From positions 1 to 64,000 of the forward strand of contig JAJTEK010000023.1 of the NCBI GenBank assembly GCA_021299695.1: a stretch of 64,000 nucleotides of DNA, read 5' to 3'. This DNA is from Pirellula sp. (GTDB taxonomy: Bacteria; Planctomycetota; Planctomycetia; Pirellulales; Pirellulaceae). A program made the translations under genes and the position numbers. The notes beneath the pieces are model-generated. The model ran no database searches. It was not told the DNA's origin and saw only the letters and a list, made by a program, of their open reading frames with translations. Of the stretch, positions 1 through 64,000 are shown piece after piece (within the stretch, counting starts at the first letter, position 1; every line of letters begins with the position of its first letter).

Positions 1-2816
1 CTCGCATCCCTATAGGTCTCGTACAACTGCTCGGCCAGGAGCGGTTCGCTCCCTTCGGCCTGTTCGACCGTATCCTTGATGCGATTCAATAAATCAAGGT
101 ACTGCTGTTTCTGTTCCTTCCAATCCTCGAGTTTTCTTTCTGGAACGTTTCCTTCTTGATTCAATTCCGCATCGCTGCGAAGCAATGACTCGCGCCTCGG
201 GCTGTTGGCCTCTGGCTGATCGGTTGTTGACTCACTGCGATCCGGCCCGTTCGTTTTGGATTCTGGATCCCTCGCAGGCAGATTCGCTTGTTCCCGCAGT
301 TGGCGTTCCAATTCGGATTGATTGTTTGCAACCTTCTGGGCTTGCTCGATCAACTGCTGGACATCCCTTTGAAGGGACTCGGAGCTTTGCCCTCGGAGTT
401 GCTCGCGTGTCTGCTCGACGGATTGCTCTGCGCGTGTTCCGGAGTTCAACGCTGCTGAGGGATTGGCCTCTTGCAATTGCCGCTCGGATTGCTGCATTTG
501 TTCGCGAGCGTTCTCGATCTCTCGTCGTGATTCTTCCATTGCATTTCTCGACTCAGGCTCGTTCATCCGTTCGAGTAATTCATCTGCATCCTGTACGAGT
601 TCCTGTTGATCTTCTCGCAATTGTTCTAGACGGTCTTGAAGCTCCTTCTTTTCCTGTTCGTCTTTGGCCGATTGCAGTGCTAGATCCAATTCACGAACTT
701 GCTCGTTGAGGTCCTCTTGCCGACGTGCCAACTCATCGAGGCGATTCATCACCTGGCGCATCTCTCGCTCAGAGTTTTCCTCTTCGGTCATGGGTTGCGA
801 TTCCTCCTCGTAGCGGCTCGGATCCTGTTCGAGTTGCAATTGCTGGATTTGCTCCTGTCGATTCCGCTCTGAGGCGGATTGAGACCTTTGGCTCGAGGAT
901 TGCTGCTGTTGACTTTGCGAGACTTCATGCTCGCGGGCTCGCAAGCGGAGTAGGCCTTCGTAAGCTCCTCGCATCTGCTTGATCGCCCCACGTAGAGCGA
1001 CAGATGGAGTATCCGACCCGGTTTGGTTCAATTCGGCGATCGCCTCGCGCATGCTCGATTGAACTTTGAGCAAATCCTGGGCTGCATTCGGCGCTTGCAA
1101 TTGCTCCTTGAGAGCCTCGGTTTGCTCGAGGGCTTGATTTTGTGATTCCAGAAGAATCGGCAGTTGTTCTTGGATGCTCTGGGAGGCATCCGGATTGGGT
1201 TTAGGGTTGGTTCGTAGTAAATTCCAGGTCGCCGAGAGGATTTTCTTTTGAAGCTCTGCCAATTCCTCGGCTTGTTGCGCCGATTCGGAGCCTTGCTGTT
1301 GTTGCTGCTCTTGACGTTGTTGGGTGGCCGAGGCGTCTGTTTCCCGGAAGATCTCCTCGAAGGGACGGACCTCTGCAAAGTACATCTCGCTTTCTATCCG
1401 CCTTGGTTGCCCATCGCGATCCAAGTCTTCGGTCCAGAAATGGTAGGTGACCAACTGATCTGCTTTGGCTTGGAGAGACTCAAGATCGATCAGATGCTGC
1501 AATTCAGTTTTTTTCTTCGGCGATTCACCAGGGGAGCTGAGCTCAATGTCCGACGGTTCGCTATCCCCGACCGAAACCCGGATTCCAGTTCGATGGATCC
1601 CGAAATCGTCCTGCACTCGGGCTCCGACGATCATTTCCTGGATTGCCGAGACGCGCTGATCGACCGCAGAAATCAGCTTGAGATCTGGCGCACGATTGGG
1701 AATGATTTTAACGACGAACTCCTCGGCGGTTTTCTCGGATCTCCCCTCGGAGTCGGTTAGTTTCAGCCGATAACGCATCGATTCTTTTGGCGCATTACGG
1801 ATCGTGAGCTCCATGGGGTTTTGCGGATTCTCTTCCAGAAGCGTGCTCTGTCCGTTTTCGTCGATCCACTCGGCCGAAATCACCGGCTTGTTGAGCTTAA
1901 GGCTCCATCGGATTTGCGCACCGTCGACGATCGAGACGCGACGAGTATTGGAGATCGTCTTGTCCTGCTGCTGCGCATAGGCCGGTGATTGGATCGAAGC
2001 ATCGCTTTGGAGTACTGCGGGATGCTCGAAGACTCCGACTTCAAATCGCTCGCTATTTTTGGAGTTGCTTTCGATTCGATAACGGAGTGGTTCTTTGATC
2101 TTTCGAATCGTCGCACTGGCGATCGGATCGCGTAAGCTTCGTTGCATACTGACGCTTTGAGATTCCCCGCTGGGGCTCTGGGCGATGAGCAGAAGATCAT
2201 CGGAAAAGTCGTCGGAAAAACGGACGCTGACGAGTAGATCAGAACCTTTTTCTATCTGAGTGTTTCCCGGTTCGACAATCCATTCGAACCCACGAATCTC
2301 TGAGGGAGCCGACAAATTTCGCAAGCTCGTAGTTTTCGTGTACAGCATCCAAGAAGTGGTGAGCGTCGCGCCGAGCAGCATCCATTGCAAGCTCCAAAGT
2401 GTCCCGAGTTTCCATTTAGGAACGACCGTTTCCCAGTGCTGCGATTGGGCGTGCACAATCGTCTCTTCGATCAATTTCGAACGAAGGAATTCCGATTCAT
2501 CGGGTTTGATCGGCTCGATCGCTGTCAGCAGTTTTTGGTCGATATCCGGAAACCGTCTTTCGATCCTTTGGGCCACCGAGTCAAGATTGCGGTATCCGAA
2601 GCGGGTCCAAAAAAAGAAAAGGGCATAGCCAGCGATCGCCGTAGCGACAAGAAGGCCCCACGAAAAAGATTCTGCGGTGGCATTGCCGGTCTGAGTCAGT
2701 CGGCCCAATAGCAACGCCAAGAAAACAACCCAATAGGCGATCAACAACCAAGCTAGCACCTGACTGCGGAATCTCTTGGCAATTTGTTCGAGTTTGTTTC
2801 GAATTTCTGAATGCAT
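1..2816 (-). CDS. DUF4175-type large membrane protein (3' end outside the window)
   Basis: The frame is open from an ATG at 2816 to the window edge, giving at least 938 residues. A GAGGAG ribosome site lies about 8 bases upstream, and the stop of the BatA/VWA gene is 10 bases away, so this is the last visible gene of the cluster. Two hydrophobic segments near residues 20-75 are followed by a beta-rich extracytoplasmic region (about 150-450). The rest is a very long Gln/Glu-rich coiled-coil region. This layout matches the DUF4175 proteins found next to MoxR/DUF58/VWA genes in planctomycetes. The molecular function is unknown; a membrane-anchored periplasmic scaffold is only an inference. Confidence 0.8.
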   Translation of the reverse strand, partial: MHSEIRNKLEQIAKRFRSQVLAWLLIAYWVVFLALLLGRLTQTGNATAESFSWGLLVATAIAGYALFFFWTRFGYRNLDSVAQRIERRFPDIDQKLLTAIEPIKPDESEFLRSKLIEETIVHAQSQHWETVVPKWKLGTLWSLQWMLLGATLTTSWMLYTKTTSLRNLSAPSEIRGFEWIVEPGNTQIEKGSDLLVSVRFSDDFSDDLLLIAQSPSGESQSVSMQRSLRDPIASATIRKIKEPLRYRIESNSKNSERFEVGVFEHPAVLQSDASIQSPAYAQQQDKTISNTRRVSIVDGAQIRWSLKLNKPVISAEWIDENGQSTLLEENPQNPMELTIRNAPKESMRYRLKLTDSEGRSEKTAEEFVVKIIPNRAPDLKLISAVDQRVSAIQEMIVGARVQDDFGIHRTGIRVSVGDSEPSDIELSSPGESPKKKTELQHLIDLESLQAKADQLVTYHFWTEDLDRDGQPRRIESEMYFAEVRPFEEIFRETDASATQQRQEQQQQQGSESAQQAEELAELQKKILSATWNLLRTNPKPNPDASQSIQEQLPILLESQNQALEQTEALKEQLQAPNAAQDLLKVQSSMREAIAELNQTGSDTPSVALRGAIKQMRGAYEGLLRLRAREHEVSQSQQQQSSSQRSQSASERNRQEQIQQLQLEQDPSRYEEESQPMTEEENSEREMRQVMNRLDELARRQEDLNEQVRELDLALQSAKDEQEKKELQDRLEQLREDQQELVQDADELLERMNEPESRNAMEESRREIENAREQMQQSERQLQEANPSAALNSGTRAEQSVEQTREQLRGQSSESLQRDVQQLIEQAQKVANNQSELERQLREQANLPARDPESKTNGPDRSESTTDQPEANSPRRESLLRSDAELNQEGNVPERKLEDWKEQKQQYLDLLNRIKDTVEQAEGSEPLLAEQLYETYRDA

Positions 2817-2826
2817 GATGAACTCC

Positions 2827-4995
2827 TCAGCCGCTTGTCGATGGTATGGTTCGGCTGCGCGACCCCAGCGCGGTTAGTACAGATTCGAATCCGGCGAATA
2901 ATAGAACAAACAACAACATCCACCACCAACCGCGTTGACTAGCTTCCAATTGCTCCGCCAAGGGATTGGCCCGAGAAGTCCGCTCCTGATCGATCTGCGC
3001 GATATTTCGTGTGTCGATTGGGATGCCGAAACGCGAGAACTCCTCAAGCTCGATCGGATCGGTGAGGCATTCGCTTCTAGGTAAGTTTACAGCGATTGCA
3101 TCGGTTGGTTCCTTGATGAGAACAGCGCTTTCGATCGGAGCGACGCTGGCCGTTTTCCGAGAAGCGTCGAGGCTGTAGATGCCTGGCGCATCGAAACGAT
3201 GATTGGTGGATTTCCATCCCTGCTGAATCAGAGAATTGGGAATGGCATCGCCGCAGTGGTAATCGTCTTGTTCTGGCCTTGGGCTTCCAAGTTCGAAGAG
3301 CGAATTGAGGATCGGAACGAACTTACTGGACAATGCCAACTGGCTCTCGATCGGCTGCCATCCGCTTGTGAGCAACGTGACCATCCCTTTGCCAATGGGC
3401 CGCTGCAACAACGCTGCTTGGCCATCATCGAACTTAGCGAGGACACGCCAAGACTCTGGATTGAGCCCCTGGATATTGCGGTGGTGCCAGAATCGAATTT
3501 TGGTGAAGTTGTTGTACTTGGGATCCGCAAAGGGTGAGAACACCGGATGGTTCATATCGATCTCTTGCAACAAATAGTATCGATTGGATTCGGCTTCAGA
3601 GATCGCTAGAGAATCCTCGTCAAACCAGCTCTTAAGTATCAATGCCGCGTCGGCAGGCTGCTGATCTGCCGTTGGCGGGTTTCGGGTTTCAAGGGGCCGA
3701 TCCAAGACCCACAGTACGTGGAGGCCTTGTTCGATCCATGGCTTGATGCGCTCGGCGCAAGGTAGACTCAAGTCGCTGGAAGCGACGACCCAACGGGGTG
3801 GGCTTTGGCCTTCCTCGAGGAGCAAATCGTTGGGGTCTTTCTGCTCCCATTGGACCTCAAGTTGTGGTTGTGAAACGGGAACCCTCGTGGCGAAGTACCA
3901 AAGAGAATCCTTCGATTCACGCATCCGAGAGTCGATGCAAAGGGCTCTTGCCAAGGACTTTTTACCTCGGTAGAGGTACTCTCGGTTGTCGAAGGGTTGC
4001 TCGTCGCCCTGTAGTTCCAGGACTAAAGGTACCGAAGGATCCAGCTCAAGCGGACGAGTCAACGAAATAATTTGCTGCTCTCCTGCCGGAACATACACCT
4101 CGGTTTTGGTTGAATCGAATGCGAGGCCATTGGAGTCGAGCCATTGCAATCGAAATCGATCGGTCGGTGCATCGATCGAATTGCGGACCGCAACCCGCAC
4201 GGTGTCTTCAGTGGAATCTCGATCGGCCTGATCGGCCTGATCGGCGTTGGACAAGATGGTCAGCGATGCGTTCCCGGGGGACTTGGGTTTGCAAACCAAT
4301 GGGATCACAGGGATATCCGATGGCCACTGGATCGATCCGAGACTTTCCAGCGAGTTTCCTCGTTGGAAATCCGATGCGATTGCGATCTGGGCAGAACGAA
4401 CCAATGGCCCTTGCTCGGTTTCTAGCGATTCCTCCTCAAGTAGCTCTAAAGCCTGGAGAAGCCCCTTTCCGATGTCCGATGCAAACCACGTTGGAGACAG
4501 TGCATCGAGTGCCTGAATCGCCAAGGTTTGGCTCTGGCCAGGAGCTTGTCGAGCTTGCTCAATAGAAACAATGGGTTCGAGCCGATCGGTCAGCAGATAG
4601 ACGGCCAAGGAGTCGGCTTGACCACTTTGGGAGAGGTACTCTTTGGATTTGGAGATCGCTTGTTCCCAAACACCTGGGCGTCTCATGCTTGCGCTCGCAT
4701 CGATCAGTAGAACTCGGTCTTTGCCTGGGTCGAGCGAAGCGGTTTGTTGAACCAAGTTCTTCAGATACGGTCTTGCAAAGGCGAAGGCTAGAGCCAGGAG
4801 TATGAGCGATCGCAAAAACAAGAGAAGCCAATGTTCGATTCGGCTTCGGCTCGTCAGACGTCGAGCCGAGGGTTCCAGGAAGAGGATCGAACTAAAATCG
4901 ATCACGTCCCTGGGGCGTTTTCTGACCAGGTGAGCAAGAATCGGAGCCAGCACAGCCAAGCCTGCGAGCAGATACAACGGAGTTAAAAAGCTCAT
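2827..4995 (-). CDS. BatA / von Willebrand factor A domain membrane protein
   Basis: This is a 722-residue protein. The N-terminus is a BatA (aerotolerance-regulator N-terminal) domain with two membrane helices (about residues 5-25 and 57-77) and the typical 'PRDVIDFSSILFLEPS' stretch. A VWA domain follows, with an intact MIDAS start DASAS near residue 100. A last membrane helix lies near residue 700, before a short basic tail. The start codon overlaps the stop of the DUF58 gene by four bases (ATGA), so the two are translationally coupled. Such proteins work with MoxR AAA+ ATPases in envelope or complex maturation; the target here is unknown. A short 9-base tandem repeat (4220-4244) encodes repeated Ala-Asp-Gln. 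Confidence 0.88.
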   Translation of the reverse strand: MSFLTPLYLLAGLAVLAPILAHLVRKRPRDVIDFSSILFLEPSARRLTSRSRIEHWLLLFLRSLILLALAFAFARPYLKNLVQQTASLDPGKDRVLLIDASASMRRPGVWEQAISKSKEYLSQSGQADSLAVYLLTDRLEPIVSIEQARQAPGQSQTLAIQALDALSPTWFASDIGKGLLQALELLEEESLETEQGPLVRSAQIAIASDFQRGNSLESLGSIQWPSDIPVIPLVCKPKSPGNASLTILSNADQADQADRDSTEDTVRVAVRNSIDAPTDRFRLQWLDSNGLAFDSTKTEVYVPAGEQQIISLTRPLELDPSVPLVLELQGDEQPFDNREYLYRGKKSLARALCIDSRMRESKDSLWYFATRVPVSQPQLEVQWEQKDPNDLLLEEGQSPPRWVVASSDLSLPCAERIKPWIEQGLHVLWVLDRPLETRNPPTADQQPADAALILKSWFDEDSLAISEAESNRYYLLQEIDMNHPVFSPFADPKYNNFTKIRFWHHRNIQGLNPESWRVLAKFDDGQAALLQRPIGKGMVTLLTSGWQPIESQLALSSKFVPILNSLFELGSPRPEQDDYHCGDAIPNSLIQQGWKSTNHRFDAPGIYSLDASRKTASVAPIESAVLIKEPTDAIAVNLPRSECLTDPIELEEFSRFGIPIDTRNIAQIDQERTSRANPLAEQLEASQRGWWWMLLFVLLFAGFESVLTALGSRSRTIPSTSG

Positions 4996-5921
4996 AGAGA
5001 TCCGACAGCCTCTCGCATCGAAAGGAAGTTGCTCAGAACCAGTTCCATGGGGTCGGTCGTTTGGAAATCGACACAGGGAATCCCAAGGGGTGTGAGGATG
5101 TCGGACAATTCTGAGCGGTGTTTTTGGAAGTTTCGTTGGTAACTATCCGCCACTTCCACTGGATCGACAAAACGTTCTTCTCCGGATTCAACATCGCGTA
5201 CCAAAACGGGTTTCTCGTGATGAAACCTCAATTCCATGGGATCCAAAACCCGCAGCAAGACCACTTCGTGCCGCCGAGCCCGCAGGAATGCCAAAGGAGC
5301 TTTTAACGCATCAGGCCAAACCATCAGGTCCGATACGATGACAATGAGGCTTCGATGCTGCACCAACTGGGCGATCTGTTCGAGGGGTGCGATCAAATCC
5401 GTGGCTTGGCCGGCACAAGGTTTCGAGAGCATCGAAAGGATGCGTTGAAATTGGCCCGTCCGGAATCTCGCCGTAAGCCAATCAGTAACACGTTGATCAA
5501 AAGTAACAGCGCCGACAGCATCGCGTTGCCGAAGCAGAAAAAGTCCTAGCGTAGCGATCAGCGTACGAGCGTATTCGTACTTGGTGTAATCGATCGAACC
5601 GTACTGCATCGACTTGCTCTGATCGATCACCAGATAGCATCGACGATTTGTTTCATCCTCAAAGCGTTTCTGGTAGTATCGATCGGAACGAGCATAGAGT
5701 TTCCAATCGATCGTTTTTGGATCATCGCCGAGCGAATAAGGTCGGTACTCGCTGAATTCGACCGAAAAACCGTGCTTGGGACTCCGGTGCAAACCGGTCT
5801 GGAATCCGTCGACAACCTTTTGGGCTCGCCACTGCAAATTGCGAACTGCCATGAGCGTCTTTAAATCAATCCACGCGGATGCTTGGTTCGTTTGCGAATC
5901 GGTTCTGTTTTCCAGTGCCAA
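4992..5921 (-). CDS. DUF58 domain protein
   Basis: This 309-residue protein has the DUF58 hallmark: 'SEYRPYSLGDDPKTIDW' near residues 58-74, then 'KRFEDETNRRCYLVIDQSKSM', a VWA-like core with a DxSxS-type site. It lacks N-terminal membrane helices, unlike the second DUF58 protein in this window, so it is probably cytoplasmic or peripheral. The start is a TTG at 5921, chosen because AGGGG lies about 9 bases upstream and no ATG precedes the conserved region. It begins 12 bases after the MoxR stop. DUF58 proteins are the usual partners of MoxR ATPases. Confidence 0.9.
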   Translation of the reverse strand: MALENRTDSQTNQASAWIDLKTLMAVRNLQWRAQKVVDGFQTGLHRSPKHGFSVEFSEYRPYSLGDDPKTIDWKLYARSDRYYQKRFEDETNRRCYLVIDQSKSMQYGSIDYTKYEYARTLIATLGLFLLRQRDAVGAVTFDQRVTDWLTARFRTGQFQRILSMLSKPCAGQATDLIAPLEQIAQLVQHRSLIVIVSDLMVWPDALKAPLAFLRARRHEVVLLRVLDPMELRFHHEKPVLVRDVESGEERFVDPVEVADSYQRNFQKHRSELSDILTPLGIPCVDFQTTDPMELVLSNFLSMREAVGSL

Positions 5922-5933
5922 TGGATTTAACCC

Positions 5934-6980
5934 CTAAGACTCGCAAGGAATTTCGTTGAGCAGTTTTTCAATGGCGTCCTCGACGGTCATTCCCTGTGCC
6001 TCAGCTTTGTAAGACAACAGCAAGCGATGCCGAAGAACAGGGGGGGCCAAGCTGCGGATGTCCTCAAATCTCCCATGGGTTTTGCCATGGAGAATTGCTC
6101 GTGCTTTGGCTCCCAAAACCAACATTTGTGCAGCCCGAAGACCCGCTCCCCAGGTAATGGAGTCGTTGACCCACTGCGGGGTGTTCGGCTGGTTTGGTCT
6201 TGTGGCAGACACGAGCCGCACGGCATAACGAGCAACGTCCTGCGCAACTGGAACCTTCCGCACCAAGGCTTGGAATTGCAAGATATCCATGGCGTCAAAG
6301 AGCGCTTCGATCGGTTCGGCCGTCCGACTCGTCGTGTCGAGTACAACCTTTAACTCGTCTTCAAAAGGGAGATAATCGATCAGCACATTGAACATGAATC
6401 GATCGAGCTGTGCCTCTGGGAGCGGATAAGTCCCTTCCATTTCGATCGGGTTTTGAGTCGCTAGAACGAAAAAAGGTTTGGGCAAGCCGTATCTCTTTCC
6501 AGCCGCCGTCACCTGGTGCTCTTGCATGGCTTCGAGCAATGCCGACTGGGTTTTGGGGGGCGTGCGATTGATTTCGTCGGCGAGGATTACGTTGGCAAAG
6601 ACTGGCCCAGGGACAAATCGTAGCTCACGGTGCCCTTGATTGTCCGTGAGAATTTCTGTGCCGGTGATGTCTGCGGGCATCAGATCCGGAGTGAATTGGA
6701 CTCGGCTAAAGTCCAAGTGGAATGCTTGAGCTACGCTGCGCACAAGTAGGGTTTTAGCAAGCCCTGGAGCGCCGGTGATCAAGCAATGTGTTCCGGAAAA
6801 CAGACAGATCAAGAGTTGCTCGATGACCTCCTTTTGACCGACGATGGTTTTCTCAAGCTCCCGCTCGAGCAGGACGCGCCCTTTCTGGATCTGGTCGAAC
6901 AACGCAGCATCCGATGATCCGCTAGGGGATTCGTTTGCCGACTCTTCGTTCGATCCATCACCCCTCGATGCAGTATTCAA
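5934..6980 (-). CDS. MoxR-family AAA+ ATPase
   Basis: This is a 348-residue protein. The MoxR AAA_3 core carries a variant Walker A, GAPGLAKT, near residue 75. It also has the family segments 'FVPGPVFANVILADEINRTPPKTQSALLEAMQE' and 'FVLATQNPIEMEGTYPLPEAQLDRF' (Walker B and sensor 1), and a C-terminal AAA lid. The first 25 residues are Ser/Glu-rich and probably disordered. The start is TTG with GAGG just upstream. MoxR proteins act as chaperone-like ATPases on VWA partners; the DUF58 and BatA/VWA genes directly downstream are the obvious clients. Confidence 0.93.
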   Translation of the reverse strand: MNTASRGDGSNEESANESPSGSSDAALFDQIQKGRVLLERELEKTIVGQKEVIEQLLICLFSGTHCLITGAPGLAKTLLVRSVAQAFHLDFSRVQFTPDLMPADITGTEILTDNQGHRELRFVPGPVFANVILADEINRTPPKTQSALLEAMQEHQVTAAGKRYGLPKPFFVLATQNPIEMEGTYPLPEAQLDRFMFNVLIDYLPFEDELKVVLDTTSRTAEPIEALFDAMDILQFQALVRKVPVAQDVARYAVRLVSATRPNQPNTPQWVNDSITWGAGLRAAQMLVLGAKARAILHGKTHGRFEDIRSLAPPVLRHRLLLSYKAEAQGMTVEDAIEKLLNEIPCES

Positions 6981-6995
6981 CGCAACCTCACTCTT

Positions 6996-7835
6996 TCAAT
7001 GCGTCATCGCATAAGTAACAATATTGATGCCCATAGGATAAGCCTTCTTCACAGAAAACTCCTCGAAATACCAGGGATCCTCCCCTTCACGTTCCCAACC
7101 ATCCCCGAGATCCGTGTTGTGGCAGATAAAGACCATGATCCTGCCTTGATCGTCGAAGATCGCTTGGTAATGTGGGATGCTCGTGTCGGATCCATCACGC
7201 GGCTCCCAGATCACTCCACTTTGTCTGCCATTCCAAGCCGAATGGATCGACGGTAGCTGTGGTTTTTCCTTCAAATCGTAGACGCAGTGGAAAATCTCAT
7301 GCTCCAGCGGGACTTCTTGTGGTTCTCTGTTGGGAAACACCCGTTTGAGCTCTCGGTAGAAATTTTCGTACTCCTTGTCGCCCCAAAAATCATCGACCAT
7401 CAAAAATCCACCGTTATCGAGGTACTTGCGCAACGCCGATACCTCCGGCTCATGAAACCTCAAATCCCCCGGTTCGATGATGTAGATGAAGGGATATTCG
7501 AAAAGCTTCGGATCGCTCAATTCCAAAACAATCGGCTCTGGATTCACCTTGAGGGTCGTCAACTGCTGAAGCCTCAAACTGAAATTCAACTCGCTATCTC
7601 GAAAGTCCGTCGCCCACCCCCCTCCACGGCGATAGCCCGCCGAATCGTACTTGATCCTCACGAAGGTAAACGAGTCCTTGACGAACTTGCGGTCGAGTTC
7701 CCAACTCTCTACACCACCGCGTCCGGCCGATTGCCAATCGCGCCGAAATCGCCCGCGGGGAGGCTGGGCTAAAACCAATACGGTCGAAGCAAGCAGGACC
7801 GAGCTTGCGAGGATAAGCTTCCAATTCGTTTTCAT
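6996..7835 (-). CDS. DUF4159 domain secreted protein
   Basis: From the ATG at 7835 the protein has 279 residues and begins with a clear signal peptide (MKTNWK, a hydrophobic core, then VLAQ|PP). A longer reading from an ATG at 7901 would place 22 extra residues before it, so I prefer the internal start. The body is a DUF4159 domain with 'ATDFRDSELNFSLRLQQLT', 'EPGDLRFHEPEVSALRKYLDNGGFLMVDDFWGD' and 'HNTDLGDGWERE'. DUF4159 often occurs fused or next to BatA/DUF58 modules and resembles a GATase-1-like fold. It is the first gene of the minus-strand cluster and ends 15 bases before the MoxR gene. Confidence 0.85.
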   Translation of the reverse strand: MKTNWKLILASSVLLASTVLVLAQPPRGRFRRDWQSAGRGGVESWELDRKFVKDSFTFVRIKYDSAGYRRGGGWATDFRDSELNFSLRLQQLTTLKVNPEPIVLELSDPKLFEYPFIYIIEPGDLRFHEPEVSALRKYLDNGGFLMVDDFWGDKEYENFYRELKRVFPNREPQEVPLEHEIFHCVYDLKEKPQLPSIHSAWNGRQSGVIWEPRDGSDTSIPHYQAIFDDQGRIMVFICHNTDLGDGWEREGEDPWYFEEFSVKKAYPMGINIVTYAMTH

Positions 7836-8120
7836 CGGCACCAAGATGCTTGCTCCCTCATGCTTGCCTAATTCGGTTGCCTGGCGGTCTGCGATCTGCA
7901 TGACGGGGCGATTACCCCTTCAGTTGCATCCGTCGATTGCACCCAACGTAGTGAATTTTCCGGGTTGCTGGGCGCTATCGCAAGCAAAATTCTAGGTTCG
8001 GATCCTAGAATGCCGAGTTAAATACGGACCGAAGTGGTGCACGAGCTCCACAAATCAGTCATACTACTGGAAACCGGCTCGTTCGGTCGGTCGCACCCCT
8101 CTCTCATTCGAACCGTTGCA

Positions 8121-11105
8121 ATGCGTTTTTGTTTCGATCGATTGTTCCGCTTTTTATTCCTTTACCCCACGAATGCCTCGCTAACGAACGCGATGTTTTG
8201 GTGCGCGTTGCTCCTTGCACTCTTCGGTGCGTACGATGCGACTTGCGCACAGGATAGTCCGAAGGCCATCGATGAGTTTTTCGAAAAACAAGTTCGACCT
8301 CTTCTGATCTCAAAGTGTTACGAATGCCATTCGCAGACGACCGAGCAAAACGGTGGGCTGTCTATGGATTCTCTCGAAGGGATGCTCCAGGGGGGCGATT
8401 CCGGTCCGGCTCTGGTTGTCGAATCGCCCGAGAAGAGCCTGATCCTTCGCGCGATCCGATACCGCGATCCGAAACTGCTGATGCCGCCTGAGAACCGCAT
8501 GTCGGCTTCCGAGGTTCGAATCCTTGAGGACTGGATCGCCTTGGGAGCAAAGGTATCCGTCGATTTCCAAAAAAGACCTGAGGGTACACCGCAGGACGGC
8601 AAACCCGGAGCGCTTGCTACCCAACACTCGGCGCTTGGGGTCGAACAAGCTCGAGAGCATTGGGCTTATCGACCACTGGTACGATCCGAAATTCCGGCCA
8701 ACGGGCAATCGAATCCCATCGATGCGTTTCTAGCAAGGGGGAGCGAATCTCTTCAAGTCGAACCGAGTCGGCTCGTCGATGAGCGAACTTGGATTCGCCG
8801 CCTAGCGATCGATCTGCACGGAATGAATCCGAGCTACGAGTCGATCGAATCGGCGTTGGAGTTGTTTCGAACCACCGATGACTCGCAGTGGGATTCGATC
8901 CGATCGCGTGTGGTCGACCAGTACCTGGCCTCTGCTCGCTACGGGGAACGCTTCGCTCGTCATTGGATGGACGTGGTTCGCTATGCCGAGTCGTTGACAT
9001 TGCGCGGATTTGTATTCCCTGATGTTTGGCGATATCGGAATTATCTCATCGAAGCTTACAACCAGGACCGCCCATTTGACGGGGTGATCGCCGAGCAAAT
9101 TGCAGGGGATCTGATGAATCGTCAAAGCTCTCAGGGTAGGTCGATCGAAGAACTCCAGAGGCGGCTCGTTGCGACCACCTTCTGGGCCATCGGCGATCAC
9201 AACTACGAGGAACAAGACAAAAAGCAACTCGAAATGGATGCTGTCGATGAGCAAATCGAAGTCTTCGGAAGAACTTTCCTAGCGCAGACGCTAGGCTGTG
9301 CGCGCTGCCACGATCACAAATTCGATCCTATACCGACGGCCGATTACTATGCCTTAGCCGGAATTCTAAAATCCTCGGTCTCGATGGATCACGAAAATGT
9401 TTCAAAATGGATCCGTCAACCGTTGCCCATGAGCGACCAAGAGCAGCAGAAATTTGACCAGTTGGCAAAAAGGCTCCAGGAGGTCAAGAAAGAGCTCAGT
9501 CTGCTCAAGGATCGAAAAAAACAAGGCAACCAGAGCGCAACGGTCGTAAACTCCAAAGAAGTCTCCGGCGTCGTCGTCGACGATCGACAGGCCAAGAAGA
9601 TCGGTTCCTGGAAGGAATCCAACTCGGTCAAGGTGTACATCGACGAGGGTTACCTGCACGACGAGAATAAAGACCGCGGTAGCAAAAGCGTCACCTTCGA
9701 CCCCGGTTCGCTGGCCTCGGGTCTCTATACCGTTCGCATGTCCTATGCGCATGGAGAAAATCGAAGTTCCAAGACACAGGTCCGCGTCTTTAATGCCGAT
9801 GGGGAAACACTCGTGGTGGTCAACCAAAAAACACCACCGGCCGAAGACGGCTTGTGGTTCAACCTAGGGAAATACCGTTTCGAAAAAGACGGAGCAGCCT
9901 TTGTGATCATCAGCAACGAACAGGCCGATGGCCATGTCATCGCCGACTCGGTTCAGTTTATGCCCGAGTTGGAAGATTCTTCCACGAAGGAACCGCGGGC
10001 CGAGTCGAAGTCCTCGGCCAAAAATGTCGACGAGCAACACGAGTCGATGATCAAGCAGATCGCCCACCTTGAGAAACTCCAAACGGAAATCCAGAAGGAA
10101 TTGGACCTGCGCCCGATGGCACAAACCCTCAGGCCTGCCGATTCCCCCTCGGATATCCCCATCCATGTGCGAGGCTCGGTCCATCGCCTGGGGCCTGTCG
10201 TCGAGCGAGGTTTTCTCTCGTGCATCAATTCCCATGAGCCTGAATTGAATCGTCGAATCCGGGTCCAAGCCACCGACAATGGCCGATTGGAGCTCGCCCA
10301 ATGGACGATCGCTCCGGAAAATCCATTGACGGCCCGAGTCTATGTCAACCGGATTTGGTACCACATGATGGGCCGGGGGATCGTTCCGACCGTGGACAAC
10401 TTTGGTACGACCGGTTCGCCCCCCTCGGATCCGCAACTCTTGGACTGGCTCGCTTCGGAATTCATCGCTCAGGATTGGTCGACCAAATGGCTAGTAAAGA
10501 CGATCGCTACCTCGAAGGCCTACCGACGAAGCATTGCGGCTAGTCCCGATTCGCTCGAAAAGGACCCTGAGAATCACTTATTTGCCAGGGGACTCCTGAG
10601 GCGATTGGATAGTGAGTCGCTTCGGGATTCCATGCTCCAAGCCAGTGGGGAGTTGCAGATCGGGGGTTCGGTGGGCTCGACCATTCGCCCAGGAACCAAA
10701 GAGGATTATCGCTACGAGCATCAGGCCGACTTGCGTTCGGTCTATTTACCTTGGTTTCGAAATGCCCTCCCACCCTTGATTCGCGAATTCGATGGAGCCA
10801 ATCCGAGTTTCTCGATCTCCGAGCGAAATCGCAGCACGGTGGCCACCCAAGCCCTGGCGATGATGAATCATCCATGGGTTCGCCATCGCGCCTCGGCGCT
10901 GGTCGCCTCGCTAAATCTACCTCCGAGCGACCCCCGAGATCCCGCTCAACTCGATGAGGCCATCGAATCGATCTTCATAAAAACGCTCGGGCGGAATCCC
11001 GAGGCGACCGAGCAGCCCTGGGCTCGCTCGGTTGTCGAGAACGGTGGACTTGAGGAACTCTCGCATCAATTGCTCGCTTCGATCGACTTTCGTTACGCTC
11101 CATGA
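8121..11105 (+). CDS. PSCyt1/DUF1549/DUF1553 planctomycete protein with golvesin-like insert
   Basis: This is a large secreted protein of 994 residues from the ATG at 8121; earlier (8034) and later (8193) starts are possible. A hydrophobic signal segment ends in 'DATCAQ'. The PSCyt1 cytochrome-like domain holds a CxxCH haem motif (CYECH, about residue 66). DUF1549 follows, with 'RYGERFARHWMDVVRYAES' and a second Cys motif in 'CARCHDHKFDPIP'. Near residues 480-615 sits a golvesin/Xly-type beta domain ('YIDEGYLHDENKDRGSKSVTF'). DUF1553 forms the C-terminal third ('NPLTARVYVNRIWYHMMGRGIV'). The DUF1501 gene starts 18 bases downstream, the usual partner. Function is undetermined; a role in surface polysaccharide breakdown is a common guess. 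Confidence 0.92.
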   Translation: MRFCFDRLFRFLFLYPTNASLTNAMFWCALLLALFGAYDATCAQDSPKAIDEFFEKQVRPLLISKCYECHSQTTEQNGGLSMDSLEGMLQGGDSGPALVVESPEKSLILRAIRYRDPKLLMPPENRMSASEVRILEDWIALGAKVSVDFQKRPEGTPQDGKPGALATQHSALGVEQAREHWAYRPLVRSEIPANGQSNPIDAFLARGSESLQVEPSRLVDERTWIRRLAIDLHGMNPSYESIESALELFRTTDDSQWDSIRSRVVDQYLASARYGERFARHWMDVVRYAESLTLRGFVFPDVWRYRNYLIEAYNQDRPFDGVIAEQIAGDLMNRQSSQGRSIEELQRRLVATTFWAIGDHNYEEQDKKQLEMDAVDEQIEVFGRTFLAQTLGCARCHDHKFDPIPTADYYALAGILKSSVSMDHENVSKWIRQPLPMSDQEQQKFDQLAKRLQEVKKELSLLKDRKKQGNQSATVVNSKEVSGVVVDDRQAKKIGSWKESNSVKVYIDEGYLHDENKDRGSKSVTFDPGSLASGLYTVRMSYAHGENRSSKTQVRVFNADGETLVVVNQKTPPAEDGLWFNLGKYRFEKDGAAFVIISNEQADGHVIADSVQFMPELEDSSTKEPRAESKSSAKNVDEQHESMIKQIAHLEKLQTEIQKELDLRPMAQTLRPADSPSDIPIHVRGSVHRLGPVVERGFLSCINSHEPELNRRIRVQATDNGRLELAQWTIAPENPLTARVYVNRIWYHMMGRGIVPTVDNFGTTGSPPSDPQLLDWLASEFIAQDWSTKWLVKTIATSKAYRRSIAASPDSLEKDPENHLFARGLLRRLDSESLRDSMLQASGELQIGGSVGSTIRPGTKEDYRYEHQADLRSVYLPWFRNALPPLIREFDGANPSFSISERNRSTVATQALAMMNHPWVRHRASALVASLNLPPSDPRDPAQLDEAIESIFIKTLGRNPEATEQPWARSVVENGGLEELSHQLLASIDFRYAP

Positions 11106-11123
11106 CCTAGGAACCCAACGACG

Positions 11124-12584
11124 ATGTTCACTCGACGTCAACTCCTCGAATCCTCTGCCTGCGGTTGCGGTGCCCTGGCTGCCTACGGGTTGTTCGGACC
11201 TGGCCGAGCCCGAGCCGAAGAGAATCCCAAGCCAGGCAACCGTATCGAAGGCTTGAGCGGATTGCATCACAGAGCCAAAGTCAAGCGAGTGATCTTTCTG
11301 TTCATGCAAGGTGGGGTCAGCCAAGTAGACTCGTTTGATCCCAAGCCGATTTTGGAAAAACACGATGGGCAGATGATCGCCTTTGACGATGCTCGGGAGT
11401 TCGCCAACACCCGCAGACTCGGCAGCAACCAAAGGGTCATGAAGTCCCCATGGGCCTTCAAGCAATACGGCCAATGCGGACGCTCGGTCTCCGATCTGTT
11501 TCCCAACATCGCACAGCATGTCGACCGCATGCAGTTCATCCACTCGATGCATACCGAGGGGGTTGCGCACGGACCATCAACCCTTTTTCTCCACTGCGGA
11601 TCCCTCAATACCGTTCGACCTTCGATCGGAGCCTGGACCCTCTATGCACTCGGTAGCGAAAACGAAAATCTGCCTGGATTTATTTCGATCGCTCCATCGA
11701 TCGGAAACGGGGGGTTCCGGAACCATGGCTCGGCTTTCTTGCCAGCGAGGTTTCAAGGGACCCCGCTCGGACGCGCAAGCCAATCGGACTTGAACATCGA
11801 AAACATCAACGGAGTTTCATCGGCCAACTCTCCACCGAACCTACGATGGCAAATGCAGCGGCAATTGCAGCAACTGCAGCTCGAGCGACTGGCCCAAGGC
11901 TCGGACCGAAGCGACTTGATCCTGCCAGCGGCCGACGAACTCGAATCGCTGATCGCAAGCTACGAGCTCGCAGCACGCATGCAATCGGCATCCCCGGATA
12001 TCTTCGATTTATCCCAGGAGACCGAGGAGACTAAGAAGCTCTACGGCATCGATCGCAAGGAGACTGAAACTTACGGAAAACGTTGCCTTTTGGCCCGGCG
12101 TCTTTGTGAGGCGGGTGTGCGATTCATTCAGGTCAACTACGGTGACGATTCGGCCAACCCTGCATGGGATCAACACTCCAATCTACCCAAGCACCTAGAC
12201 CATGCGACAGCCGTCGATCAGCCCGTCGCTGGCTTGCTCACGGACTTGCACCGTCGCGGACTCCTGGAAGATACCCTTGTTTGGTTCGGCAGTGAGTTCG
12301 GTAGACAACCCTATGCCGAAAAGAATGGGACTGGTCGGGATCATAATCCTGGTGGGTTTACCGTTTGGCTCGCCGGGGGTGGGGTAGGGGCCGGACAAGC
12401 TTACGGTCAAACCGATGAGTTTGGGCAATTGGCGATCCAAAACAAAGTCCACATGCATGATCTCCATGCGACCATCTTGCACCTTATGGGGATCGACCAC
12501 GAGCGTCTTGTGCACCGGTTTGGTGGACGGGATTTTCGATTGACCGATGTGTACGGTAAGGTCGTTCGTGAAATCCTTACGTGA
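11124..12584 (+). CDS. DUF1501 (sulfatase-like fold) exported protein
   Basis: This 486-residue protein starts with a twin-arginine type signal (TRRQLLES followed by a hydrophobic stretch and 'RARAEE'). DUF1501 hallmarks include 'VIFLFMQGGVSQVDSFDPKP', 'SMHTEGVAHGPSTLFLHCGS', 'GRDHNPGGFTVWLAGGGVGAG' and 'HDLHATILHLMGIDHE', with metal-binding-type Asp/His residues typical of alkaline-phosphatase-superfamily folds. It is almost always encoded beside a DUF1549/DUF1553 gene, as here. Its last 8 bases overlap the convergent PAP2 gene. Substrate unknown. Confidence 0.92.
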   Translation: MFTRRQLLESSACGCGALAAYGLFGPGRARAEENPKPGNRIEGLSGLHHRAKVKRVIFLFMQGGVSQVDSFDPKPILEKHDGQMIAFDDAREFANTRRLGSNQRVMKSPWAFKQYGQCGRSVSDLFPNIAQHVDRMQFIHSMHTEGVAHGPSTLFLHCGSLNTVRPSIGAWTLYALGSENENLPGFISIAPSIGNGGFRNHGSAFLPARFQGTPLGRASQSDLNIENINGVSSANSPPNLRWQMQRQLQQLQLERLAQGSDRSDLILPAADELESLIASYELAARMQSASPDIFDLSQETEETKKLYGIDRKETETYGKRCLLARRLCEAGVRFIQVNYGDDSANPAWDQHSNLPKHLDHATAVDQPVAGLLTDLHRRGLLEDTLVWFGSEFGRQPYAEKNGTGRDHNPGGFTVWLAGGGVGAGQAYGQTDEFGQLAIQNKVHMHDLHATILHLMGIDHERLVHRFGGRDFRLTDVYGKVVREILT

Positions 12585-13266
12585 TATCGCCTCGGAGTTC
12601 GCGACGGGGTAACCAAGCCCAAGCCAATGCGACCATGAGCGTCAGAGGGATGCTCACGAGGATATCTGAAAGGTAATGCGAACCTGAGACCAATCGCTGC
12701 AGAGCCGCGATGCTTGCCATAAACAAAAATAGGTTCTTTCCTCGTGGGTAGACATAGGTCAACCCGATTGCCATCGCCACGGCAGTAGCGGTGTGCCCGG
12801 ATGGAAAACTCCGAATCGATTCGTTAAACCACGACTCGCTCAGAGGGGTTCCCCAAGCCTCCCAGCTTGAGGGAAAGGGGATTTGCGGATCGCGGTCAGG
12901 ATTGAGCCAGCTCCAAATTTCCGAATCGTAAGTGGCCGGACGCCTTCGAGGGATCAAGTACTTGGCTAGATTTGCAAGGACTCCGCAGGTCAGCACAAAT
13001 AAGGAGGCTTCCCAGAGTTTGTTCCGGTTCCGTTGGTCGATCCATAGCAATGTACTCAGGATCATCACGCATCCGAGAGTATGCGCAAAGATCTCCATCA
13101 GATGGATAAACCGTCGTAAGTCACCCGGAATGTGCTTGTGCCGGACCCATTGGGAGATCTCCAGGTCCCATGGAAGCGCGATCATCGCCGCGATCAGCGC
13201 GACGGCCGCGACCAGGGTTGAGCCGATCAAGGTCTTTTTTTTGGAACTTCCTAAATGAAAAAGCAC
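12577..13266 (-). CDS. PAP2-family membrane phosphatase
   Basis: This 229-residue membrane protein has the three-part PAP2 (phosphatidic acid phosphatase type 2) signature: KX6RP ('KYLIPRRRP', near 103), PSGH (near 155) and RX5HX3D ('RLVSGSHYLSD', near 192). Four to six hydrophobic helices surround it. It should hydrolyse lipid phosphates or pyrophosphates at the membrane surface. The start is a GTG; xylulokinase ends 36 bases upstream on the same strand. The exact lipid substrate (undecaprenyl-PP, PA or other) cannot be told. Confidence 0.9.
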   Translation of the reverse strand: MLFHLGSSKKKTLIGSTLVAAVALIAAMIALPWDLEISQWVRHKHIPGDLRRFIHLMEIFAHTLGCVMILSTLLWIDQRNRNKLWEASLFVLTCGVLANLAKYLIPRRRPATYDSEIWSWLNPDRDPQIPFPSSWEAWGTPLSESWFNESIRSFPSGHTATAVAMAIGLTYVYPRGKNLFLFMASIAALQRLVSGSHYLSDILVSIPLTLMVALAWAWLPRRELRGDIT

Positions 13267-13302
13267 GCGATGAGTTCACCTATTGCATGAAGCATCTTTG
13301 TG

Positions 13303-14826
13303 TTAAACATCGAGTCGGCTGATTTCGCCGAACTGATCCTTAAGCGACTCGTAGAGCTTGCGGTAGACAGGAAAGGCAGCATCGTATGCCTTTTGTGAGG
13401 CTTTTCTCGGGGCTCGCTTCTCGACAACTCGGATCGTCGCCTTGCAAGCCTCCTCGATGTTTTTATAGGCACCATCGCCGACGGCCGCCAGGAGTGCCAC
13501 GCCGTACCCAGGGCCTTGTTCTGCATTGATCGAACAGACCTTTTGACCGAAGCTGTCGGCCAGGATCTGCTTCCAAAGATCGCTTTTGGCCCCACCACCG
13601 CTGAGTCGAATCTCTTGAATTGGGATCTCAAGTTGGCCGATGATCTCGAGACTTTCGCGAAGCGAGTAGGCGACCCCTTCCATGACTGAGCGGGCCAAAT
13701 GCCCTCGCGTGTGCTTGTTGGTCATCCCGATGAAACAAGCCCTTGCGAGTGGATCGGCATGGGGAGTACGTTCCCCGGCCAAGTAGGGCAGGAAGAATAG
13801 ACCCTCGGATCCAGGTCTTAAGGCCGAGGCTTCTTGTGTGAGAATCTCATAGGGATCGACTCCTTTCTTGGCAGCCAGATCTTTGCAAATATTCTGAACA
13901 AACCACTGGAGCGAACCTGCGGCCGAAAGCGTTACGCCCATCATGTGCCATTTGCCATGGACCGCATGGCAGAAGGTATGGAGTCTCCCGAGTCGATCAT
14001 ACTGAGGTGTGTCGCTATGGCAAAAAACCACGCCCGATGTCCCCAAGCTGGCCGTGAGGATCCCTTGCTTGACGATCCCATTGCCGACGGCGCCCGCAGC
14101 GCAATCACCGGCTCCGGCAACGACCTTGCAGGCCGTACTGAGCCCGAGCTCTTTGGCCACATCGGCCTTAAGTGTCCCGGTGACCTGCTCGGACTCATAG
14201 ACGCGAGCTAGGATCGATGGGTCGATCTCGAGCTTGGTTAAGAGCTCTTGGGACCATTGGCGTTTGACGACGTCAAGAAGGAGCATACCGCTCGCATCGC
14301 TCGCGTCGGTTGCCAGTTCACCGGTCAAGCGTCGGCGAATCTCGTCCTTGGGCAAAAGCAAGTAGCGCAGAGCATCGTAGTGCTTGGGCTCATGGTTCCG
14401 TAGCCACAAGAGTTTCGGTGCAGTAAATCCCGTCAAGGCGGGATTGGCAACCATCGAAATGAGCTTGTCTCGGCCTCCGGCCCGGTTGGTGATTTCTTCG
14501 CATTCGGCAAGCGTCCGCTGGTCGTTCCAGAGCAAGGCCGGTCGAATGACATTTCCCTTGGCATTCAAAAAAACCGATCCGTGCATTTGCCCGGAGAGTC
14601 CGATGGCCCGAACTTCAGCCCCCTTGACTTTGGCTTTTTTGAGGACCCCTTGGATCGTTTGCTTGGTCGCCGTCCACCAATCCTCTGGGTTTTGTTCTGT
14701 CCAAAGCGGCTTTGGGGTCAAAAGCGGATAACTGGCTGTCGCCTCGGCCAATACCTTGCCAGACTGGTCAATTAGCAGGCTTTTCGTGCCGGATGTGCCG
14801 ATATCGATCCCAAGATAATAAGCCAT
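13303..14826 (-). CDS. xylB: Xylulokinase (FGGY family)
   Basis: This 507-residue protein is full length for the family. The N-terminal phosphate-binding motif is 'LGIDIGTSGTKSLLID', followed by 'GLSGQMHGSVFLNAKG', where the MHG is typical of xylulokinases. Also present are 'GAGDCAAGAVGNGIV' and the C-terminal 'EIRLSGGGAKSDLWKQILAD'. It phosphorylates D-xylulose to xylulose 5-phosphate for the pentose phosphate pathway. No xylose isomerase or transporter is adjacent, so the gene sits outside a xylose operon here. It is divergent from the lipoprotein gene at 14927, with about 100 bases between the starts. Confidence 0.92.
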   Translation of the reverse strand: MAYYLGIDIGTSGTKSLLIDQSGKVLAEATASYPLLTPKPLWTEQNPEDWWTATKQTIQGVLKKAKVKGAEVRAIGLSGQMHGSVFLNAKGNVIRPALLWNDQRTLAECEEITNRAGGRDKLISMVANPALTGFTAPKLLWLRNHEPKHYDALRYLLLPKDEIRRRLTGELATDASDASGMLLLDVVKRQWSQELLTKLEIDPSILARVYESEQVTGTLKADVAKELGLSTACKVVAGAGDCAAGAVGNGIVKQGILTASLGTSGVVFCHSDTPQYDRLGRLHTFCHAVHGKWHMMGVTLSAAGSLQWFVQNICKDLAAKKGVDPYEILTQEASALRPGSEGLFFLPYLAGERTPHADPLARACFIGMTNKHTRGHLARSVMEGVAYSLRESLEIIGQLEIPIQEIRLSGGGAKSDLWKQILADSFGQKVCSINAEQGPGYGVALLAAVGDGAYKNIEEACKATIRVVEKRAPRKASQKAYDAAFPVYRKLYESLKDQFGEISRLDV

Positions 14827-14926
14827 AATGAATGCGTTGCTAGAATGGGTTGGTCTAGAAAAAATCCAATGGATTGTCCAAGATTTCTATACTAGCCGAT
14901 TTGCCGAATCCTTGGAGAGATGCCAG

Positions 14927-16438
14927 ATGGAATCCCAGAAAATCAGTCCCCCAGATCCCTTGGTCTTGCCGATCGCGCGAAGGGCATGGCTTCAAAGTTC
15001 TTTCTCGCTCGGATGCTCCTTGCTCATTTCCCTAGCCGGATGCCCTGGCAAGGCCCCGGACCGTACCAAGAACGATGCGGCTGGCAAAGTAGGCCGAGGG
15101 GATCTGCCCCCACTGAAAATTGGAATCCTCGATTGCGACGAACTCTCCGAGGTGCTCGTGAACCGATGGCAGGAATACTCCGACCAACCGATCGAACTGA
15201 TCCGATTCGAGCGGCTCAAGGTCGGCACCCAAGATTCTCCATCTTTGGACGTGATCCTCTATCCGGGTAATTTTCTAGGCACTCTTTTCGAAAAGGAATG
15301 GATAGCACCTCTACCCTCCCTACTTCTGGAACGACTCGGCGGTCAAAAGCAAAACGGCGATAAGCGAAACACGGGGAAAAAATCTCTTACTCCCAAGAAT
15401 TTAGACTCCGAGGACTCGCCCCAAGGGTTCGAGAGCTGGTCGAGCCGCTGGCGGTCGATTGCCCATTACAACGGCAAGTCGGTGGGCTTGCCCCTAGGAG
15501 CCCCGTGTTGGGTTGCAGCAACCAGAGGGCTAGACATCGAACCGCTGAAGCGGTTGCATCAGGCGATTGCGAGCAACCAAAACAATTCCGAGCTCGCCAG
15601 CGAGAGCCTTGAGGCCTTTTTGCAGAAATCCGAATCGACCCTACAAGATAGCCTCGAAGCCCGGCAAGCCTTGCTCGCCGAGAAACTCAACGACCTCCCC
15701 TCGATCGATCGGCGGGCCTTGGTCGAGCGGTTCCTTTGGATGATGACCACCAGCGAGTCTCGCTACCGTGGACTGATCGACCCTTATAAAGTCACGGCGC
15801 GGTTGGGTCTTCCCGAGTTTGCTCGCAGCGCAAGGTTTCTGCATCGACTTGCCTTGATCGAGCCGACGACCATCTTGGCCTCCCCTGTCGAGGCTTGGGA
15901 GAGGGTCGCCGAGGGAAAAGCTGTCTTTGGGATCGGTTGGCCCCGTACCGATGGGTTCCAGCGAGCGGGTCTTGCCTCGGATTCCAAACCCTTGCAATTG
16001 GTCCCTTTCCTCTACAACGGAGCCCAGGGACTATTGGCATCGCTTGGCAGGAAAACTAGGCAGTCCTCGATGTCGGTCGAGTTTATGCATTGGCTGCATC
16101 GAGAGGACAATCGAGCGGCCCTTCAAGCCAAGTCGCCGCGTATCGAGGTTCTCGAAATCGAAAACGATACCAATCGCGTCCGAGAGGACTATCGGGACTA
16201 CCAAACTCTCCAGAGGCTCGAAGCGGGCAATTCGACCCTGGATATGACTCCCCGTTTCGTCGATGCCGATTTGCTCATCGATGGGATGGCCGATGCACTC
16301 TTGGATATCCTTGCCGATCCCGAGTCCGCATCTGCCCGGCTTGAGCAGTGCAAGCTCCAATGGGCCAAATCGATCGACTCGATCGGTGCTGAGTCGCTCC
16401 GGAGAAGTCTCGAACGGGCCACTGGCCTTTCGAATTAA
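14927..16438 (+). CDS. Extracellular solute-binding-like lipoprotein
   Basis: The ATG at 14927 is preceded by GGAGAG and gives 503 residues; a reading from 14828 would lack a sensible signal. A hydrophobic segment ends in the lipobox LAGC near residue 40, so it is a probable lipoprotein. The mature part resembles family-1 extracellular solute-binding proteins: 'PPLKIGILDCDELSEVLVNRW' near the start, then 'SVGLPLGAPCWVA' and 'AWERVAEGKAVFGIGWPR'. No ABC permease or ATPase is adjacent, so transport is not supported by context. The next gene, a TPR protein, follows 23 bases later and may be co-transcribed. Confidence 0.72.
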   Translation: MESQKISPPDPLVLPIARRAWLQSSFSLGCSLLISLAGCPGKAPDRTKNDAAGKVGRGDLPPLKIGILDCDELSEVLVNRWQEYSDQPIELIRFERLKVGTQDSPSLDVILYPGNFLGTLFEKEWIAPLPSLLLERLGGQKQNGDKRNTGKKSLTPKNLDSEDSPQGFESWSSRWRSIAHYNGKSVGLPLGAPCWVAATRGLDIEPLKRLHQAIASNQNNSELASESLEAFLQKSESTLQDSLEARQALLAEKLNDLPSIDRRALVERFLWMMTTSESRYRGLIDPYKVTARLGLPEFARSARFLHRLALIEPTTILASPVEAWERVAEGKAVFGIGWPRTDGFQRAGLASDSKPLQLVPFLYNGAQGLLASLGRKTRQSSMSVEFMHWLHREDNRAALQAKSPRIEVLEIENDTNRVREDYRDYQTLQRLEAGNSTLDMTPRFVDADLLIDGMADALLDILADPESASARLEQCKLQWAKSIDSIGAESLRRSLERATGLSN

Positions 16439-16461
16439 AGCCAACGGGAGAAAATCGGATT

Positions 16462-17997
16462 ATGGAACCCAGAGGTTTTCAAAAGTACCTTCGCTACCTG
16501 CAACTCCTTTTAGCCGCACCGTTCCGAGCGATCGCCGAGTTGGCCGGGCTATTCTCCCCGGGAAATCCTTCCTCGCGTAGAGCTGAGTTCATCGAAGAGC
16601 AACGCAGACGTCGAGGCATGCTTCTCTGGGGGCTTCCTGCTATTTTCTGCGCTCTGGCCGCAATCTTGCTTGCCGGTTGGGGTGCGACGAATCGGAGGAA
16701 GCTTGCTAGCACGTACTCCGAGAAACTCACCGAGGCTATCGCACAGCCCGACGCGAAACGGGCCGAGCGCTTGAGTCAGAGGGTCTTTCATGAAGGCCTG
16801 CGCGACGCGCCTAGCTCGGCGATGGATTACTGCAATTTTCTCGCAGCACAAAAAGATCTGCTCCAGGCAAACAGTATCCTCGAGACGCTAGCCCCTGACG
16901 ATGCCCCCGGCTATCCAGCCGCACACCTTCAACGCGCCATCGGGTACTCGAACCTGTTGAGCCAAGGTGCCAGCGATCGGTACCTGCCGATCTTTTCATG
17001 GCATTTGAAGCAAGCCGGGGATCCATCGACCGAGGCCCATTGGCTTGCCTGGGCAAACTACTTTCGACTCACTGGCCAAATCGATCGCTCGGTGCAAGCC
17101 CTCGAATCGGTGGCCAACCTCAACCCCTCCCACTGGTTTTCCGTTGCCGATTTGTATGTCCTCGACGGCAAACCGGATCTTGCGAAACGCTCGTTGCTGA
17201 TGGCGTCGAATGCCTACCGTCTGCGATTGGGAAACAACCCCTTATCGATTCCCGACCGACTGCAATTGGTCATGGCCCAAGCTCGATCTGGGGATTACCA
17301 ACAAGCTTCAGCGACTTTGCAAGCGGGCTTGGAGCTCGAGCCTAAGAGCGACGAACTGCTTGCGGCTAAGTTGCAGTTGGAGACTATCGCCCTCGAACAA
17401 TCGCTTCAAAAAGCCAAAGGAGTTCCAGAAAAACTATCCTTGCTCAAAGAAATCGTTGCTAAATCTCAAGACCGCTCGGTGGTCTACCAGGGGGCCATCG
17501 ATCTTTACCGCATCGCAGCCAACGAGCAGCAAAAAGGATCGGTCCTTGAGATGCTCGACTGGAGTTTAAGTCGCTACGGCCCGAGTCCATCGCTCTTGTT
17601 TGCACAAAGCATGATTCTCATCGACCAGGGGAAAAACTCTGAAGCCAGGGCTAAACTCCAGGAGTCTGTCGATCTTTTCCCAGACCACGGTCTGTCGCTA
17701 AACAATCTAGCTTGGTTGCTCGGCAACCATGAGCCTCGTGACCTGGAGAAAGCCAAGGAGTTGGCCATGCGGGCCGTTGCAAGCGACCCTCGAATGGGTA
17801 CCTTTCACGATACCTTAGGGACGATCCATCTGGAGCTCAAGGACTGGCAGTCTGCGATCCAAGAGCTTGAGTTGGCCTTGGCGCAAACCCCCATCGAGGC
17901 AAGATCCAAGATTCACGCCAAGTTGGCCATCGGCTACGAGGCCGTCGGCCAGGCATCGCTTGCTGCGATGCACAAAGACCGAAGCGGCTCGAAGTGA
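16462..17997 (+). CDS. Membrane-anchored TPR protein
   Basis: This 511-residue protein has one strong membrane helix near residues 52-73 ('MLLWGLPAIFCALAAILLAGW'-like). A long alpha-helical region follows with tetratricopeptide-type repeats; the clearest is near residues 410-500 ('HGLSLNNLAWLLG..', 'MGTFHDTLGTIHLELKDW', 'KIHAKLAIGYEAVG'). The N-terminus has a second hydrophobic patch around residues 10-30. TPR proteins act as interaction scaffolds, and the partner is unknown. It follows the lipoprotein gene by 23 bases and probably shares its transcript. Confidence 0.8.
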   Translation: MEPRGFQKYLRYLQLLLAAPFRAIAELAGLFSPGNPSSRRAEFIEEQRRRRGMLLWGLPAIFCALAAILLAGWGATNRRKLASTYSEKLTEAIAQPDAKRAERLSQRVFHEGLRDAPSSAMDYCNFLAAQKDLLQANSILETLAPDDAPGYPAAHLQRAIGYSNLLSQGASDRYLPIFSWHLKQAGDPSTEAHWLAWANYFRLTGQIDRSVQALESVANLNPSHWFSVADLYVLDGKPDLAKRSLLMASNAYRLRLGNNPLSIPDRLQLVMAQARSGDYQQASATLQAGLELEPKSDELLAAKLQLETIALEQSLQKAKGVPEKLSLLKEIVAKSQDRSVVYQGAIDLYRIAANEQQKGSVLEMLDWSLSRYGPSPSLLFAQSMILIDQGKNSEARAKLQESVDLFPDHGLSLNNLAWLLGNHEPRDLEKAKELAMRAVASDPRMGTFHDTLGTIHLELKDWQSAIQELELALAQTPIEARSKIHAKLAIGYEAVGQASLAAMHKDRSGSK

Positions 17998-18056
17998 GTG
18001 GACCGATAGGTTTTTCCGTCACGGTTCCTCATTCGGGATTTCAAGATAGCAACGAG

Positions 18057-18647
18057 CTAGAGTTTGCCTTCGATCGCCAATTGGTGGAAGAAGTGCTTGA
18101 CGTCCGCTTGATTCTTCAAAAGCCAATCGATCGATGGCTCGCAGTTCATCGCTTTGGCGATCGCTTTGGTGGTCGCTTCTCGGTTGGTTTGGAAAAGCAC
18201 CTCAGGATCGTATTTAGCCGTGACGATCGACGGATCGAGCCAGACCGAGACGATGATCCCCAAGTCATTGGCTTTGGCTTTGGGGATGTGTCCTTGGCGA
18301 ACCGCATCGAGCACACCGTTAGCGATGGCGGCTTGAACGGTCCCCATGAGGATATTGGTGTACTTTTCATTGTTGACGGTGACTTTGCTGACCATCACCG
18401 TTACGGGGCGAACCTGCACATCGCAGTTGAGGATCGCATAGATTTTTGAATGGCCTTTGGTCTGATTGCCGATCATATTGGCGATCGAATAACCGACGGG
18501 CCCATCGAGTTCACCGATGACCACTTCGGGTTCCGCGGCCGACCAAGCTTCGGTCGCTTCGACGAGGGCTTCGCCGGTCCTCATAACGATTCGTCCTTTG
18601 TTGGAGACGACGGTTTTCTTGGTCGCTGATTTCTTCTTCTTTGCCAT
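18057..18647 (-). CDS. Formaldehyde-activating enzyme (Fae) homologue, catalytic His not conserved
   Basis: This 196-residue protein has a Lys-rich start, then a Fae domain: 'MRTGEALVEATEAW', 'VGYSIANMIGNQTKGHSKIYAIL', 'PVTVMVSKVTVNNEKYTNILMGTVQAAIANGVLDAV', 'IPKAKANDLGIIVSVWLDP' and 'FQTNREATTKAIAKAM'. Fae condenses formaldehyde with tetrahydromethanopterin, and several planctomycetes carry that C1 pathway and Fae paralogues. Here the segment matching Fae '..VAHIDLIIG..' reads '..AAEPEVVIG..', so the expected active-site His is absent. The protein may be a binding or sensing paralogue. The gene stands alone; the symporter upstream is 54 bases away on the same strand. Confidence 0.82.
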   Translation of the reverse strand: MAKKKKSATKKTVVSNKGRIVMRTGEALVEATEAWSAAEPEVVIGELDGPVGYSIANMIGNQTKGHSKIYAILNCDVQVRPVTVMVSKVTVNNEKYTNILMGTVQAAIANGVLDAVRQGHIPKAKANDLGIIVSVWLDPSIVTAKYDPEVLFQTNREATTKAIAKAMNCEPSIDWLLKNQADVKHFFHQLAIEGKL

Positions 18648-18701
18648 GTTGGGTGCCTTTGGAGGATTATCTGTGTCTAAATGACGGTCGTATTAGATTT
18701 T

Positions 18702-20225
18702 TTAGTGGGAATGCTCGAGATCACTGTGGTGCGATGGCGCGACAGGCCTCAGTCCGATGTGATCCATAAGGATATGACATCGGTTGGCAATCCATTGCGG
18801 GGCGTAGGAGCCGAAAATCATCCCGAGGATAGCGAAACTTAGCGCTACCAATTGGGGCGGATAGGTTTCATGCAGACCGGCGACTCCAGGGAACGGTAAA
18901 CTGTCTGAAAACGTCACCAACGCCCAAGTGCTCACCCCTGCAAAGATCGAAAAAACTGCTCCTTGGGTCGTTGCACGTTTCCAATACAGGCCTGCGGCTA
19001 GCGGAACAAAGGCGCCCGCGAGGGTGATTTGATAAGCATTGGAAACCAGATCATAGATCGGGGTGCCCAGTGTAAAGATCGCATAGGTCAATACCAAGCA
19101 GGTGAAGATCAGGATCGTGATTCGCATGGCAAGCAACAGCTCTTTGTCTCGCATGTTGGGTTTGATGTGCCTGAGGATGTTTTCGACGAAACTCGTCGAA
19201 GGTGCCAATAGGGTGGCCGAGGAACAGGATTTGATCGCCGAAACCAAGGCACCGAAGAAGAGGATTTGAGCGAAGAAGGGCATGTGATCGAGGATCATCG
19301 TCGGGAGGACTTTTTGCGGATCGTTTGCGAGCAACTCCTTGGAATGCTCTGGCATTTTGATCAGTGCGGCTACGACGATGAACATTGGAACGAAAGCAAA
19401 AACCAGGTAGCACAGTCCTCCGATGACCGCCCCGTATTTCGCCGACCGCTCATCCTTGGCCGACATGACCCGTTGGAAGACATCTTGCTGGGGGATCGAG
19501 CCTAGCATCATGGTGATTGCAGCAGCGAGGAAAAAAGCCCAGTCTTTAACCGTCGGTGGGGGTAAGATTTTGAACCAGTCGCGTTTGCCCGCATAATCGA
19601 AAACCGTCGAAGCCCCACCGACCAATTCGGCCGAGTACCAAGCGATGTAGGATAGCCCCAAGACCAAAACGATCATTTGGATAAAGTCGGTCCAAGCCAC
19701 TGCGAGCATCCCACCCATCATGACGTAGATCAGGACTAGAACCGTGCCGATGATCATCCCCGTCGAATGGGCGATCGCGCCCCCTGAGAGGATGGTAAAC
19801 ACGAGTCCTAACGCTGTGACTTGAGCGGCCACCCAACCGAGATAGCTCAGGATGATCATCACCGAACAGAGAATTTCGACCGGTACACCATAGCGTTTCC
19901 TAAAAAAATCGCCGATCGTCAGAAGTTTCATTCGATACAAACGTATCGCGAAAAATAGCCCGACGAGCACCAGACACATCGAGGCCCCGAAGGGGTCTTC
20001 GACGACCGACTGGAGTCCCCCTTCGACGAACTTCGCAGGGATACCCATGACCGTCTCGGCACCGAACCAAGTAGCGAAGCTGGTGGTGATAACCATGTAC
20101 AGAGGTAGGCTATGGCCGGCGACGGCAAAGTCAGCGGTGTTCTTGACTTTGGTGCCGGCCCAAGCACCGATGGCCAGCGTGCCCAGTAGGTAGATGAATA
20201 CGAAGATCAATAGTTCGATGTTCAC
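18702..20225 (-). CDS. Sodium:solute symporter (SSS family)
   Basis: This 507-residue membrane protein has about 13 hydrophobic helices and SSS motifs such as 'FAVAGHSLPLYMVITTSFATWFGAETVMG' and 'GGMLAVAWTDFIQMIVLVLGL'. 'ALVSAIKSCSSATLLAPSTSFVENIL' carries the sodium-site serines/threonines. It should couple sodium entry to uptake of a small solute; the solute cannot be predicted. The start is GTG with AGGGAGA about 7 bases upstream. A perfect 15-base tandem duplication lies just upstream (20241-20270). Confidence 0.9.
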   Translation of the reverse strand: MNIELLIFVFIYLLGTLAIGAWAGTKVKNTADFAVAGHSLPLYMVITTSFATWFGAETVMGIPAKFVEGGLQSVVEDPFGASMCLVLVGLFFAIRLYRMKLLTIGDFFRKRYGVPVEILCSVMIILSYLGWVAAQVTALGLVFTILSGGAIAHSTGMIIGTVLVLIYVMMGGMLAVAWTDFIQMIVLVLGLSYIAWYSAELVGGASTVFDYAGKRDWFKILPPPTVKDWAFFLAAAITMMLGSIPQQDVFQRVMSAKDERSAKYGAVIGGLCYLVFAFVPMFIVVAALIKMPEHSKELLANDPQKVLPTMILDHMPFFAQILFFGALVSAIKSCSSATLLAPSTSFVENILRHIKPNMRDKELLLAMRITILIFTCLVLTYAIFTLGTPIYDLVSNAYQITLAGAFVPLAAGLYWKRATTQGAVFSIFAGVSTWALVTFSDSLPFPGVAGLHETYPPQLVALSFAILGMIFGSYAPQWIANRCHILMDHIGLRPVAPSHHSDLEHSH

Positions 20226-20240
20226 GGCGCATCTCCCTTG

Positions 20241-20270
20241 GGTATTGAGCTAACGGGTATTGAGCTAACG
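20241..20270. repeat. 15-base perfect tandem duplication upstream of the symporter gene
   Basis: The unit GGTATTGAGCTAACG occurs twice head to tail, 15 bases upstream of the GTG start of the symporter. It lies in the leader between that gene and the RNase E/G gene. It may be a replication-slippage product; a regulatory role is not shown. Confidence 0.8.
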
Positions 20271-20315
20271 ACTAGTACTTAGGCAACCATAGACTCGGTG
20301 GAACCATCGGCCCGA

Positions 20316-21956
20316 TCACTGCGAGAGGATGAACGGGACGGTGACGATTCCATTGTCTTTATCTCGGCAGTCGATTTCCAGAAATTCTGGAAACTGAGAA
20401 TCGCTTCCCAGGATCAAGATGGCTACGCCGGAGGATTCCTCGAGTTGGATCAGTTCGCGACGTTTGCGGTTGTTCAAGTACGCAGCGACGTTCTCATTGA
20501 CTCGGACGTTGATGCGTGCGACCCCTTGATGCTGGCTTGCCAACATCAAGATCCGGGTGACTTCGATCGCCATGCTTTCGGCGGTTTTGACCAACGCGCG
20601 TCCTCGGCAGCAAGGGCAATCTTCGTAGACGCTCCGTTTGAAGCTTGGTCGGATCCGCTGTCGCGTCATTTCGATCAAACCGAAAGGACTGGTTCGGAGA
20701 ATTTTGGTTCGGGCCCGATCGCGTTTCATCGCATCGCTCAAGGATTTCTCGACTTTGCGACGATGCGATTCTTTTCGCATATCGATGAAGTCGTTGACGA
20801 TCACGCCACCCAAATCGCGCAATCGGAGTTGTCTTGCGATTTCTTTGCTAGCGGCTAGGTTCAGGTGAAACGCGTTTTCTTCCGCGTTTTCATCACCGCC
20901 ACGGAAGTTACCGCTGTTGACATCGATCGCAACGAGAGCTTCGGTCGGGTCGATGACAATTGACCCGCCCCCCTTGAGCGGAACGACCCTTTGGTGGATC
21001 CGAGCGATCTCTTGCTCGAGCTTGTAGCGGTGGAAGAGGGGTTCTCGGCTATCGTACAACTCGATTCGGTCGGCGTACTTGGGCATGACCAATTCCATGA
21101 ACTCTTTGGCTCTTTGGAAGGCATCTGGAGAGTCGATCAGGATCGAGTCGATATCTTCGGTAAACGTATCTCGAATGGTCCGAATCATAATATCTGACTC
21201 TTCGTAGACATCGCAAGGTCCTGGCTGATTCTTGATCCGTTTGGCGAGCACTTTCCAGAGTCGCAGCAGATAAGCCACATCGCGATAGAGTTCTTTGCGG
21301 TTGCGTTCTTGTGCGGCCGTCCTGACGATGAACCCAACCCCTTTGGGGATGTTGATTTCATGCATTGTGGACTTGAGTTTTTTTCGCTCTGCTTCGTCTT
21401 CGATCTTGCGGCTGATTCCGACTCGTCCGAGCGATGGCATGAGGACAAGGTAACGACCGGGGATACTGACGTAGGTCGAGAGGGTTGGGCCTTTGGTGCC
21501 GATTCCCTCTTTGATGACCTGAACGACGACTTCGTCACCGCGTTTGAAGATTTCTTGAATGGGTGGCTTGAATCGTGGTCTGCCGCTTCGTAGTTTCCCG
21601 CCACGGGGATTTGGTCCACGGGAGCGTTGGGGTGGATCTTGGTCCCCACCTCCTTCTTCGTCATCGATCCCGAAATTCTTGCCGCTTAAAATATCCGCAG
21701 GATCGTAACCGGCTTGTCGAAAGTATTCCGGTTCGATGTCGCTGATGTGGAGGAATCCGTTGCGTCCGACTCCGAAATCGACGAAGGCGGCCTGGATACT
21801 CGGTTCGATATTGACGATTTTGCCTTTATAGATGTTCCCAACCCAGTTGTTCTGGCTGGTTCGTTCGGTGTAGAGTTCTTCAAGTATCCCGTCTTCCAAA
21901 AGCGCGATTCGGCACTCCTCGGCTTGCGAGACATTGATTAGCATTTCCTTCTTCAT
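20316..21956 (-). CDS. rng: Ribonuclease E/G family endoribonuclease
   Basis: This 546-residue protein starts with 'MKKEMLINVSQAEECRIALLEDG', followed by an S1 RNA-binding domain ('WVGNIYKGKIVNIEPSIQAAFVDFG', about 40-70). The S1 domain is interrupted by an acidic then Arg/Gly/Pro-rich insert (about 93-130). The DNase-I-like catalytic part has both metal-binding aspartates, in 'VAIDVNSGNF' and 'VIVNDFIDM'. The zinc-link follows as 'CPCCRGRAL'. RNase E/G cleaves single-stranded RNA in mRNA decay and rRNA/tRNA maturation. The long RNase E C-terminal scaffold is missing, so RNase G type is the better name. AAGGAAATGA lies before the start. Confidence 0.93.
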   Translation of the reverse strand: MKKEMLINVSQAEECRIALLEDGILEELYTERTSQNNWVGNIYKGKIVNIEPSIQAAFVDFGVGRNGFLHISDIEPEYFRQAGYDPADILSGKNFGIDDEEGGGDQDPPQRSRGPNPRGGKLRSGRPRFKPPIQEIFKRGDEVVVQVIKEGIGTKGPTLSTYVSIPGRYLVLMPSLGRVGISRKIEDEAERKKLKSTMHEINIPKGVGFIVRTAAQERNRKELYRDVAYLLRLWKVLAKRIKNQPGPCDVYEESDIMIRTIRDTFTEDIDSILIDSPDAFQRAKEFMELVMPKYADRIELYDSREPLFHRYKLEQEIARIHQRVVPLKGGGSIVIDPTEALVAIDVNSGNFRGGDENAEENAFHLNLAASKEIARQLRLRDLGGVIVNDFIDMRKESHRRKVEKSLSDAMKRDRARTKILRTSPFGLIEMTRQRIRPSFKRSVYEDCPCCRGRALVKTAESMAIEVTRILMLASQHQGVARINVRVNENVAAYLNNRKRRELIQLEESSGVAILILGSDSQFPEFLEIDCRDKDNGIVTVPFILSQ

Positions 21957-22002
21957 CGAGAATCATTTCCTTATAGCATTTAAATTGTTTCATTGGGATT
22001 GT

Positions 22003-23751
22003 TCATGCTTGGAGCACGATTTCGGGCACGAGCCCTGCGAGTTGGTTCATCAAGAAGGCTTCGACCTCGCGTGCAGTACCTAGTCTTAAAGCACGCCAAG
22101 CCATGGCTTCACATTGCCCGAGCGTCACGGATCGAATGGCCTTTTTGATCACCGGGATCGTCGACGGAGCCAAGCTCAGAGAACGGATTCCCATACCAAC
22201 TAAAAGTAGTGCGTGAGCGGGATTGTTACTCATTTCCCCGCAAACGCTCGTCGATTTGCCATGCTCCGATGTGATCTCTTGTGTTCGTTTGATCAATCTT
22301 AGCACAGCCGGATCGCACGCTTGGTAAAGGTCGGCAACCGAGACATTGCTTCGGTCGACGGCAAGCGTGTATTGCGTCAAGTCGTTGGTGCCGATACTTA
22401 CGAAGTCGATTTCTTCGATAAATCGGTCCAACATCAAAACAGCGGCTGGCACCTCGACCATCATGCCAACTCGGAGTGTCGAAGGGATTCGTATTCCTTC
22501 GCAAGTCAAATCATCGGCGACGCTGCGCAAAAGAAACTTCGCGCTGCGGAATTCATCCAACGTGGTGACCATCGGAAACATGATCCGACAGTTCCCTGCA
22601 CTTGCCGCTCTGAGAATGGCTCGCACCTGAACCCGAAACAGCGCTGGATTTCGCAAACTCAACCGGATGGACCTGAGTCCCAAAAAGGGATTGTTCTCGG
22701 GTTCCACCGGCCGTGTCATCCCCATCTTATCGGCACCTAGGTCCAGGGTGCGGATGACGACCGGGCGGCCCTGCATATCCCGCAAAACTTGCTGATACGC
22801 CAAAAAATGATCCTCTTCCGTAGGCTCCTTGTCATGCCCAAGGTAGAGAAATTCGGTTCGATATAAACCAACCCCATCGGCTCCGCGAGCCAAACACGCT
22901 TGGGTTTCGTTTGGAAATTCAACATTGGCCATCAACTCAACATGCACCCCGTCGGAAGTCACTGCGGGCAGGTCTTTGAGTTCCGAGAGCTCCGAGACGA
23001 TCGATTCGCGCGCGATCCGACGCTTGAGATACCTTTCGCGAGTCGGAGCGTCTGGAGAGACGAAGATCCGGCCCAGATGCCCATCGATGATCAACTCGTC
23101 GCCGGATCGAATGTTATGAAGAAAATTCCCGACCCCGACGACTGCCGGAATCTCCATCCCGCGGGCGACGATCGCCGTGTGACCTCCGGGCCCTCCGGCC
23201 TCGGTACATAGTGCCAAGACTTTTTCGGTGTCGAACGAAGCGGTCTCGCCAGGGGTCAGATCATGACTCACGACGATCGATCCGGGAGGGATTTCGGCAA
23301 AGGTCTGCGTGGGTTTGCCCGTCAGGGCTTCGAGCAAGGTACGTTCTACATCTCGAACATCGGCCGCTCTTTCTGCCAAAAACGACGAACTCGCTTTTCG
23401 AAAAGCTGCGGCGTATTTCGCAAAAACTTCGCTCACGGCATACTCGGCCGCGTAGAGATTGTCCCGGATCAAATGCTCCATTTCGGAGCGAACGTGAGGG
23501 TCGAGCAGAAGCTGCTGCTGGGCCGAGAAGATCCCGCCGAGATTTGCCCCCCAGCTATCGGTCGTCTCTTTACCACGAGCACCTAGGACCTCATGCGCCT
23601 TGGAAACCGCCTCGACGAGCCGCTGCCATTCGCGCTGCGCCTCGGGCCTGGAAACCAAACATCGGGCGATGCTGTAGCCCTCTCGGTCGAAAACAATCGC
23701 TTTGCCGATGGCTACGCCAGGGGATACTGCAATGCCTTGTAATTCAAGCAT
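22003..23751 (-). CDS. ptsI: PTS enzyme I (phosphoenolpyruvate-protein phosphotransferase)
   Basis: From the ATG at 23751 the protein has 582 residues (MLELQGIAVSPGVAIGKA), standard for EI; a TTG at 23784 would overlap the HPr gene. The phospho-histidine lies in 'GGPGGHTAIVARG'. The PEP-binding barrel shows 'GVGLYRTEFLYLG', 'RTLDLGADKM', 'FGTNDLTQY'-type sequence (here 'SIGTNDLTQYTLAVDR') and 'VCGEMSNNP'. It moves phosphate from PEP to HPr. There is no N-terminal GAF domain. The gene directly follows HPr and EIIA genes with no sugar permease nearby, which points to a regulatory PTS. Confidence 0.94.
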   Translation of the reverse strand: MLELQGIAVSPGVAIGKAIVFDREGYSIARCLVSRPEAQREWQRLVEAVSKAHEVLGARGKETTDSWGANLGGIFSAQQQLLLDPHVRSEMEHLIRDNLYAAEYAVSEVFAKYAAAFRKASSSFLAERAADVRDVERTLLEALTGKPTQTFAEIPPGSIVVSHDLTPGETASFDTEKVLALCTEAGGPGGHTAIVARGMEIPAVVGVGNFLHNIRSGDELIIDGHLGRIFVSPDAPTRERYLKRRIARESIVSELSELKDLPAVTSDGVHVELMANVEFPNETQACLARGADGVGLYRTEFLYLGHDKEPTEEDHFLAYQQVLRDMQGRPVVIRTLDLGADKMGMTRPVEPENNPFLGLRSIRLSLRNPALFRVQVRAILRAASAGNCRIMFPMVTTLDEFRSAKFLLRSVADDLTCEGIRIPSTLRVGMMVEVPAAVLMLDRFIEEIDFVSIGTNDLTQYTLAVDRSNVSVADLYQACDPAVLRLIKRTQEITSEHGKSTSVCGEMSNNPAHALLLVGMGIRSLSLAPSTIPVIKKAIRSVTLGQCEAMAWRALRLGTAREVEAFLMNQLAGLVPEIVLQA

Positions 23752-23758
23752 GCGCGCT

Positions 23759-24025
23759 TTATGGGTCGTCAAATTGTGAATCAAACAAACGCGAAATGGC
23801 CTCGATGGCCATCGGTGCGTCAGGGCCTTGGGCTCGCAAGGTCAACTCGGTACCCTGCGGTGCTCCTAATGTCAACAAACCGATCATCGAGCGACAATCC
23901 GCAATCTGGCCAGCCCGCTCGAGTTCGATCTGGCACTGGAAATTCGTCGCCGTACGAACCAGTTTGTCCGCCGGACGCATGTGCAGACCTTCTGGATTTT
24001 GGACCGTAACGACTCGGGTGATCAT
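23759..24025 (-). CDS. HPr-family phosphocarrier protein
   Basis: From the ATG at 24025, preceded by GGGGAAAT, this is an 88-residue HPr. The active-site His is in 'NPEGLHMRPADKLV' (His15 type). The serine region reads 'DCRSMIGLLTLGAPQGTELTL', a partial match to the HPr Ser46 site. A longer reading to 24130 lacks a sensible N-terminus. It relays phosphate from EI (next gene, 7 bases on) to the EIIA encoded just upstream. NPr-like regulatory function is inferred from the neighbours. Confidence 0.92.
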   Translation of the reverse strand: MITRVVTVQNPEGLHMRPADKLVRTATNFQCQIELERAGQIADCRSMIGLLTLGAPQGTELTLRAQGPDAPMAIEAISRLFDSQFDDP

Positions 24026-24045
24026 CAAATTTCCCCGGGGAATCC

Positions 24046-24522
24046 CTAGTTGCTGGCTTGGCTGCTGTCGGCTTCTTCGAGCAACTCCAAGATCCCCTCG
24101 ACGGTTGTCGACTGGCTCAAAACTCTGCAAAACTGCTCGTCTCGAAGCTGCCTCGAAATGTTCTCGAGAGCTCTGAGGTGATCTCCTGGTCGATCCGGGG
24201 GAGAGACCAACAGAAAAAACAAACTGGCTTTCTGTCCGTCGAGCGACTCGAAATCCAGACCCTGCGCACTGACACCCACGGTCCCGACTAGCTTCTTGAC
24301 ACTCGGATGCTTCGTGTGCGGAACGGCCACTCCTCGTCCAATTCCCGTGCTCCCGAGTTCCTCGCGACGCATGATCGCTTTGATGATGTCGTCTTTATCC
24401 TTCGCAAGAATCTCCTGAGCCTCGACCAACGATTGCACTAGCTCTGCAATCACCTCTTCCTTGGTCGTCGCAGCAAGGTCCGACTTGACCGCTTTCGGAG
24501 CTACAAATACAGAAAACTTCAT
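24046..24522 (-). CDS. ptsN: PTS EIIA domain protein (PtsN/fructose type)
   Basis: Starting at the ATG 24522 (MKFSVFVAPKAV) the protein has 158 residues, matching a stand-alone EIIA-Ntr/Fru domain. The phosphorylated His lies in 'GIGRGVAVPHTKHP', followed by 'VSAQGLDFESLDGQKASLFFLLVSPPDRPGDHLRAL', typical for EIIA-Ntr. No EIIB or EIIC is near. With HPr and EI downstream and hpf upstream, the order resembles proteobacterial hpf-ptsN loci, so a regulatory phosphorelay is likely. Confidence 0.9.
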   Translation of the reverse strand: MKFSVFVAPKAVKSDLAATTKEEVIAELVQSLVEAQEILAKDKDDIIKAIMRREELGSTGIGRGVAVPHTKHPSVKKLVGTVGVSAQGLDFESLDGQKASLFFLLVSPPDRPGDHLRALENISRQLRDEQFCRVLSQSTTVEGILELLEEADSSQASN

Positions 24523-24660
24523 AAATTGCTGATGCCTTTGTCGAAAACTTTCCTCAGCCCATTGACTTCGTGCTTGGGTCTTCAATCCACTGGACCATAT
24601 TTAAACCGGCACTGAAGAGGCTTGCCGGTTGAAACTAAGAACGCAAAGCAAGCAGGGCTT

Positions 24661-24981
24661 TTAGGTGTGATGCGCGTTGGGACCACCCTTGTGGTCCGTC
24701 ACACGCTCCTTGTGCTTGCGAATTTGTTGCTCGACCTTGTCCAGAGTCAAATCCAAAGCCGCGACGACCGAGGAGGACTCCGTGGCGGCTACAAAATCTG
24801 GAGCATGCTCAGCCGAAACGTTGATCTCGACACTCGGACGGTCGAGCTTCTCCAAATCGACCGTCACCTCAATGGCGTTGATCCGATCGAAAAAACGCCT
24901 AAGCTTCTCAACCTTCGAGGCGATGATCTGTTGATCTTCGCTCTGAAGATGGCCATGTCGGGTAGATATGTTGACTTGCAC
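24661..24981 (-). CDS. hpf: Ribosome hibernation promoting factor, GTG start
   Basis: A GTG at 24981 with GGAG about 8 bases upstream gives 106 residues starting 'MQVNISTRHGHLQSEDQQIIASKVEKL', which is how HPF/YfiA proteins begin. The ATG at 25128 would add an unrelated 49-residue leader and is rejected. The beta-alpha-beta core ('AIEVTVDLEKLDRPSVEINVSAEH', 'DLTLDKVEQQIRKHKER') is intact; there is no long C-terminal dimerisation domain, so it is the short form. It binds the 30S subunit and inactivates or dimerises idle ribosomes. It heads the hpf-ptsN-HPr-ptsI run. Confidence 0.93.
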   Translation of the reverse strand: MQVNISTRHGHLQSEDQQIIASKVEKLRRFFDRINAIEVTVDLEKLDRPSVEINVSAEHAPDFVAATESSSVVAALDLTLDKVEQQIRKHKERVTDHKGGPNAHHT

Positions 24982-25400
24982 TGCTGTACTCCTAGAACAA
25001 AGTTCCCCAGAGTGAATTTCCCTAGAGGAGAGGCTCCAGTACGCAACTCGCCAATCGGTGAATTTCGACCAAGCCTTTGAATCTAACACTCCAATTGTAA
25101 CCCGAAGCCCACGGCTCAGAAATCCCAATCCGGCCCTGTGGGCAGAGATTCACCGATTCGACTCCAGCGATTCTCATAAGTGGCAACCCATCCTTGAAAA
25201 CCAAGAAAGCGTCCCCACATGACGAATTAATCCGGGAAAATCGAATTTCCGTAGCAAACATGAAAAACCTCAAAGACAATTCTGGGTTTGGGGTATTCCA
25301 GTTCCTTCTGGTCTATACTTTCAGAACAATCGGCCGATCTGTCCAACGAACCAACCCCGCAACTTTCCTAGGCCCTTCAAATTCCCCCAGGATTAGAGCA
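24982..25400. other. Divergent intergenic region between hpf and the EF-hand gene
   Basis: About 420 bases separate the GTG of hpf from the ATG of the EF-hand protein. A plus-strand frame is open through part of it (from 25194), but it has no signal or recognisable domain before 25401. A TATACT hexamer at about 25314 could be a -10 element for the plus-strand gene; I see no convincing -35. No structured RNA was recognised. Confidence 0.45.
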
Positions 25401-26876
25401 ATGAGCTTTACTTATAAATACCTTGTCGCTCCTGTGGCTCTTGCCCTCCTGGGAGGCGTATCCCTGGATCGAATTGCCCTGGCCCAGCCCCCAGGAATGT
25501 CCTTCGGTGGCGGCGGACCGCCGATGATGATCATGGGTGGAGGATCCGATCGCGGCGGGGATCGGGGCCGTGGAGGTTTCAGCAGCGGGGGATTCAGCGG
25601 GGGATTCGGTGGTGGTGGATTTGATCCATCCAGCTTTATCTCCCGAATGGACACCAATGGAAACGGCTCGATCGATCCCGAGGAGGCCCAAGGCCCAGCG
25701 AGGTTCATGCTCGATCGGATGGCTAGGAACAACCCAAAAATCGACATTACCAAGCCTATCCCAATTTCGGTCATCACCGAGTCGTTCCAACAGATGCGAA
25801 GCGGGGGATCCTTCGGCGGGGGATCTTGGGGGGGCAGTCCTTGGGGTGGTGAAACCTCCGAGGAAAGCGTCGCGGGTACCCCGAGCGGCTCACTGGTTCC
25901 AGGCTTTGGCGTGAAAATCGATCGCGTCCCGGTCCCAGGCTTCGGCGCATCGGGCAAAACCCCACCGACGAAAGTCGAGGACCAAGACCTTCGCGACGCC
26001 GACGAACGCATGCGTCGCTACGACCGAAACAACGACGGGGGGATCGACGAATCCGAATACCGCGATACCCGATGGAACGAACAGATGTCCCAATGGGATT
26101 CGAACAAGGACGGGAAACTCACCCGAGAAGAAGTCGCCGTGCGCTATGCACGACGCCGTCTCCTGAACGCCAGCCAAGCCGCACCGGAGCAGTCTCGCAA
26201 CGGCTGGGAGGCTCGCAGCCGCGGAGAGGGCCGAGGTGACCCACAAGCCGCTGCCGCACAGGCCGGACGTACCGATGGAGACCAAAAAGTTGCTCACCCT
26301 TTCGAAAAACGAGCCAGTTTCCGAACCTTCGATAGCTCCGGAAATGCCCCCCGACCCTCCGGTATGCCCGAGTGGTTCGTCCGTGACGATACCAACCAGG
26401 ACAATCAAGTTTCCATGGGCGAGTTCGCTCGCAAATGGGACGCATCGACCCTCGAAGACTTCTACAAGTTCGATACCAATCAGGACGGTTTTATCACCGT
26501 TCAGGAATGCTTGGCCGCCGTCAAAAAAGGTTACCTCAAAGGCTCCGGAGGCTCCAGCAGCATCGCAGGCTCCGATGGATCGGCTAGCCCAGGTGCCACC
26601 GCCTCGAATCCAGCGGGCAGTGCCCCTGCCCCTGGTGCCGGTGCTGGTACTTCCGGAACCCAGGGCCCTAGCTCTGCGGTACCGATGACTGCTCCGATCG
26701 ACGAACGCATGAGAGTCTTCGCGAAACGAAGCATCGATCGAGCCGACAAAGATAAGAACGGATTTCTGACTCCCGACGAGTTCAAATCGACCCGAAGCTC
26801 TTTCGGAGATGTCGACAAGGATAAGAACGGCAAAATCGATCTGGACGAGTATGTCCAGTTCAGCAACTCGCGCTAA
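25401..26876 (+). CDS. Secreted multi-EF-hand protein (seven calcium-loop motifs)
   Basis: The ATG at 25401 (AGGATTAGA upstream) gives 491 residues with a signal peptide ending ALAQ near residue 29. A Gly-rich stretch covers residues 35-74. Seven 12-residue EF-hand-type loops can be read at about 84, 208, 233, 330, 358, 449 and 472, for example DTNGNGSIDPEE, DSNKDGKLTREE and DKDKNGKIDLDE. They form one single and three pairs, separated by Gly- or Ala/Pro-rich linkers. It probably binds calcium outside the cytoplasm. Such proteins are frequent in planctomycetes; the role is unknown. The hydrolase gene follows 47 bases downstream. Confidence 0.88.
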   Translation: MSFTYKYLVAPVALALLGGVSLDRIALAQPPGMSFGGGGPPMMIMGGGSDRGGDRGRGGFSSGGFSGGFGGGGFDPSSFISRMDTNGNGSIDPEEAQGPARFMLDRMARNNPKIDITKPIPISVITESFQQMRSGGSFGGGSWGGSPWGGETSEESVAGTPSGSLVPGFGVKIDRVPVPGFGASGKTPPTKVEDQDLRDADERMRRYDRNNDGGIDESEYRDTRWNEQMSQWDSNKDGKLTREEVAVRYARRRLLNASQAAPEQSRNGWEARSRGEGRGDPQAAAAQAGRTDGDQKVAHPFEKRASFRTFDSSGNAPRPSGMPEWFVRDDTNQDNQVSMGEFARKWDASTLEDFYKFDTNQDGFITVQECLAAVKKGYLKGSGGSSSIAGSDGSASPGATASNPAGSAPAPGAGAGTSGTQGPSSAVPMTAPIDERMRVFAKRSIDRADKDKNGFLTPDEFKSTRSSFGDVDKDKNGKIDLDEYVQFSNSR

Positions 26877-26923
26877 ACCAACCATCGCCCAATTCCAATC
26901 CAACTCGATCGTCTGTGCCGTCT

Positions 26924-29053
26924 ATGATCCAGCCTTTGATCCAGCTCTCGTTTGCTCGCGGATACCTTATTGCCCTCTTCAAGCTTTCAAGAAAAAATCT
27001 GTCCCTAGGGGCTTGGGTCATAGGCTCGCTTCTAGCGTTCCTATGCAACGAGGCAGTTGCTCAAAGTCGACTCGATTCGGCCTTGCTAGCGACCCCTGCG
27101 GAACAGTGGGTCGGTTGGCTTGAAACGAAATCCCAAAACCTCCGATTGATCCTGTCTCTCTCCTCGAGCGCCACGGGCGCCCCGACAGGATCGGTCAGCA
27201 GTCCGGATCAAACCGAAACCTCTGTCCCGATCTCCAACGCTTCGATCGATAACCAAAGACTATTGAGATTTCAAGTAGCCCCAGAGGGGATCGGGTCGGC
27301 AGCCTACGCCTTCGAAGGCTCGTTCCAAGGGGATGGGCTCTCCGGCATCCTCGAGCAATCCGGCGCCAAGCTTCCAATTCAATTTGTAAAAGCAACGTCG
27401 CTCCAAGCCGAAGACAGCCAGCGACTCGGAGCCGACTCCGTATGGTCAGGTTCCCTCGAGGCCGGGTCGAGAAAAATCCCCCTTCGATTTCGCTTCTATG
27501 ACTCGGCTCCCTTTGCATCCCGAGACCAACCTCGGTTGCTCTTTGACTCCCTGCTCGAGAAAGCCAATGGCTTTCCCATGAGCGTCTCGATCAACGCAAA
27601 AGGACTCTACGAATTTTCAATACCTGCGATTCCAGGCAATGCCAAGTACATTGCAGAACTCTCGGACGACGGAAAGCTGCTCACGGGCAAGTTCCAACAG
27701 GGATTCCTCCCAATCCAACTCGACATGCAGCGGATCGACATGCAGCCGATCGATACGATCGGCGATGTGCCAACCTCCGCCCAGACCATCCAAAATGCCC
27801 CCGGCCAAGACCATCTGACTGCGTTCCTTCTGGGACTTAAAAACAACAATAACAGCCTCCCTGAGACGCCAGAGCCCAAGCCGGCTTCGGATGACACAGA
27901 GATTGCCAAAGCTCCCTCGACGATGGAGAAAAAACCTCTGGCACAGCCAACCGCTTCGCCCGAGGGGCTTCGGGAAGAGCCCTTCGTTGTCGAACGGTTC
28001 GATAGCCGCAAACCACTCCTGAACGAACTCGGTAAACGGGCCGACAACCGGTTCGAACTCGCAGGTACCATCACTTTCCCCAAAGGCTTCGACCCCAACG
28101 CGCAATACCCGGCCGTTGTGCTGATCACTGGAAGCGGACAGCAAGATCGCGATGAATCCATCGGCAGGCATAAACCCTTCAAAGAGATCGCAAACCACTT
28201 AGCCTCCGAGGGAATGGTGGTACTCCGCTATGACGACCGTGGTGCTGCGGAGAGCACAGGCGACTTTACCCAAGCGACCACCTTAGATTTTGCCGAAGAT
28301 GCACTGGCCGTTTGGCAATACGCAAGGCAGGTCCAAGGCGTCGACCGCACCCGCGTCGGACTTCTCGGACACAGCGAAGGTGGAATCATCGGTCCGACGA
28401 TCGCCGCATGGCAACGCGAAGTGGCCTTCTTGATCCTCATCGCTCCGCCGATCCTTCCAGGCTCGGAAATCCTAAGCAGTCAAATCGATCGAATCGCCGA
28501 ACTCCAAGGCGTGGGCCCGGAGGATCGTGCGGCTGCGAATTCGCTACAACGAGATCTGCAACAAATCGCTTTGAAATACCAAGCCAACGACGAATCTGCC
28601 TTGAGCGACGTACGCAAGGCCATCGTCGAGCGATGGGAATCGCTCGGACAACTTTCTCAGGCTGTCTCGGGAACCGACGAGACGACTCGGAAAAAACAGC
28701 TCATCGAAGCGATCACTACCCAATTCAAAGGTCTGCAATCCCCTTGGATGCGTCATTTCTTGGCCTATGACCCTGCGACAAACTGGGTTCTTTTTGATTG
28801 CCCCGTCTTGGCTATCTGGGGAGAAAAAGACACCCAAGTCCTTTTCGAAGCCAATCGGAGCAAACTCCAAGATATCATCACCCACAACTTGAATCTACAA
28901 GCTGATTTGGTCGTTCTACCGGAGTTGAACCATCTGCTGCAAAAAGCAGATACCGGGCTGCCTGAGGAGTACGACCGAATCGATCAAGCCATCGAACCGC
29001 TGGCTTTGGAGCTCTTCAGCAATTGGCTCAAGCTGAGCGAGATTCTCCCTTAG
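26924..29053 (+). CDS. Secreted alpha/beta hydrolase
   Basis: The ATG at 26924 (a GTG at 26915 is an alternative) gives 709 residues with a long hydrophobic N-terminal signal ending near 'NEAVAQ'. The first half is beta-rich and unassigned. The second half is an alpha/beta hydrolase: 'PAVVLITGSGQQDRDES' (oxyanion region), 'VVLRYDDRGAAESTGDF', and the nucleophile elbow GHSEGG near residue 480. The acid is in 'LAIWGEKDTQV' and the His in 'LPELNHLLQ'. It is probably an esterase or peptidase of the periplasm or outside; substrate unknown. It overlaps nothing and follows the EF-hand gene. Confidence 0.87.
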   Translation: MIQPLIQLSFARGYLIALFKLSRKNLSLGAWVIGSLLAFLCNEAVAQSRLDSALLATPAEQWVGWLETKSQNLRLILSLSSSATGAPTGSVSSPDQTETSVPISNASIDNQRLLRFQVAPEGIGSAAYAFEGSFQGDGLSGILEQSGAKLPIQFVKATSLQAEDSQRLGADSVWSGSLEAGSRKIPLRFRFYDSAPFASRDQPRLLFDSLLEKANGFPMSVSINAKGLYEFSIPAIPGNAKYIAELSDDGKLLTGKFQQGFLPIQLDMQRIDMQPIDTIGDVPTSAQTIQNAPGQDHLTAFLLGLKNNNNSLPETPEPKPASDDTEIAKAPSTMEKKPLAQPTASPEGLREEPFVVERFDSRKPLLNELGKRADNRFELAGTITFPKGFDPNAQYPAVVLITGSGQQDRDESIGRHKPFKEIANHLASEGMVVLRYDDRGAAESTGDFTQATTLDFAEDALAVWQYARQVQGVDRTRVGLLGHSEGGIIGPTIAAWQREVAFLILIAPPILPGSEILSSQIDRIAELQGVGPEDRAAANSLQRDLQQIALKYQANDESALSDVRKAIVERWESLGQLSQAVSGTDETTRKKQLIEAITTQFKGLQSPWMRHFLAYDPATNWVLFDCPVLAIWGEKDTQVLFEANRSKLQDIITHNLNLQADLVVLPELNHLLQKADTGLPEEYDRIDQAIEPLALELFSNWLKLSEILP

Positions 29054-29103
29054 AGTCCGCAAGCCTTTTTTGTGTCCAAGGCAACACCAGGGCAACGTGC
29101 ACG

Positions 29104-29409
29104 ATGAAAACAAGATGGATGGAACACGAGTCGGCCAGCAACAACGACATTCGTGATGAGATCTTCCGGCTCTTGATGGGCATGAAACCCGGCGAGAGCA
29201 TTTGCCCATCGGATGCGGCAAGAGGTTTCGGTTCCAAGTGGCGTCAGCTCATGACCCACGTTCGAGAAGTGGTGACCGATATGGCTCGCGACGGGGCGAT
29301 CGAAGTCACGCTCCGTGGTGAACTCATCGACGTCGAAGAGGTGGACCTCGAATCGATCCGAGGTCCACTGAGAATAAGGCTTGCTCCAAAACCCAGCAAC
29401 TCGCATTGA
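29104..29409 (+). CDS. DUF3253 small protein
   Basis: The ATG at 29104 gives 101 residues. 'IRDEIFRLLMGMKPGESICPSDAARGFG..WRQLMTHVREVVTDMARDGAIEVTLRG' followed by '..IRGPLRIRL' is the winged-helix-like DUF3253 pattern. Function is unknown; the fold suggests nucleic-acid or protein binding. It starts 51 bases after the hydrolase stop and is convergent with ilvC. Confidence 0.82.
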   Translation: MKTRWMEHESASNNDIRDEIFRLLMGMKPGESICPSDAARGFGSKWRQLMTHVREVVTDMARDGAIEVTLRGELIDVEEVDLESIRGPLRIRLAPKPSNSH

Positions 29410-29444
29410 CCGAGTGCGAGGATTTGTGCTTCTTCTCGTACTCA

Positions 29445-29485
29445 GTCCGCCGCGGCGGACGGTACTCGTACTCGTACTCGTACTC
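29445..29485. repeat. 16-base perfect palindrome followed by four GTACTC units
   Basis: GTCCGCCGCGGCGGAC (29445-29460) is its own reverse complement. It is followed at 29462-29485 by four tandem copies of GTACTC, with one more CGTACTC just before the palindrome. It lies between the convergent DUF3253 and ilvC genes. It could act as a bidirectional hairpin or be a protein-binding or dispersed repeat site; no T-run follows. Confidence 0.75.
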
Positions 29486-29562
29486 GAAGCGTTCCAGTGT
29501 AGCAATCCGGCCTACAGGTCCGCAATTTGCCGCGAACTGCCTCGATCAACGAGCGGTATCGA

Positions 29563-30570
29563 CTATTCGACGACCTTCGCATCGATCCACTTCATGAGCC
29601 CACGAAGACGCTGGCCGACTTGCTCGATCTGATGCTTGCGCTCCAAACGACGCGAGGCCTTGAAGGCCGGAGCACCGGCCTTGTTTTCCAAAATCCATTC
29701 TTTGGCAAATTGGCCTGTTTGGATTTCGCGAAGGATCTTTTTCATCTCCTTCTTTGTCTCGGGAGTGATGATTCGAGGTCCGCGGGTGTAGTCACCGAAC
29801 TCGGCGGTATTCGAGATGCTATAGCGCATGTAGTTCAGACCTCCCTGATAGAGCAGATCGACGATGAGCTTTAATTCGTGCATGCATTCGAAGTAAGCCA
29901 TCTCGGGTTGATAACCGGCTTCGACCAGCGTTTCGAACCCAGCTTTCACCAATTCGCTCACACCGCCGCACAGGACGACTTGTTCGCCAAAAAGATCGGT
30001 TTCGGTCTCTTCGGCGATGGTCGTTTCGATCACACCCCCTCGGGTACCACCGATCCCCTTGGCATAGGCCAAGCCGATTTTCTTGGTCGTTTCACTGGCT
30101 CCGGTCCCAAGTGCGATCAAGCAAGGAACCCCTCCCCCCTTGGTGTATTCGCTGCGAACCAAGTGGCCGGGGCCTTTGGGTGCCACCAACAACGCGTCGA
30201 CACCCTTTGGGGGATCGATCTGGCCGAAGTGCAAGTTGAATCCGTGCGAGCACATGAGCACGTTGCCTGGAGCAAGATTCGGCTTGATATGCGTTCGATA
30301 CAAATCGCCTTGGACTTCGTCAGGAAGCAGAACATTGATGATGTCGGCCTTGCGACTCGCTTCGTCGATCTCAAGAGGCTGGAAGCCGTGGCTGACGGCC
30401 AAATCGTAGTTCTTGCTCCCGGGGCGTTGGCCGATGATGACCTTGCAACCGCTGTCACGCAGATTTTGTGCTTGCGCATGGCCTTGGGATCCATAGCCCA
30501 AAATCGCAATGGTTTTGTCTTTGAGAACCGATAAATCCGCGTCTTGTTCGTAGTAAATTTTTGCAGTCAT
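29563..30570 (-). CDS. ilvC: Ketol-acid reductoisomerase (class I)
   Basis: This 335-residue protein has the short class I length. The NADPH site is '[19 protein letters not shown]'. Catalytic-domain motifs include '[24 protein letters not shown]', '[22 protein letters not shown]' (metal-binding Asp/Glu), and '[22 protein letters not shown]'. It converts acetolactate or acetohydroxybutyrate to the dihydroxy acid in valine, leucine and isoleucine synthesis. It follows ilvH by 29 bases on the same strand, so the pair is an operon; the large acetolactate synthase subunit is not in the window. Confidence 0.96.
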
Positions 30571-30599
30571 GCTTGGTCAACCAGGGAAGGAATGGAGAG

Positions 30600-31154
30600 T
30601 TAAGAGTGAGTGGATGGGTTGTCAAAATCAGCGGTTGGTCCGTCGATGCAAACATTGGGATTGCTGCCGCGGACCATTGCAATTCGACCCGTGCGTACCA
30701 ATTCGTTGATACCATAGGGTCTCATGCGTTCGATGAAGGCTTGGACTTTGTTCTCCCGGCCGGAGATTTCGATCATGATCTCTTCGGGGCCCACATCGAC
30801 AATCCTGGCGCGGAAGATCTCTGCAAGCTCTCGAATTTCGCTTCGTTTGGCTCCGTCGGGAGCCGAGACCTTGATGAGCATCAAGTCCCGCTCGACGTAG
30901 TCGTTCGAACTGATGTCCTGCACCGAAACGACCGTGATGATCTTTTCGAGTTGCTTGCGGACCTGTGCCAAGACCCGATCGTCTCCACGGACGACGAACG
31001 TCATTCGCGAGAGACCTGGGATCTCGGTTTCGCCTACCGCAAGCGAATCAATGTTGTATCCTCTAGAAGCAAGCATTCCGGAAATATGCGCAAGGACACC
31101 TGGCACATTTTGAACGGTAGCCGATAGCACGTGTCGCATCGGACCAAGACTCAT
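30600..31154 (-). CDS. ilvH: Acetolactate synthase regulatory (small) subunit
   Basis: From the ATG at 31154 the protein has 184 residues (MSLGPMRHVLSATVQNVPGVLAHISGML). The ACT domain is 'GVLAHISGMLASRGYNIDSLAVGETEIPGLSRMTFVV', and the C-terminal IlvH domain contains 'ARIVDVGPEEIMIEISG'. It regulates acetolactate synthase by valine feedback. A longer reading to 31244 has no family similarity. The Ala/Asn-rich C-terminal tail extends slightly past the usual end. Confidence 0.94.
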   Translation of the reverse strand: MSLGPMRHVLSATVQNVPGVLAHISGMLASRGYNIDSLAVGETEIPGLSRMTFVVRGDDRVLAQVRKQLEKIITVVSVQDISSNDYVERDLMLIKVSAPDGAKRSEIRELAEIFRARIVDVGPEEIMIEISGRENKVQAFIERMRPYGINELVRTGRIAMVRGSNPNVCIDGPTADFDNPSTHS

Positions 31155-31285
31155 CGATTGGGTTATGAAGATTGTCCACCAGGTCGCGGGATAGCCCGCC
31201 ACTGGACGTTTGCTGGAGCGGGAATCATAGGTCCAATCCGACATTTCCTCAAGGGATACCTCAAGGGTTAGCGGTAGGCAAATAG

Positions 31286-32212
31286 ATGAACTCTGAGCGA
31301 CAAGGCTACGAACTGATCGACTTTGGCGATGGCCGCAAGCTCGAAAGATTCGGCTCGATCACCGTAGATCGCCCCGCTAGGGGAGCTTGGACCCCCAAGG
31401 CGATTCCCGAAGCGTGGGAATCAGCGGAACTGATTTATCGCGGTGAGCGGATGAACGCCAGCGACGGGAGTTGGCAAGCCAGTCCAGAATCGGGACGGAA
31501 TCTTGCCGAACTGATGGCTGGCTGGGAGTGCAAGGCGCGGGAGATCACCTTGCAAATTATCCCCCAGAAGACAGGTCAGCTCGGCGTGTTCCCCGAGCAC
31601 TGGAACCTTTGGGATTGGTATGCTCAAAGCATCCACAATCGGATGACTCTCGGGCCGGTTCGCGTCTTGCACCTGTTTGCCTATACCGGCTCGAGCAGCC
31701 TGTGGATGGCCTCGCACGGGGCGATGGTCACGCACCTCGATGCGATGAAGCATGCGGTGGACTGGGCAAGGGTCAACGCTAAGCTTTCAGGGCTGGAGGA
31801 CAAACCGATACGCTGGATCGTCGAGGACGCCCGCAGGTATGCGGCCCGAGAACTCAAACGCAATAGTCGCTATGAACTCGTCGTGCTCGATCCACCAAGC
31901 TACGGACACGGACGCCACGGAGAGGCCTGGGAGATCCACCGCGACCTTGTTTCGCTAATGAAGGATTGCTGGCAACTTCTATCCGAGAATGCGATCGGCG
32001 TGGTCTTGACCAGCCACAGTCTGAACATATCGGCCAAAGAACTGAGAATGGAATTGGAGCTGGCTACGGGGAAAACCGATCGGATCCAAACGGTTGTTTT
32101 TCCTTCTTTCTTGGAGGATTGCTCCGGCCGCCGGTTAGAATGTGGGGAGGGAATTCGGTTCGAACCTGCGGGTCAAAGGACCATTGAGGAGTCGCAAATC
32201 GATGGATACTAA
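31286..32212 (+). CDS. Class I SAM-dependent methyltransferase (RlmI/RlmK-like)
   Basis: This 308-residue protein has the layout of Methyltrans_SAM rRNA cytosine-methylase relatives. It shows 'GVFPEHWNLWDWYAQ', the SAM loop 'VLHLFAYTGSSSLWMASHGA', 'VTHLDAMKHAVDWARVNAKLSGL' and the catalytic-type 'LVVLDPPSYGHG'. It probably methylates RNA. No PUA domain is present, unlike RlmI. The C-terminal end overlaps the DCC-protein gene by 11 bases. Confidence 0.85.
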   Translation: MNSERQGYELIDFGDGRKLERFGSITVDRPARGAWTPKAIPEAWESAELIYRGERMNASDGSWQASPESGRNLAELMAGWECKAREITLQIIPQKTGQLGVFPEHWNLWDWYAQSIHNRMTLGPVRVLHLFAYTGSSSLWMASHGAMVTHLDAMKHAVDWARVNAKLSGLEDKPIRWIVEDARRYAARELKRNSRYELVVLDPPSYGHGRHGEAWEIHRDLVSLMKDCWQLLSENAIGVVLTSHSLNISAKELRMELELATGKTDRIQTVVFPSFLEDCSGRRLECGEGIRFEPAGQRTIEESQIDGY

Positions 32213-32627
32213 CAAAGAGCCCAAGTCTTCATCGCAAGCCGTAGTTCTCTACGATGGGCAGTGTCGTTTTTGCATAGGACAGATCGCAAACCTACGTCGC
32301 TTGGACATCTTCCATCGGCTCCGATTCGTCTCCTTGCACGAAGCTTCTGTGGCCCTAGACTACCCCGAATTGAGCCATGAGCAACTCATGGAGCAGATGT
32401 GGATTGTGAGTCCTGAGGGGAAACGCTACGGAGGGGCTTATGCCCTGCGGTATCTAACCCGGTTCTTGCCCGCACTCTGGCCACTGGCTCCGGCGTTGCA
32501 CCTTCCGGGACTGATGCCATTCTGGAATTGGATCTACAGGTCGATCGCCCAGCGTCGATACAAAATTGCCGGTCGGGAGTGCCCCGATGGATCTTGTGCT
32601 TTGCATGCACAGGCACAGAAACGCTGA
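32202..32627 (+). CDS. DCC family thiol-disulfide oxidoreductase (DUF393)
   Basis: The ATG at 32202 lies inside the end of the methyltransferase gene, with GAGGAG about 12 bases upstream, giving 141 residues. The hallmark 'VVLYDGQCRFC' near residue 15 supplies the DxxCxxC motif. 'YGGAYALRYLTRFLPALWPLAP' and 'YRSIAQRRYKIAG' complete the family pattern. It is a predicted thioredoxin-like protein of unknown partner. The Cys-containing tail 'GRECPDGSCALHAQ' is unusual. Confidence 0.88.
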   Translation: MDTNKEPKSSSQAVVLYDGQCRFCIGQIANLRRLDIFHRLRFVSLHEASVALDYPELSHEQLMEQMWIVSPEGKRYGGAYALRYLTRFLPALWPLAPALHLPGLMPFWNWIYRSIAQRRYKIAGRECPDGSCALHAQAQKR

Positions 32628-32663
32628 GGTTCATCGGGACCAAGGCAAAAAAGCTAGCGTTTT

Positions 32664-32707
32664 CAAGACGGCCCGCGAATCCGTCTTGGTACAAGCCGGA
32701 CGGCTTG
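32664..32707 (+). terminator. Two adjacent hairpins, possible terminator
   Basis: CAAGACGG (32664) pairs perfectly with CCGTCTTG (32681), and CAAGCC (32692) pairs with GGCTTG (32702). They lie between the DCC gene and the rimI-like gene. There is no long T-run, so intrinsic termination is uncertain. Confidence 0.4.
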
Positions 32708-32769
32708 CTATGTTAACTTAGCAGTTTCGAGAAGGGGAGTCGCGAAGGGATACGAAAGGAATCGGATCG

Positions 32770-33291
32770 ATGTCCAAGTCGCCAGATACAAAGCAATCAG
32801 TACATATCAGATGGTTGATTCGTCGAGATCTCCAAGCGGTACTCGATATCGAATCGGCAAGCTTCGAATATCCATGGACCGAGGAGGAGTTCATCAACTG
32901 CTTGCGTCAACGCGATTGCATCGGCATGGTCGCCGAATACGCCGAGCAAGTCGTAGGATTCATGGTCTATGAGCTTCAGCCGACGAGCATCCACGTCCTG
33001 TCGTTCGCAGTGCATCCTGAATTTCGGCGCAAATCGGTCGGAAGCGCCCTGATGGATAAGTTGTTTTCAAAGCTGGCTTATCAACGCCGCAGTCGGATCC
33101 AGTTGGAAGTGCGCGAGACGAATCTTCCTGCGCAGCTATTCCTCAAGCAACTGGGATTCCGTGCCACGGGCGTCCTGAGAAGCTTCTACGAGGATTCGAC
33201 CGAGGACGCATTTTTGATGCAGTTCCGCGCCGAGGCATCCCAGAGCGAGCGGATGCCCGCAGAACCAATCCATCGGGACAAAGCGAGCTGA
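32770..33291 (+). CDS. rimI: GNAT acetyltransferase, RimI-like
   Basis: This 173-residue protein has GNAT motifs: 'ESASFEYPWTEEEFINCLRQ', 'VLSFAVHPEFRRKSVGSALMDKLFSKL' (acetyl-CoA loop, R/K-x-x-G-x-A variant of the usual RRxGxG/A), 'LEVRETNLPAQLFLKQLGFRATG' and 'YYEDSTEDAFLM'-type end ('SFYEDSTEDAFLMQF'). RimI acetylates the N-terminus of ribosomal protein S18. The symbol rests on similarity of the 'FEYPWTEEEF' and 'VRETN.PAQ' segments. It is followed by a NUDIX gene 51 bases downstream. Confidence 0.85.
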   Translation: MSKSPDTKQSVHIRWLIRRDLQAVLDIESASFEYPWTEEEFINCLRQRDCIGMVAEYAEQVVGFMVYELQPTSIHVLSFAVHPEFRRKSVGSALMDKLFSKLAYQRRSRIQLEVRETNLPAQLFLKQLGFRATGVLRSFYEDSTEDAFLMQFRAEASQSERMPAEPIHRDKAS

Positions 33292-33342
33292 ATTCAAAGG
33301 GATCACTTACTGGGCCATTTGCTCACAGGAAACAGAGTGTCT

Positions 33343-33864
33343 ATGGTCCAACGAAAAGTTGTCTACCGTGCACCTCGATTCGACGTCGAACAGGTCGTAG
33401 AAAAATTGCAAGACGGACGGGAGTTGCCACGGACGATCATCAGGCACCCTGGAGCGGTTGTGATCTTGCCTGTGCTCGACGATGGGCGTGTGTGCATGAT
33501 CGAAACCTACCGCGTGGCGATCGATCGCTGGCACTTGGAACTACCGGCCGGAACGATGGACAAAGGGGTCCGGCCGATCGAGTTGGCTGCGATGGAATTG
33601 CAGGAGGAAACCGGTTACGTCGCCGAAGAGCTGGTTTTGCTCCATAGTTTTGCGATGTCGCCGGGCATTTTGGATGAGAAAATGCACTTGTTTTTGGCCC
33701 GGGGCTTGAAACCAGGCCCTACGGCCAGAGAGCTAGGCGAGCAAATGCACAACGAGCTTTTGACTTGGTCGCAAATCGACCTCATGCTCCGCGACGGTCA
33801 AATCGCCGATGCGAAAACACTGGTAGGATTGCTTTGGTATTTGAGGTATCGCCAATATGCGTGA
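33343..33864 (+). CDS. NUDIX hydrolase, ADP-ribose pyrophosphatase-like
   Basis: From the ATG at 33343 the protein has 173 residues. The Nudix box region reads 'GTMDKGVRPIELAAMELQEETGYV': the essential EExG is intact, but the first Glu (V here) and the Arg of REU (M here) are changed. Upstream, 'VCMIETYRVAIDRWHLELPAG' and downstream 'SPGILDEKMHLFLARGL' are typical of ADP-ribose pyrophosphatases. It should cleave ADP-ribose or a similar nucleoside diphosphate. It precedes the SuhB-like gene by 9 bases. Confidence 0.87.
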   Translation: MVQRKVVYRAPRFDVEQVVEKLQDGRELPRTIIRHPGAVVILPVLDDGRVCMIETYRVAIDRWHLELPAGTMDKGVRPIELAAMELQEETGYVAEELVLLHSFAMSPGILDEKMHLFLARGLKPGPTARELGEQMHNELLTWSQIDLMLRDGQIADAKTLVGLLWYLRYRQYA

Positions 33865-33873
33865 GAAAAATCA

Positions 33874-34707
33874 ATGAGGGAACTGCTCCAATCGAACAAA
33901 CTCAAGTCCCGCTCAAGGCTCAAAGCGGCCGCTGCCCATGTTGCGATCGAAGCTGCACATGCCGGTTCGGTCGCTCTGCTTGGCCACTTCCGAAAGCCCC
34001 TGGAGGTCCATAGCAAGGGGGTGGCAAACTACGTTAGCGAAGCGGATTTGGCCTCCGAATCGGCCGTTGTCCAGATCATTCAAGATGCTTTTCCAAGCCA
34101 CGCAATTCTCTCCGAAGAGTCCCACAGCGATCGAGCCGACGCGGACCATTCGTGGATCATCGATCCTCTCGATGGTACGAACAACTACATCCACGGGATG
34201 CCCCATTTTGCCGTTTCGATCGGATACTACCAAAAGGGACAAGGCGTCCTGGGGATCGTGACCTGTCCTGCCACTGGCGATTGGTACGTCGCAGGGCGCG
34301 GCGAAGGTGCTTGGTTCAACGGCCAGCAGATGCACGTGAGCAAGGCCCAGGGGCTCGAACAAGCGATGATCGCCTGCGGTTTTTACTACGATCGCGATCA
34401 GATGATGCAATCGACCCTCGACACCATCGGAGATCTTTTTCGATGCCAAATCCACGGAATTCGGCGATGTGGCGCGGCCGCACTGGATTTAGCCTACATC
34501 GCAGCCGGTTGGTTCGATGCGTTCTTCGAATTCCGACTTAGCCCCTGGGATATCGCCGCCGGTGCGGTGTTGATTCAAGAAGCCGGAGGGGAAATCACCG
34601 ATTGCAAAGGTCAACCCTTTGAGCTCAGACGACCGAGCAGCATTTGCGCCTCGAACGGACAGCTCCATCCGGCAATGCTCGATGTCGTCTCGGGCAGGGT
34701 TTCTTAA
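33874..34707 (+). CDS. suhB: Inositol monophosphatase family protein
   Basis: This 277-residue protein has both family signatures: 'WIIDPLDGTNNYIHGMPHFAVSIG' (metal-binding Asp residues) and 'FRLSPWDIAAGAVLIQEAGG'. 'LSEESHSD' supplies the upstream Glu. It dephosphorylates inositol phosphate or a related sugar phosphate with magnesium. The first 25 residues are basic. It is the last gene of the plus-strand run before the tRNA-His-like element. Confidence 0.9.
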   Translation: MRELLQSNKLKSRSRLKAAAAHVAIEAAHAGSVALLGHFRKPLEVHSKGVANYVSEADLASESAVVQIIQDAFPSHAILSEESHSDRADADHSWIIDPLDGTNNYIHGMPHFAVSIGYYQKGQGVLGIVTCPATGDWYVAGRGEGAWFNGQQMHVSKAQGLEQAMIACGFYYDRDQMMQSTLDTIGDLFRCQIHGIRRCGAAALDLAYIAAGWFDAFFEFRLSPWDIAAGAVLIQEAGGEITDCKGQPFELRRPSSICASNGQLHPAMLDVVSGRVS

Positions 34708-34712
34708 ACAAG

Positions 34713-34785
34713 GGAGATAGAGGGGATTTGAACCCCCGACCTTCGGAGCCACAATCCGAAGGTGCATCCGATGAAGTATTCCCTC
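34713..34785 (-). tRNA. tRNA-His-like element, canonical only in its 3' part (anticodon GTG)
   Basis: On the minus strand the part from about 34762 down to 34713 is a perfect tRNA 3' half. It has anticodon stem TCGGA/TCCGA with loop TTGTGGC, variable loop AGGTC, T-arm GGGGG-TTCAAAT-CCCCT, acceptor strand CTATCTC, and a C at position 73 as in tRNA-His. The 26 bases expected 5' of it (34760-34785) do not form a D-stem and match the acceptor strand only partly (two mismatches). They also encode the start of the cupredoxin gene on the other strand. I therefore read it as a tRNA-His remnant or very degenerate tRNA; CCA is not encoded. Confidence 0.55.
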
Positions 34786-35556
34786 CCCGTCGCCCTTCTG
34801 GCGTGTTCCGCTTGTGCACCTCTTGCGATGGCGCAAGAGTGGGCCGATGTGACGATCAAGTTCGTTCTCGATGGGGCTTCTCCTGCCGGTGCGGCCGTCA
34901 ATGCCAACGCCGATGCGTTTTGTGCCAAGCAGCAAATCCCATCGGAACGCCTGGTCGTAGACGGCAGCACCAAAGGAATCGCCAACATGGTCTTCATGAT
35001 CGATGGCAAGCAAACGAAGCTCTCGGGCGATCAGATCCATCCGACGCTCAAGGATGCTCCGAGCACCAAACCGGTGCTCGATAATGTCAATTGCCGATTT
35101 GTTCCGCACATCCTGCCTGTTCGTGTCGGCCAGACTATCGAAGTCAAAAACTCCGACTCGACCAGCCACAATGCCAAGTTCGTTTTCTTCAACAACGACG
35201 AGTGGAACCAGGTCATCCCCACCGGCGGTAGCAAAACACTTCAAATCAAAAAAGCCGAAAGTGGTCCCTCCAAAGTCGAGTGCAACATCCACCCATGGAT
35301 GACCGCCTACCACATCGTGACCGATCACCCTTATGTCGGCATCAGTAATGAAAAAGGGGAAATCAAGATCGAGAAACTACCCGCCGGTGTCGAACTGACT
35401 TTCAAACTATGGCACGAAGCCCAGAACAAATTTGACGAAGTAGCGGTCAACGGAAAGGCTGATAGCTGGAAAAAGGGGAACGTAAAGTTCACTCTCAAAC
35501 CAGGTGCCAATGACCTGGGAACCGTCTCGCTCAAGCCCGACAAGTTCAAACCCTAA
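34771..35556 (+). CDS. Secreted cupredoxin-like copper protein
   Basis: The ATG at 34771 gives 261 residues with a clean signal peptide (MKYSLPVALLACSACAPLAMAQ). Near residues 120-180 is a plastocyanin-like domain: 'GQTIEVKNSDSTSHNAKF' provides one His, and 'VECNIHPWMTAY' gives the Cys, His and Met ligands of a type I copper site. The C-terminal part ('KGEIKIEKLPAGVELTFKLWHE') resembles a carboxypeptidase-regulatory-like beta domain. It may carry electrons in the periplasm. The ribosome site AAGGTG is formed by the anticodon-stem antisense of the tRNA-His remnant. A strong terminator follows. Confidence 0.85.
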   Translation: MKYSLPVALLACSACAPLAMAQEWADVTIKFVLDGASPAGAAVNANADAFCAKQQIPSERLVVDGSTKGIANMVFMIDGKQTKLSGDQIHPTLKDAPSTKPVLDNVNCRFVPHILPVRVGQTIEVKNSDSTSHNAKFVFFNNDEWNQVIPTGGSKTLQIKKAESGPSKVECNIHPWMTAYHIVTDHPYVGISNEKGEIKIEKLPAGVELTFKLWHEAQNKFDEVAVNGKADSWKKGNVKFTLKPGANDLGTVSLKPDKFKP

Positions 35557-35596
35557 GCGACCTAGGATGCATCGCATCGGTTCGCTATTGTCCCTG

Positions 35597-35631
35597 GCGT
35601 GCTAAGAGACTTTTCTTGGCACGCTTTTTTA
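35597..35631 (+). terminator. Rho-independent terminator after the cupredoxin gene
   Basis: GCGTGCTAAGA (35597-35607) pairs with TCTTGGCACGC (35614-35624) in an 11-pair stem with one G-T pair and a six-base loop. Six T residues follow immediately. Confidence 0.88.
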
Positions 35632-35697
35632 TTGCTTTGCCCGCAGAGTGTCAGCTCGTTTTGGAGCTCAAGGATCATCGAAGGACAAGTAAACTCA

Positions 35698-37365
35698 ATG
35701 TCGACAGGAAAGCCCCAGAGCATCGTGATCATCGGAGGCGTTGCGGCCGGAGCCTCGGCTGCCACCAGAGCCCGTAGAATCGACCCTAAGGCGGAAATCA
35801 CCATCCTCGAAAAAGGCCCAGCCGTCTCGTTTGCCAACTGCGGCTTGCCCTACCATCTAGGAGGAGAAATCGTCGATCGGAACAAACTTCTGGTCGCTAC
35901 TCCCGAACTGTTTTGGAATCGATTCCGGATTCGCGTCCGAACCCGTCAAGAAGTCGTCGCGATCGAACGCCAATCCAAGTCCCTTACCATCCGCGATCCT
36001 TCGGATCCTACGCAAACCTTCTCCCAGATCGCCTACGATAAACTCATCCTTGCTATGGGAGCCCAACCTGTGCTTCCCCCGTTTGCCAAGGATCCGGCCC
36101 CCAACGTTTTCCAACTGTGGACCCTTCCGGATATGGATGGGATTCTTCAGCAGATCCAAAACTCCAATGTCCGACGAGCCTTGGTCGTAGGAGCAGGTTT
36201 CGTTGGAATCGAGGTCGTCGAACAACTCCATCGCATCGGTATCCAAGTCGACTTGGTCGAGCGTTCCCAAACGGTCCTTAACCGACTCGATCCCATCTTT
36301 GGGAGGATGGCGAGCAATCTCCTGCGGAAAGAAAACATCCACCCCATCGAGGGTCAAAGCGTCCTGGAGCTCAAACGCCAAGACGGTCGCGTCAATGCGG
36401 CAGTCCTCAGTAATGGAACAACGTTGCCAACCGATTTGGTGATTCTCGGAGTCGGGGTTCGCCCTCGTACCGAATTGGCCGTCCATGCCGGATTGCTCGT
36501 CGGCAACGCGGGTGGATTGGTCGTCAATGAATTCATGCAAACAAGCGATCCATCGATCTATGCGGCCGGGGATTTGGTCGAATACACCCACCAAATCACG
36601 AATGCCAAAACACTCAATCCACTGGCTGGCCCAGCCAATCGATCCGGACGTATCGCCGGTGAGCATGCTGCCAGCGGACACTCGCAACCGATGGGAGGAG
36701 TTCTCGGGACCTCGATCGTCCGAGTCTTCCACTCCACCGTTGGGATGACTGGATTGAACGAAAAGTACCTCAACGCACAAAATATCCCCTACCGCACCGC
36801 GATTGTCCAAGCGACCGATCACGCATCCTATTTTCCAGGGGCGACCAACATGCAACTGAAGGTCCTTTACGAGGAACCTAGCGGTCGAATCCTCGGGGCT
36901 CAAGCCATCGGTGGAAACGGAGTCGACAAGCGGATCGACGTCCTGGCAACGGCCATGACTCTCGGTGGTACGGTCTATGACCTTGCAAGAGTCGATCTTG
37001 CCTATGCGCCGCCCTATGGATCGGCCAAAGATCCGATCCACATGGTCGCCTTTACAGCCATCAACGATCTCCATGATCAACCAAGGTTGCTTCCACCCGA
37101 CGCGGATCTTACTGGCTTCCAGATCGTCGATGTCAGGACCCCTAAGGAGCAAAGCGAATTGCCGCTTCATGGTGCCACCGCAATTCCTATCGACGAGCTG
37201 CCCGGTCGCTGCCATGAACTCCAGCAAGATCTACCGACCGTCGTGGTATGCCACAGCGGCAAGCGAGCGCATGTGGGTGCCTGTCGGCTCAAAGCCTCCG
37301 GGTTTAGCCGAGTCTACAACCTCACTGGCGGAATGTCCGTCCGCTCTCAGGTCCCAGCCTCCTGA
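35698..37365 (+). CDS. CoA-disulfide reductase-like flavoprotein fused to rhodanese
   Basis: The ATG at 35698 has GAAGGAC upstream and gives 555 residues. The N-terminal FAD site is 'IVIIGGVAAGASAATRARR', the catalytic single Cys is in 'SFANCGLPYHLGGEI', and the NAD site is 'ALVVGAGFVGIEVVEQL'. The dimerisation part includes 'YFPGATNMQLKVLYEEPSGRILGAQAIG' and 'DLAYAPPYGSAKDP'. A C-terminal rhodanese domain (about 460-555) carries the active Cys in 'VVVCHSGKRAH'. Such fusions reduce CoA disulfide, persulfide or polysulfide. A terminator lies between it and the copper protein, so it has its own promoter. Confidence 0.92.
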   Translation: MSTGKPQSIVIIGGVAAGASAATRARRIDPKAEITILEKGPAVSFANCGLPYHLGGEIVDRNKLLVATPELFWNRFRIRVRTRQEVVAIERQSKSLTIRDPSDPTQTFSQIAYDKLILAMGAQPVLPPFAKDPAPNVFQLWTLPDMDGILQQIQNSNVRRALVVGAGFVGIEVVEQLHRIGIQVDLVERSQTVLNRLDPIFGRMASNLLRKENIHPIEGQSVLELKRQDGRVNAAVLSNGTTLPTDLVILGVGVRPRTELAVHAGLLVGNAGGLVVNEFMQTSDPSIYAAGDLVEYTHQITNAKTLNPLAGPANRSGRIAGEHAASGHSQPMGGVLGTSIVRVFHSTVGMTGLNEKYLNAQNIPYRTAIVQATDHASYFPGATNMQLKVLYEEPSGRILGAQAIGGNGVDKRIDVLATAMTLGGTVYDLARVDLAYAPPYGSAKDPIHMVAFTAINDLHDQPRLLPPDADLTGFQIVDVRTPKEQSELPLHGATAIPIDELPGRCHELQQDLPTVVVCHSGKRAHVGACRLKASGFSRVYNLTGGMSVRSQVPAS

Positions 37366-37461
37366 ATGGGTTCAGCGGGAACTAGATTTCTGTCTCAACA
37401 GCGTTGATTCAAAGCCGTGTACTGCAACCCGTGAGCCACTTGCCGCTAACGCGTAGCGAAA

Positions 37462-38637
37462 TCATTTTTTTAAGAGCGTTTCAATCTCAGGGATTTGTAG
37501 CCGCACGGAAAGGATGTAAGGAGGCTCGTCTTGGGTCCAGTGCCCATAGGTGGTCGTAACGATCGTTCCATCAGGAAGGATCTCCACGCCTGGATAGGCG
37601 CAGTCCCCGCTTTTGTAATTCTTTTTCAGAAGGATCCGGTAATCGCCTAAGGTCCCTTTGACGAGATCTTCGTAATGACCGACCCAAGCGACCCAACTGT
37701 TGGCTGTCGGACTGGTATTACCCTGGCTTGGGATATCCCGAAACGACACAAAAAGTCGACCATCGGGGAGATACTGGGCCGTATGCCGATCGCCCGTAAG
37801 CGCGTTGGGAAGCGGCTTGGGTTCGCTCCAGCTTGCCATTTCATCGTTGCTAAAAACGATATGCGAATTCGCCTTGCGTCGATTTTCGCGGAGCAGCACC
37901 GCGATTTGCTTTCGATCAGGCGAAAACACCGCGCCGGGTTCGCAAAGATGTACACTCGACGAAACATAGATCGGAGCAGGATCGGACCAGTGTTCTCCTG
38001 CATCGCTCGTCGTGGTTTGATAGAGGGTAAATCGACCTCGCACCGGATTGGGCTTGGCATTGAAGAACCTACCATCGTCGTGGAAAAGCGCTGTGTAATG
38101 CCCTGGTTTCGTGAGGATCGGAACGACCGACGCCATCGTGACGATTCCTCCGAAGTTGCCGATTGGCTCAAGTTCCGTCCAGGTCATTCCGTCGTCGTCG
38201 CTGATCGATTGACGAACCGGATAGAGTCCGCTAAAGAGAAGAATTCGCTTTTTGCCATCTGCGGTCACGACCCGGTGGATCGTCGGCGTTTCCTTGGAGG
38301 TTTCCCAGCTCTTGGGAGTCGGCAGGTGGTCCGACCAGGTCGCACCGCCGTCGGAGCTGCGTTTGTAGAGGATTGGGCCCTTGCCGTGCCCTTTTGGGTA
38401 AACGCACAGAATGGTTTTACCGTCTTCAAGAAGCAGTGTCGTAGGGTGACCTAGATATACCTTGGGCTGTCGGTCGACGATGACTTGAAGGTCGCTGCGT
38501 TGGTCCAGATCGATCGTCGGAATCCCGATGTCCTCGGCACGGCAGATCGAAGCAACAGCGATGGCCAACGATGCGATGTAGAGCACCGTTGAGCGATAGG
38601 TTAAGAAACGCCGGGGTTGGAAATCGATCGGTTTCAT
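37462..38637 (-). CDS. Secreted sialidase / BNR-repeat exo-glycosidase-like protein
   Basis: From the ATG at 38637 this is a 391-residue protein with a signal peptide ending in 'CRAED'. Asp-box (BNR) motifs are visible: SSDGGATWS, SDDDGMTWTE and the weaker TSDAGEHWSD, consistent with a six-bladed beta-propeller of the sialidase superfamily. 'TPTIHRVVTADGK', 'LRENRRKANSHIVFS' and 'SYPG'-like 'CAYPGVEILPDG' fit this family. The substrate may be a sialic acid or another sugar. The TTG at 38658 is a less likely start. Confidence 0.86.
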   Translation of the reverse strand: MKPIDFQPRRFLTYRSTVLYIASLAIAVASICRAEDIGIPTIDLDQRSDLQVIVDRQPKVYLGHPTTLLLEDGKTILCVYPKGHGKGPILYKRSSDGGATWSDHLPTPKSWETSKETPTIHRVVTADGKKRILLFSGLYPVRQSISDDDGMTWTELEPIGNFGGIVTMASVVPILTKPGHYTALFHDDGRFFNAKPNPVRGRFTLYQTTTSDAGEHWSDPAPIYVSSSVHLCEPGAVFSPDRKQIAVLLRENRRKANSHIVFSNDEMASWSEPKPLPNALTGDRHTAQYLPDGRLFVSFRDIPSQGNTSPTANSWVAWVGHYEDLVKGTLGDYRILLKKNYKSGDCAYPGVEILPDGTIVTTTYGHWTQDEPPYILSVRLQIPEIETLLKK

Positions 38638-39045
38638 AGGGTTTAACAACGTTGGCAATACGAAACGAATATTTCAAAAAAAGGCGAGACATCCACGGAT
38701 GCACCGCCCTAGGGGGAAACGCATTGAAGTCGTAGTCCCCTAGCATACCCATGGGGATTGCCAAAGAAAATGCTAGCGGCGAAAGATATCGGAAACAGAT
38801 TCCTTTGGCTTACTGGAGTCCCAAGGCCCGTATCGTGTTCGACGGCACGGTGCGATTCTCTGATCGCTTCCTCGACAAACGGGAGCGCACCGTGGACCAA
38901 ATGGTCCAGGCCGCTCGGCCCGGCAAACAAAATATCAGCAACGCACCCAGGGCGGCGCTTCGCTTTGCCCTGGGCTATCTCATGATGCCTCTTTGGGGCC
39001 AGAGGCGATGGTTGTCCCGATCGATTTACAAAGCCTCTTCGCTCT
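38638..39045. other. Intergenic region with hairpin-forming repeats, no supported gene
   Basis: About 400 bases between the sialidase start and the DUF58 gene end. The longest open frame (38751-39068, plus) has no recognisable domain or ribosome site and runs into the DUF58 gene end. The right part contains two hairpins (38946-38974 and 38987-39006). A further GGACC/GGTCC inverted pair lies at 38894-38907. Confidence 0.5.
38946..39006. repeat. Paired hairpin element (CCCAGGGC / GCCCTGGG and GCCTCT / AGAGGC)
   Basis: CCCAGGGC (38946-38953) pairs perfectly with GCCCTGGG (38967-38974). A second stem, GCCTCT (38987-38992) with AGAGGC (39001-39006), follows 12 bases later. The composition resembles intergenic repeats I recall from other planctomycete genomes, but this cannot be checked here. 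It lies just past the 3' end of the DUF58 gene, so it may also serve as a terminator. Confidence 0.5.
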
Positions 39046-40350
39046 CTAGCGAGCCGATCGGTCTTTGAGGTATTGGCTCAGGGTGTGCTCGTCGTGCAAG
39101 GGGACCACGGGCAATCGAGCGGCAATCAACCGAGCCGCATGATCGTAGTACTCCTCTTGGTGGCAGTTAAGCAATACGGTTAAGGAATGCCCTCGGCGAC
39201 GCATCATCTCCAAGGCCATTAGTCCAGCTTCATCGACTTGCTGAGCGATCACGATGAGCGAAAGGAGTTTCGGAAGCCGACTCTCGGTCTCAAGGAGCAA
39301 CTGATCGAGTTTAAGGCCATCGGTCCTTTCAAGTCTAGCGAGCATGCGATGCAACTCGGCGAAATGCTCGGGCGTCCGATTGGCTCCCAAGAGAATCGGG
39401 GTTAGACGATCGTTGCGAGTCTTCATCTCGATATTCGCAGTCGCCGTTTGTCGGTCGTTATACTCGGACCGTTTGTTGAGTTCCCGCATCCGGTCGGCCG
39501 CATCGCGGCCGTTGCTGACCAATCCGAATGGTTCGCTGTTGCGGTAAAGCCAATGCGCTATCGATGCCGCTGCGGTGACGGCAAGGTCCGTTCGGACCGG
39601 CTCGTGCTTTTTTGGGTTCGTCGATTCGTGCATGTCCAAGAGCAACATCGCACCCTGAACGCATGTCGGCTGAAAGACCCGTGTGTGGAGGACTCCTGTT
39701 CTAGCCGTGGCCTTCCAATGGACTCGATTGATCGGGTCCCCGGCTCGGTATTCTCTCAAGCCACTCATGAGCGTCGGATCCTCGAGCAGCCGATCCTCAA
39801 CTTTCATTTCTCCCATCGGTCGGCGACTGGAAACCTCGACGGACTCCAAAACGATTAGCGGGGGTAAAACGGTGATGTAGCTCGGTTGGTTTGCGATGCG
39901 ATAGCTTCGGTGAAGACCGAGCAGATCGCCTGTTTCCAACAGGGTCGGACCGAGTTGAAAGTAGCCTCGGCGCAGGGTCTCGATCGCATAGCGATGCAGG
40001 GTCGTTTTTTTCGGTCGAAAGGAAAAAAGCTGTACGCTTGCCGATAGGATCTTCAATGCAAACGGTGGTTGCTTGGTGTACCGCTTGGCAATCTTATCGT
40101 CGATGAGCATCCAGGGAATCCAATAGCCCGATGCATTGGAAATCTTCATGCCGACTGCCACGCTCTGGCCCACTTCGATCTCATGGGCTTCGACAAACCG
40201 CTGAACCTCGACGGCTTGAATCCATCGGCTCGAAAAATGCTTGGCCAACTGGATGACAATCAGAAAGGTACAAGCCCCTAGGGCAAAGAAGTTTGCTCCG
40301 GTCAGGATCCCGAGCAGGAGCAACAGAGCGATCAGCGGGAGGATAGCCAT
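39046..40350 (-). CDS. DUF58 domain membrane protein (second copy)
   Basis: This 434-residue protein has two N-terminal membrane helices (about 5-35). A beta-rich region follows, and then the DUF58 core 'LREYRAGDPINRVHWKATARTGVLHTRVFQ' and 'GAMLLLDMHES'. It is the membrane-anchored type and differs from the shorter DUF58 at 4992-5921. The gene starts 4 bases after the MoxR stop, so the two are co-translated. It probably works with that MoxR ATPase. Confidence 0.92.
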   Translation of the reverse strand: MAILPLIALLLLLGILTGANFFALGACTFLIVIQLAKHFSSRWIQAVEVQRFVEAHEIEVGQSVAVGMKISNASGYWIPWMLIDDKIAKRYTKQPPFALKILSASVQLFSFRPKKTTLHRYAIETLRRGYFQLGPTLLETGDLLGLHRSYRIANQPSYITVLPPLIVLESVEVSSRRPMGEMKVEDRLLEDPTLMSGLREYRAGDPINRVHWKATARTGVLHTRVFQPTCVQGAMLLLDMHESTNPKKHEPVRTDLAVTAAASIAHWLYRNSEPFGLVSNGRDAADRMRELNKRSEYNDRQTATANIEMKTRNDRLTPILLGANRTPEHFAELHRMLARLERTDGLKLDQLLLETESRLPKLLSLIVIAQQVDEAGLMALEMMRRRGHSLTVLLNCHQEEYYDHAARLIAARLPVVPLHDEHTLSQYLKDRSAR

Positions 40351-40354
40351 CGCA

Positions 40355-41311
40355 TCAGCGCCCGTTCTCTTCGAGCGTCGGAACGGCGATCTCGGCGACG
40401 ATTTCTTCGAGGATTCGATCGGAGGTCATCTTGCGCAGTCTAGCCTCGGGCCTTAGGATCAAGCGGTGGCTCATGACGGGTTGCAAAATCCGCTTGATAT
40501 CATCGGGTTGAACGAAGTCTCGGCTGCGAATGGCCGCCATGGCTTGGGCCGCTCGAAACAGCGCAATGGTCGAGCGTGGGCCAGCACCGAGTGCAAGGTC
40601 GCTATGACTGCGCGTTTCATGGACAATCTGAAGGATGTATTGTCGAACTTTGGGGTCGACGTAGACCTTTTGGACCAGTTTTTGAGCTTCGAGCAATTCT
40701 TCGATGCTTACGACAGGCTTCAAGGTTTGGATGGGGTGCTCGGTTTCGAGCATCTGAAGCATTTTGAGCTCTTCTTCCATCGACGGATAACCGAGGGTGA
40801 ATTTCATGAAGAAGCGATCGAGTTGGGCCTCCGGCAGCGGAAAGGTTCCCTCGTGATCGACGGGGTTTTGTGTGGCGATGACAAGAAAAGGGGGAGCAAG
40901 CGCGTGGGTCACTCCATCGACCGTCACGCAGCCTTCGGCCATCGCTTCGAGCAGAGACGACTGCGCGCGGGGTGTGGTTCGGTTGATTTCATCTGCCAGC
41001 AGGATATTGGCAAACACAGGCCCAGGGCGAAACTCGAAGTCCGATGTTTTTTGGTTGTAGATCGATGAGCCGGTGATATCGCCGGGCAGCAGATCCGGAG
41101 TGCATTGGACCCGTTTGAATCGTCCTCCGACGCTGGCAGCTAGGGCCCTGGCGAGCATGGTTTTGGCTACCCCTGGGACATCCTCCAAAAGGATGTGGCC
41201 TCCTGAAAACCACGAGACCAAGGAGAAGACCAGTTGCTTTCGTTTGCCAACGATGCACTTTTCGACGTTCGTGATGATCTTGCGAGAGGTTTCGTAGACG
41301 GCCGTCGACAT
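40355..41311 (-). CDS. MoxR-family AAA+ ATPase (second copy)
   Basis: This 318-residue protein has an unusual Walker A 'LEDVPGVAKTMLARALA', 'FRPGPVFANILLADEINRTTPRAQSSLLEAMAEG', 'LVIATQNPVDHEGTFPLPEAQLDRFFMKF', and a C-terminal lid 'HSDLALGAGPRSTIALFRAAQAMA'. It starts with ATG at 41311. Paralogue of the ATPase at 5934-6980, without the Ser-rich N-terminal tail. It is paired with the DUF58 gene directly downstream. Confidence 0.94.
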   Translation of the reverse strand: MSTAVYETSRKIITNVEKCIVGKRKQLVFSLVSWFSGGHILLEDVPGVAKTMLARALAASVGGRFKRVQCTPDLLPGDITGSSIYNQKTSDFEFRPGPVFANILLADEINRTTPRAQSSLLEAMAEGCVTVDGVTHALAPPFLVIATQNPVDHEGTFPLPEAQLDRFFMKFTLGYPSMEEELKMLQMLETEHPIQTLKPVVSIEELLEAQKLVQKVYVDPKVRQYILQIVHETRSHSDLALGAGPRSTIALFRAAQAMAAIRSRDFVQPDDIKRILQPVMSHRLILRPEARLRKMTSDRILEEIVAEIAVPTLEENGR

Positions 41312-41385
41312 GCTTGAAGTTTCCCAGGGGAGTGCGGATCTCCGGATTCATCCCGGAGTAATCCTGGAGTAAACACTGGGCTAAA

Positions 41386-42963
41386 TTATAGCGTCGGACC
41401 GATGGCCCAAGGAGTGAATTCGTCTTCGCCGTATCCGAGCAATTCGCTTTTGGTTTTTTTGCCGCTAGCGGTTTCCAAAATGGCATCGAAGAGCCTTTTG
41501 CCCGCGTTTTCCAGGGACTCGCCCTTGAGGACCGTGCCCATGTCCAAGTCCATATCGTCGTTCATCCGCTCGAATAACGGAGTGTTGGTGGCGACTTTCA
41601 GGCTCGGTACAGGCTTGCATCCAAAGCAACTTCCTCGACCTGTGGTAAACACGACGACATTGGCTCCGCCTGAGACCATCCCTGTGACGCACACCGGGTC
41701 AAAGCCCGGGGCATCCATAATCACCAACCCTCGTTTGCTGGTCTGCTCGGCGTATTCGATGACGTCTTGCAAGGCGCTCTGGCCACCTTTGACCGCCGCT
41801 CCGAGGGACTTTTCGACGATCGTGGTGAGCCCTCCGGCCTTGTTTCCTAGCGAGGGATTGTTATCGATGTCCTCTCCGTAGTGGGCGGTGTAGTCTCGCC
41901 ACCAAACGAGCTTATCGAGTAGTTTTTTGGCTACTTCCTGGCTGGCGGCCCGCTTGGTAAAGAGCTGTTCGGCTCCGTAGAGTTCGGTGGTTTCCGAGAG
42001 GATCGACGTTCCACCGTGGGCTACGAGCAGGTCCGAGGCGATCCCCAAGGCGGGGTTGGCCGTGATGCCCGAGTATCCATCCGAACCGCCGCATTTGGTG
42101 GCCAAAACGATCTCGCTTGCCGGAACATCGGTTCGCTCCATGGCGTTGACCTGAGGCAGGATCGCTTGAACCAAGCCGACCGCCTTGTGGATTGTCGCCC
42201 GTGTTCCGCCGGTGTCTTGGATCGAAAGTACTGGAACCTCCTGAGTTTCAGCTTGGCCTGGATTGGACTTCCATCGGACCCCTTGAAGGGAAACGAGTTT
42301 CTGAGATTTTTGCAGATGCCCTAGCGTGTTCTGTTCACACCCAAGACCGATTAAGACATAGGCAGCGATATTCGGATGCTTGGCGATCCCACCGAGAACA
42401 CGGCTGAGTGTTCGATGCTTGATCCCATCGAGAGCCATGCCGCAACCGCTATCGTGGGTAAAGGCGATCACGCCATCGACGTTTGGAAAGGCTTTCAAGG
42501 CCTCGTGATCAAAGTGCCTTGCGACCGCCTTGGATACACCCGCCGAGCAGTTGACCGTCGATATGACGGCGATGTAATTACGGGTACCGACACGACCGCT
42601 TGGCCGGACGTATCCCTGGAAGGTCCGTCCCGATAGCCTCGATGGCGCCGGGGGGGTCTCGGAGGCTAGCCCTTCGTAATCGAGTGTGTGATGGCACTTC
42701 AAGTTATGGTCGTGCAAATGATCGCCCGGTGCGATGTCGACGGTTGCAACTCCAATGGACCAACCGTACTTATGGACCGGCGCTCCGGATGGACGTGAAT
42801 CGATCGCCATTTTGTGGCCGGGGGGAATATCTTTTTTGACCAAGACAGACGCTTTACCAGGCAGGTCGACCGACTCACCTTTGTTCAGTTTCCTAAGTGC
42901 CACAACGCAATGGTCGGCCGGGTGGAGATGGATCCAAGCTGTCGAGTCGCTTTGTTCTGCCAA
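41386..42963 (-). CDS. UxaA family dehydratase (altronate/galactarate type)
   Basis: This 525-residue protein has an N-terminal SAF-like domain (residues 10-95, 'HPADHCVVALRKLNKGESVDLP', 'HKMAIDSRPSGAPVHKYGWSIGVA'). The large catalytic domain has 'GYVRPSGRVGTRNYIAVISTVNCSAGVS', 'FTHDSGCGMALDGIKHRTLSRVLGGIAKHPNIA', 'LGCEQN' and 'LATKCGGSDGYSGITANPALG'. It dehydrates a sugar acid such as altronate, using iron. The start is TTG with TAGGGC upstream, 9 bases after the SelA-like stop, so the two genes are one operon. The sugar acid cannot be told from sequence. Confidence 0.9.
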   Translation of the reverse strand: MAEQSDSTAWIHLHPADHCVVALRKLNKGESVDLPGKASVLVKKDIPPGHKMAIDSRPSGAPVHKYGWSIGVATVDIAPGDHLHDHNLKCHHTLDYEGLASETPPAPSRLSGRTFQGYVRPSGRVGTRNYIAVISTVNCSAGVSKAVARHFDHEALKAFPNVDGVIAFTHDSGCGMALDGIKHRTLSRVLGGIAKHPNIAAYVLIGLGCEQNTLGHLQKSQKLVSLQGVRWKSNPGQAETQEVPVLSIQDTGGTRATIHKAVGLVQAILPQVNAMERTDVPASEIVLATKCGGSDGYSGITANPALGIASDLLVAHGGTSILSETTELYGAEQLFTKRAASQEVAKKLLDKLVWWRDYTAHYGEDIDNNPSLGNKAGGLTTIVEKSLGAAVKGGQSALQDVIEYAEQTSKRGLVIMDAPGFDPVCVTGMVSGGANVVVFTTGRGSCFGCKPVPSLKVATNTPLFERMNDDMDLDMGTVLKGESLENAGKRLFDAILETASGKKTKSELLGYGEDEFTPWAIGPTL

Positions 42964-42972
42964 GATGATGCC

Positions 42973-44361
42973 CTAAGTTACGGGTTGGAGTTTTGAGATG
43001 GCTTGTACGATCTGAGCATCGTCGGCCGGATCGACGCTTCGAAGGACCACTTCAATACGGTCTGAGTAGACCTGTGTCCAGATCGCTGGATGATTCAGCG
43101 CGAGCGCTTCGTTGAGTTTCGCGGCCGAAATGGACTGAGGATAGATTTTCAGCACGGCCGTTGGCTTGCGAAGTGCTTGCCAAGTCCCGTTACCGATACG
43201 GGTCGATTCGGTGACTACTTCGGTCCGTTGGATGGGCCAAAGGCCTTGCAGTTGGATCGCAAGCCTTTGGGCTCGATTCTCCGTGTTGGCAAGGGGAGTG
43301 CAAAGCATGGCCCCTAGATAGGTTTTTGCCCAATTCTCGGGTTGCAGCGATTCGCTCAGGGCGCAATGCAAGAGAGCTTGCGTCACTCGATCGGCCTGGG
43401 ATCCGAGTTGGTCGGCCCAGGGTCGAATTCGATCGATCGCGTTTTTCTTTCCTAGGATCACTACCGCATCGGGCCCGCCGATGAGGTACTGGGTCGGGGC
43501 GATGATCAAGTCAGGTCCTGAATCCCATCGGCGTGAAAGTGCTGGCGTTTTGCAATCGGTCCAGTCGAGGTCGACGAGACTTGCGTCCAGCGCCAAAGTG
43601 CACACAAGAGAGCTTGTGCTCCGAGCGTGATCGCTCAGTGCGTAAGCATCGTTCTGGAATGCAATCGGTGTGGCTTGGAAAATCAAAGAGTGGGGATGCA
43701 TCGCAGTCGCCTTGGCATAGTCGTCGTGAAGGCAATCGGAGTTGCTTCCGATCTCAGTGACATGAGCCCCGGTCGCATCGATCAAAGGGCGGAGTTGCAC
43801 GCCCGCATCGGTTCCAGAGACGGGAATGCGCAGGCAAGCGATGCGGGGCAAGAGCACATGCGGAGCAAGGTGAGGCTCCGTTCGGTTCGAGGGGTCATTG
43901 ACCCAAGCTCGAACGACCAATTGGACCGCAGTCGGAATATCGCGCAGGACCAGAGCATCTGCGGCACCAGTGGCGGAAATCAAGAGTCGTTGCAGGTCTT
44001 GGGAAATGCCCGAATCTTGGGAGTACCCCGAATGCAGATGGGCTGCCAATCTGCAAGCGTTTTGACTCAGGGGTTGGGCCGTCCAACGGGGGTGAAACCA
44101 CTCGCCGGTGGCGTTGATGCCGACTTCCAAGGATCGGCGAGCCGATGGGTCGCCGGGTGCCATCCAAGGCTCAGCCGTACGTTCGAGCCATTTCCCAGCC
44201 TGCCTAAGAACCTCTTGGACACTTGAGGCCGAGGGAACCTCTTTGATTCCGAGTTTTAAAGCGGCCTCCTTGATCGCATGATTCAAAGCGGGATTCCCAA
44301 GCCATTGGGAGACCTGTTTGATCGCATCGGTGGGTCCGAAACCAAAGGGTGGGATTTGCAT
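42973..44361 (-). CDS. SelA-like PLP-fold protein lacking the Schiff-base lysine
   Basis: This 462-residue protein resembles selenocysteine synthase SelA and D-glucosaminate-6-phosphate ammonia lyase. Residues 80-100 ('GINATGEWFHPRWTAQPLS') match the SelA 'INATG...' motif, and residues 283-306 match '[23 protein letters not shown]'. The residue equal to the PLP lysine is Gln291 in 'IIAPTQYLIGGPDAVVILG'. Normal PLP chemistry is thus doubtful, and a binding or structural role is possible. It lies between an ABC permease and uxaA on the same strand and probably shares a transcript with uxaA. Confidence 0.75.
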   Translation of the reverse strand: MQIPPFGFGPTDAIKQVSQWLGNPALNHAIKEAALKLGIKEVPSASSVQEVLRQAGKWLERTAEPWMAPGDPSARRSLEVGINATGEWFHPRWTAQPLSQNACRLAAHLHSGYSQDSGISQDLQRLLISATGAADALVLRDIPTAVQLVVRAWVNDPSNRTEPHLAPHVLLPRIACLRIPVSGTDAGVQLRPLIDATGAHVTEIGSNSDCLHDDYAKATAMHPHSLIFQATPIAFQNDAYALSDHARSTSSLVCTLALDASLVDLDWTDCKTPALSRRWDSGPDLIIAPTQYLIGGPDAVVILGKKNAIDRIRPWADQLGSQADRVTQALLHCALSESLQPENWAKTYLGAMLCTPLANTENRAQRLAIQLQGLWPIQRTEVVTESTRIGNGTWQALRKPTAVLKIYPQSISAAKLNEALALNHPAIWTQVYSDRIEVVLRSVDPADDAQIVQAISKLQPVT

Positions 44362-44403
44362 AGCGTCGACCTAGTGTGGACTTGGAGTGCGCGGTGGTTG
44401 GGA

Positions 44404-46041
44404 TCAGCCACGTCCGGTCAGTCGCCAGCGACTTCGGAACAAAAAGGCCGTCAAGAGAAAAAGGATCGCCGTGAGGATCGTAGTGAAAATAAAGTAAGAG
44501 GCAACATGGATCCAGTCTCCCCGTTTGGTTCGGGACATCTCAAGCCCGGACTGCACGGAGGTCATTGGGACACTATCGGCGGCCATCATAGGGCTGCTGA
44601 TTCCGATATAGCGAAAGGTGCTCAGGTCATCGCTTTCCGGGGCGCTGCTCCAGACTAAAAAATACAAGGCAATCGGTAGGCAGTAGAGGACCAACAAGGT
44701 GATGTACGAGACCATCAGGGCGGTACTTGTCTTGCGGACCACGGTGGAGATAAAGAGCGAGAGGACCGAATTGAAGACCGAGGCGACGAAGCAAATCGCT
44801 ACGAAGACGATCATCGCAATCCAGTTTCGGGCCACTTCGGGATTGATGCAAGCAAGAAGCATCGGGAACATCAAAAATGCGGTCAGGACCGCCGAGACTC
44901 GGTACCCAGCAAGAAGTTTTCCCCAGAGGATTTGGCTAGCCGAAATCGTGGTCGTGAGCAACAGATCTAGGGTTTGTCGTTCCCGTTCGCCGGTGATCGA
45001 GCCGGCGGTAAAGACCGGAGCGCTGAGGATGTTGAACACCAGCACGTAGCCGACGTAGAGGTAAGCAAGATCCGGCTTCCAAAAAAGCAGAATCGTCATC
45101 AACGGAATCGCAAGGATCATGCTCAGTTGGATTACAAGCCGCAGCATCAAGGTACCTTGGCTGAACAACTCCGCATGCATTTCCTTGTCGTAGATCGGGT
45201 TCGCATCGTTGGCCATGAGCGTTCGACGCCTTGGTGGAGCAAACAGATTGTCTGGGAATTGATCTCTTTGGATGACCAATCCGACGGCCTTCTTTTGCTC
45301 GTTCTCCAGATCGACCACCTCGTTTCCTTGGCTTCCGATATCGGGTGGATAGAGCAGCCTATTGGCCGCCACCGAAAGGAGCATTCCGCTTACGACAATC
45401 GAGACCGTCGGGACCAAGGTGGTAATGGCGATCAATCGAATATCCGCTTGGGAAGCGAGCATGGTCCAACCCAAAACGCCGAGAATCAGCAAGGGCAGGA
45501 TGATGACATAGCTGACGACCAGCGATGACGAAGTTCGTTTGAAATAGGAGGAGCAAAAGACGCTGATCGAACCGAAAAGAAGGATGGAAAAAAGGAGTCC
45601 AACGTAGGCAGCCAGAAGCTCATAGATCGAAACGCCCCCTAGGGGCAAGCAGAGCATGATGATCGGCAAGGAACTGATAATCAGCACGACCAAGTGGGTC
45701 AGGGCTGCGATGAGTTTTCCCAGGACGATGCTCCAGGGTCTTAAAGGACTAGCTAGGAGCATTTCGTAGGTCTTGCGTTCTTTTTCGCCGGTGATTGCGC
45801 CGGCGGCAAAGCTCGGTGCCATCAAGGAAGCGATTGCGAATTGACCGATAAAGAAAAAGTCGACGAGTCTCTGAGCCGCCGCAGACTCGACGCTCAGGTC
45901 GATCCTCGTTTCGCGTGGATAGGCGATGACGATAACCAAGGCCAATGCGACCTGGTAGACCAGCAACAGAATGAAAGCGCGGCTGGTCCGCAGGTTCGAA
46001 AGCAGTTCGCGTTGTAGGACTGGGTTGTCGGCCAGGAACAT
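44404..46041 (-). CDS. ABC-2 type permease with internally duplicated module
   Basis: This 545-residue membrane protein has about 12 hydrophobic helices. Two copies of the ABC-2 coupling motif are visible: 'AGAITGEKERKTYEMLLASPL' near residue 80 and 'AGSITGERERQTLDLLLTT' near 345. The protein is thus two fused permease halves, joined by a soluble linker around residues 235-290. No ATPase gene is adjacent, so its ATP-binding partner must be elsewhere. Many planctomycetes have this pattern. The substrate is unknown. AGGGG lies before the ATG. Confidence 0.88.
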   Translation of the reverse strand: MFLADNPVLQRELLSNLRTSRAFILLLVYQVALALVIVIAYPRETRIDLSVESAAAQRLVDFFFIGQFAIASLMAPSFAAGAITGEKERKTYEMLLASPLRPWSIVLGKLIAALTHLVVLIISSLPIIMLCLPLGGVSIYELLAAYVGLLFSILLFGSISVFCSSYFKRTSSSLVVSYVIILPLLILGVLGWTMLASQADIRLIAITTLVPTVSIVVSGMLLSVAANRLLYPPDIGSQGNEVVDLENEQKKAVGLVIQRDQFPDNLFAPPRRRTLMANDANPIYDKEMHAELFSQGTLMLRLVIQLSMILAIPLMTILLFWKPDLAYLYVGYVLVFNILSAPVFTAGSITGERERQTLDLLLTTTISASQILWGKLLAGYRVSAVLTAFLMFPMLLACINPEVARNWIAMIVFVAICFVASVFNSVLSLFISTVVRKTSTALMVSYITLLVLYCLPIALYFLVWSSAPESDDLSTFRYIGISSPMMAADSVPMTSVQSGLEMSRTKRGDWIHVASYFIFTTILTAILFLLTAFLFRSRWRLTGRG

Positions 46042-46071
46042 GGTTGATTTGCCCCTAGGTTGGATGGGCCG

Positions 46072-46434
46072 TTAGGACTTGGTCGTCCATTCGACAGGTT
46101 GCGGCGCAAGTTCTTCCGAGCAAGCCGATCCGCAATCCTTGCGGCCACTGCCTTCGAGCCGACTGATGATCCGGACCGACATATCCTCTTGGCAGAGGAT
46201 TTGGCACCCGAGGCGAACCCCGCTTAGCCCTCGGGCCTCGAGGAGTTGCTTTTCAGCGACGGTCATTTTCGAAGGTTCGCCCGAGACAAACTCGACGCGA
46301 CAGGTGGTGCATCGGGCGTTCCCTCCGCAAGCATGAAGTTGGTCGCTCGAGACCTCTTGGCGAAGCGCATTGACCAGACGTTTGCCGGTCGGAATTTCGA
46401 ATTCGCCGATACCTTCGACAGTGAGTTTTGGCAT
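46072..46434 (-). CDS. [2Fe-2S] ferredoxin
   Basis: The ATG at 46434 has AAGG upstream and gives 120 residues. The cluster ligands are C-x5-C-x2-C in 'HACGGNARCTTCRVEF' and a distal Cys in 'RLGCQIL'. This spacing is that of adrenodoxin/vertebrate-type ferredoxins. The C-terminal tail contains two more Cys ('KDCGSACSEE'). It transfers single electrons; the biotin synthase gene is upstream on the same strand, and such a ferredoxin could support that radical-SAM enzyme, though this is only inference. Confidence 0.9.
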   Translation of the reverse strand: MPKLTVEGIGEFEIPTGKRLVNALRQEVSSDQLHACGGNARCTTCRVEFVSGEPSKMTVAEKQLLEARGLSGVRLGCQILCQEDMSVRIISRLEGSGRKDCGSACSEELAPQPVEWTTKS

Positions 46435-46487
46435 GATGGACCTTGTTTTGGAGAGTTTTTCTAGAAGTAAAATTTCAAAAGGCAGGA

Positions 46488-47609
46488 TCAGCCGCAGCAG
46501 GAGCTTCGCGTCTGGTCGCTGGAACTTGGCGTTGGGCATTGGGTTCCAGAGATCTCAGTTCCAGAGATCTCAGTGCGGTTGCTTTCAGTGCTACTGGGCC
46601 AAGCCGCCTGGCCGGTGATTTCGAATCCGAGGTCTTCGATCATTTGGTAGTCCTCAGCCGGGGCTTGACCTTGGGTCGTGAGGTAATCCCCGATGAAGAT
46701 GCTGTTGGCGATCATCAGGCCCAAGGGTTGGAGCGATCGGAGGTGTCGTTCGCGACCGCCGGCGATCCGCAGTTCGCTTGCGGGGTTCACGAAGCGGAAC
46801 ATGGCCAGGGCTCGGATGCAGTCGCGTGCCGAGAGGTATTCCTTTTGCTGCATGGGTGTGCCATCGATGGCATGGAGGAAATTCAAGGGAATCGACTCGA
46901 CGGAAAGCTCCTTGAGAGAGAACGCCATTTCGACGATGTCTTGTCGGCTTTCACCCATACCGATGATTCCACCGCTGCAGAGCGCCAGTCCCGCTTTACG
47001 GACATTTTTGAGCGTCTCGATGCGGTCCTCGAAGGTGTGGGTCGTGCAGATCTCCGGGTAGTATTCTTGGCTGGTATTGAGGTTGTGGTTGACTTTGTCG
47101 ACCCCTGCGGCGGCCAGCCGTTGGGCCTGCGATTCGTTGAGCAGTCCGAGGCAGGCGCAGATATTCAAACCGTAGGTTTGCTTGATTTCAGGGACGATCT
47201 TTTCGATCGCTTGGATCTCGCGTTCGTTTGGTGCCCGGCCGCTGATGACGATGCAGTAGGTTTTGCTTTGCCGTTGCGAGGCGAGCTTGGCCCCCTCGAG
47301 CAGCTTATCGCGACTGAGGATGTTGTATTTGGGGATCGGAGCGTCGGAAATTTTCGACTGGCTACAATAGTGGCAATCCTCGGGGCAAAGTCCACTTTTG
47401 GCGTTCATCAAAAAATAAAGCTGGACGGTCTTGCCGAAGTTTCTCTTGCGTATTTCGAATGCAGCGCTGACCAGATCCACAAGCTCCTCGTCACTCGAGT
47501 TGAGGATGGCCAGAGCCTCGGTCTTCGACACATCAGATCCATCGAGGACTTTGGCGGCCAAAGTTCGCCAGGGGGATAGGACGGCGACCGCAGGGATCGA
47601 AGTAAGCAT
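46488..47609 (-). CDS. bioB: Biotin synthase
   Basis: From the ATG at 47609 the protein has 373 residues. The radical-SAM motif CxxxCxxC is in 'GLCPEDCHYCSQSK', and '[2Fe-2S]' ligand regions are intact ('CIVISGRAPNERE', 'GLNICACLGLL', 'HNLNTSQEYYPEICTTHTFEDRIETLK', 'LRIAGGRERHL'). It inserts sulfur into dethiobiotin. The last 40 residues are a Ser/Thr-rich extension ending 'SSCCG', with a tandem EISGT repeat encoded by a 15-base duplication. Two AAGGAACAA ribosome-site copies lie upstream of the start. Confidence 0.95.
   Translation of the reverse strand: MLTSIPAVAVLSPWRTLAAKVLDGSDVSKTEALAILNSSDEELVDLVSAAFEIRKRNFGKTVQLYFLMNAKSGLCPEDCHYCSQSKISDAPIPKYNILSRDKLLEGAKLASQRQSKTYCIVISGRAPNEREIQAIEKIVPEIKQTYGLNICACLGLLNESQAQRLAAAGVDKVNHNLNTSQEYYPEICTTHTFEDRIETLKNVRKAGLALCSGGIIGMGESRQDIVEMAFSLKELSVESIPLNFLHAIDGTPMQQKEYLSARDCIRALAMFRFVNPASELRIAGGRERHLRSLQPLGLMIANSIFIGDYLTTQGQAPAEDYQMIEDLGFEITGQAAWPSSTESNRTEISGTEISGTQCPTPSSSDQTRSSCCG
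46543..46572. repeat. 15-base perfect tandem duplication in the 3' end of bioB
   Basis: The unit GTTCCAGAGATCTCA occurs twice in a row and encodes two copies of Glu-Ile-Ser-Gly-Thr in the C-terminal extension of biotin synthase. The length is a multiple of three, so the frame is kept. Confidence 0.85.
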
Positions 47610-48003
47610 TTTGTTCCTTGTTGTTCCTTGATGTCTATGGATTGACATCTCTGGAGAAAGTTAGGGTTGGTTATCGGAAGGGGTTATCAAGGGGATCCAA
47701 ACCCCCGTGACTTGGTTGAGTGTCGCCCATCGGAGCGATACAACCGATTCAATCGGAGCGATTCCAAGCAAGGCACCCCGAACCGAACCGGATTGTACCA
47801 TTTCTCGATCGCTTTACGTACACCGCAAATCCGTTACACGTAGGTTCCCTTGGGATTTCTTAGCAATTATTTCCATGCAACGCCGATTCCAACCCCAGGC
47901 CTCTGCGCGCTGATTTCCGGCTCGCTAGGCCTTACCGTCGACCATCCGTCAGACGGTTCCTTCGAATCGCATCTAGCAACCTACCCCATCGTTAGGCTCA
48001 TTC
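47610..48003. other. Intergenic region between bioB and the sigma-factor gene
   Basis: About 390 bases of divergent spacer. Next to bioB, TTGTTCCTTG is repeated at 47611-47630 and supplies two Shine-Dalgarno copies. The sequence ATCGGAGCGAT occurs twice (near 47728 and 47753), a possible paired site. A short plus-strand frame (47707-47913) has no supporting features. No promoter hexamers stand out. Confidence 0.4.
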
Positions 48004-48927
48004 ATGGTTTACCCACGGTCAATGGACGGCGACGCCGAGGATTTGGGCGATGACGAAGTTCGTTTGCTGAGCAAGCGTCGGGTCAAACCCGAAGGAGATC
48101 ACCTTCAGTCCCCGCTCGAGACCTACCTTCGCGAAATCAACGAAACGAGGTTGCTCACGGCTCAAGAGGAGCAGACTCTGGCTCGGCGTGTCGGTCAAGG
48201 GGATGCCGAGGCCCGAGACCGAATGGTCCGAGCCAATCTGCGGTTGGTCGTTAACATCGCGAGAAACTATGCCGGCAAAGGGTTAGGCTTGCAGGACCTG
48301 ATTGAAGAAGGAAACCTTGGATTGCTCAGGGCCGTCGAGGGCTTTGATCCCGAGATGGGAACCCGTTTCAGCACCTATGCAAGTTACTGGATCAAGCAGT
48401 CGATCAAAAGGGCGTTGATCAATTCGTCGAAGACCATCCGCATTCCCGCTTACATGGTCGAATTGCTCAGCAAATGGCGACGAGCGACCAACCGATTGTC
48501 TGAGGCCCTCGGAAGGGTTCCGACCCAAGAAGAGACCGCTCGGCTGCTCGGATTGCCGAAGAAAAAACTCCCGATCATCAAGAAAGCGATCCAGATCCAT
48601 AACGCAACCCCTCAAGGGGATCAGTCCGACCAGGGTTGGTCACTCGGCGAGATGGTCATGGACGAGCGGCTCAAGAGTCCCGAGGATGAGCTTCTCGATC
48701 ATGACGTTTTGAAAACCGCCCTAGAGCTCGTCGGAACCCTCGATCCCCGCGAGGCGACCATCCTGCGGATGCGGTTCGGCTTGGACAATACCCCCCCGCA
48801 CACCCTCAAGGAAATCGGCTTGGAACTCGGTTTGACTCGCGAAAGGGTCCGTCAGATAGAAACCGAAGCCCTCCAACGGCTCCATCAGGCCTTGAAGGAT
48901 CCCAAGGAGCGTTACGGGCTGGCTTGA
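48004..48927 (+). CDS. RNA polymerase sigma-70 family factor (RpoD/RpoS type)
   Basis: This 307-residue factor has region 1.2 ('SPLETYLREINETRLLTAQEEQTLARRVGQGD') and region 2 ('ANLRLVVNIARNYAGKGLGLQDLIEEGNLGLLRAVEGFDPEMGTRFSTYASYWIKQSIKRAL'), including the -10-binding residues. Regions 3 and 4 are complete; the helix-turn-helix is 'TLKEIGLELGLTRERVRQIETEALQRL'. It lacks the long N-terminal region 1.1 of the main RpoD, so it is a group-2-like sigma factor. TTAGG precedes the ATG; an internal ATG at 48022 is possible. The alternative regulon is unknown. Confidence 0.93.
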   Translation: MVYPRSMDGDAEDLGDDEVRLLSKRRVKPEGDHLQSPLETYLREINETRLLTAQEEQTLARRVGQGDAEARDRMVRANLRLVVNIARNYAGKGLGLQDLIEEGNLGLLRAVEGFDPEMGTRFSTYASYWIKQSIKRALINSSKTIRIPAYMVELLSKWRRATNRLSEALGRVPTQEETARLLGLPKKKLPIIKKAIQIHNATPQGDQSDQGWSLGEMVMDERLKSPEDELLDHDVLKTALELVGTLDPREATILRMRFGLDNTPPHTLKEIGLELGLTRERVRQIETEALQRLHQALKDPKERYGLA

Positions 48928-49191
48928 GCGAAATCAGAAATTTTCGCCAAAAATCTCTAGACTATTTCCCTCACCCAGGGATACGATTGCTCCGTGGATG
49001 ACTCAGGTTTTCCCCTTGTCTGAACTCACCCAATAAGGAGTCTCGCAGGACCAGTGAAGGTCGCCAACCAAGCTCGCCGGTGCGCATCGACAGCAGCTAA
49101 CGTCTAACTGACAGCTAACTATCAGCTAAACTGCTAGATTGCGAAAACTGTCGCTTGGTTCCCCGAACGTTCACTGGAGAAGTTGACCGAT

Positions 49192-49479
49192 ATGAATGCC
49201 CCGGCGTTTCTCGAAGATCCCGTCGTACAAACAATCCTCGGGGTCGTTGTACTGGTGCTTGTTAGTTTGATCGCGTTGTACGGTTTATCCCGTCTGCGTA
49301 GTATTAATGCTCACAATCTGCAAATCGAGGAGGCACTACGGCGGAATTTTCAAGAAATGAGAACCGAGGGTGACTTAGACGATCAGGAATTCCGAAAGAT
49401 TGAGGCGTTGCTTGCAAGAAACCCATCTAGCAAACAACACCCCGAGATGAGGAACGAGCAATCGTCGAAACAGCAATAG
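49192..49479 (+). CDS. Small single-span membrane protein
   Basis: The ATG at 49192 is preceded by GGAGAAG at about 11 bases, while the TTG at 49183 is too close to it. The 95-residue product has one membrane helix near residues 12-35. A cytoplasmic helical tail 'EALRRNFQEMRTEGDLDDQEFRKIEALLA' resembles SHOCT-like short C-terminal domains. No function is known. It lies between the sigma-factor and clpX genes, with separate spacers of about 260 and 350 bases. CAGCTAAC-like repeats occur in the leader around 49096-49135. Confidence 0.7.
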   Translation: MNAPAFLEDPVVQTILGVVVLVLVSLIALYGLSRLRSINAHNLQIEEALRRNFQEMRTEGDLDDQEFRKIEALLARNPSSKQHPEMRNEQSSKQQ

Positions 49480-49832
49480 AACCGTACCGAAGAGCCGCTT
49501 TGGAAGCGATCGAGGTCTCCGGAGAAACTGTTGTGTTAAGATAGGACGCCGTCAGGAAGCGTCGTCAAGATCCACAATGAATAACCTATCGGTCTGGGAG
49601 GCCGAACTTGCAAGATCCCCGATCTTTCAAGGAACCAAAACCCAAAAAGCTCGAAAGCCATGGCACGGATTGCCGGTTTGAAAGTTCGTTTAGAATCAAC
49701 GTTTCAAAACGCTTCGGTTTCAAAACCTGTTTCAATAACGAAGTTAGACCATCGAGCAATCAACCCGTGTCCCCGTCGCCGGTTGTGGTGCACCGTAAGC
49801 ATCCACGCGAAGCGATAGATTTGGAGTCGAGT
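49480..49832 (+). other. Leader region upstream of clpX
   Basis: About 350 bases precede the clpX start. The clpX frame is open back to 49608, but that 75-residue extension is unlike ClpX proteins and lacks a ribosome site at its start. I see no other gene, hairpin or riboswitch that I can support. Confidence 0.4.
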
Positions 49833-51119
49833 ATGTCGTCAGGTAAGGATGTGATGGCCAGCAGGAAATCTACTGGCAACGGCAACACAAAGAAGAACTG
49901 TTCTTTTTGTCGCAAGAGTTATCGGGATGTCGGTCCATTGGTCGAGGGGCCCGGAGAAGTCTATATCTGCGGCGAGTGCATCGAGCTATGCTCTTCGATG
50001 CTCGAACAAGAGCAGCGTCGGCATGGGCCAACGAAAAAACTCTTTGGGGATATCCCAACCCCACGCTCGATCGTCGAACACCTCGATCAGTACGTCATCG
50101 GCCAACTGCAGACCAAACGAGCCCTAGCCGTGGCCGTCCACAACCACTACAAGCGTTTGAGCGCCGGATGGGACGACGCGAACATCGAGATCGAAAAATC
50201 CAACATCTTGCTCGTTGGGCCCACCGGTTGCGGCAAAACCCTCATCGCCAGAACGTTGGCCAAAATGCTCAACGTTCCGTTTGCCATCGGCGACGCGACC
50301 ACACTGACCGAAGCCGGCTACGTCGGCGAGGATGTCGAAAACCTCCTCTTGAAACTCCTCCATGCAGCCGACTTCGATATCGAAGCGGCTCAGCGAGGGA
50401 TCCTTTATATCGACGAGATCGACAAGATCGGCAAAACCAGCCAAAACGTATCGATCACCCGCGATGTCTCCGGAGAAGGTGTCCAACAAGCACTCCTGAA
50501 GATGCTCGAAGGGACCGTCGCGAACGTGCCCCCCCAAGGTGGACGCAAGCACCCCGAGCAGCAGTATATCCAGATGGATACGACCAATATTCTCTTTATC
50601 TGCGGGGGGACATTTGTAGGTATCGATGAAATCATTTCGAAACGGCTAGGAAAGAAATCCCTCGGCTTCGGACCAGGAACCACCATCAAAGAAGAAAAAG
50701 ATGTTGCCACACTGTTGGGTCAAGTCCACTCGGACGATATCCTCGAATTCGGCATGATCCCCGAACTCATCGGCCGCTTGCCCGTCGTTACGGCTTTGGC
50801 TCCTTTGGACGTCTCCGGACTGGTCAAGGTCCTGACCGAACCGAAAAACGCTTTGATCAAACAATACCAAGCGTTATTCGGGATGGAAAACTGCCAGCTT
50901 CAGTTCACCGAAAACGCTCTGTCTGCGATCGCCAAAAAAGCCCATACCAAGAGTGTCGGCGCCCGTGGACTCCGCAGCATCGTCGAGGAGATCATGATGG
51001 ATGTCATGTTCGATCTTCCTGAACAAGAAGAAGGAACCGTTTATACCATCGATCTGGATGAACAATCCGGAAAGGTCACTCCTGTCAAATCGATCCCGCA
51101 ACGCAAAGAAAGCGCTTGA
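49833..51119 (+). CDS. clpX: ATP-dependent Clp protease ATP-binding subunit ClpX
   Basis: The ATG at 49833 has GGAG about 8 bases upstream and gives 428 residues, the usual ClpX length. The N-terminal zinc-binding domain has C23-x2-C26 and C46-x2-C49. The AAA+ part has Walker A 'GPTGCGKT', '[15 protein letters not shown]' (pore loop), Walker B '[10 protein letters not shown]' and '[26 protein letters not shown]'. ClpX unfolds tagged proteins and feeds them to ClpP. No clpP lies here; instead a Pup-like and a PafA/Dop-like gene follow 17 bases downstream, an unusual arrangement suggesting tag-directed delivery to ClpX. Confidence 0.97.
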
Positions 51120-51136
51120 AAGCTACGCAACCTTTG

Positions 51137-51367
51137 ATGGAAAGCCAACGAATCGATATCCTAAAGAGTGCATCGTCGCCCAACGATGCAACGTCGCAAC
51201 CGGGAGCTTCGCCCGAGAAGTCGCCATCGAGCACTCCTGAGCCGGCTCCTACCGTAACCTCGATCGAAGATAGGCTCCAAGCTTGGGTTAAATCCGTTGA
51301 AAAAGATACTCAGACGCAGGTCCAAAACTATCTGGAGCAGATCGACGCGGGACAAAACGGCGAGTAG
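51137..51367 (+). CDS. Pup-like small tagging protein (candidate)
   Basis: From the ATG at 51137 (a TTG at 51116, overlapping the clpX stop, is an alternative) the product has 76 residues. Residues 10-40 are Ser/Pro-rich and look disordered. Residues 42-70 are predicted helical ('SIEDRLQAWVKSVEKDTQTQ', then 'VQNYLEQIDAG'). The last residues are GQNGE. Actinobacterial Pup is about 64 residues, disordered, with a C-terminal helix and a GGQ or GGE end, so the size, order and terminal Gly-Glu fit. It sits between clpX (17 bases) and a PafA/Dop homologue (7 bases). Similarity is weak, so the function is an inference from context plus C-terminus. Confidence 0.68.
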   Translation: MESQRIDILKSASSPNDATSQPGASPEKSPSSTPEPAPTVTSIEDRLQAWVKSVEKDTQTQVQNYLEQIDAGQNGE

Positions 51368-51374
51368 ATCGCGG

Positions 51375-53045
51375 TTGCTCCATCGGTATATCGGACTCGA
51401 ATCGGAAATGTTTTGGAGGCATCCTAAAGATGCCCAAAAAGATTCGCTCAAAGAGTTCTCCGGGATTCTCAAATCGATCCGAGAACGACTGCCGCTTGCA
51501 CCAAGCCATCATGCCCTTCGTTGGTTCCTTGCCAATGGATCGAGTCTTTCTCTCGAAATGGGTGGCTCAGCAGATTTATCTTCCGCGCTGATCGAAATCG
51601 CAACACCCGAAACACGCAGTCCCCGTCAGGTCGTTTGCTACCTGTTGGCCAACGAACAAATCCTCCAAGACGCCCTCGAGGCCCACCGACGGTCACAAGA
51701 CTGGTCGCTCATCAAATCCAATAGCGATGCCTATGGACATACCCTCGGCCAGCACGAGTCGTACGACATGCGCATCGCACAAGGACCATGGCTGATCGCT
51801 TGGTGGATCGGTCTGGCATTACTCCTCTTACCATTGCTTCTCTACCGATGTCTTGCAGCCCTTTGGCTCGGCAGCATGCTGTTGATCTCGCTGGGCCATC
51901 GTGGGCTCGGCATGGCCGGTTGGGGCAACGACAAAACACCGGCTTCCAAGCTCGATTCATTGCAAAGCCACAATTGCCTCTTAGGCTTTCCGATGGCCCC
52001 CTGGCAATGGGTCCTGGGTGCATGGGGACTACGCCAGCTCCATGCGCCCATCGTTTGGCTATTCGGACTTCTGCTCTACACCGTGGCCCTGCGGCCCCAT
52101 CGGCGAAACGCGTCTGCTTTCTTGGCCTCTCGATGCCTCTTGGATGGAGCCGGATACCTCGATCCGGAATCCAAGTTCTGGATCAGTTCCCGCGCCGCGA
52201 TGGTCGACCGACAGATTGGGTTTGGGAGTTACAACGCCCATCGCCCGATGTTCCGCTGCGATCCATTGCTGCGCAAGCTTCTCTCGGGGCCCTATTGGAG
52301 CCTGAAGAATTTCTTCGAATTGCTCCGTCCGATCCAAAGAATAGAGATCGCGATCGGCGATTCGGGAATGTGTCAGCAATCGCAGTGGCTCAGGCTCGGC
52401 TCGACGGCGCTGGTCCTCGACTGGGTCGAGCAGAATCCTACCGTCGAGGCAGTTCATTTGCGTTCGGCCACCACCGCAATTCGCGAGTATGCCCGAGACT
52501 GGATGCTGGTCCGATCGATGCCGGACCGAAAGGGCCTCGAATACAAGTCACGCGATCTGTCCCGAATCTACTTGAGGACTCTCAAAAGTTGGCTCGAGAA
52601 GAAGTCCGAGGTTCCCCGAGAAGCTTGGGAGATCATCGAACTCTGGCAGATGACCCTCAATCAGATCGACGCGATGCCTAAGAACCAAAACCAGCCGCCG
52701 ATGCTGCTCGTCGGCCGAATCGACTGGATAAGCAAGCTCTGGCTCCTGCAGCAACTGGGCAAAGAGACCGATTGGACCGTCAAGAAAAAGATCGATATCC
52801 GCTACCACGAACTGACCTCCGAAGGTTACTTTCGGCAGCTCCTCGAAAATTTGCAATTGTCCCCTTTGGTCTCCGATCAAGAAATCCAGCTTGCCATGCG
52901 AATGCCCCCGGCCGAATCGCCCGCTTGGCAACGCGGCACTTGGATCCGTGAATTCGCCGACTCGGATTCCAAGATCGCCGTCAGTTGGGAGAAAGCAAGC
53001 TACGAATTGGATGGTGAAAACTACAGTGTCCTCTTCCGCCGCTGA
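51375..53045 (+). CDS. PafA/Dop-family Pup ligase or depupylase with hydrophobic insert
   Basis: I place the start at a TTG (51375), giving 556 residues (MLHRYIGLESE...). An earlier TTG at 51297 would overlap the Pup-like gene by 71 bases. Motifs match carboxylate-amine-ligase pupylation enzymes. 'RYIGLESE' (5-11) equals PafA 'RIMGIETE', 'IKSNSDAYGHTLGQHESYDM' (113-132) equals 'FKNNTDSAGNSYGCHENYL', and 'IAIGDSGMCQQSQWLRLGSTALVLDWVE' is near 325-352. 'GRIDWISKLWLL', 'IDIRYHEL' and 'VSDQEIQLAMRMPPAESPAWQRG' follow. The Asp of 'LYLDVG' is Glu61 here ('LSLEMG'). Residues 137-240 form a mostly hydrophobic insert with several potential membrane helices. It ligates or removes a Pup-like tag; the direction is unknown. 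Confidence 0.85.
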   Translation: MLHRYIGLESEMFWRHPKDAQKDSLKEFSGILKSIRERLPLAPSHHALRWFLANGSSLSLEMGGSADLSSALIEIATPETRSPRQVVCYLLANEQILQDALEAHRRSQDWSLIKSNSDAYGHTLGQHESYDMRIAQGPWLIAWWIGLALLLLPLLLYRCLAALWLGSMLLISLGHRGLGMAGWGNDKTPASKLDSLQSHNCLLGFPMAPWQWVLGAWGLRQLHAPIVWLFGLLLYTVALRPHRRNASAFLASRCLLDGAGYLDPESKFWISSRAAMVDRQIGFGSYNAHRPMFRCDPLLRKLLSGPYWSLKNFFELLRPIQRIEIAIGDSGMCQQSQWLRLGSTALVLDWVEQNPTVEAVHLRSATTAIREYARDWMLVRSMPDRKGLEYKSRDLSRIYLRTLKSWLEKKSEVPREAWEIIELWQMTLNQIDAMPKNQNQPPMLLVGRIDWISKLWLLQQLGKETDWTVKKKIDIRYHELTSEGYFRQLLENLQLSPLVSDQEIQLAMRMPPAESPAWQRGTWIREFADSDSKIAVSWEKASYELDGENYSVLFRR

Positions 53046-53094
53046 CGGCTTGTAATCCTGATCCGATAGGCTATGGTAGGGGTGGTATCACTTT

Positions 53095-53167
53095 GCGGGT
53101 GTAACTCAGCGGCTAGAGTGCTAGCTTCCCAAGCTGGAAGTCGTGGGTTCGAATCCCATCACCCGCT
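53095..53167 (+). tRNA. tRNA-Gly (anticodon CCC)
   Basis: A complete 73-base cloverleaf: acceptor GCGGGTG/CACCCGC, D-stem ACTC/GAGT, anticodon stem CTAGC/GCTGG (one G-T pair) with loop TTCCCAA, variable loop AAGTC, T-arm GTGGG/CCCAT with TTCGAAT. The discriminator is T, and CCA is not encoded. It lies 49 bases downstream of the PafA/Dop-like gene. Confidence 0.95.
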
Positions 53168-53339
53168 CTGATGCCTCTGCCCGATTATTCGGCCTCGTCT
53201 TTTGCTTGCTGGCAGGTCGACCCGATACCCATAGAACTGCCAGCGATGCTCGGCTCCTAAGCAGTCGCCACAAGGCTAATTTGGAGGCTATACTATCGAG
53301 ATAGCCTTAAGCCCTCCCCGCCTACCAGCTTGAAATTCG

Positions 53340-54773
53340 ATGTCGCATAGTTTTTCTTTATTGGCTCGGATTGTAGCGAGCTTGGCGGTCGTTGCTGCTT
53401 GTGGGATCAGCTCGGCAGAGGGACCGAAATTTGAATCCCAAATTCGTCCAATCTTGCGTGAGTATTGCTTGGACTGCCATGGGGCAACGGAAACGCACGA
53501 AGGTTCGCTCGATCTGAGGCTTGTTCGTCTGATGGTAAAGGGTGGGGATTCAGGTCCAGCCTTGGTTGCAGGAAATCCAGACGCCTCGTTGATCCTGCAG
53601 CGGATCGAGTCGAATGATATGCCCCCGGGAACCTTGAAGGTCTCCGAGGAAAAGAAAAAGCTATTGAGGGCTTGGATCGAATCCGGAGCACCGACGAACC
53701 GTCCGGAGCCCGAGACCATCGGACCTGGAATCCCACTGACCGACGCCGAACGCTCTTATTGGGCTTACCGTCCAGTGACCCGGCCATCGACTGCAATTCA
53801 GATCGATGGAGATCGAATTCGTAATGGGATCGATCAGGTACTCTCACAAGCGATGCCCCAAGGGTTGAGGTTCTCTCCAGATGCACCCCGAGAGACCTTG
53901 ATCCGACGCGTTTTTTTGGACATCATCGGCCTACCCCCGAGCGACGAGCAATTCCAGCATTGGATGCAGCTTGCCGAAAGCAACTGGTACGAGCAGTTGG
54001 TCGATTCGCTCCTGCAAAGTCCCCACTATGGCGAGCGTTGGGCGCGGCATTGGTTGGATGCAGTCGGATATGCCGATAGCGACGGTGCCACATTGGCCGA
54101 CGCAGAGAGACCTTGGGCTTGGCGCTATCGCGATTATGTGATCGCCTCACTGAATCAAGACAAACCCATCGATCGGTTCATCGTCGAACAGCTAGCAGGG
54201 GACGAACTAGCTGGTCCCAAACAAGGCGACTGGACCGCAGCTCAAATCGAGCTTTTGACCGCGACGGGATTCCTGAGGATGACAGCCGACGGAACGGCAA
54301 GTGGCGATAATTCGCCAGAGGCTCGCAATAAAACGATTGCAGACACCCTTCAAGTAATCGGCAGTACGCTTTTGGCTTCGAGTATGAATTGCGCGCAGTG
54401 CCATGACCATCGCTACGATCCTCTTTCTCACGAAGACTACTTCGCCCTGAGAGCAGTCTTGGCTCCAGCGTTTGACCCGGTCGCATGGAAAACCCCCTCC
54501 GAACGCTTGGTCTCTCTGATCACCCAGGCCGAGGTCGAGCTTTCGTCGAAAATCGAAATGGAAGCTCAATGCTACGCTCTGCTTACGAATCCCCGGTCGA
54601 CAAGCGGACCGAAGAGCAAAAGATGCTTCTGGACAAACACCCGAGCGTCAATATCTCGCCCGGAGTGCTTTACCAATATCTGCCTGAGGCAGCCGAGGAG
54701 CTCAAGAAATTCGATGCGACGATCGCCGAGATCCGAGCGAAAAAACCGGCCGAGACGTTCCTTCAGGCCCTGA
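53340..54773 (+). CDS. PSCyt1/DUF1549 N-terminal half of a split DUF1549/DUF1553 protein
   Basis: This 477-residue frame has a signal peptide ending 'SSAEG', then PSCyt1 with the haem motif CLDCH. DUF1549 follows with 'RWARHWLDAVGYADSDG' and 'MNCAQCHDHRYDPLSHEDYFALRAVLAPAFDP'. Family-like sequence stops near position 54565, after which the frame is out of register ('TNPRSTSGPKSKRC..'). The frame of the next entry takes over with 'LRSAYESPVDKRTEEQKMLLDKHPS', normal for this family. The gene was therefore one protein, broken by a frameshift and probably a short deletion. The two reading frames overlap by 289 bases. Confidence 0.85.
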   Translation: MSHSFSLLARIVASLAVVAACGISSAEGPKFESQIRPILREYCLDCHGATETHEGSLDLRLVRLMVKGGDSGPALVAGNPDASLILQRIESNDMPPGTLKVSEEKKKLLRAWIESGAPTNRPEPETIGPGIPLTDAERSYWAYRPVTRPSTAIQIDGDRIRNGIDQVLSQAMPQGLRFSPDAPRETLIRRVFLDIIGLPPSDEQFQHWMQLAESNWYEQLVDSLLQSPHYGERWARHWLDAVGYADSDGATLADAERPWAWRYRDYVIASLNQDKPIDRFIVEQLAGDELAGPKQGDWTAAQIELLTATGFLRMTADGTASGDNSPEARNKTIADTLQVIGSTLLASSMNCAQCHDHRYDPLSHEDYFALRAVLAPAFDPVAWKTPSERLVSLITQAEVELSSKIEMEAQCYALLTNPRSTSGPKSKRCFWTNTRASISRPECFTNICLRQPRSSRNSMRRSPRSERKNRPRRSFRP

Positions 54774-56422
54774 GCGAGCCCCCAGGGCACTTACCGGTGA
54801 CCAAGCTCTTGCACCGAGGGGATTTGAATCAACCGACCCGTGAAATCTCCCCTGGGAAATTGAGCGTTTTGGTCGATGAGACTTCCAGCAAACATTTTAA
54901 CGACGATGATCCTAGCCTCCCGACGAGCGGCCGACGCTTGGCTTTTGCTAAGTGGTTGACCCAAACCGATCCGCCCAACCCTCTGTTTGTTCGAGCCATG
55001 GTCAATCGCGTTTGGATGCATCATTTCGGCAAAGCGATCGTGGCAACCCCCGGCGACTTTGGAAAACTCGGAAGTCCTCCAACCCACCCACAGTTGCTCG
55101 ATTGGCTCGCTTTGGATTGGATCGAGCACGGCTGGAGTTTCAAGCACCTGCATCGCCGGATCCTTCTTTCGACCGCTTACCGCCAATCCTCGACCCGCAG
55201 TCCTACTGGTGGTTCCATCGATCCTGACAACCGATTCTATGGGCGACGGGATCTTCAGCGTATCGATGCCGAGGTCCTGCGCGACAGTGTACTTGCACTC
55301 TCCGGTGAGCTCAAACCTGAGCTTTACGGGGCACCGATCCCGCTTCAAGAGGACGAGGCTGGACAGGTCCGGCTCGATCCGGCCCAGCCTCGACGGAGCC
55401 TGTATGCCAAATGGCGACGGACCCAGCCAGTCGCACTGCTCCAAGCGTTCGATGCGCCGGTTATGGGAGTCTTGTGCGAGTCGCGTCCGAGCTCGACCGT
55501 CGCGCCGCAATCGCTCATGATGATGAACAACGAATTCCTCTTGGAGCAATCCGAAAAGATCGCTAAACGGGTTGTCTCGCAATCGGGCATATCAAATACG
55601 GCCACACCAAATTCGGAGTCCTTCAACCAAGCCGTTCCGGGATGGCAATTGCCGACGGCTCCTGCTTCGCCATGGCGCTACGGCACCGGGACGTTGCACA
55701 AGGAAACTGGCAAGGTAGAGGGGTTTTCTGAGTTTTTGCAAAAGACTCAGGGCAGGAGTCATCCTGGGGTACAAGTTCCTGATGCGACGACAGGCTGGGT
55801 ATTCCTCACCGAATCGGGGGGACATCCTGGCAACCCTGCTTATCCGGCGATCCGGCGTTGGATCGCACCCGAATCGGGGACTGTAGAAATCAGCGGGTCG
55901 CTCTCGCACGGCAGCCAGAACGGCGATGGCGTGATCGGATCTGTCAGCTCGAAGCTTGGGCAGGCTGGCAGTTGGAGAATCCAAGCCGGTTCGGTCTCGA
56001 CGGCTGTAGCGAACCTAGCCGTCGAGGCCGGAGATGCGATCGATCTAGTGCTCGAGTGCGGTCAGAATGAAACCTCCGACTCGTTCACTTGGACGGTGAA
56101 GATCACTTGGAACCCAGTAGCTCGGCAGCCAGGCGAGCCAGCAAAAAATTCGATCGTGTTCGATTCTGCGATTGGATTTCGGCTCCAACAAGAGGACATG
56201 TCGGCACTTGGACATCAAATCATCGCCGCATGGAAACACATCCTGCACCGCGCTCCGTCGGATGAGGAATTGGCGGTCTTAGCCCGTTTTGTCCCTGCGC
56301 AATTGGAGTTGCTCTATCGCGAACCCCAGCGGCTAAGCAACGGCAGCACCCCGACGCTTCAGGTGCTGACCAACATCTGCCATATGTTGCTCAATACCAA
56401 CGAATTTCTCTACGCCGACTAA
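54485..56422 (+). CDS. DUF1553 C-terminal half of the split protein, with beta-domain insert
   Basis: This frame reads 645 residues from 54485, but homologous sequence starts about 54569 (also an ATG). 'PLFVRAMVNRVWMHHFGKAIVATPGDFGKLGSPPTHPQLLDWLA', 'LLSTAYRQSS' and 'VMGVLCESRPSSTVAPQSLMMMNNEF' mark DUF1553. An insert at about residues 375-530 ('GWVFLTESGGHPGNPAYPAIRRW..', 'VEISGSLSHGSQNGDGV') looks like a carbohydrate-binding-type beta-sandwich. The C-terminal end 'ALGHQIIAAWKHILHRAPSDEELAV..' is typical. As a separate product it would lack a signal peptide, so it is probably not functional unless the break is a sequencing error. Confidence 0.85.
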   Translation: MENPLRTLGLSDHPGRGRAFVENRNGSSMLRSAYESPVDKRTEEQKMLLDKHPSVNISPGVLYQYLPEAAEELKKFDATIAEIRAKKPAETFLQALSEPPGHLPVTKLLHRGDLNQPTREISPGKLSVLVDETSSKHFNDDDPSLPTSGRRLAFAKWLTQTDPPNPLFVRAMVNRVWMHHFGKAIVATPGDFGKLGSPPTHPQLLDWLALDWIEHGWSFKHLHRRILLSTAYRQSSTRSPTGGSIDPDNRFYGRRDLQRIDAEVLRDSVLALSGELKPELYGAPIPLQEDEAGQVRLDPAQPRRSLYAKWRRTQPVALLQAFDAPVMGVLCESRPSSTVAPQSLMMMNNEFLLEQSEKIAKRVVSQSGISNTATPNSESFNQAVPGWQLPTAPASPWRYGTGTLHKETGKVEGFSEFLQKTQGRSHPGVQVPDATTGWVFLTESGGHPGNPAYPAIRRWIAPESGTVEISGSLSHGSQNGDGVIGSVSSKLGQAGSWRIQAGSVSTAVANLAVEAGDAIDLVLECGQNETSDSFTWTVKITWNPVARQPGEPAKNSIVFDSAIGFRLQQEDMSALGHQIIAAWKHILHRAPSDEELAVLARFVPAQLELLYREPQRLSNGSTPTLQVLTNICHMLLNTNEFLYAD

Positions 56423-56433
56423 CCGCCCCCTCG

Positions 56434-57927
56434 ATGGACTCCCCCAAACTTCGACCTACTTCCATGACCGATTCGATGCACGACGACGAACTTTGGATGC
56501 CTCAACGACGACGTTGGTTGCAGCATATTGGGATGGGTATCGGCGCGATTGCCCTGGAGCTGATGTTGGCTCAGGAAGCCGCCCGTGGGCAACCACCGGT
56601 CATCAAGGACAAGCCCCATCGAGATTTGCACCCCAGAGCAACACATTTCGAGCCCAAGGCCAAGGCGATGATCTCGCTGTTCCAGCACGGTGGGCCCTCC
56701 CACATGGACCTTACCGATCCGAAGCCAGAGTTGACCAAGTTCCATGGGACAGATTACCAAGGGGACGTAGGATTTTCGTTCGTCAACCAAGCCAGCAAGA
56801 AACTTCTAGGGAGTCCGTTTGCCTTTGCCCCTCGCGGGAACTGTGGCACCGAATTGTCCGAGTTGTTGCCTCATACGTCTGGGGTCATCGACGAGATCTG
56901 TTTGATTCGCAGCATGCATACGGGCAACAATGGACACGAGGTTTCGATACGCTACTTTCATGGAGGGATTCCGGGAATCCTTGGGCGCCCCACCCTAGGC
57001 TCTTGGTTGACTTACGCCCTCGGGAGTGAGTCTCAAGATCTACCGGCCTATATGGTCCTGAGCGACCCCGGCGGTCATCCGGTCGATGGGGTGACGAATT
57101 GGTCGAATGGTTTTATGCCAGCGCTGTTCCAAGGCACGGTGCTCAGGCCCAAGGAGCCACGGATTTTCAATCTCCAACCGCCTCCTCATTTGGCAGGCCA
57201 GATGCAGCAGCAAAACCTGGAGTTGCTCCATGAAATCAATCGGCAACATACGTTCCGTCATCCTGAGGAACCGGAGTTAAACGCTCGGATGGCAACCTAT
57301 GAGTTGGCCGCACGAATGCAGCTTGCAGCAACCGATGCTCTCGATATCTCCAAGGAGACCCAAGCGACTTTGAATCTCTACGGGATCGATGATCCCGAAT
57401 CTCGCGAGTACGGGACACGCTGCCTATTGGCTCGACGACTCATCGAGCGAGGAGTTCGGTTCGTGCAATTGTTCCACTCCGGCCAACCTTGGGATCATCA
57501 CGATAGCATCCAGAAGAATTTACCCGCGATTTGCCGCAAGACCGATAAGCCGGTCGCCGGACTAGTAGCGGACCTCAAGCAGCGAGGCTTGCTAGATTCC
57601 ACGTTGGTCCATTGGGGCGGAGAGATCGGTCGTTTGCCGGTGACCCAAGACCATGGCAGTCCCGATCGGGCTGGACGGGATCACAATGGCCAAGGGTTCA
57701 GCATTTGGCTCTCAGGGGGTGGCATCAAGGGCGGGATGGCATTTGGAAAGACCGACGAGTTCGGGCACAAGGCTGTTGAGCAACTGGTCACCCCCAACGA
57801 TTTTCAGGCCACGGTCATGCACCTGTTCGGACTAGACCACACCAAGGTGAGTTTTCCTTACAACAACACCCAGCAATTCATCACCTCGAGCCGGCCTGCA
57901 CGCGTTGTGCGAGAATTGCTCGCTTAG
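56434..57927 (+). CDS. DUF1501 exported protein (second copy)
   Basis: This 497-residue protein has a twin-arginine-like N-terminus ('MPQRRRWLQHIGMGIGAIALELMLAQEAARG'). DUF1501 motifs include 'AMISLFQHGGPSHMDLTDPKPEL', 'SMHTGNNGHEVSIRYFHGGIPG', 'AGRDHNGQGFSIWLSGGGIKGGMAFG' and 'NDFQATVMHLFGLDHTK'. It begins 11 bases after the DUF1553 half and is its usual partner. An ATG at 56464 is a possible alternative start. It pairs with a broken DUF1553 gene, unlike the intact pair at 8121-12584. Confidence 0.92.
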   Translation: MDSPKLRPTSMTDSMHDDELWMPQRRRWLQHIGMGIGAIALELMLAQEAARGQPPVIKDKPHRDLHPRATHFEPKAKAMISLFQHGGPSHMDLTDPKPELTKFHGTDYQGDVGFSFVNQASKKLLGSPFAFAPRGNCGTELSELLPHTSGVIDEICLIRSMHTGNNGHEVSIRYFHGGIPGILGRPTLGSWLTYALGSESQDLPAYMVLSDPGGHPVDGVTNWSNGFMPALFQGTVLRPKEPRIFNLQPPPHLAGQMQQQNLELLHEINRQHTFRHPEEPELNARMATYELAARMQLAATDALDISKETQATLNLYGIDDPESREYGTRCLLARRLIERGVRFVQLFHSGQPWDHHDSIQKNLPAICRKTDKPVAGLVADLKQRGLLDSTLVHWGGEIGRLPVTQDHGSPDRAGRDHNGQGFSIWLSGGGIKGGMAFGKTDEFGHKAVEQLVTPNDFQATVMHLFGLDHTKVSFPYNNTQQFITSSRPARVVRELLA

Positions 57928-57933
57928 AAATGC

Positions 57934-59082
57934 TTAGACGTTGACTAGAACTTCCTCGCCTACCGACCACTGCGTGAACTGGTCCGGATCGCGATGTACC
58001 TTGCGATAGACCGTGTCGCGCTCGACCGGTTCTCTTCCGGCCTCAACGATCAATTGTTGGATCTGTTCGACGCTCAGGCATTCGGGAGTCGTTGCACCTG
58101 CATCGTGATAGATCAGTTCGTGGCGAACCGTTCCATCGATGTCGTCGGCTCCGTAGGCTAGGGCGGTCTGCGCCGTACCGATCCCGAGCATGATCCAATA
58201 CGCTTTGATGTGGGGGACGTTGTCGAGGATCAATCGGCTTACAGCGACGGTCCTTAGATCCATCAGAGCCGAGGGTTTCTTCAAATGCGAGAGTTTGGTG
58301 TTCTCGGGATGGAACGCAAGGGGAATGAACGTCTGAAAGCCACCGGTTTTGTCTTGCAACTCCCTGAGTCTCAGGAGGTGATCGACGCGATGGTAGGCCT
58401 GTTCGACATGTCCGTAGAGCATCGTGCAGTTGGTCTTGAGTCCGATCTCATGGGCTGCTTGATGGATCTCGATCCACTTGGTCGCGTTGGCCTTGTGCTC
58501 GCAGATTTGATCGCGAACTTCAGGATGGAAAATCTCCGCACCCCCACCTGGCATGCTTCCTAAACCCGCTTCGCGAAGATCGCCTAGAACCTCTTTGATA
58601 CTTTTTTTGGTGAGGAATTCAAACCAGTCGATCTCGACCGCCGTCCAGCCTTTGAGGTGGATCTTAGGAAACGCGGCGTGGAGTTTTTCGAGGATGCCTC
58701 GGTACCAGTCGTAACCGAGTTTGTGGTGCAGTCCGCCGACGATATGCATCTCGGTACAGCCATTGTCGTGGGCTTCTTGACCTCTGGCGATGATTTGTTC
58801 GTCGCTCATCGCGTAACCCTTGGGGTCTCGCAGATCGGAGCGGAACGCGCAGAAACGGCAGCGATAGACGCAGACGTTCGTAGGGTTCAAGTGCGTATTG
58901 ATGTTGTAGTAACCGACATTGCCGTTGATCTGCTCGCGTTTCCAGTTGGCCAATTCTCCCACCGCATGCAGGGAAACCTCGGGATCGTAAAGAAAAATCC
59001 CATCATCGAGGCTCAAACGGCCCCCTTGCTCGACCTTGTCGCGGATACTCTTGAAACGGTCTTGAATTTGTTTTTGGTTCAT
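57934..59082 (-). CDS. mqnE: Aminofutalosine synthase (radical SAM)
   Basis: From the ATG at 59082 the protein has 382 residues (MNQKQIQDRFKSIRDKV). The radical-SAM cluster motif CxxxCxxC is in 'VCVYRCRFCAFRSD'. 'MHIVGGLHHKLGYDWYRGILEKLHAAFPKIHLKGWTAVEIDWF', 'LREAGLGSMPGGGAEIFHPEVRDQI' and 'MLYGHVEQAYHRVDHLLRLRELQDKTGGFQTFIPLAFHPENT' are MqnE hallmarks. It joins chorismate-derived 3-enolpyruvylbenzoate to adenosine in the futalosine route to menaquinone. It is the last gene of the ubiE-ubiX-ubiA-mqnE run. Confidence 0.95.
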   Translation of the reverse strand: MNQKQIQDRFKSIRDKVEQGGRLSLDDGIFLYDPEVSLHAVGELANWKREQINGNVGYYNINTHLNPTNVCVYRCRFCAFRSDLRDPKGYAMSDEQIIARGQEAHDNGCTEMHIVGGLHHKLGYDWYRGILEKLHAAFPKIHLKGWTAVEIDWFEFLTKKSIKEVLGDLREAGLGSMPGGGAEIFHPEVRDQICEHKANATKWIEIHQAAHEIGLKTNCTMLYGHVEQAYHRVDHLLRLRELQDKTGGFQTFIPLAFHPENTKLSHLKKPSALMDLRTVAVSRLILDNVPHIKAYWIMLGIGTAQTALAYGADDIDGTVRHELIYHDAGATTPECLSVEQIQQLIVEAGREPVERDTVYRKVHRDPDQFTQWSVGEEVLVNV

Positions 59083-59223
59083 GGATGGATCTCGGCAAGT
59101 GCCCAGTGATCTCAAGCGTATTTGGCGTATCTTGCGTTTATCGGCGTTTTCGTCCTTACGCACGGATAGCTCCCGAGGAGCAACGCTCGCAAGCAGTACA
59201 TGTTGTACACCGTTGAGCTCAAT

Positions 59224-60141
59224 TTATTTTAACCAGGCGTCTAGGGCACCGGCCCCTAGAATCAGGACGCTGATTATGGAGTTGAGCTGGAAAAATGCCA
59301 ATTGCATACGATCCAATGAGCGTTCAGAAACGACGGAATGCTCGTAAATTAGCAAGCCTCCTACTGCGAGCATCACGGCTCGGAAGAGGAAACCCAAGGA
59401 TAGTTCGGGAGCCCAGTACGTCATCCCCATGGCGACAATCCACATCGAAAAGTGAATAACTTTGGCGATGTTCAAAGCACCGCGGACGCCAAATCGGGCA
59501 GGAATGCTCGACAGGCCAACTTGCCGATCGAAATCCGCATCCTGGCAGGCATACAGGATATCGAATCCTGATACCCAGAGCAAAACGACCGCTCCGAGCC
59601 AAACGGCAGGCAAAAGGTCATATGGGGCCTTAGAAAGAATCTCGCCACGCAGAGCGATCCAAGCGCAGATTGGGGCGAGCATCAAAGCGGCGCCGAGCCA
59701 CAAATGGACCAACCAGGTGAATCTCTTTCCGAGGCTGTAGCCCCCAAGAAACAGCAACACCGGCAGACTCAAAATCAAAGGCAATCGGTTCGGCAAAAAC
59801 AGCATGCACGAGGCGATGAACAGGACACCGCACAGCAAAGCAAACCACACGACCTCAGAGACACCAAGAAGCTTCGCGGGCAGATGGCGATTGGCAGTCC
59901 TGGGGTTTTCTCCATCCCATTTACGATCCAAAAGCCGATTGACAGCCATGGCGAAACTTCGGGCAAAGACCATGCACAGCAGGATCCCGAGTCCGGAGGA
60001 CCACCCGAATCGAACCGGGATCTCTGGGATCGGAGAAGGCACAATCCAAGCCCAAAAGGAGGCCAACAGGGCAAACGGAAGGGCAAAAATTGTGTGGCTA
60101 AACCGTATGAGTTCTAAAAACCGCTGAAACTTGATCCACAT
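59224..60141 (-). CDS. UbiA-family prenyltransferase (MqnP type)
   Basis: This 305-residue membrane protein has eight or more helices. It has two Asp-rich prenyl-diphosphate sites: 'MAVNRLLDRKWDGENPRTANRHLP' and 'DILYACQDADFDRQVGLSSIPARFG'. In a menaquinone cluster with mqnE and UbiX/UbiE genes it most likely attaches the prenyl tail to the naphthoquinone precursor. The start is ATG at 60141; a GTG at 60153 (3 bases after the ubiX stop) is an alternative. Confidence 0.9.
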   Translation of the reverse strand: MWIKFQRFLELIRFSHTIFALPFALLASFWAWIVPSPIPEIPVRFGWSSGLGILLCMVFARSFAMAVNRLLDRKWDGENPRTANRHLPAKLLGVSEVVWFALLCGVLFIASCMLFLPNRLPLILSLPVLLFLGGYSLGKRFTWLVHLWLGAALMLAPICAWIALRGEILSKAPYDLLPAVWLGAVVLLWVSGFDILYACQDADFDRQVGLSSIPARFGVRGALNIAKVIHFSMWIVAMGMTYWAPELSLGFLFRAVMLAVGGLLIYEHSVVSERSLDRMQLAFFQLNSIISVLILGAGALDAWLK

Positions 60142-60156
60142 GCTGGAAATCACTTC

Positions 60157-60864
60157 TTAGGCATCACCGCTTTGAGCATGGTTCGTGTGCGCCTCGAGCG
60201 AGGGGCCGTCCCAACGCTTCATCAGTTCGTGCGGAATTTTCAACTGATCCAAGACTCGAGCGACCACAAAATCGATCAGATCGACTGGAGTAGAGACCCC
60301 ATGGTACCATCCGGGCATGGCCGGCATGACAACCGCACCTGCTTGGGCCGCCCTGGTCATGTTTTCCAATTGGAAGACAGATAATGGGGTCTCTCGGGGC
60401 ACAAGCAGAAGTTTGCGATGCTCCTTGAGATGCACATCCGCGGCGCGTTGGATCAGGTTGTTTCCCGAGGCATGCACGACGCCCGAGAGGGTCGCCCCTG
60501 AACAAGGGCAGATCACCATCGCTTTGGTCAAAAAACTACCGCTTGCAATCGGGGTGAAGTAATTCCGATAATCGTGGTGGACGATCCGCTTGGAGGCTTC
60601 CTCGATCTGCTCGTTGGTCAGGGGTTTCCAAGCGTGCTTGGCAGGCTCTGGCCAGGAGTATTCCAATAGCCTTCGCACATTGTCGCGAGTAGGACCGAGT
60701 TCCACGCCGAGTTCTTGGGCGACGACCGCCGCGCCCGAGGGGCTCACAAGTAGGTGAATATGTTCACCTCGGATCGCAAGTTGCTGGAGGAGTCGCGCCG
60801 CGTAGGCAGCACCGCTTGCGCCGGTGATCGCAAGGACGATTGGGGGATCATTCGAAGAATTCAT
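60157..60864 (-). CDS. ubiX: UbiX-family flavin prenyltransferase
   Basis: This 235-residue protein has the UbiX pattern: 'VLAITGASGAAYAARLLQQL' for FMN binding, 'YFTPIASGSFLTKAMVICPCSGATLSGVVHASGNNLIQRAADVHLKEHRKLLLVPRETPLS' and 'ENMTRAAQAGAVVMPAMPGWYHG'. It makes prenylated FMN, the cofactor for UbiD-type decarboxylases. No UbiD gene is visible in the window. It sits in the menaquinone gene run with MqnE, which is consistent with the futalosine route needing a decarboxylation step. Confidence 0.93.
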   Translation of the reverse strand: MNSSNDPPIVLAITGASGAAYAARLLQQLAIRGEHIHLLVSPSGAAVVAQELGVELGPTRDNVRRLLEYSWPEPAKHAWKPLTNEQIEEASKRIVHHDYRNYFTPIASGSFLTKAMVICPCSGATLSGVVHASGNNLIQRAADVHLKEHRKLLLVPRETPLSVFQLENMTRAAQAGAVVMPAMPGWYHGVSTPVDLIDFVVARVLDQLKIPHELMKRWDGPSLEAHTNHAQSGDA

Positions 60865-60879
60865 GGTTTGCCGGGCGAA

Positions 60880-61623
60880 CTACTTTCGTCCGTAGTAGAG
60901 GGTCGTGACCCCAAAGGTCATTGGCACAAAGCGAACTTGCTCCAAGCCCACTTGCTTCATCAGGTCGGCCATGGCTTGGCCGCTGGGAAACTGAGAGACG
61001 CTCGCTGGTAGGTAAGCGTAGGCTTCCTTAGAGTTCTTGGCGATTCGATTGCCGATGCCCGGAAGGACCCTTCGGAAGTAGAAATTGTAGAGCTGTTTGA
61101 GCCCAAGCAGGGTCGGCTGGGAAAATTCCAGGACTGCGACGGTCCCTCCAGGGCGGCAAACACGGATCATCTCTTTGAGCCCTTCGAGGGTGTCGACAAC
61201 GTTCCTCAGGCCGAATGCGACGCTCACCGTTTGAAAGCGGTCGTTTTCGAAAGGCAGTCGGGTCGTATCGGCTTCGAGGAAGGCCAAAGGATGTTGGCCA
61301 AGTTGCATCCTATGCTGCTTTTCACGGGCGAAGTGGAGCATTTCTCCGCAAAAGTCGCTTCCGATCACCTGCGTTTTCCGATCGAGCCTTTTTGCAACCG
61401 CAAGGGCCAAATCTCCTGTCCCGGTACAGACGTCCAAAAAAGGATCCCCAGGCTTTGGATTCAGAAGATCCAAAGTCCGCCGTCGCCAATAGCGATCGAT
61501 GTTCAGCGATAGTAGGTGGTTGAGGAAGTCATACCGAGGGGCGATTTCGGCAAACATCCTCCGAACACGTTCGGTGGACTTGTCTACAGCGGGGCTCGGA
61601 GTCGAAGAGTCGATTGGGCTCAC
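60880..61623 (-). CDS. ubiE: Demethylmenaquinone methyltransferase (UbiE/MenG)
   Basis: A GTG at 61623 with AGGACG upstream gives 247 residues (MSPIDSSTPSPAVDKSTERV...). A TTG at 61686 would add 21 residues and is less likely. The signature 'RVRRMFAEIAPRYDFLNHLLSLNIDRYWRRRTL' is the classic UbiE entry, followed by the SAM loop 'FLDVCTGTGDLALAVAKRL' and 'SVAFGLRNV'. It performs the last C-methylation of menaquinone. An AATGCGG/CCGCATT hairpin lies in its leader (61643-61670). Confidence 0.95.
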   Translation of the reverse strand: MSPIDSSTPSPAVDKSTERVRRMFAEIAPRYDFLNHLLSLNIDRYWRRRTLDLLNPKPGDPFLDVCTGTGDLALAVAKRLDRKTQVIGSDFCGEMLHFAREKQHRMQLGQHPLAFLEADTTRLPFENDRFQTVSVAFGLRNVVDTLEGLKEMIRVCRPGGTVAVLEFSQPTLLGLKQLYNFYFRRVLPGIGNRIAKNSKEAYAYLPASVSQFPSGQAMADLMKQVGLEQVRFVPMTFGVTTLYYGRK

Positions 61624-61712
61624 AGATCGTTTCGTCCTGGGGAATGCGGGTTTTTCTCGATAACCGCATTTTGGAGGAGGATTCAACCTATGAGAAGCCC
61701 AGAAGTCGCCAA

Positions 61713-62123
61713 CTAATTTGCGGGCTTTGGTCGTATGGTCTCGCCACGGATGGGGCTAGTGCCTCCGGGGAATGATCCCGGGGGCAAGGAGGAACCCGAG
61801 GGAACCGAACCGCTCGGCAGCGTGGAGCCGATCGAAATCCCATCGACCGAACCCGACACGCTCGAGCTCATCGGGGTCTCGTAGGAACCGATCACGGTTT
61901 CACCGTACCCGCCGTAGTTCGCGCTACCAGCTTGACCGCAGCTTTGGCAACCGTCGGCCTGCCCTGCTTCACAGCCTGCATCGCATGGAGCTCCGATGTT
62001 CGATGCACCACCATGCAAACAGCTCTTGAAACTACCGAAGTTCGGCCTCCAGGAACCGCAGGTGTTGCAACCGGCGAATGCTAGTGCCAGAACGGACAAG
62101 GTCAGTATTGAACGCTTCATCAT
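61713..62123 (-). CDS. Small Cys-rich lipoprotein
   Basis: This 136-residue protein has a lipoprotein signal (MMKRSILTLSVLALAFAGC) with the lipobox LAFAGC. The mature part has eight more Cys within about 50 residues ('CNTCGS', 'CLHGG', 'CDAGC', 'CQSCG') and a Ser/Gly/Pro-rich second half. It is probably attached to the outer or cytoplasmic membrane. Metal or disulfide roles are guesses. It is divergent from the alpha/beta hydrolase gene, with 158 bases between them. Confidence 0.75.
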   Translation of the reverse strand: MMKRSILTLSVLALAFAGCNTCGSWRPNFGSFKSCLHGGASNIGAPCDAGCEAGQADGCQSCGQAGSANYGGYGETVIGSYETPMSSSVSGSVDGISIGSTLPSGSVPSGSSLPPGSFPGGTSPIRGETIRPKPAN

Positions 62124-62281
62124 CTTTCTCCTTGAGGAAATCGCAAAGGTTGCGGTCGAAAGATTTTTCGACGTGCAACTCTACGCCAATATTCCGAGGG
62201 TGCAAATCGACGCAAATAAATTTTCGACAATCTCGAAACTTTTTCTAACGCTCGCAATCCATTCAAGAGTTAAAGTTTCGC

Positions 62282-63625
62282 ATGAAGACCTCAAAAGCAT
62301 CCATCGTGCAATTTTCCATCCATGCGAAATCCGCTGCAGCCTCTTGGCCCAAGGATCGGTCTTGGACATCCGAAGTTCTCTGGCAGGGCTTGCACCTAGG
62401 CGTGCTGATTTTGGCGGTCCTCATCGGATGGCTGGTATCGCAGGATGCTAGCACCCGGGTTGAGTCGCATCGGGGTGCATCCTATCGGGTCGAACCCTAT
62501 GAGACCGATCGGATGGAGATAGATCCGATCAAGGACGCAAGAGCCTTTCGCTACATCGCCTTCGGGGGGCAGACCATCGAGGGTCCGGCCCATCAAGCCA
62601 GTTGCGATTGCGATGGCACCGGGGAGACAAACGCAAGCCGTCAGTCGCTCAATCCCTACAGCCCGTTGGACAGCGGTCTCTCAGAGGTTTGGGAGCTATC
62701 ATCGAGGCATCTTCCTGAGAAATTTCGCTGCATCGATCCGCATTCGCCAGGGCTCGACGCTTTGCGGCGCACCGAGACCGGATGGCAAAGCGATGATTTG
62801 GAAAATGCACTCGTCGATGATGGAAGGTTGACCATCGTCTACGTGCATGGGAATTTCATGGAACGCAACAATGCCCGCGAGCGAGCGCTGATCCTCAATC
62901 AATACCTTGCGCAACGCTCGCAGAGACCCTACCGGTTGCTGATGCTCTCTTGGCCTAGCACCCGAGAACCTCATCCCCTTCGCGATGTCTACGAGAACGC
63001 CGAGTCGGCCGAATGCCAAGCCTTGTTCGTCGGCTGGCTTTTGGAGCGGCTTAAGCACCATTCGGAGGTCAGTCTTCTGGGTTTTTCCTTTGGAGCCCGC
63101 GCTGTGACCGGCGGGCTGCATCTTGCTGCAGGTGGGACGATTCCAGGCTTCCAGTACCGATCGATCGACAGGCTTTGGCAAGAACACGGGGGGGCAGAAG
63201 GCTCGATCGAATCGGTGCCGAACGCCCCGAGGTATCGCGTCGCATTGGTGGCTCCGGCCGTGGATCGTAGTTGGTTAGCTCAAGGGGGCAAGCATTCCAA
63301 GGGAATGGAGACTGTCTCAGGACTGATTAACCTTTACAATTCGCGAGATCCGATCCTGCGACGATTTCGTTTTCTCGATCGCCTGAGTCGTCCGGTCGCA
63401 GCGGGGTTCGCAGGATTTGTCGGAGCCCAGGGCTTCGAGGGTATCGCCAATCCACGCTCGACCGAGCCACTCGAAACGTCCAAGAAAATCCGTCAATTCG
63501 ATTGTGGATCGGTCATTGGAACAACACACAGCGAACGGAGTTACTACGCTCAGTGTCCCTACTTTCACCTCGTCTTGGATCATCTCTTGGGGCAGGAGCC
63601 GAATGCAAAAGCCAACGTCGAGTGA
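62282..63625 (+). CDS. Membrane-anchored alpha/beta hydrolase
   Basis: This 447-residue protein has one N-terminal membrane helix near residues 37-54. The hydrolase domain has 'TIVYVHGNFMERNNARERALILNQYLAQ' (oxyanion His-Gly), the nucleophile elbow GFSFG near residue 265, and 'VALVAPAVD' with 'INLYNSRDPILRRFRF' as a probable acid site. This is the DUF900-like esterase/lipase pattern. The last 23 bases overlap the aminotransferase gene, so the two are probably one transcript. Confidence 0.78.
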   Translation: MKTSKASIVQFSIHAKSAAASWPKDRSWTSEVLWQGLHLGVLILAVLIGWLVSQDASTRVESHRGASYRVEPYETDRMEIDPIKDARAFRYIAFGGQTIEGPAHQASCDCDGTGETNASRQSLNPYSPLDSGLSEVWELSSRHLPEKFRCIDPHSPGLDALRRTETGWQSDDLENALVDDGRLTIVYVHGNFMERNNARERALILNQYLAQRSQRPYRLLMLSWPSTREPHPLRDVYENAESAECQALFVGWLLERLKHHSEVSLLGFSFGARAVTGGLHLAAGGTIPGFQYRSIDRLWQEHGGAEGSIESVPNAPRYRVALVAPAVDRSWLAQGGKHSKGMETVSGLINLYNSRDPILRRFRFLDRLSRPVAAGFAGFVGAQGFEGIANPRSTEPLETSKKIRQFDCGSVIGTTHSERSYYAQCPYFHLVLDHLLGQEPNAKANVE

Positions 63626-64000
63626 ACAATTCTTAACGAGCTTCGGGCTGCGTTGGGATACCCAGGCGCAAGGTTTCGAGCTTCTTGAGGCCTCCCGGCT
63701 ATCGCTCCCATTGAGTGATTTAGGTGCCATGCACGGAGCGATCCTCGTCGAGAGGATCCGAAGTTTCGGCCAGCAGTTGCTCGACCTTCAACCCCACTTG
63801 GCTCGACTTGGCCGTGGAATGGATTTGCTGGGCTTAGACTCAAACCTTTTTCTGCGGCAACTCGAAGCATCGATCGCCGAGATGCTGGCCAAGAGCCAAG
63901 CGTTGCTCAAGGACCAATCCGACGCTAGTCTCTGCGTGGTTGTTACCCCGGGGGATTTTTTTTCAGGCAAGCAGATCCATGGTCTTGTCCATTGGTTGCC
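63603..64000 (+). CDS. Class-IV aminotransferase family protein (partial, 3' end outside window)
   Basis: The frame is open from the ATG at 63603 to the window edge (132 residues visible). 'MHGAILVERIRSFGQQLLDLQPHLARLGRGMDLLGL' matches the N-terminal part of PLP fold type IV enzymes such as aminodeoxychorismate lyase or branched-chain/D-amino-acid aminotransferases, where a conserved start 'GdgvfEt.r' precedes 'L..Hl.Rl..sa..lg'. Residue identity of the catalytic Lys is beyond the window. It overlaps the preceding hydrolase gene by 23 bases. Confidence 0.78.
   Translation, partial: MQKPTSSEQFLTSFGLRWDTQAQGFELLEASRLSLPLSDLGAMHGAILVERIRSFGQQLLDLQPHLARLGRGMDLLGLDSNLFLRQLEASIAEMLAKSQALLKDQSDASLCVVVTPGDFFSGKQIHGLVHWL

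Follow-up and report, generated by a model that had tools for sequence, protein, structure and literature searches.

A candidate membrane-bound pupylation pair in Pirellula: a Pup-like tag encoded with a C-terminal glutamate beside a single ligase of the PafA/Dop family

The window analysed here is a 64,000-nucleotide stretch of a contig of Pirellula sp. (Planctomycetota, Pirellulaceae), from a genome that is 95% complete in 229 contigs. On its forward strand, at 51,137–51,367, lies a small ORF, here called pupE, that encodes a Pup-like tag of 76 amino acids (ATG at 51,137, TAG stop at 51,365–51,367) with a genome-encoded C-terminal Gly-Glu; the 76 codons counted from this ATG end in ...NYLEQIDAGQNGE. 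The ORF list opens the frame at TTG 51,116 (83 aa) instead, and the ATG start (MESQRI...) is kept in the three nearest relatives, L123–L125. A second frame follows on the same strand at 51,297–53,045 and matches the Pup_ligase family (PF03136) with an E-value of 1.3e-64 and a score of 219.3 bits, against a curated cut-off of 25. The true start of this ligase gene is uncertain, being either TTG 51,375, just past the pupE stop, or TTG 51,297, overlapping pupE. Directly upstream of pupE, across a gap of 17 nt (51,119–51,137), lies clpX. An earlier note, made from the letters alone, had described a small ORF ending in AGQNGE upstream of a PafA-like gene, and both genes are found as described.

The product of the downstream frame is a Pup-ligase-family enzyme that carries a hydrophobic insertion. 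Its AlphaFold2 model, built from 51 sequences (mean pLDDT 90.5, pTM 0.91), has the GS fold, and its best match in the PDB is Dop (4b0r; Z 40.5, 2.6 Å over 412 residues), with PafA (4bjr; Z 35.9, 3.1 Å over 415 residues) further off and YbdK-type ligases ranking after both at Z of about 20. The sequence is also closer to Dop (E 4.9e-23) than to PafA (E 1.5e-11), and it falls below the equivalog cut-offs of both, with 124 bits against 551 for PafA (TIGR03686) and 122 against 492 for Dop (TIGR03688). We conclude that the ligase is a distinct branch, neither PafA nor Dop proper, because its active-site residues differ from those of both. The GhExE motif (GLESE, model residues 8–12; 51,393–51,407, forward strand), which serves in Mg/ATP binding in this superfamily (PMC2588565), is present, with G8, E10 and E12 in 51/51 ligases, and further acidic residues are, like its glutamates, invariant across the 51. 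The catalytic Asp (PafA Asp64, Dop Asp94) is replaced by Glu in the window's ligase (Glu62 of the model; 51,555–51,557, forward strand), and the alignment has Glu at this position in 50 of 51 members and Asp in one; the equivalence to Asp64 refers to the PafA chain of 4b0t with numbering counted from the alignment, the residue being Asn in the 4bjr sequence. A catalytic role of D94 in Dop has been described (PMC8599861). The strand-4 [HQ]x[NH] and strand-6 [QH]x4D motifs of the superfamily (Iyer et al. 2008, PMC2588565) are kept by most of the ligases, and the window has H-x-S and E-x4-D; Ser stands for the strand-4 Asn in 4/51 (the window's ligase, its genus mates L032 and L033, and one more) and Glu for the strand-6 Gln in 3/51 (the window's ligase and the same two genus mates). 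The Thr-Thr and Arg of the alpha-loop, reported to be important for PafA activity (PMC7947786), have no conserved counterpart in the ligase alignment, in which the loop is variable and aligns poorly.

Several of these observations count against a pupylation ligase: the scores fall short of both equivalog cut-offs, Dop, which is a hydrolase, is closer than PafA, the catalytic Asp has become Glu, the alpha-loop residues lack a conserved counterpart, and the strand-4 and strand-6 positions are altered in the window's genus. That the tag has no match to the Pup profile counts against the pupylation reading too. The greater proximity to Dop, in sequence as in structure, together with the Glu in place of Asp and the two altered positions, would suit an enzyme that hydrolyses in the manner of Dop, or a pseudo-ligase that senses Pup. 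We regard this as unlikely, however, as one PF03136 gene, the one after pupE, was found in the window's genome and no second, which leaves nothing known to make the conjugates that a hydrolase would act on. A tag that already ends in Glu has no need of deamidation, and the GhExE glutamates are invariant. The gene content thus agrees with the suggestion of the earlier note that a single ligase would suffice, and we continue to treat the enzyme as a ligase.

The other parts of a proteasomal pathway were sought in the same genome. PF00227, the family of proteasome subunits, has no match in it, nor in two genomes of the window's genus, G010 and G074. Among 26 ligase-bearing genomes that were checked, 15 have a match and 11, the window's among them, have none, a count to be read with the fact that PF00227 is not specific for the 20S proteasome and also matches in E. 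coli and B. subtilis; these matches we take to be HslV-type. A search for ARC in the window's genome returned five AAA matches, none of them over the curated cut-off. Given a completeness of 95%, the absence of these other parts is likely, if unproven, and with the assembly split into 229 contigs a gene that seems to be missing may fall between two of them.

The hydrophobic insertion of the ligase (51,786–52,085, forward strand) comprises two long hydrophobic helices, at model residues 139–180 and 210–238, joined in the AlphaFold2 model by a low-confidence loop, and on the evidence of model, hydrophobicity and alignment it is the presumed membrane anchor. It follows the strand-4 motif, which reads QENY in most ligases and HESY in the window, and precedes the next conserved block; its length, taken from Tyr131 to position 244 in 51 members, ranges from 95 to 173 residues with a median of 116. 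A hydrophobic 19-residue peak lies within this region in 52/52 ligases. The insertion probably spans the membrane, and the model would allow either two long or four short transmembrane segments. The tip loop carries a negative net charge on average and the return flank a positive one, which fits a cytoplasmic catalytic domain. In other planctomycete families the frames of the membrane-type ligases are mostly 586–755 aa, and the profile match stops near position 470 of 573; two of these frames (L222 and L226) continue to the C-terminal part past the end of the match, which suggests a further insertion. An enzyme that appears to be inserted in the membrane might be thought to attach PupE to an amine of the membrane itself, for example phosphatidylethanolamine or a different amino-lipid, and so tether the tag much as lipidation tethers Atg8. 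The residues that differ in the loop bearing on ligase versus hydrolase activity in PafA and Dop, and a genome in which no proteasome subunit was detected, would be compatible with this. The characterised PafA enzymes act on protein lysines, however (PMC3511204), and a lipid acceptor seems to us quite improbable; a protein acceptor is preferred in what follows.

A conserved third gene was looked for around the ligase. In 36 wider neighbourhoods, compared with genes under 80 aa left out and with the ligase itself recovered in 33, no family other than the ligase was common to more than seven. The clpX gene found upstream of pupE in the window also precedes it in L123–L129, at a larger gap of about 130 to 500 nt. 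Among 80 named and 51 family loci, searched in flanks of about 1.5 to 3 kb or less, it was found at the window's own locus (L001) and at L123–L129 only, all of the window's group, and we therefore rejected clpX as a general partner. That the tag delivers proteins to ClpXP, as this upstream position might suggest, is accordingly very doubtful, since within the short flanks searched the association is restricted to one group, and in the 36 wider neighbourhoods no family but the ligase is common to more than seven.

The terminus of the tag is constant. The earlier note had named variable C-termini and broken frames among relatives as what would tell against its proposal; GE is the terminus in 74/74 distinct tags drawn from the family, unlinked and named sets. 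As the first tag seeds had been picked for a GE ending, a model from which the three C-terminal columns had been removed served as a control, and it detected an adjoining tag in 57 of 80 named loci, ending in GE in 57/57, a result to be read with the facts that this model was built from the GE-picked tags minus three columns and that many of the 80 loci are contigs of the family set. Of the 23 named loci without an adjoining tag in this search, 14 are named Rhodopirellula, Rubripirellula or Stieleria; for one (L182, R. europaea 6C) an adjoining GE tag was found on a later search, in agreement with the description by Iyer et al. (2008, PMC2588565), two (L159, L174) begin at contig ends, and for the other 20 no tag was found in the flank. 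Tags of other planctomycete families end in Glu in 15/15 of those read (13 GE and 2 AE), a set in which L224 (E 0.51) and L243 (E 4.7) are weak matches accepted by position, and L224 came first from a list prefiltered for E or Q. A different ending is seen in soluble clusters with two PafA/Dop homologues, which occur in some of the same genomes: in four of them (G009, G024, G042, G099) the tag of the cluster ends in SGQ (4/4), and in a fifth (G041) the cluster is cut at a contig edge. The ending of the tag thus follows the enzymes beside it, with Glu where the membrane-type ligase stands alone and Gln where there are two enzymes. The constancy of GE bears out the view in the earlier note of a Glu-ended Pup-like candidate, the ligation of which we infer.

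Tag and ligase also occur together. Among 100 genomes of the same family, PF03136 was found in 51 and the tag (at E 0.05) in 51, an identical set when the two lists were matched by eye. One of these, G089, has a ligase fragment only and a doubtful tag match, and setting it aside leaves 50 sound genomes with both and 49 with neither. The 50 sound genomes hold 52 membrane-type ligases, and the tag adjoins the ligase at 44 of these loci (43, plus one split across two contig ends). The remaining eight ligases, each in its own genome, are accompanied by a GE-ending tag elsewhere in the genome (E 4.8e-10 to 0.022); these eight tags stood outside the search model, and seven ligase-free genomes searched alongside gave no match below E 0.2. 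The unlinked tags (L095, L097–L103) form a sub-branch in which all end in DGE and several in SNTG(H/Y)DGE, and no neighbour in their regions is common to more than 3/8. Two genomes, G006 (L022/L057) and G072 (L025/L051), have two membrane-type ligases each, and each ligase has its own, different adjoining tag, the ends being ...VPDGGE and ...TQQQGE; these genomes may possibly hold two parallel tag-ligase systems.

Beyond the family, the ligase profile matches 33 of 392 genomes of the phylum, the window's included, although in some the match is confined to the region that soluble PafA/Dop have in common with it. The pair is adjacent in other planctomycete families and also in one Myxococcota and one Deltaproteobacteria MAG (L199, L201). 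In a check of 23 genomes of the phylum, a tag match adjoins the ligase in 14 (the tag of one, G174, was not read). No adjoining tag was seen in 5 of the 19 that have a membrane-type ligase-like match (G218, G359, G100, G115, G208), a point against the pupylation reading, nor in the four whose match is limited to the region common to soluble PafA/Dop (G111, G113, G146, G147), and most of the other tag matches in this check are probably due to chance.

The tag sequence itself has no credible profile match. Neither Pfam nor NCBIfam has a family for the ORF, no credible Pup or UBact match was obtained among the tags, and the Pup profile PF05639 matched 0/43 tag sequences and nothing in the window's genome; canonical Pup or UBact membership by profile was rejected accordingly. 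A tag profile run against PDB sequences did not recover Pup, and the best of its six matches (7xkx, E 8.6e-4) was judged to be chance. At 76 aa, PupE falls within the range of about 50–90 aa that is typical of Pup. An AlphaFold2 model of its last 60 residues has a single helix at 27–56 and a low-confidence N-terminal half. A disordered N-terminus and a C-terminal helix, the shape that the earlier note had attributed to Pup and to this ORF alike, thus receive mild support only, because the confidence of the model is low (mean pLDDT 73, pTM 0.37) and the test a weak one. In L123, L124 and L125, Pirellula or Planctomycetota MAGs whose ligases are 96%, 96% and 85% identical to that of the window, the frame and the final GE are kept, and dN/dS (NG86) for the whole ORF is 0.24, 0.12 and 0.23, respectively, falling to 0.10, 0.08 and 0.11 when the last 40 codons are taken by themselves. 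For the farther L126 and L127, for which synonymous sites are near saturation, the values are 0.25 and 0.22 for the whole ORF and 0.14 and 0.30 for the last 40 codons. By these ratios pupE is under purifying selection, and this, with the conserved terminus and the retention of the tag even when unlinked from the ligase, led us to reject the reading of pupE as a spurious ORF or as one that merely encodes a leader peptide for the ligase. Its shortness and lack of a Pfam or NCBIfam family would speak for such a reading, to which we give next to no credence.

We consider it probable, then, that PupE and a single ligase make up a minimal pupylation system of two genes, bound to the membrane. PupE would be made with its C-terminal Glu already present and, ending in Glu as encoded, would need no deamidase. 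The GS-fold ligase of the PafA/Dop family, presumably anchored on the cytoplasmic side of the membrane through its helical insertion, would use ATP to phosphorylate the side-chain carboxylate of this Glu, and the activated residue (a gamma-glutamyl phosphate) would then be joined to a lysine on a protein in the membrane or close to it. The tag is probably non-proteasomal in effect, because no proteasome subunit or second PafA/Dop was detected in the window's genome, and it would probably alter the localisation or activity of its target, or else be read by another protease. The same ligase may also remove the tag. A more specific picture, in which one enzyme with Glu in place of Asp, and with neither deamidase nor proteasome, carries out non-degradative, ubiquitin-like signalling at the membrane in Planctomycetota and some Myxococcota, we put forward tentatively, inclining somewhat to doubt.

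Experimental knowledge of pupylation comes mainly from Actinobacteria, where it targets proteins to the proteasome. The window pair resembles the canonical set of Pup, PafA, Dop, Mpa (ARC) and 20S proteasome in its small, disordered tag, the C-terminal Glu and the GS-fold ligase. It differs in that no second PafA/Dop and no ARC-type ATPase over cut-off were found, in the hydrophobic insertion, in the replacement of the catalytic Asp by Glu, and in a tag without a PF05639 match. A Glu-ending Pup alone has a precedent in C. glutamicum, which nevertheless keeps Dop; corynebacteria lack the proteasome genes and have pup immediately ahead of pafA (PMC3511204). Nor is the window pair new in kind, because Iyer, Burroughs and Aravind (2008, PMC2588565) predicted a Pup and a Pup ligase with inserted transmembrane segments in Rhodopirellula and Plesiocystis, proposing that the arrangement, which has no proteasome linkage, regulates membrane-associated proteins. 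Their system, like ours, has a Pup ending in G[EQ] beside a PafA homologue in which core strand 4 is followed by a hydrophobic insertion, and the window pair is a member of the kind they predicted; the earlier note was essentially right, though it had picked up neither the insertion nor the Glu in place of the catalytic Asp. They describe four transmembrane segments and a linked membrane-protein gene, whereas here we see two long helices and no third family common to more than seven of 36 neighbourhoods, and they place Pup beside PafA in all lineages, whereas here the tag lies elsewhere in eight genomes. Hecht et al. (2020, PMC7947786) used a PafA/Dop homologue that some Planctomycetes have in single copy, with 29–31% identity to both, as an outgroup, and this is probably of the same enzyme family as the window's ligase; the portions of their article dealing with it describe a partial alignment with the Dop-loop and do not discuss a tag or a membrane insertion. 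Among the open-licence literature matches listed, no experimental test of the membrane Pup-ligase arrangement was found. What is added here is the Glu-only rule with its Gln contrast, the co-occurrence, the unlinked tags, the Asp-to-Glu replacement and the lack of a conserved third gene in 36 neighbourhoods, part of which may already appear in the 2008 supplement.

If the interpretation is correct, this stripped, membrane-fixed two-gene version would reveal what role the tag has without a proteasome and Dop, and it would offer researchers a minimal ligase, which could also serve in proximity labelling at membranes. The occurrence of Glu with the solitary ligase and of Gln in the two-enzyme clusters makes the proposal that no deamidation is needed directly testable.

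UBact is the Pup-like tag of Gram-negative bacteria and is, like PupE, a Pup-like tag outside Actinobacteria. Five genomes of the same family (L052–L056) also hold a soluble Pup-like cluster, complete or partial, with PafA/Dop homologues, and those at L052–L055 we take to be of the UBact kind, although no NCBIfam model named their members. These clusters are unlike the window pair in having two PafA/Dop homologues and Gln-ending tags and, in L055, an ATPase. The example at L055 (positions 1,789–9,072) includes this ARC-like ATPase and two enzymes, one with its higher score against Dop and the other with its higher score against PafA. It also encodes a protein of 377 aa that matches Prok-JAB weakly (E 7.8e-5, 23 bits against a cut-off of 25); it would be unusual for a JAB-type protease to neighbour a Pup-like tag.
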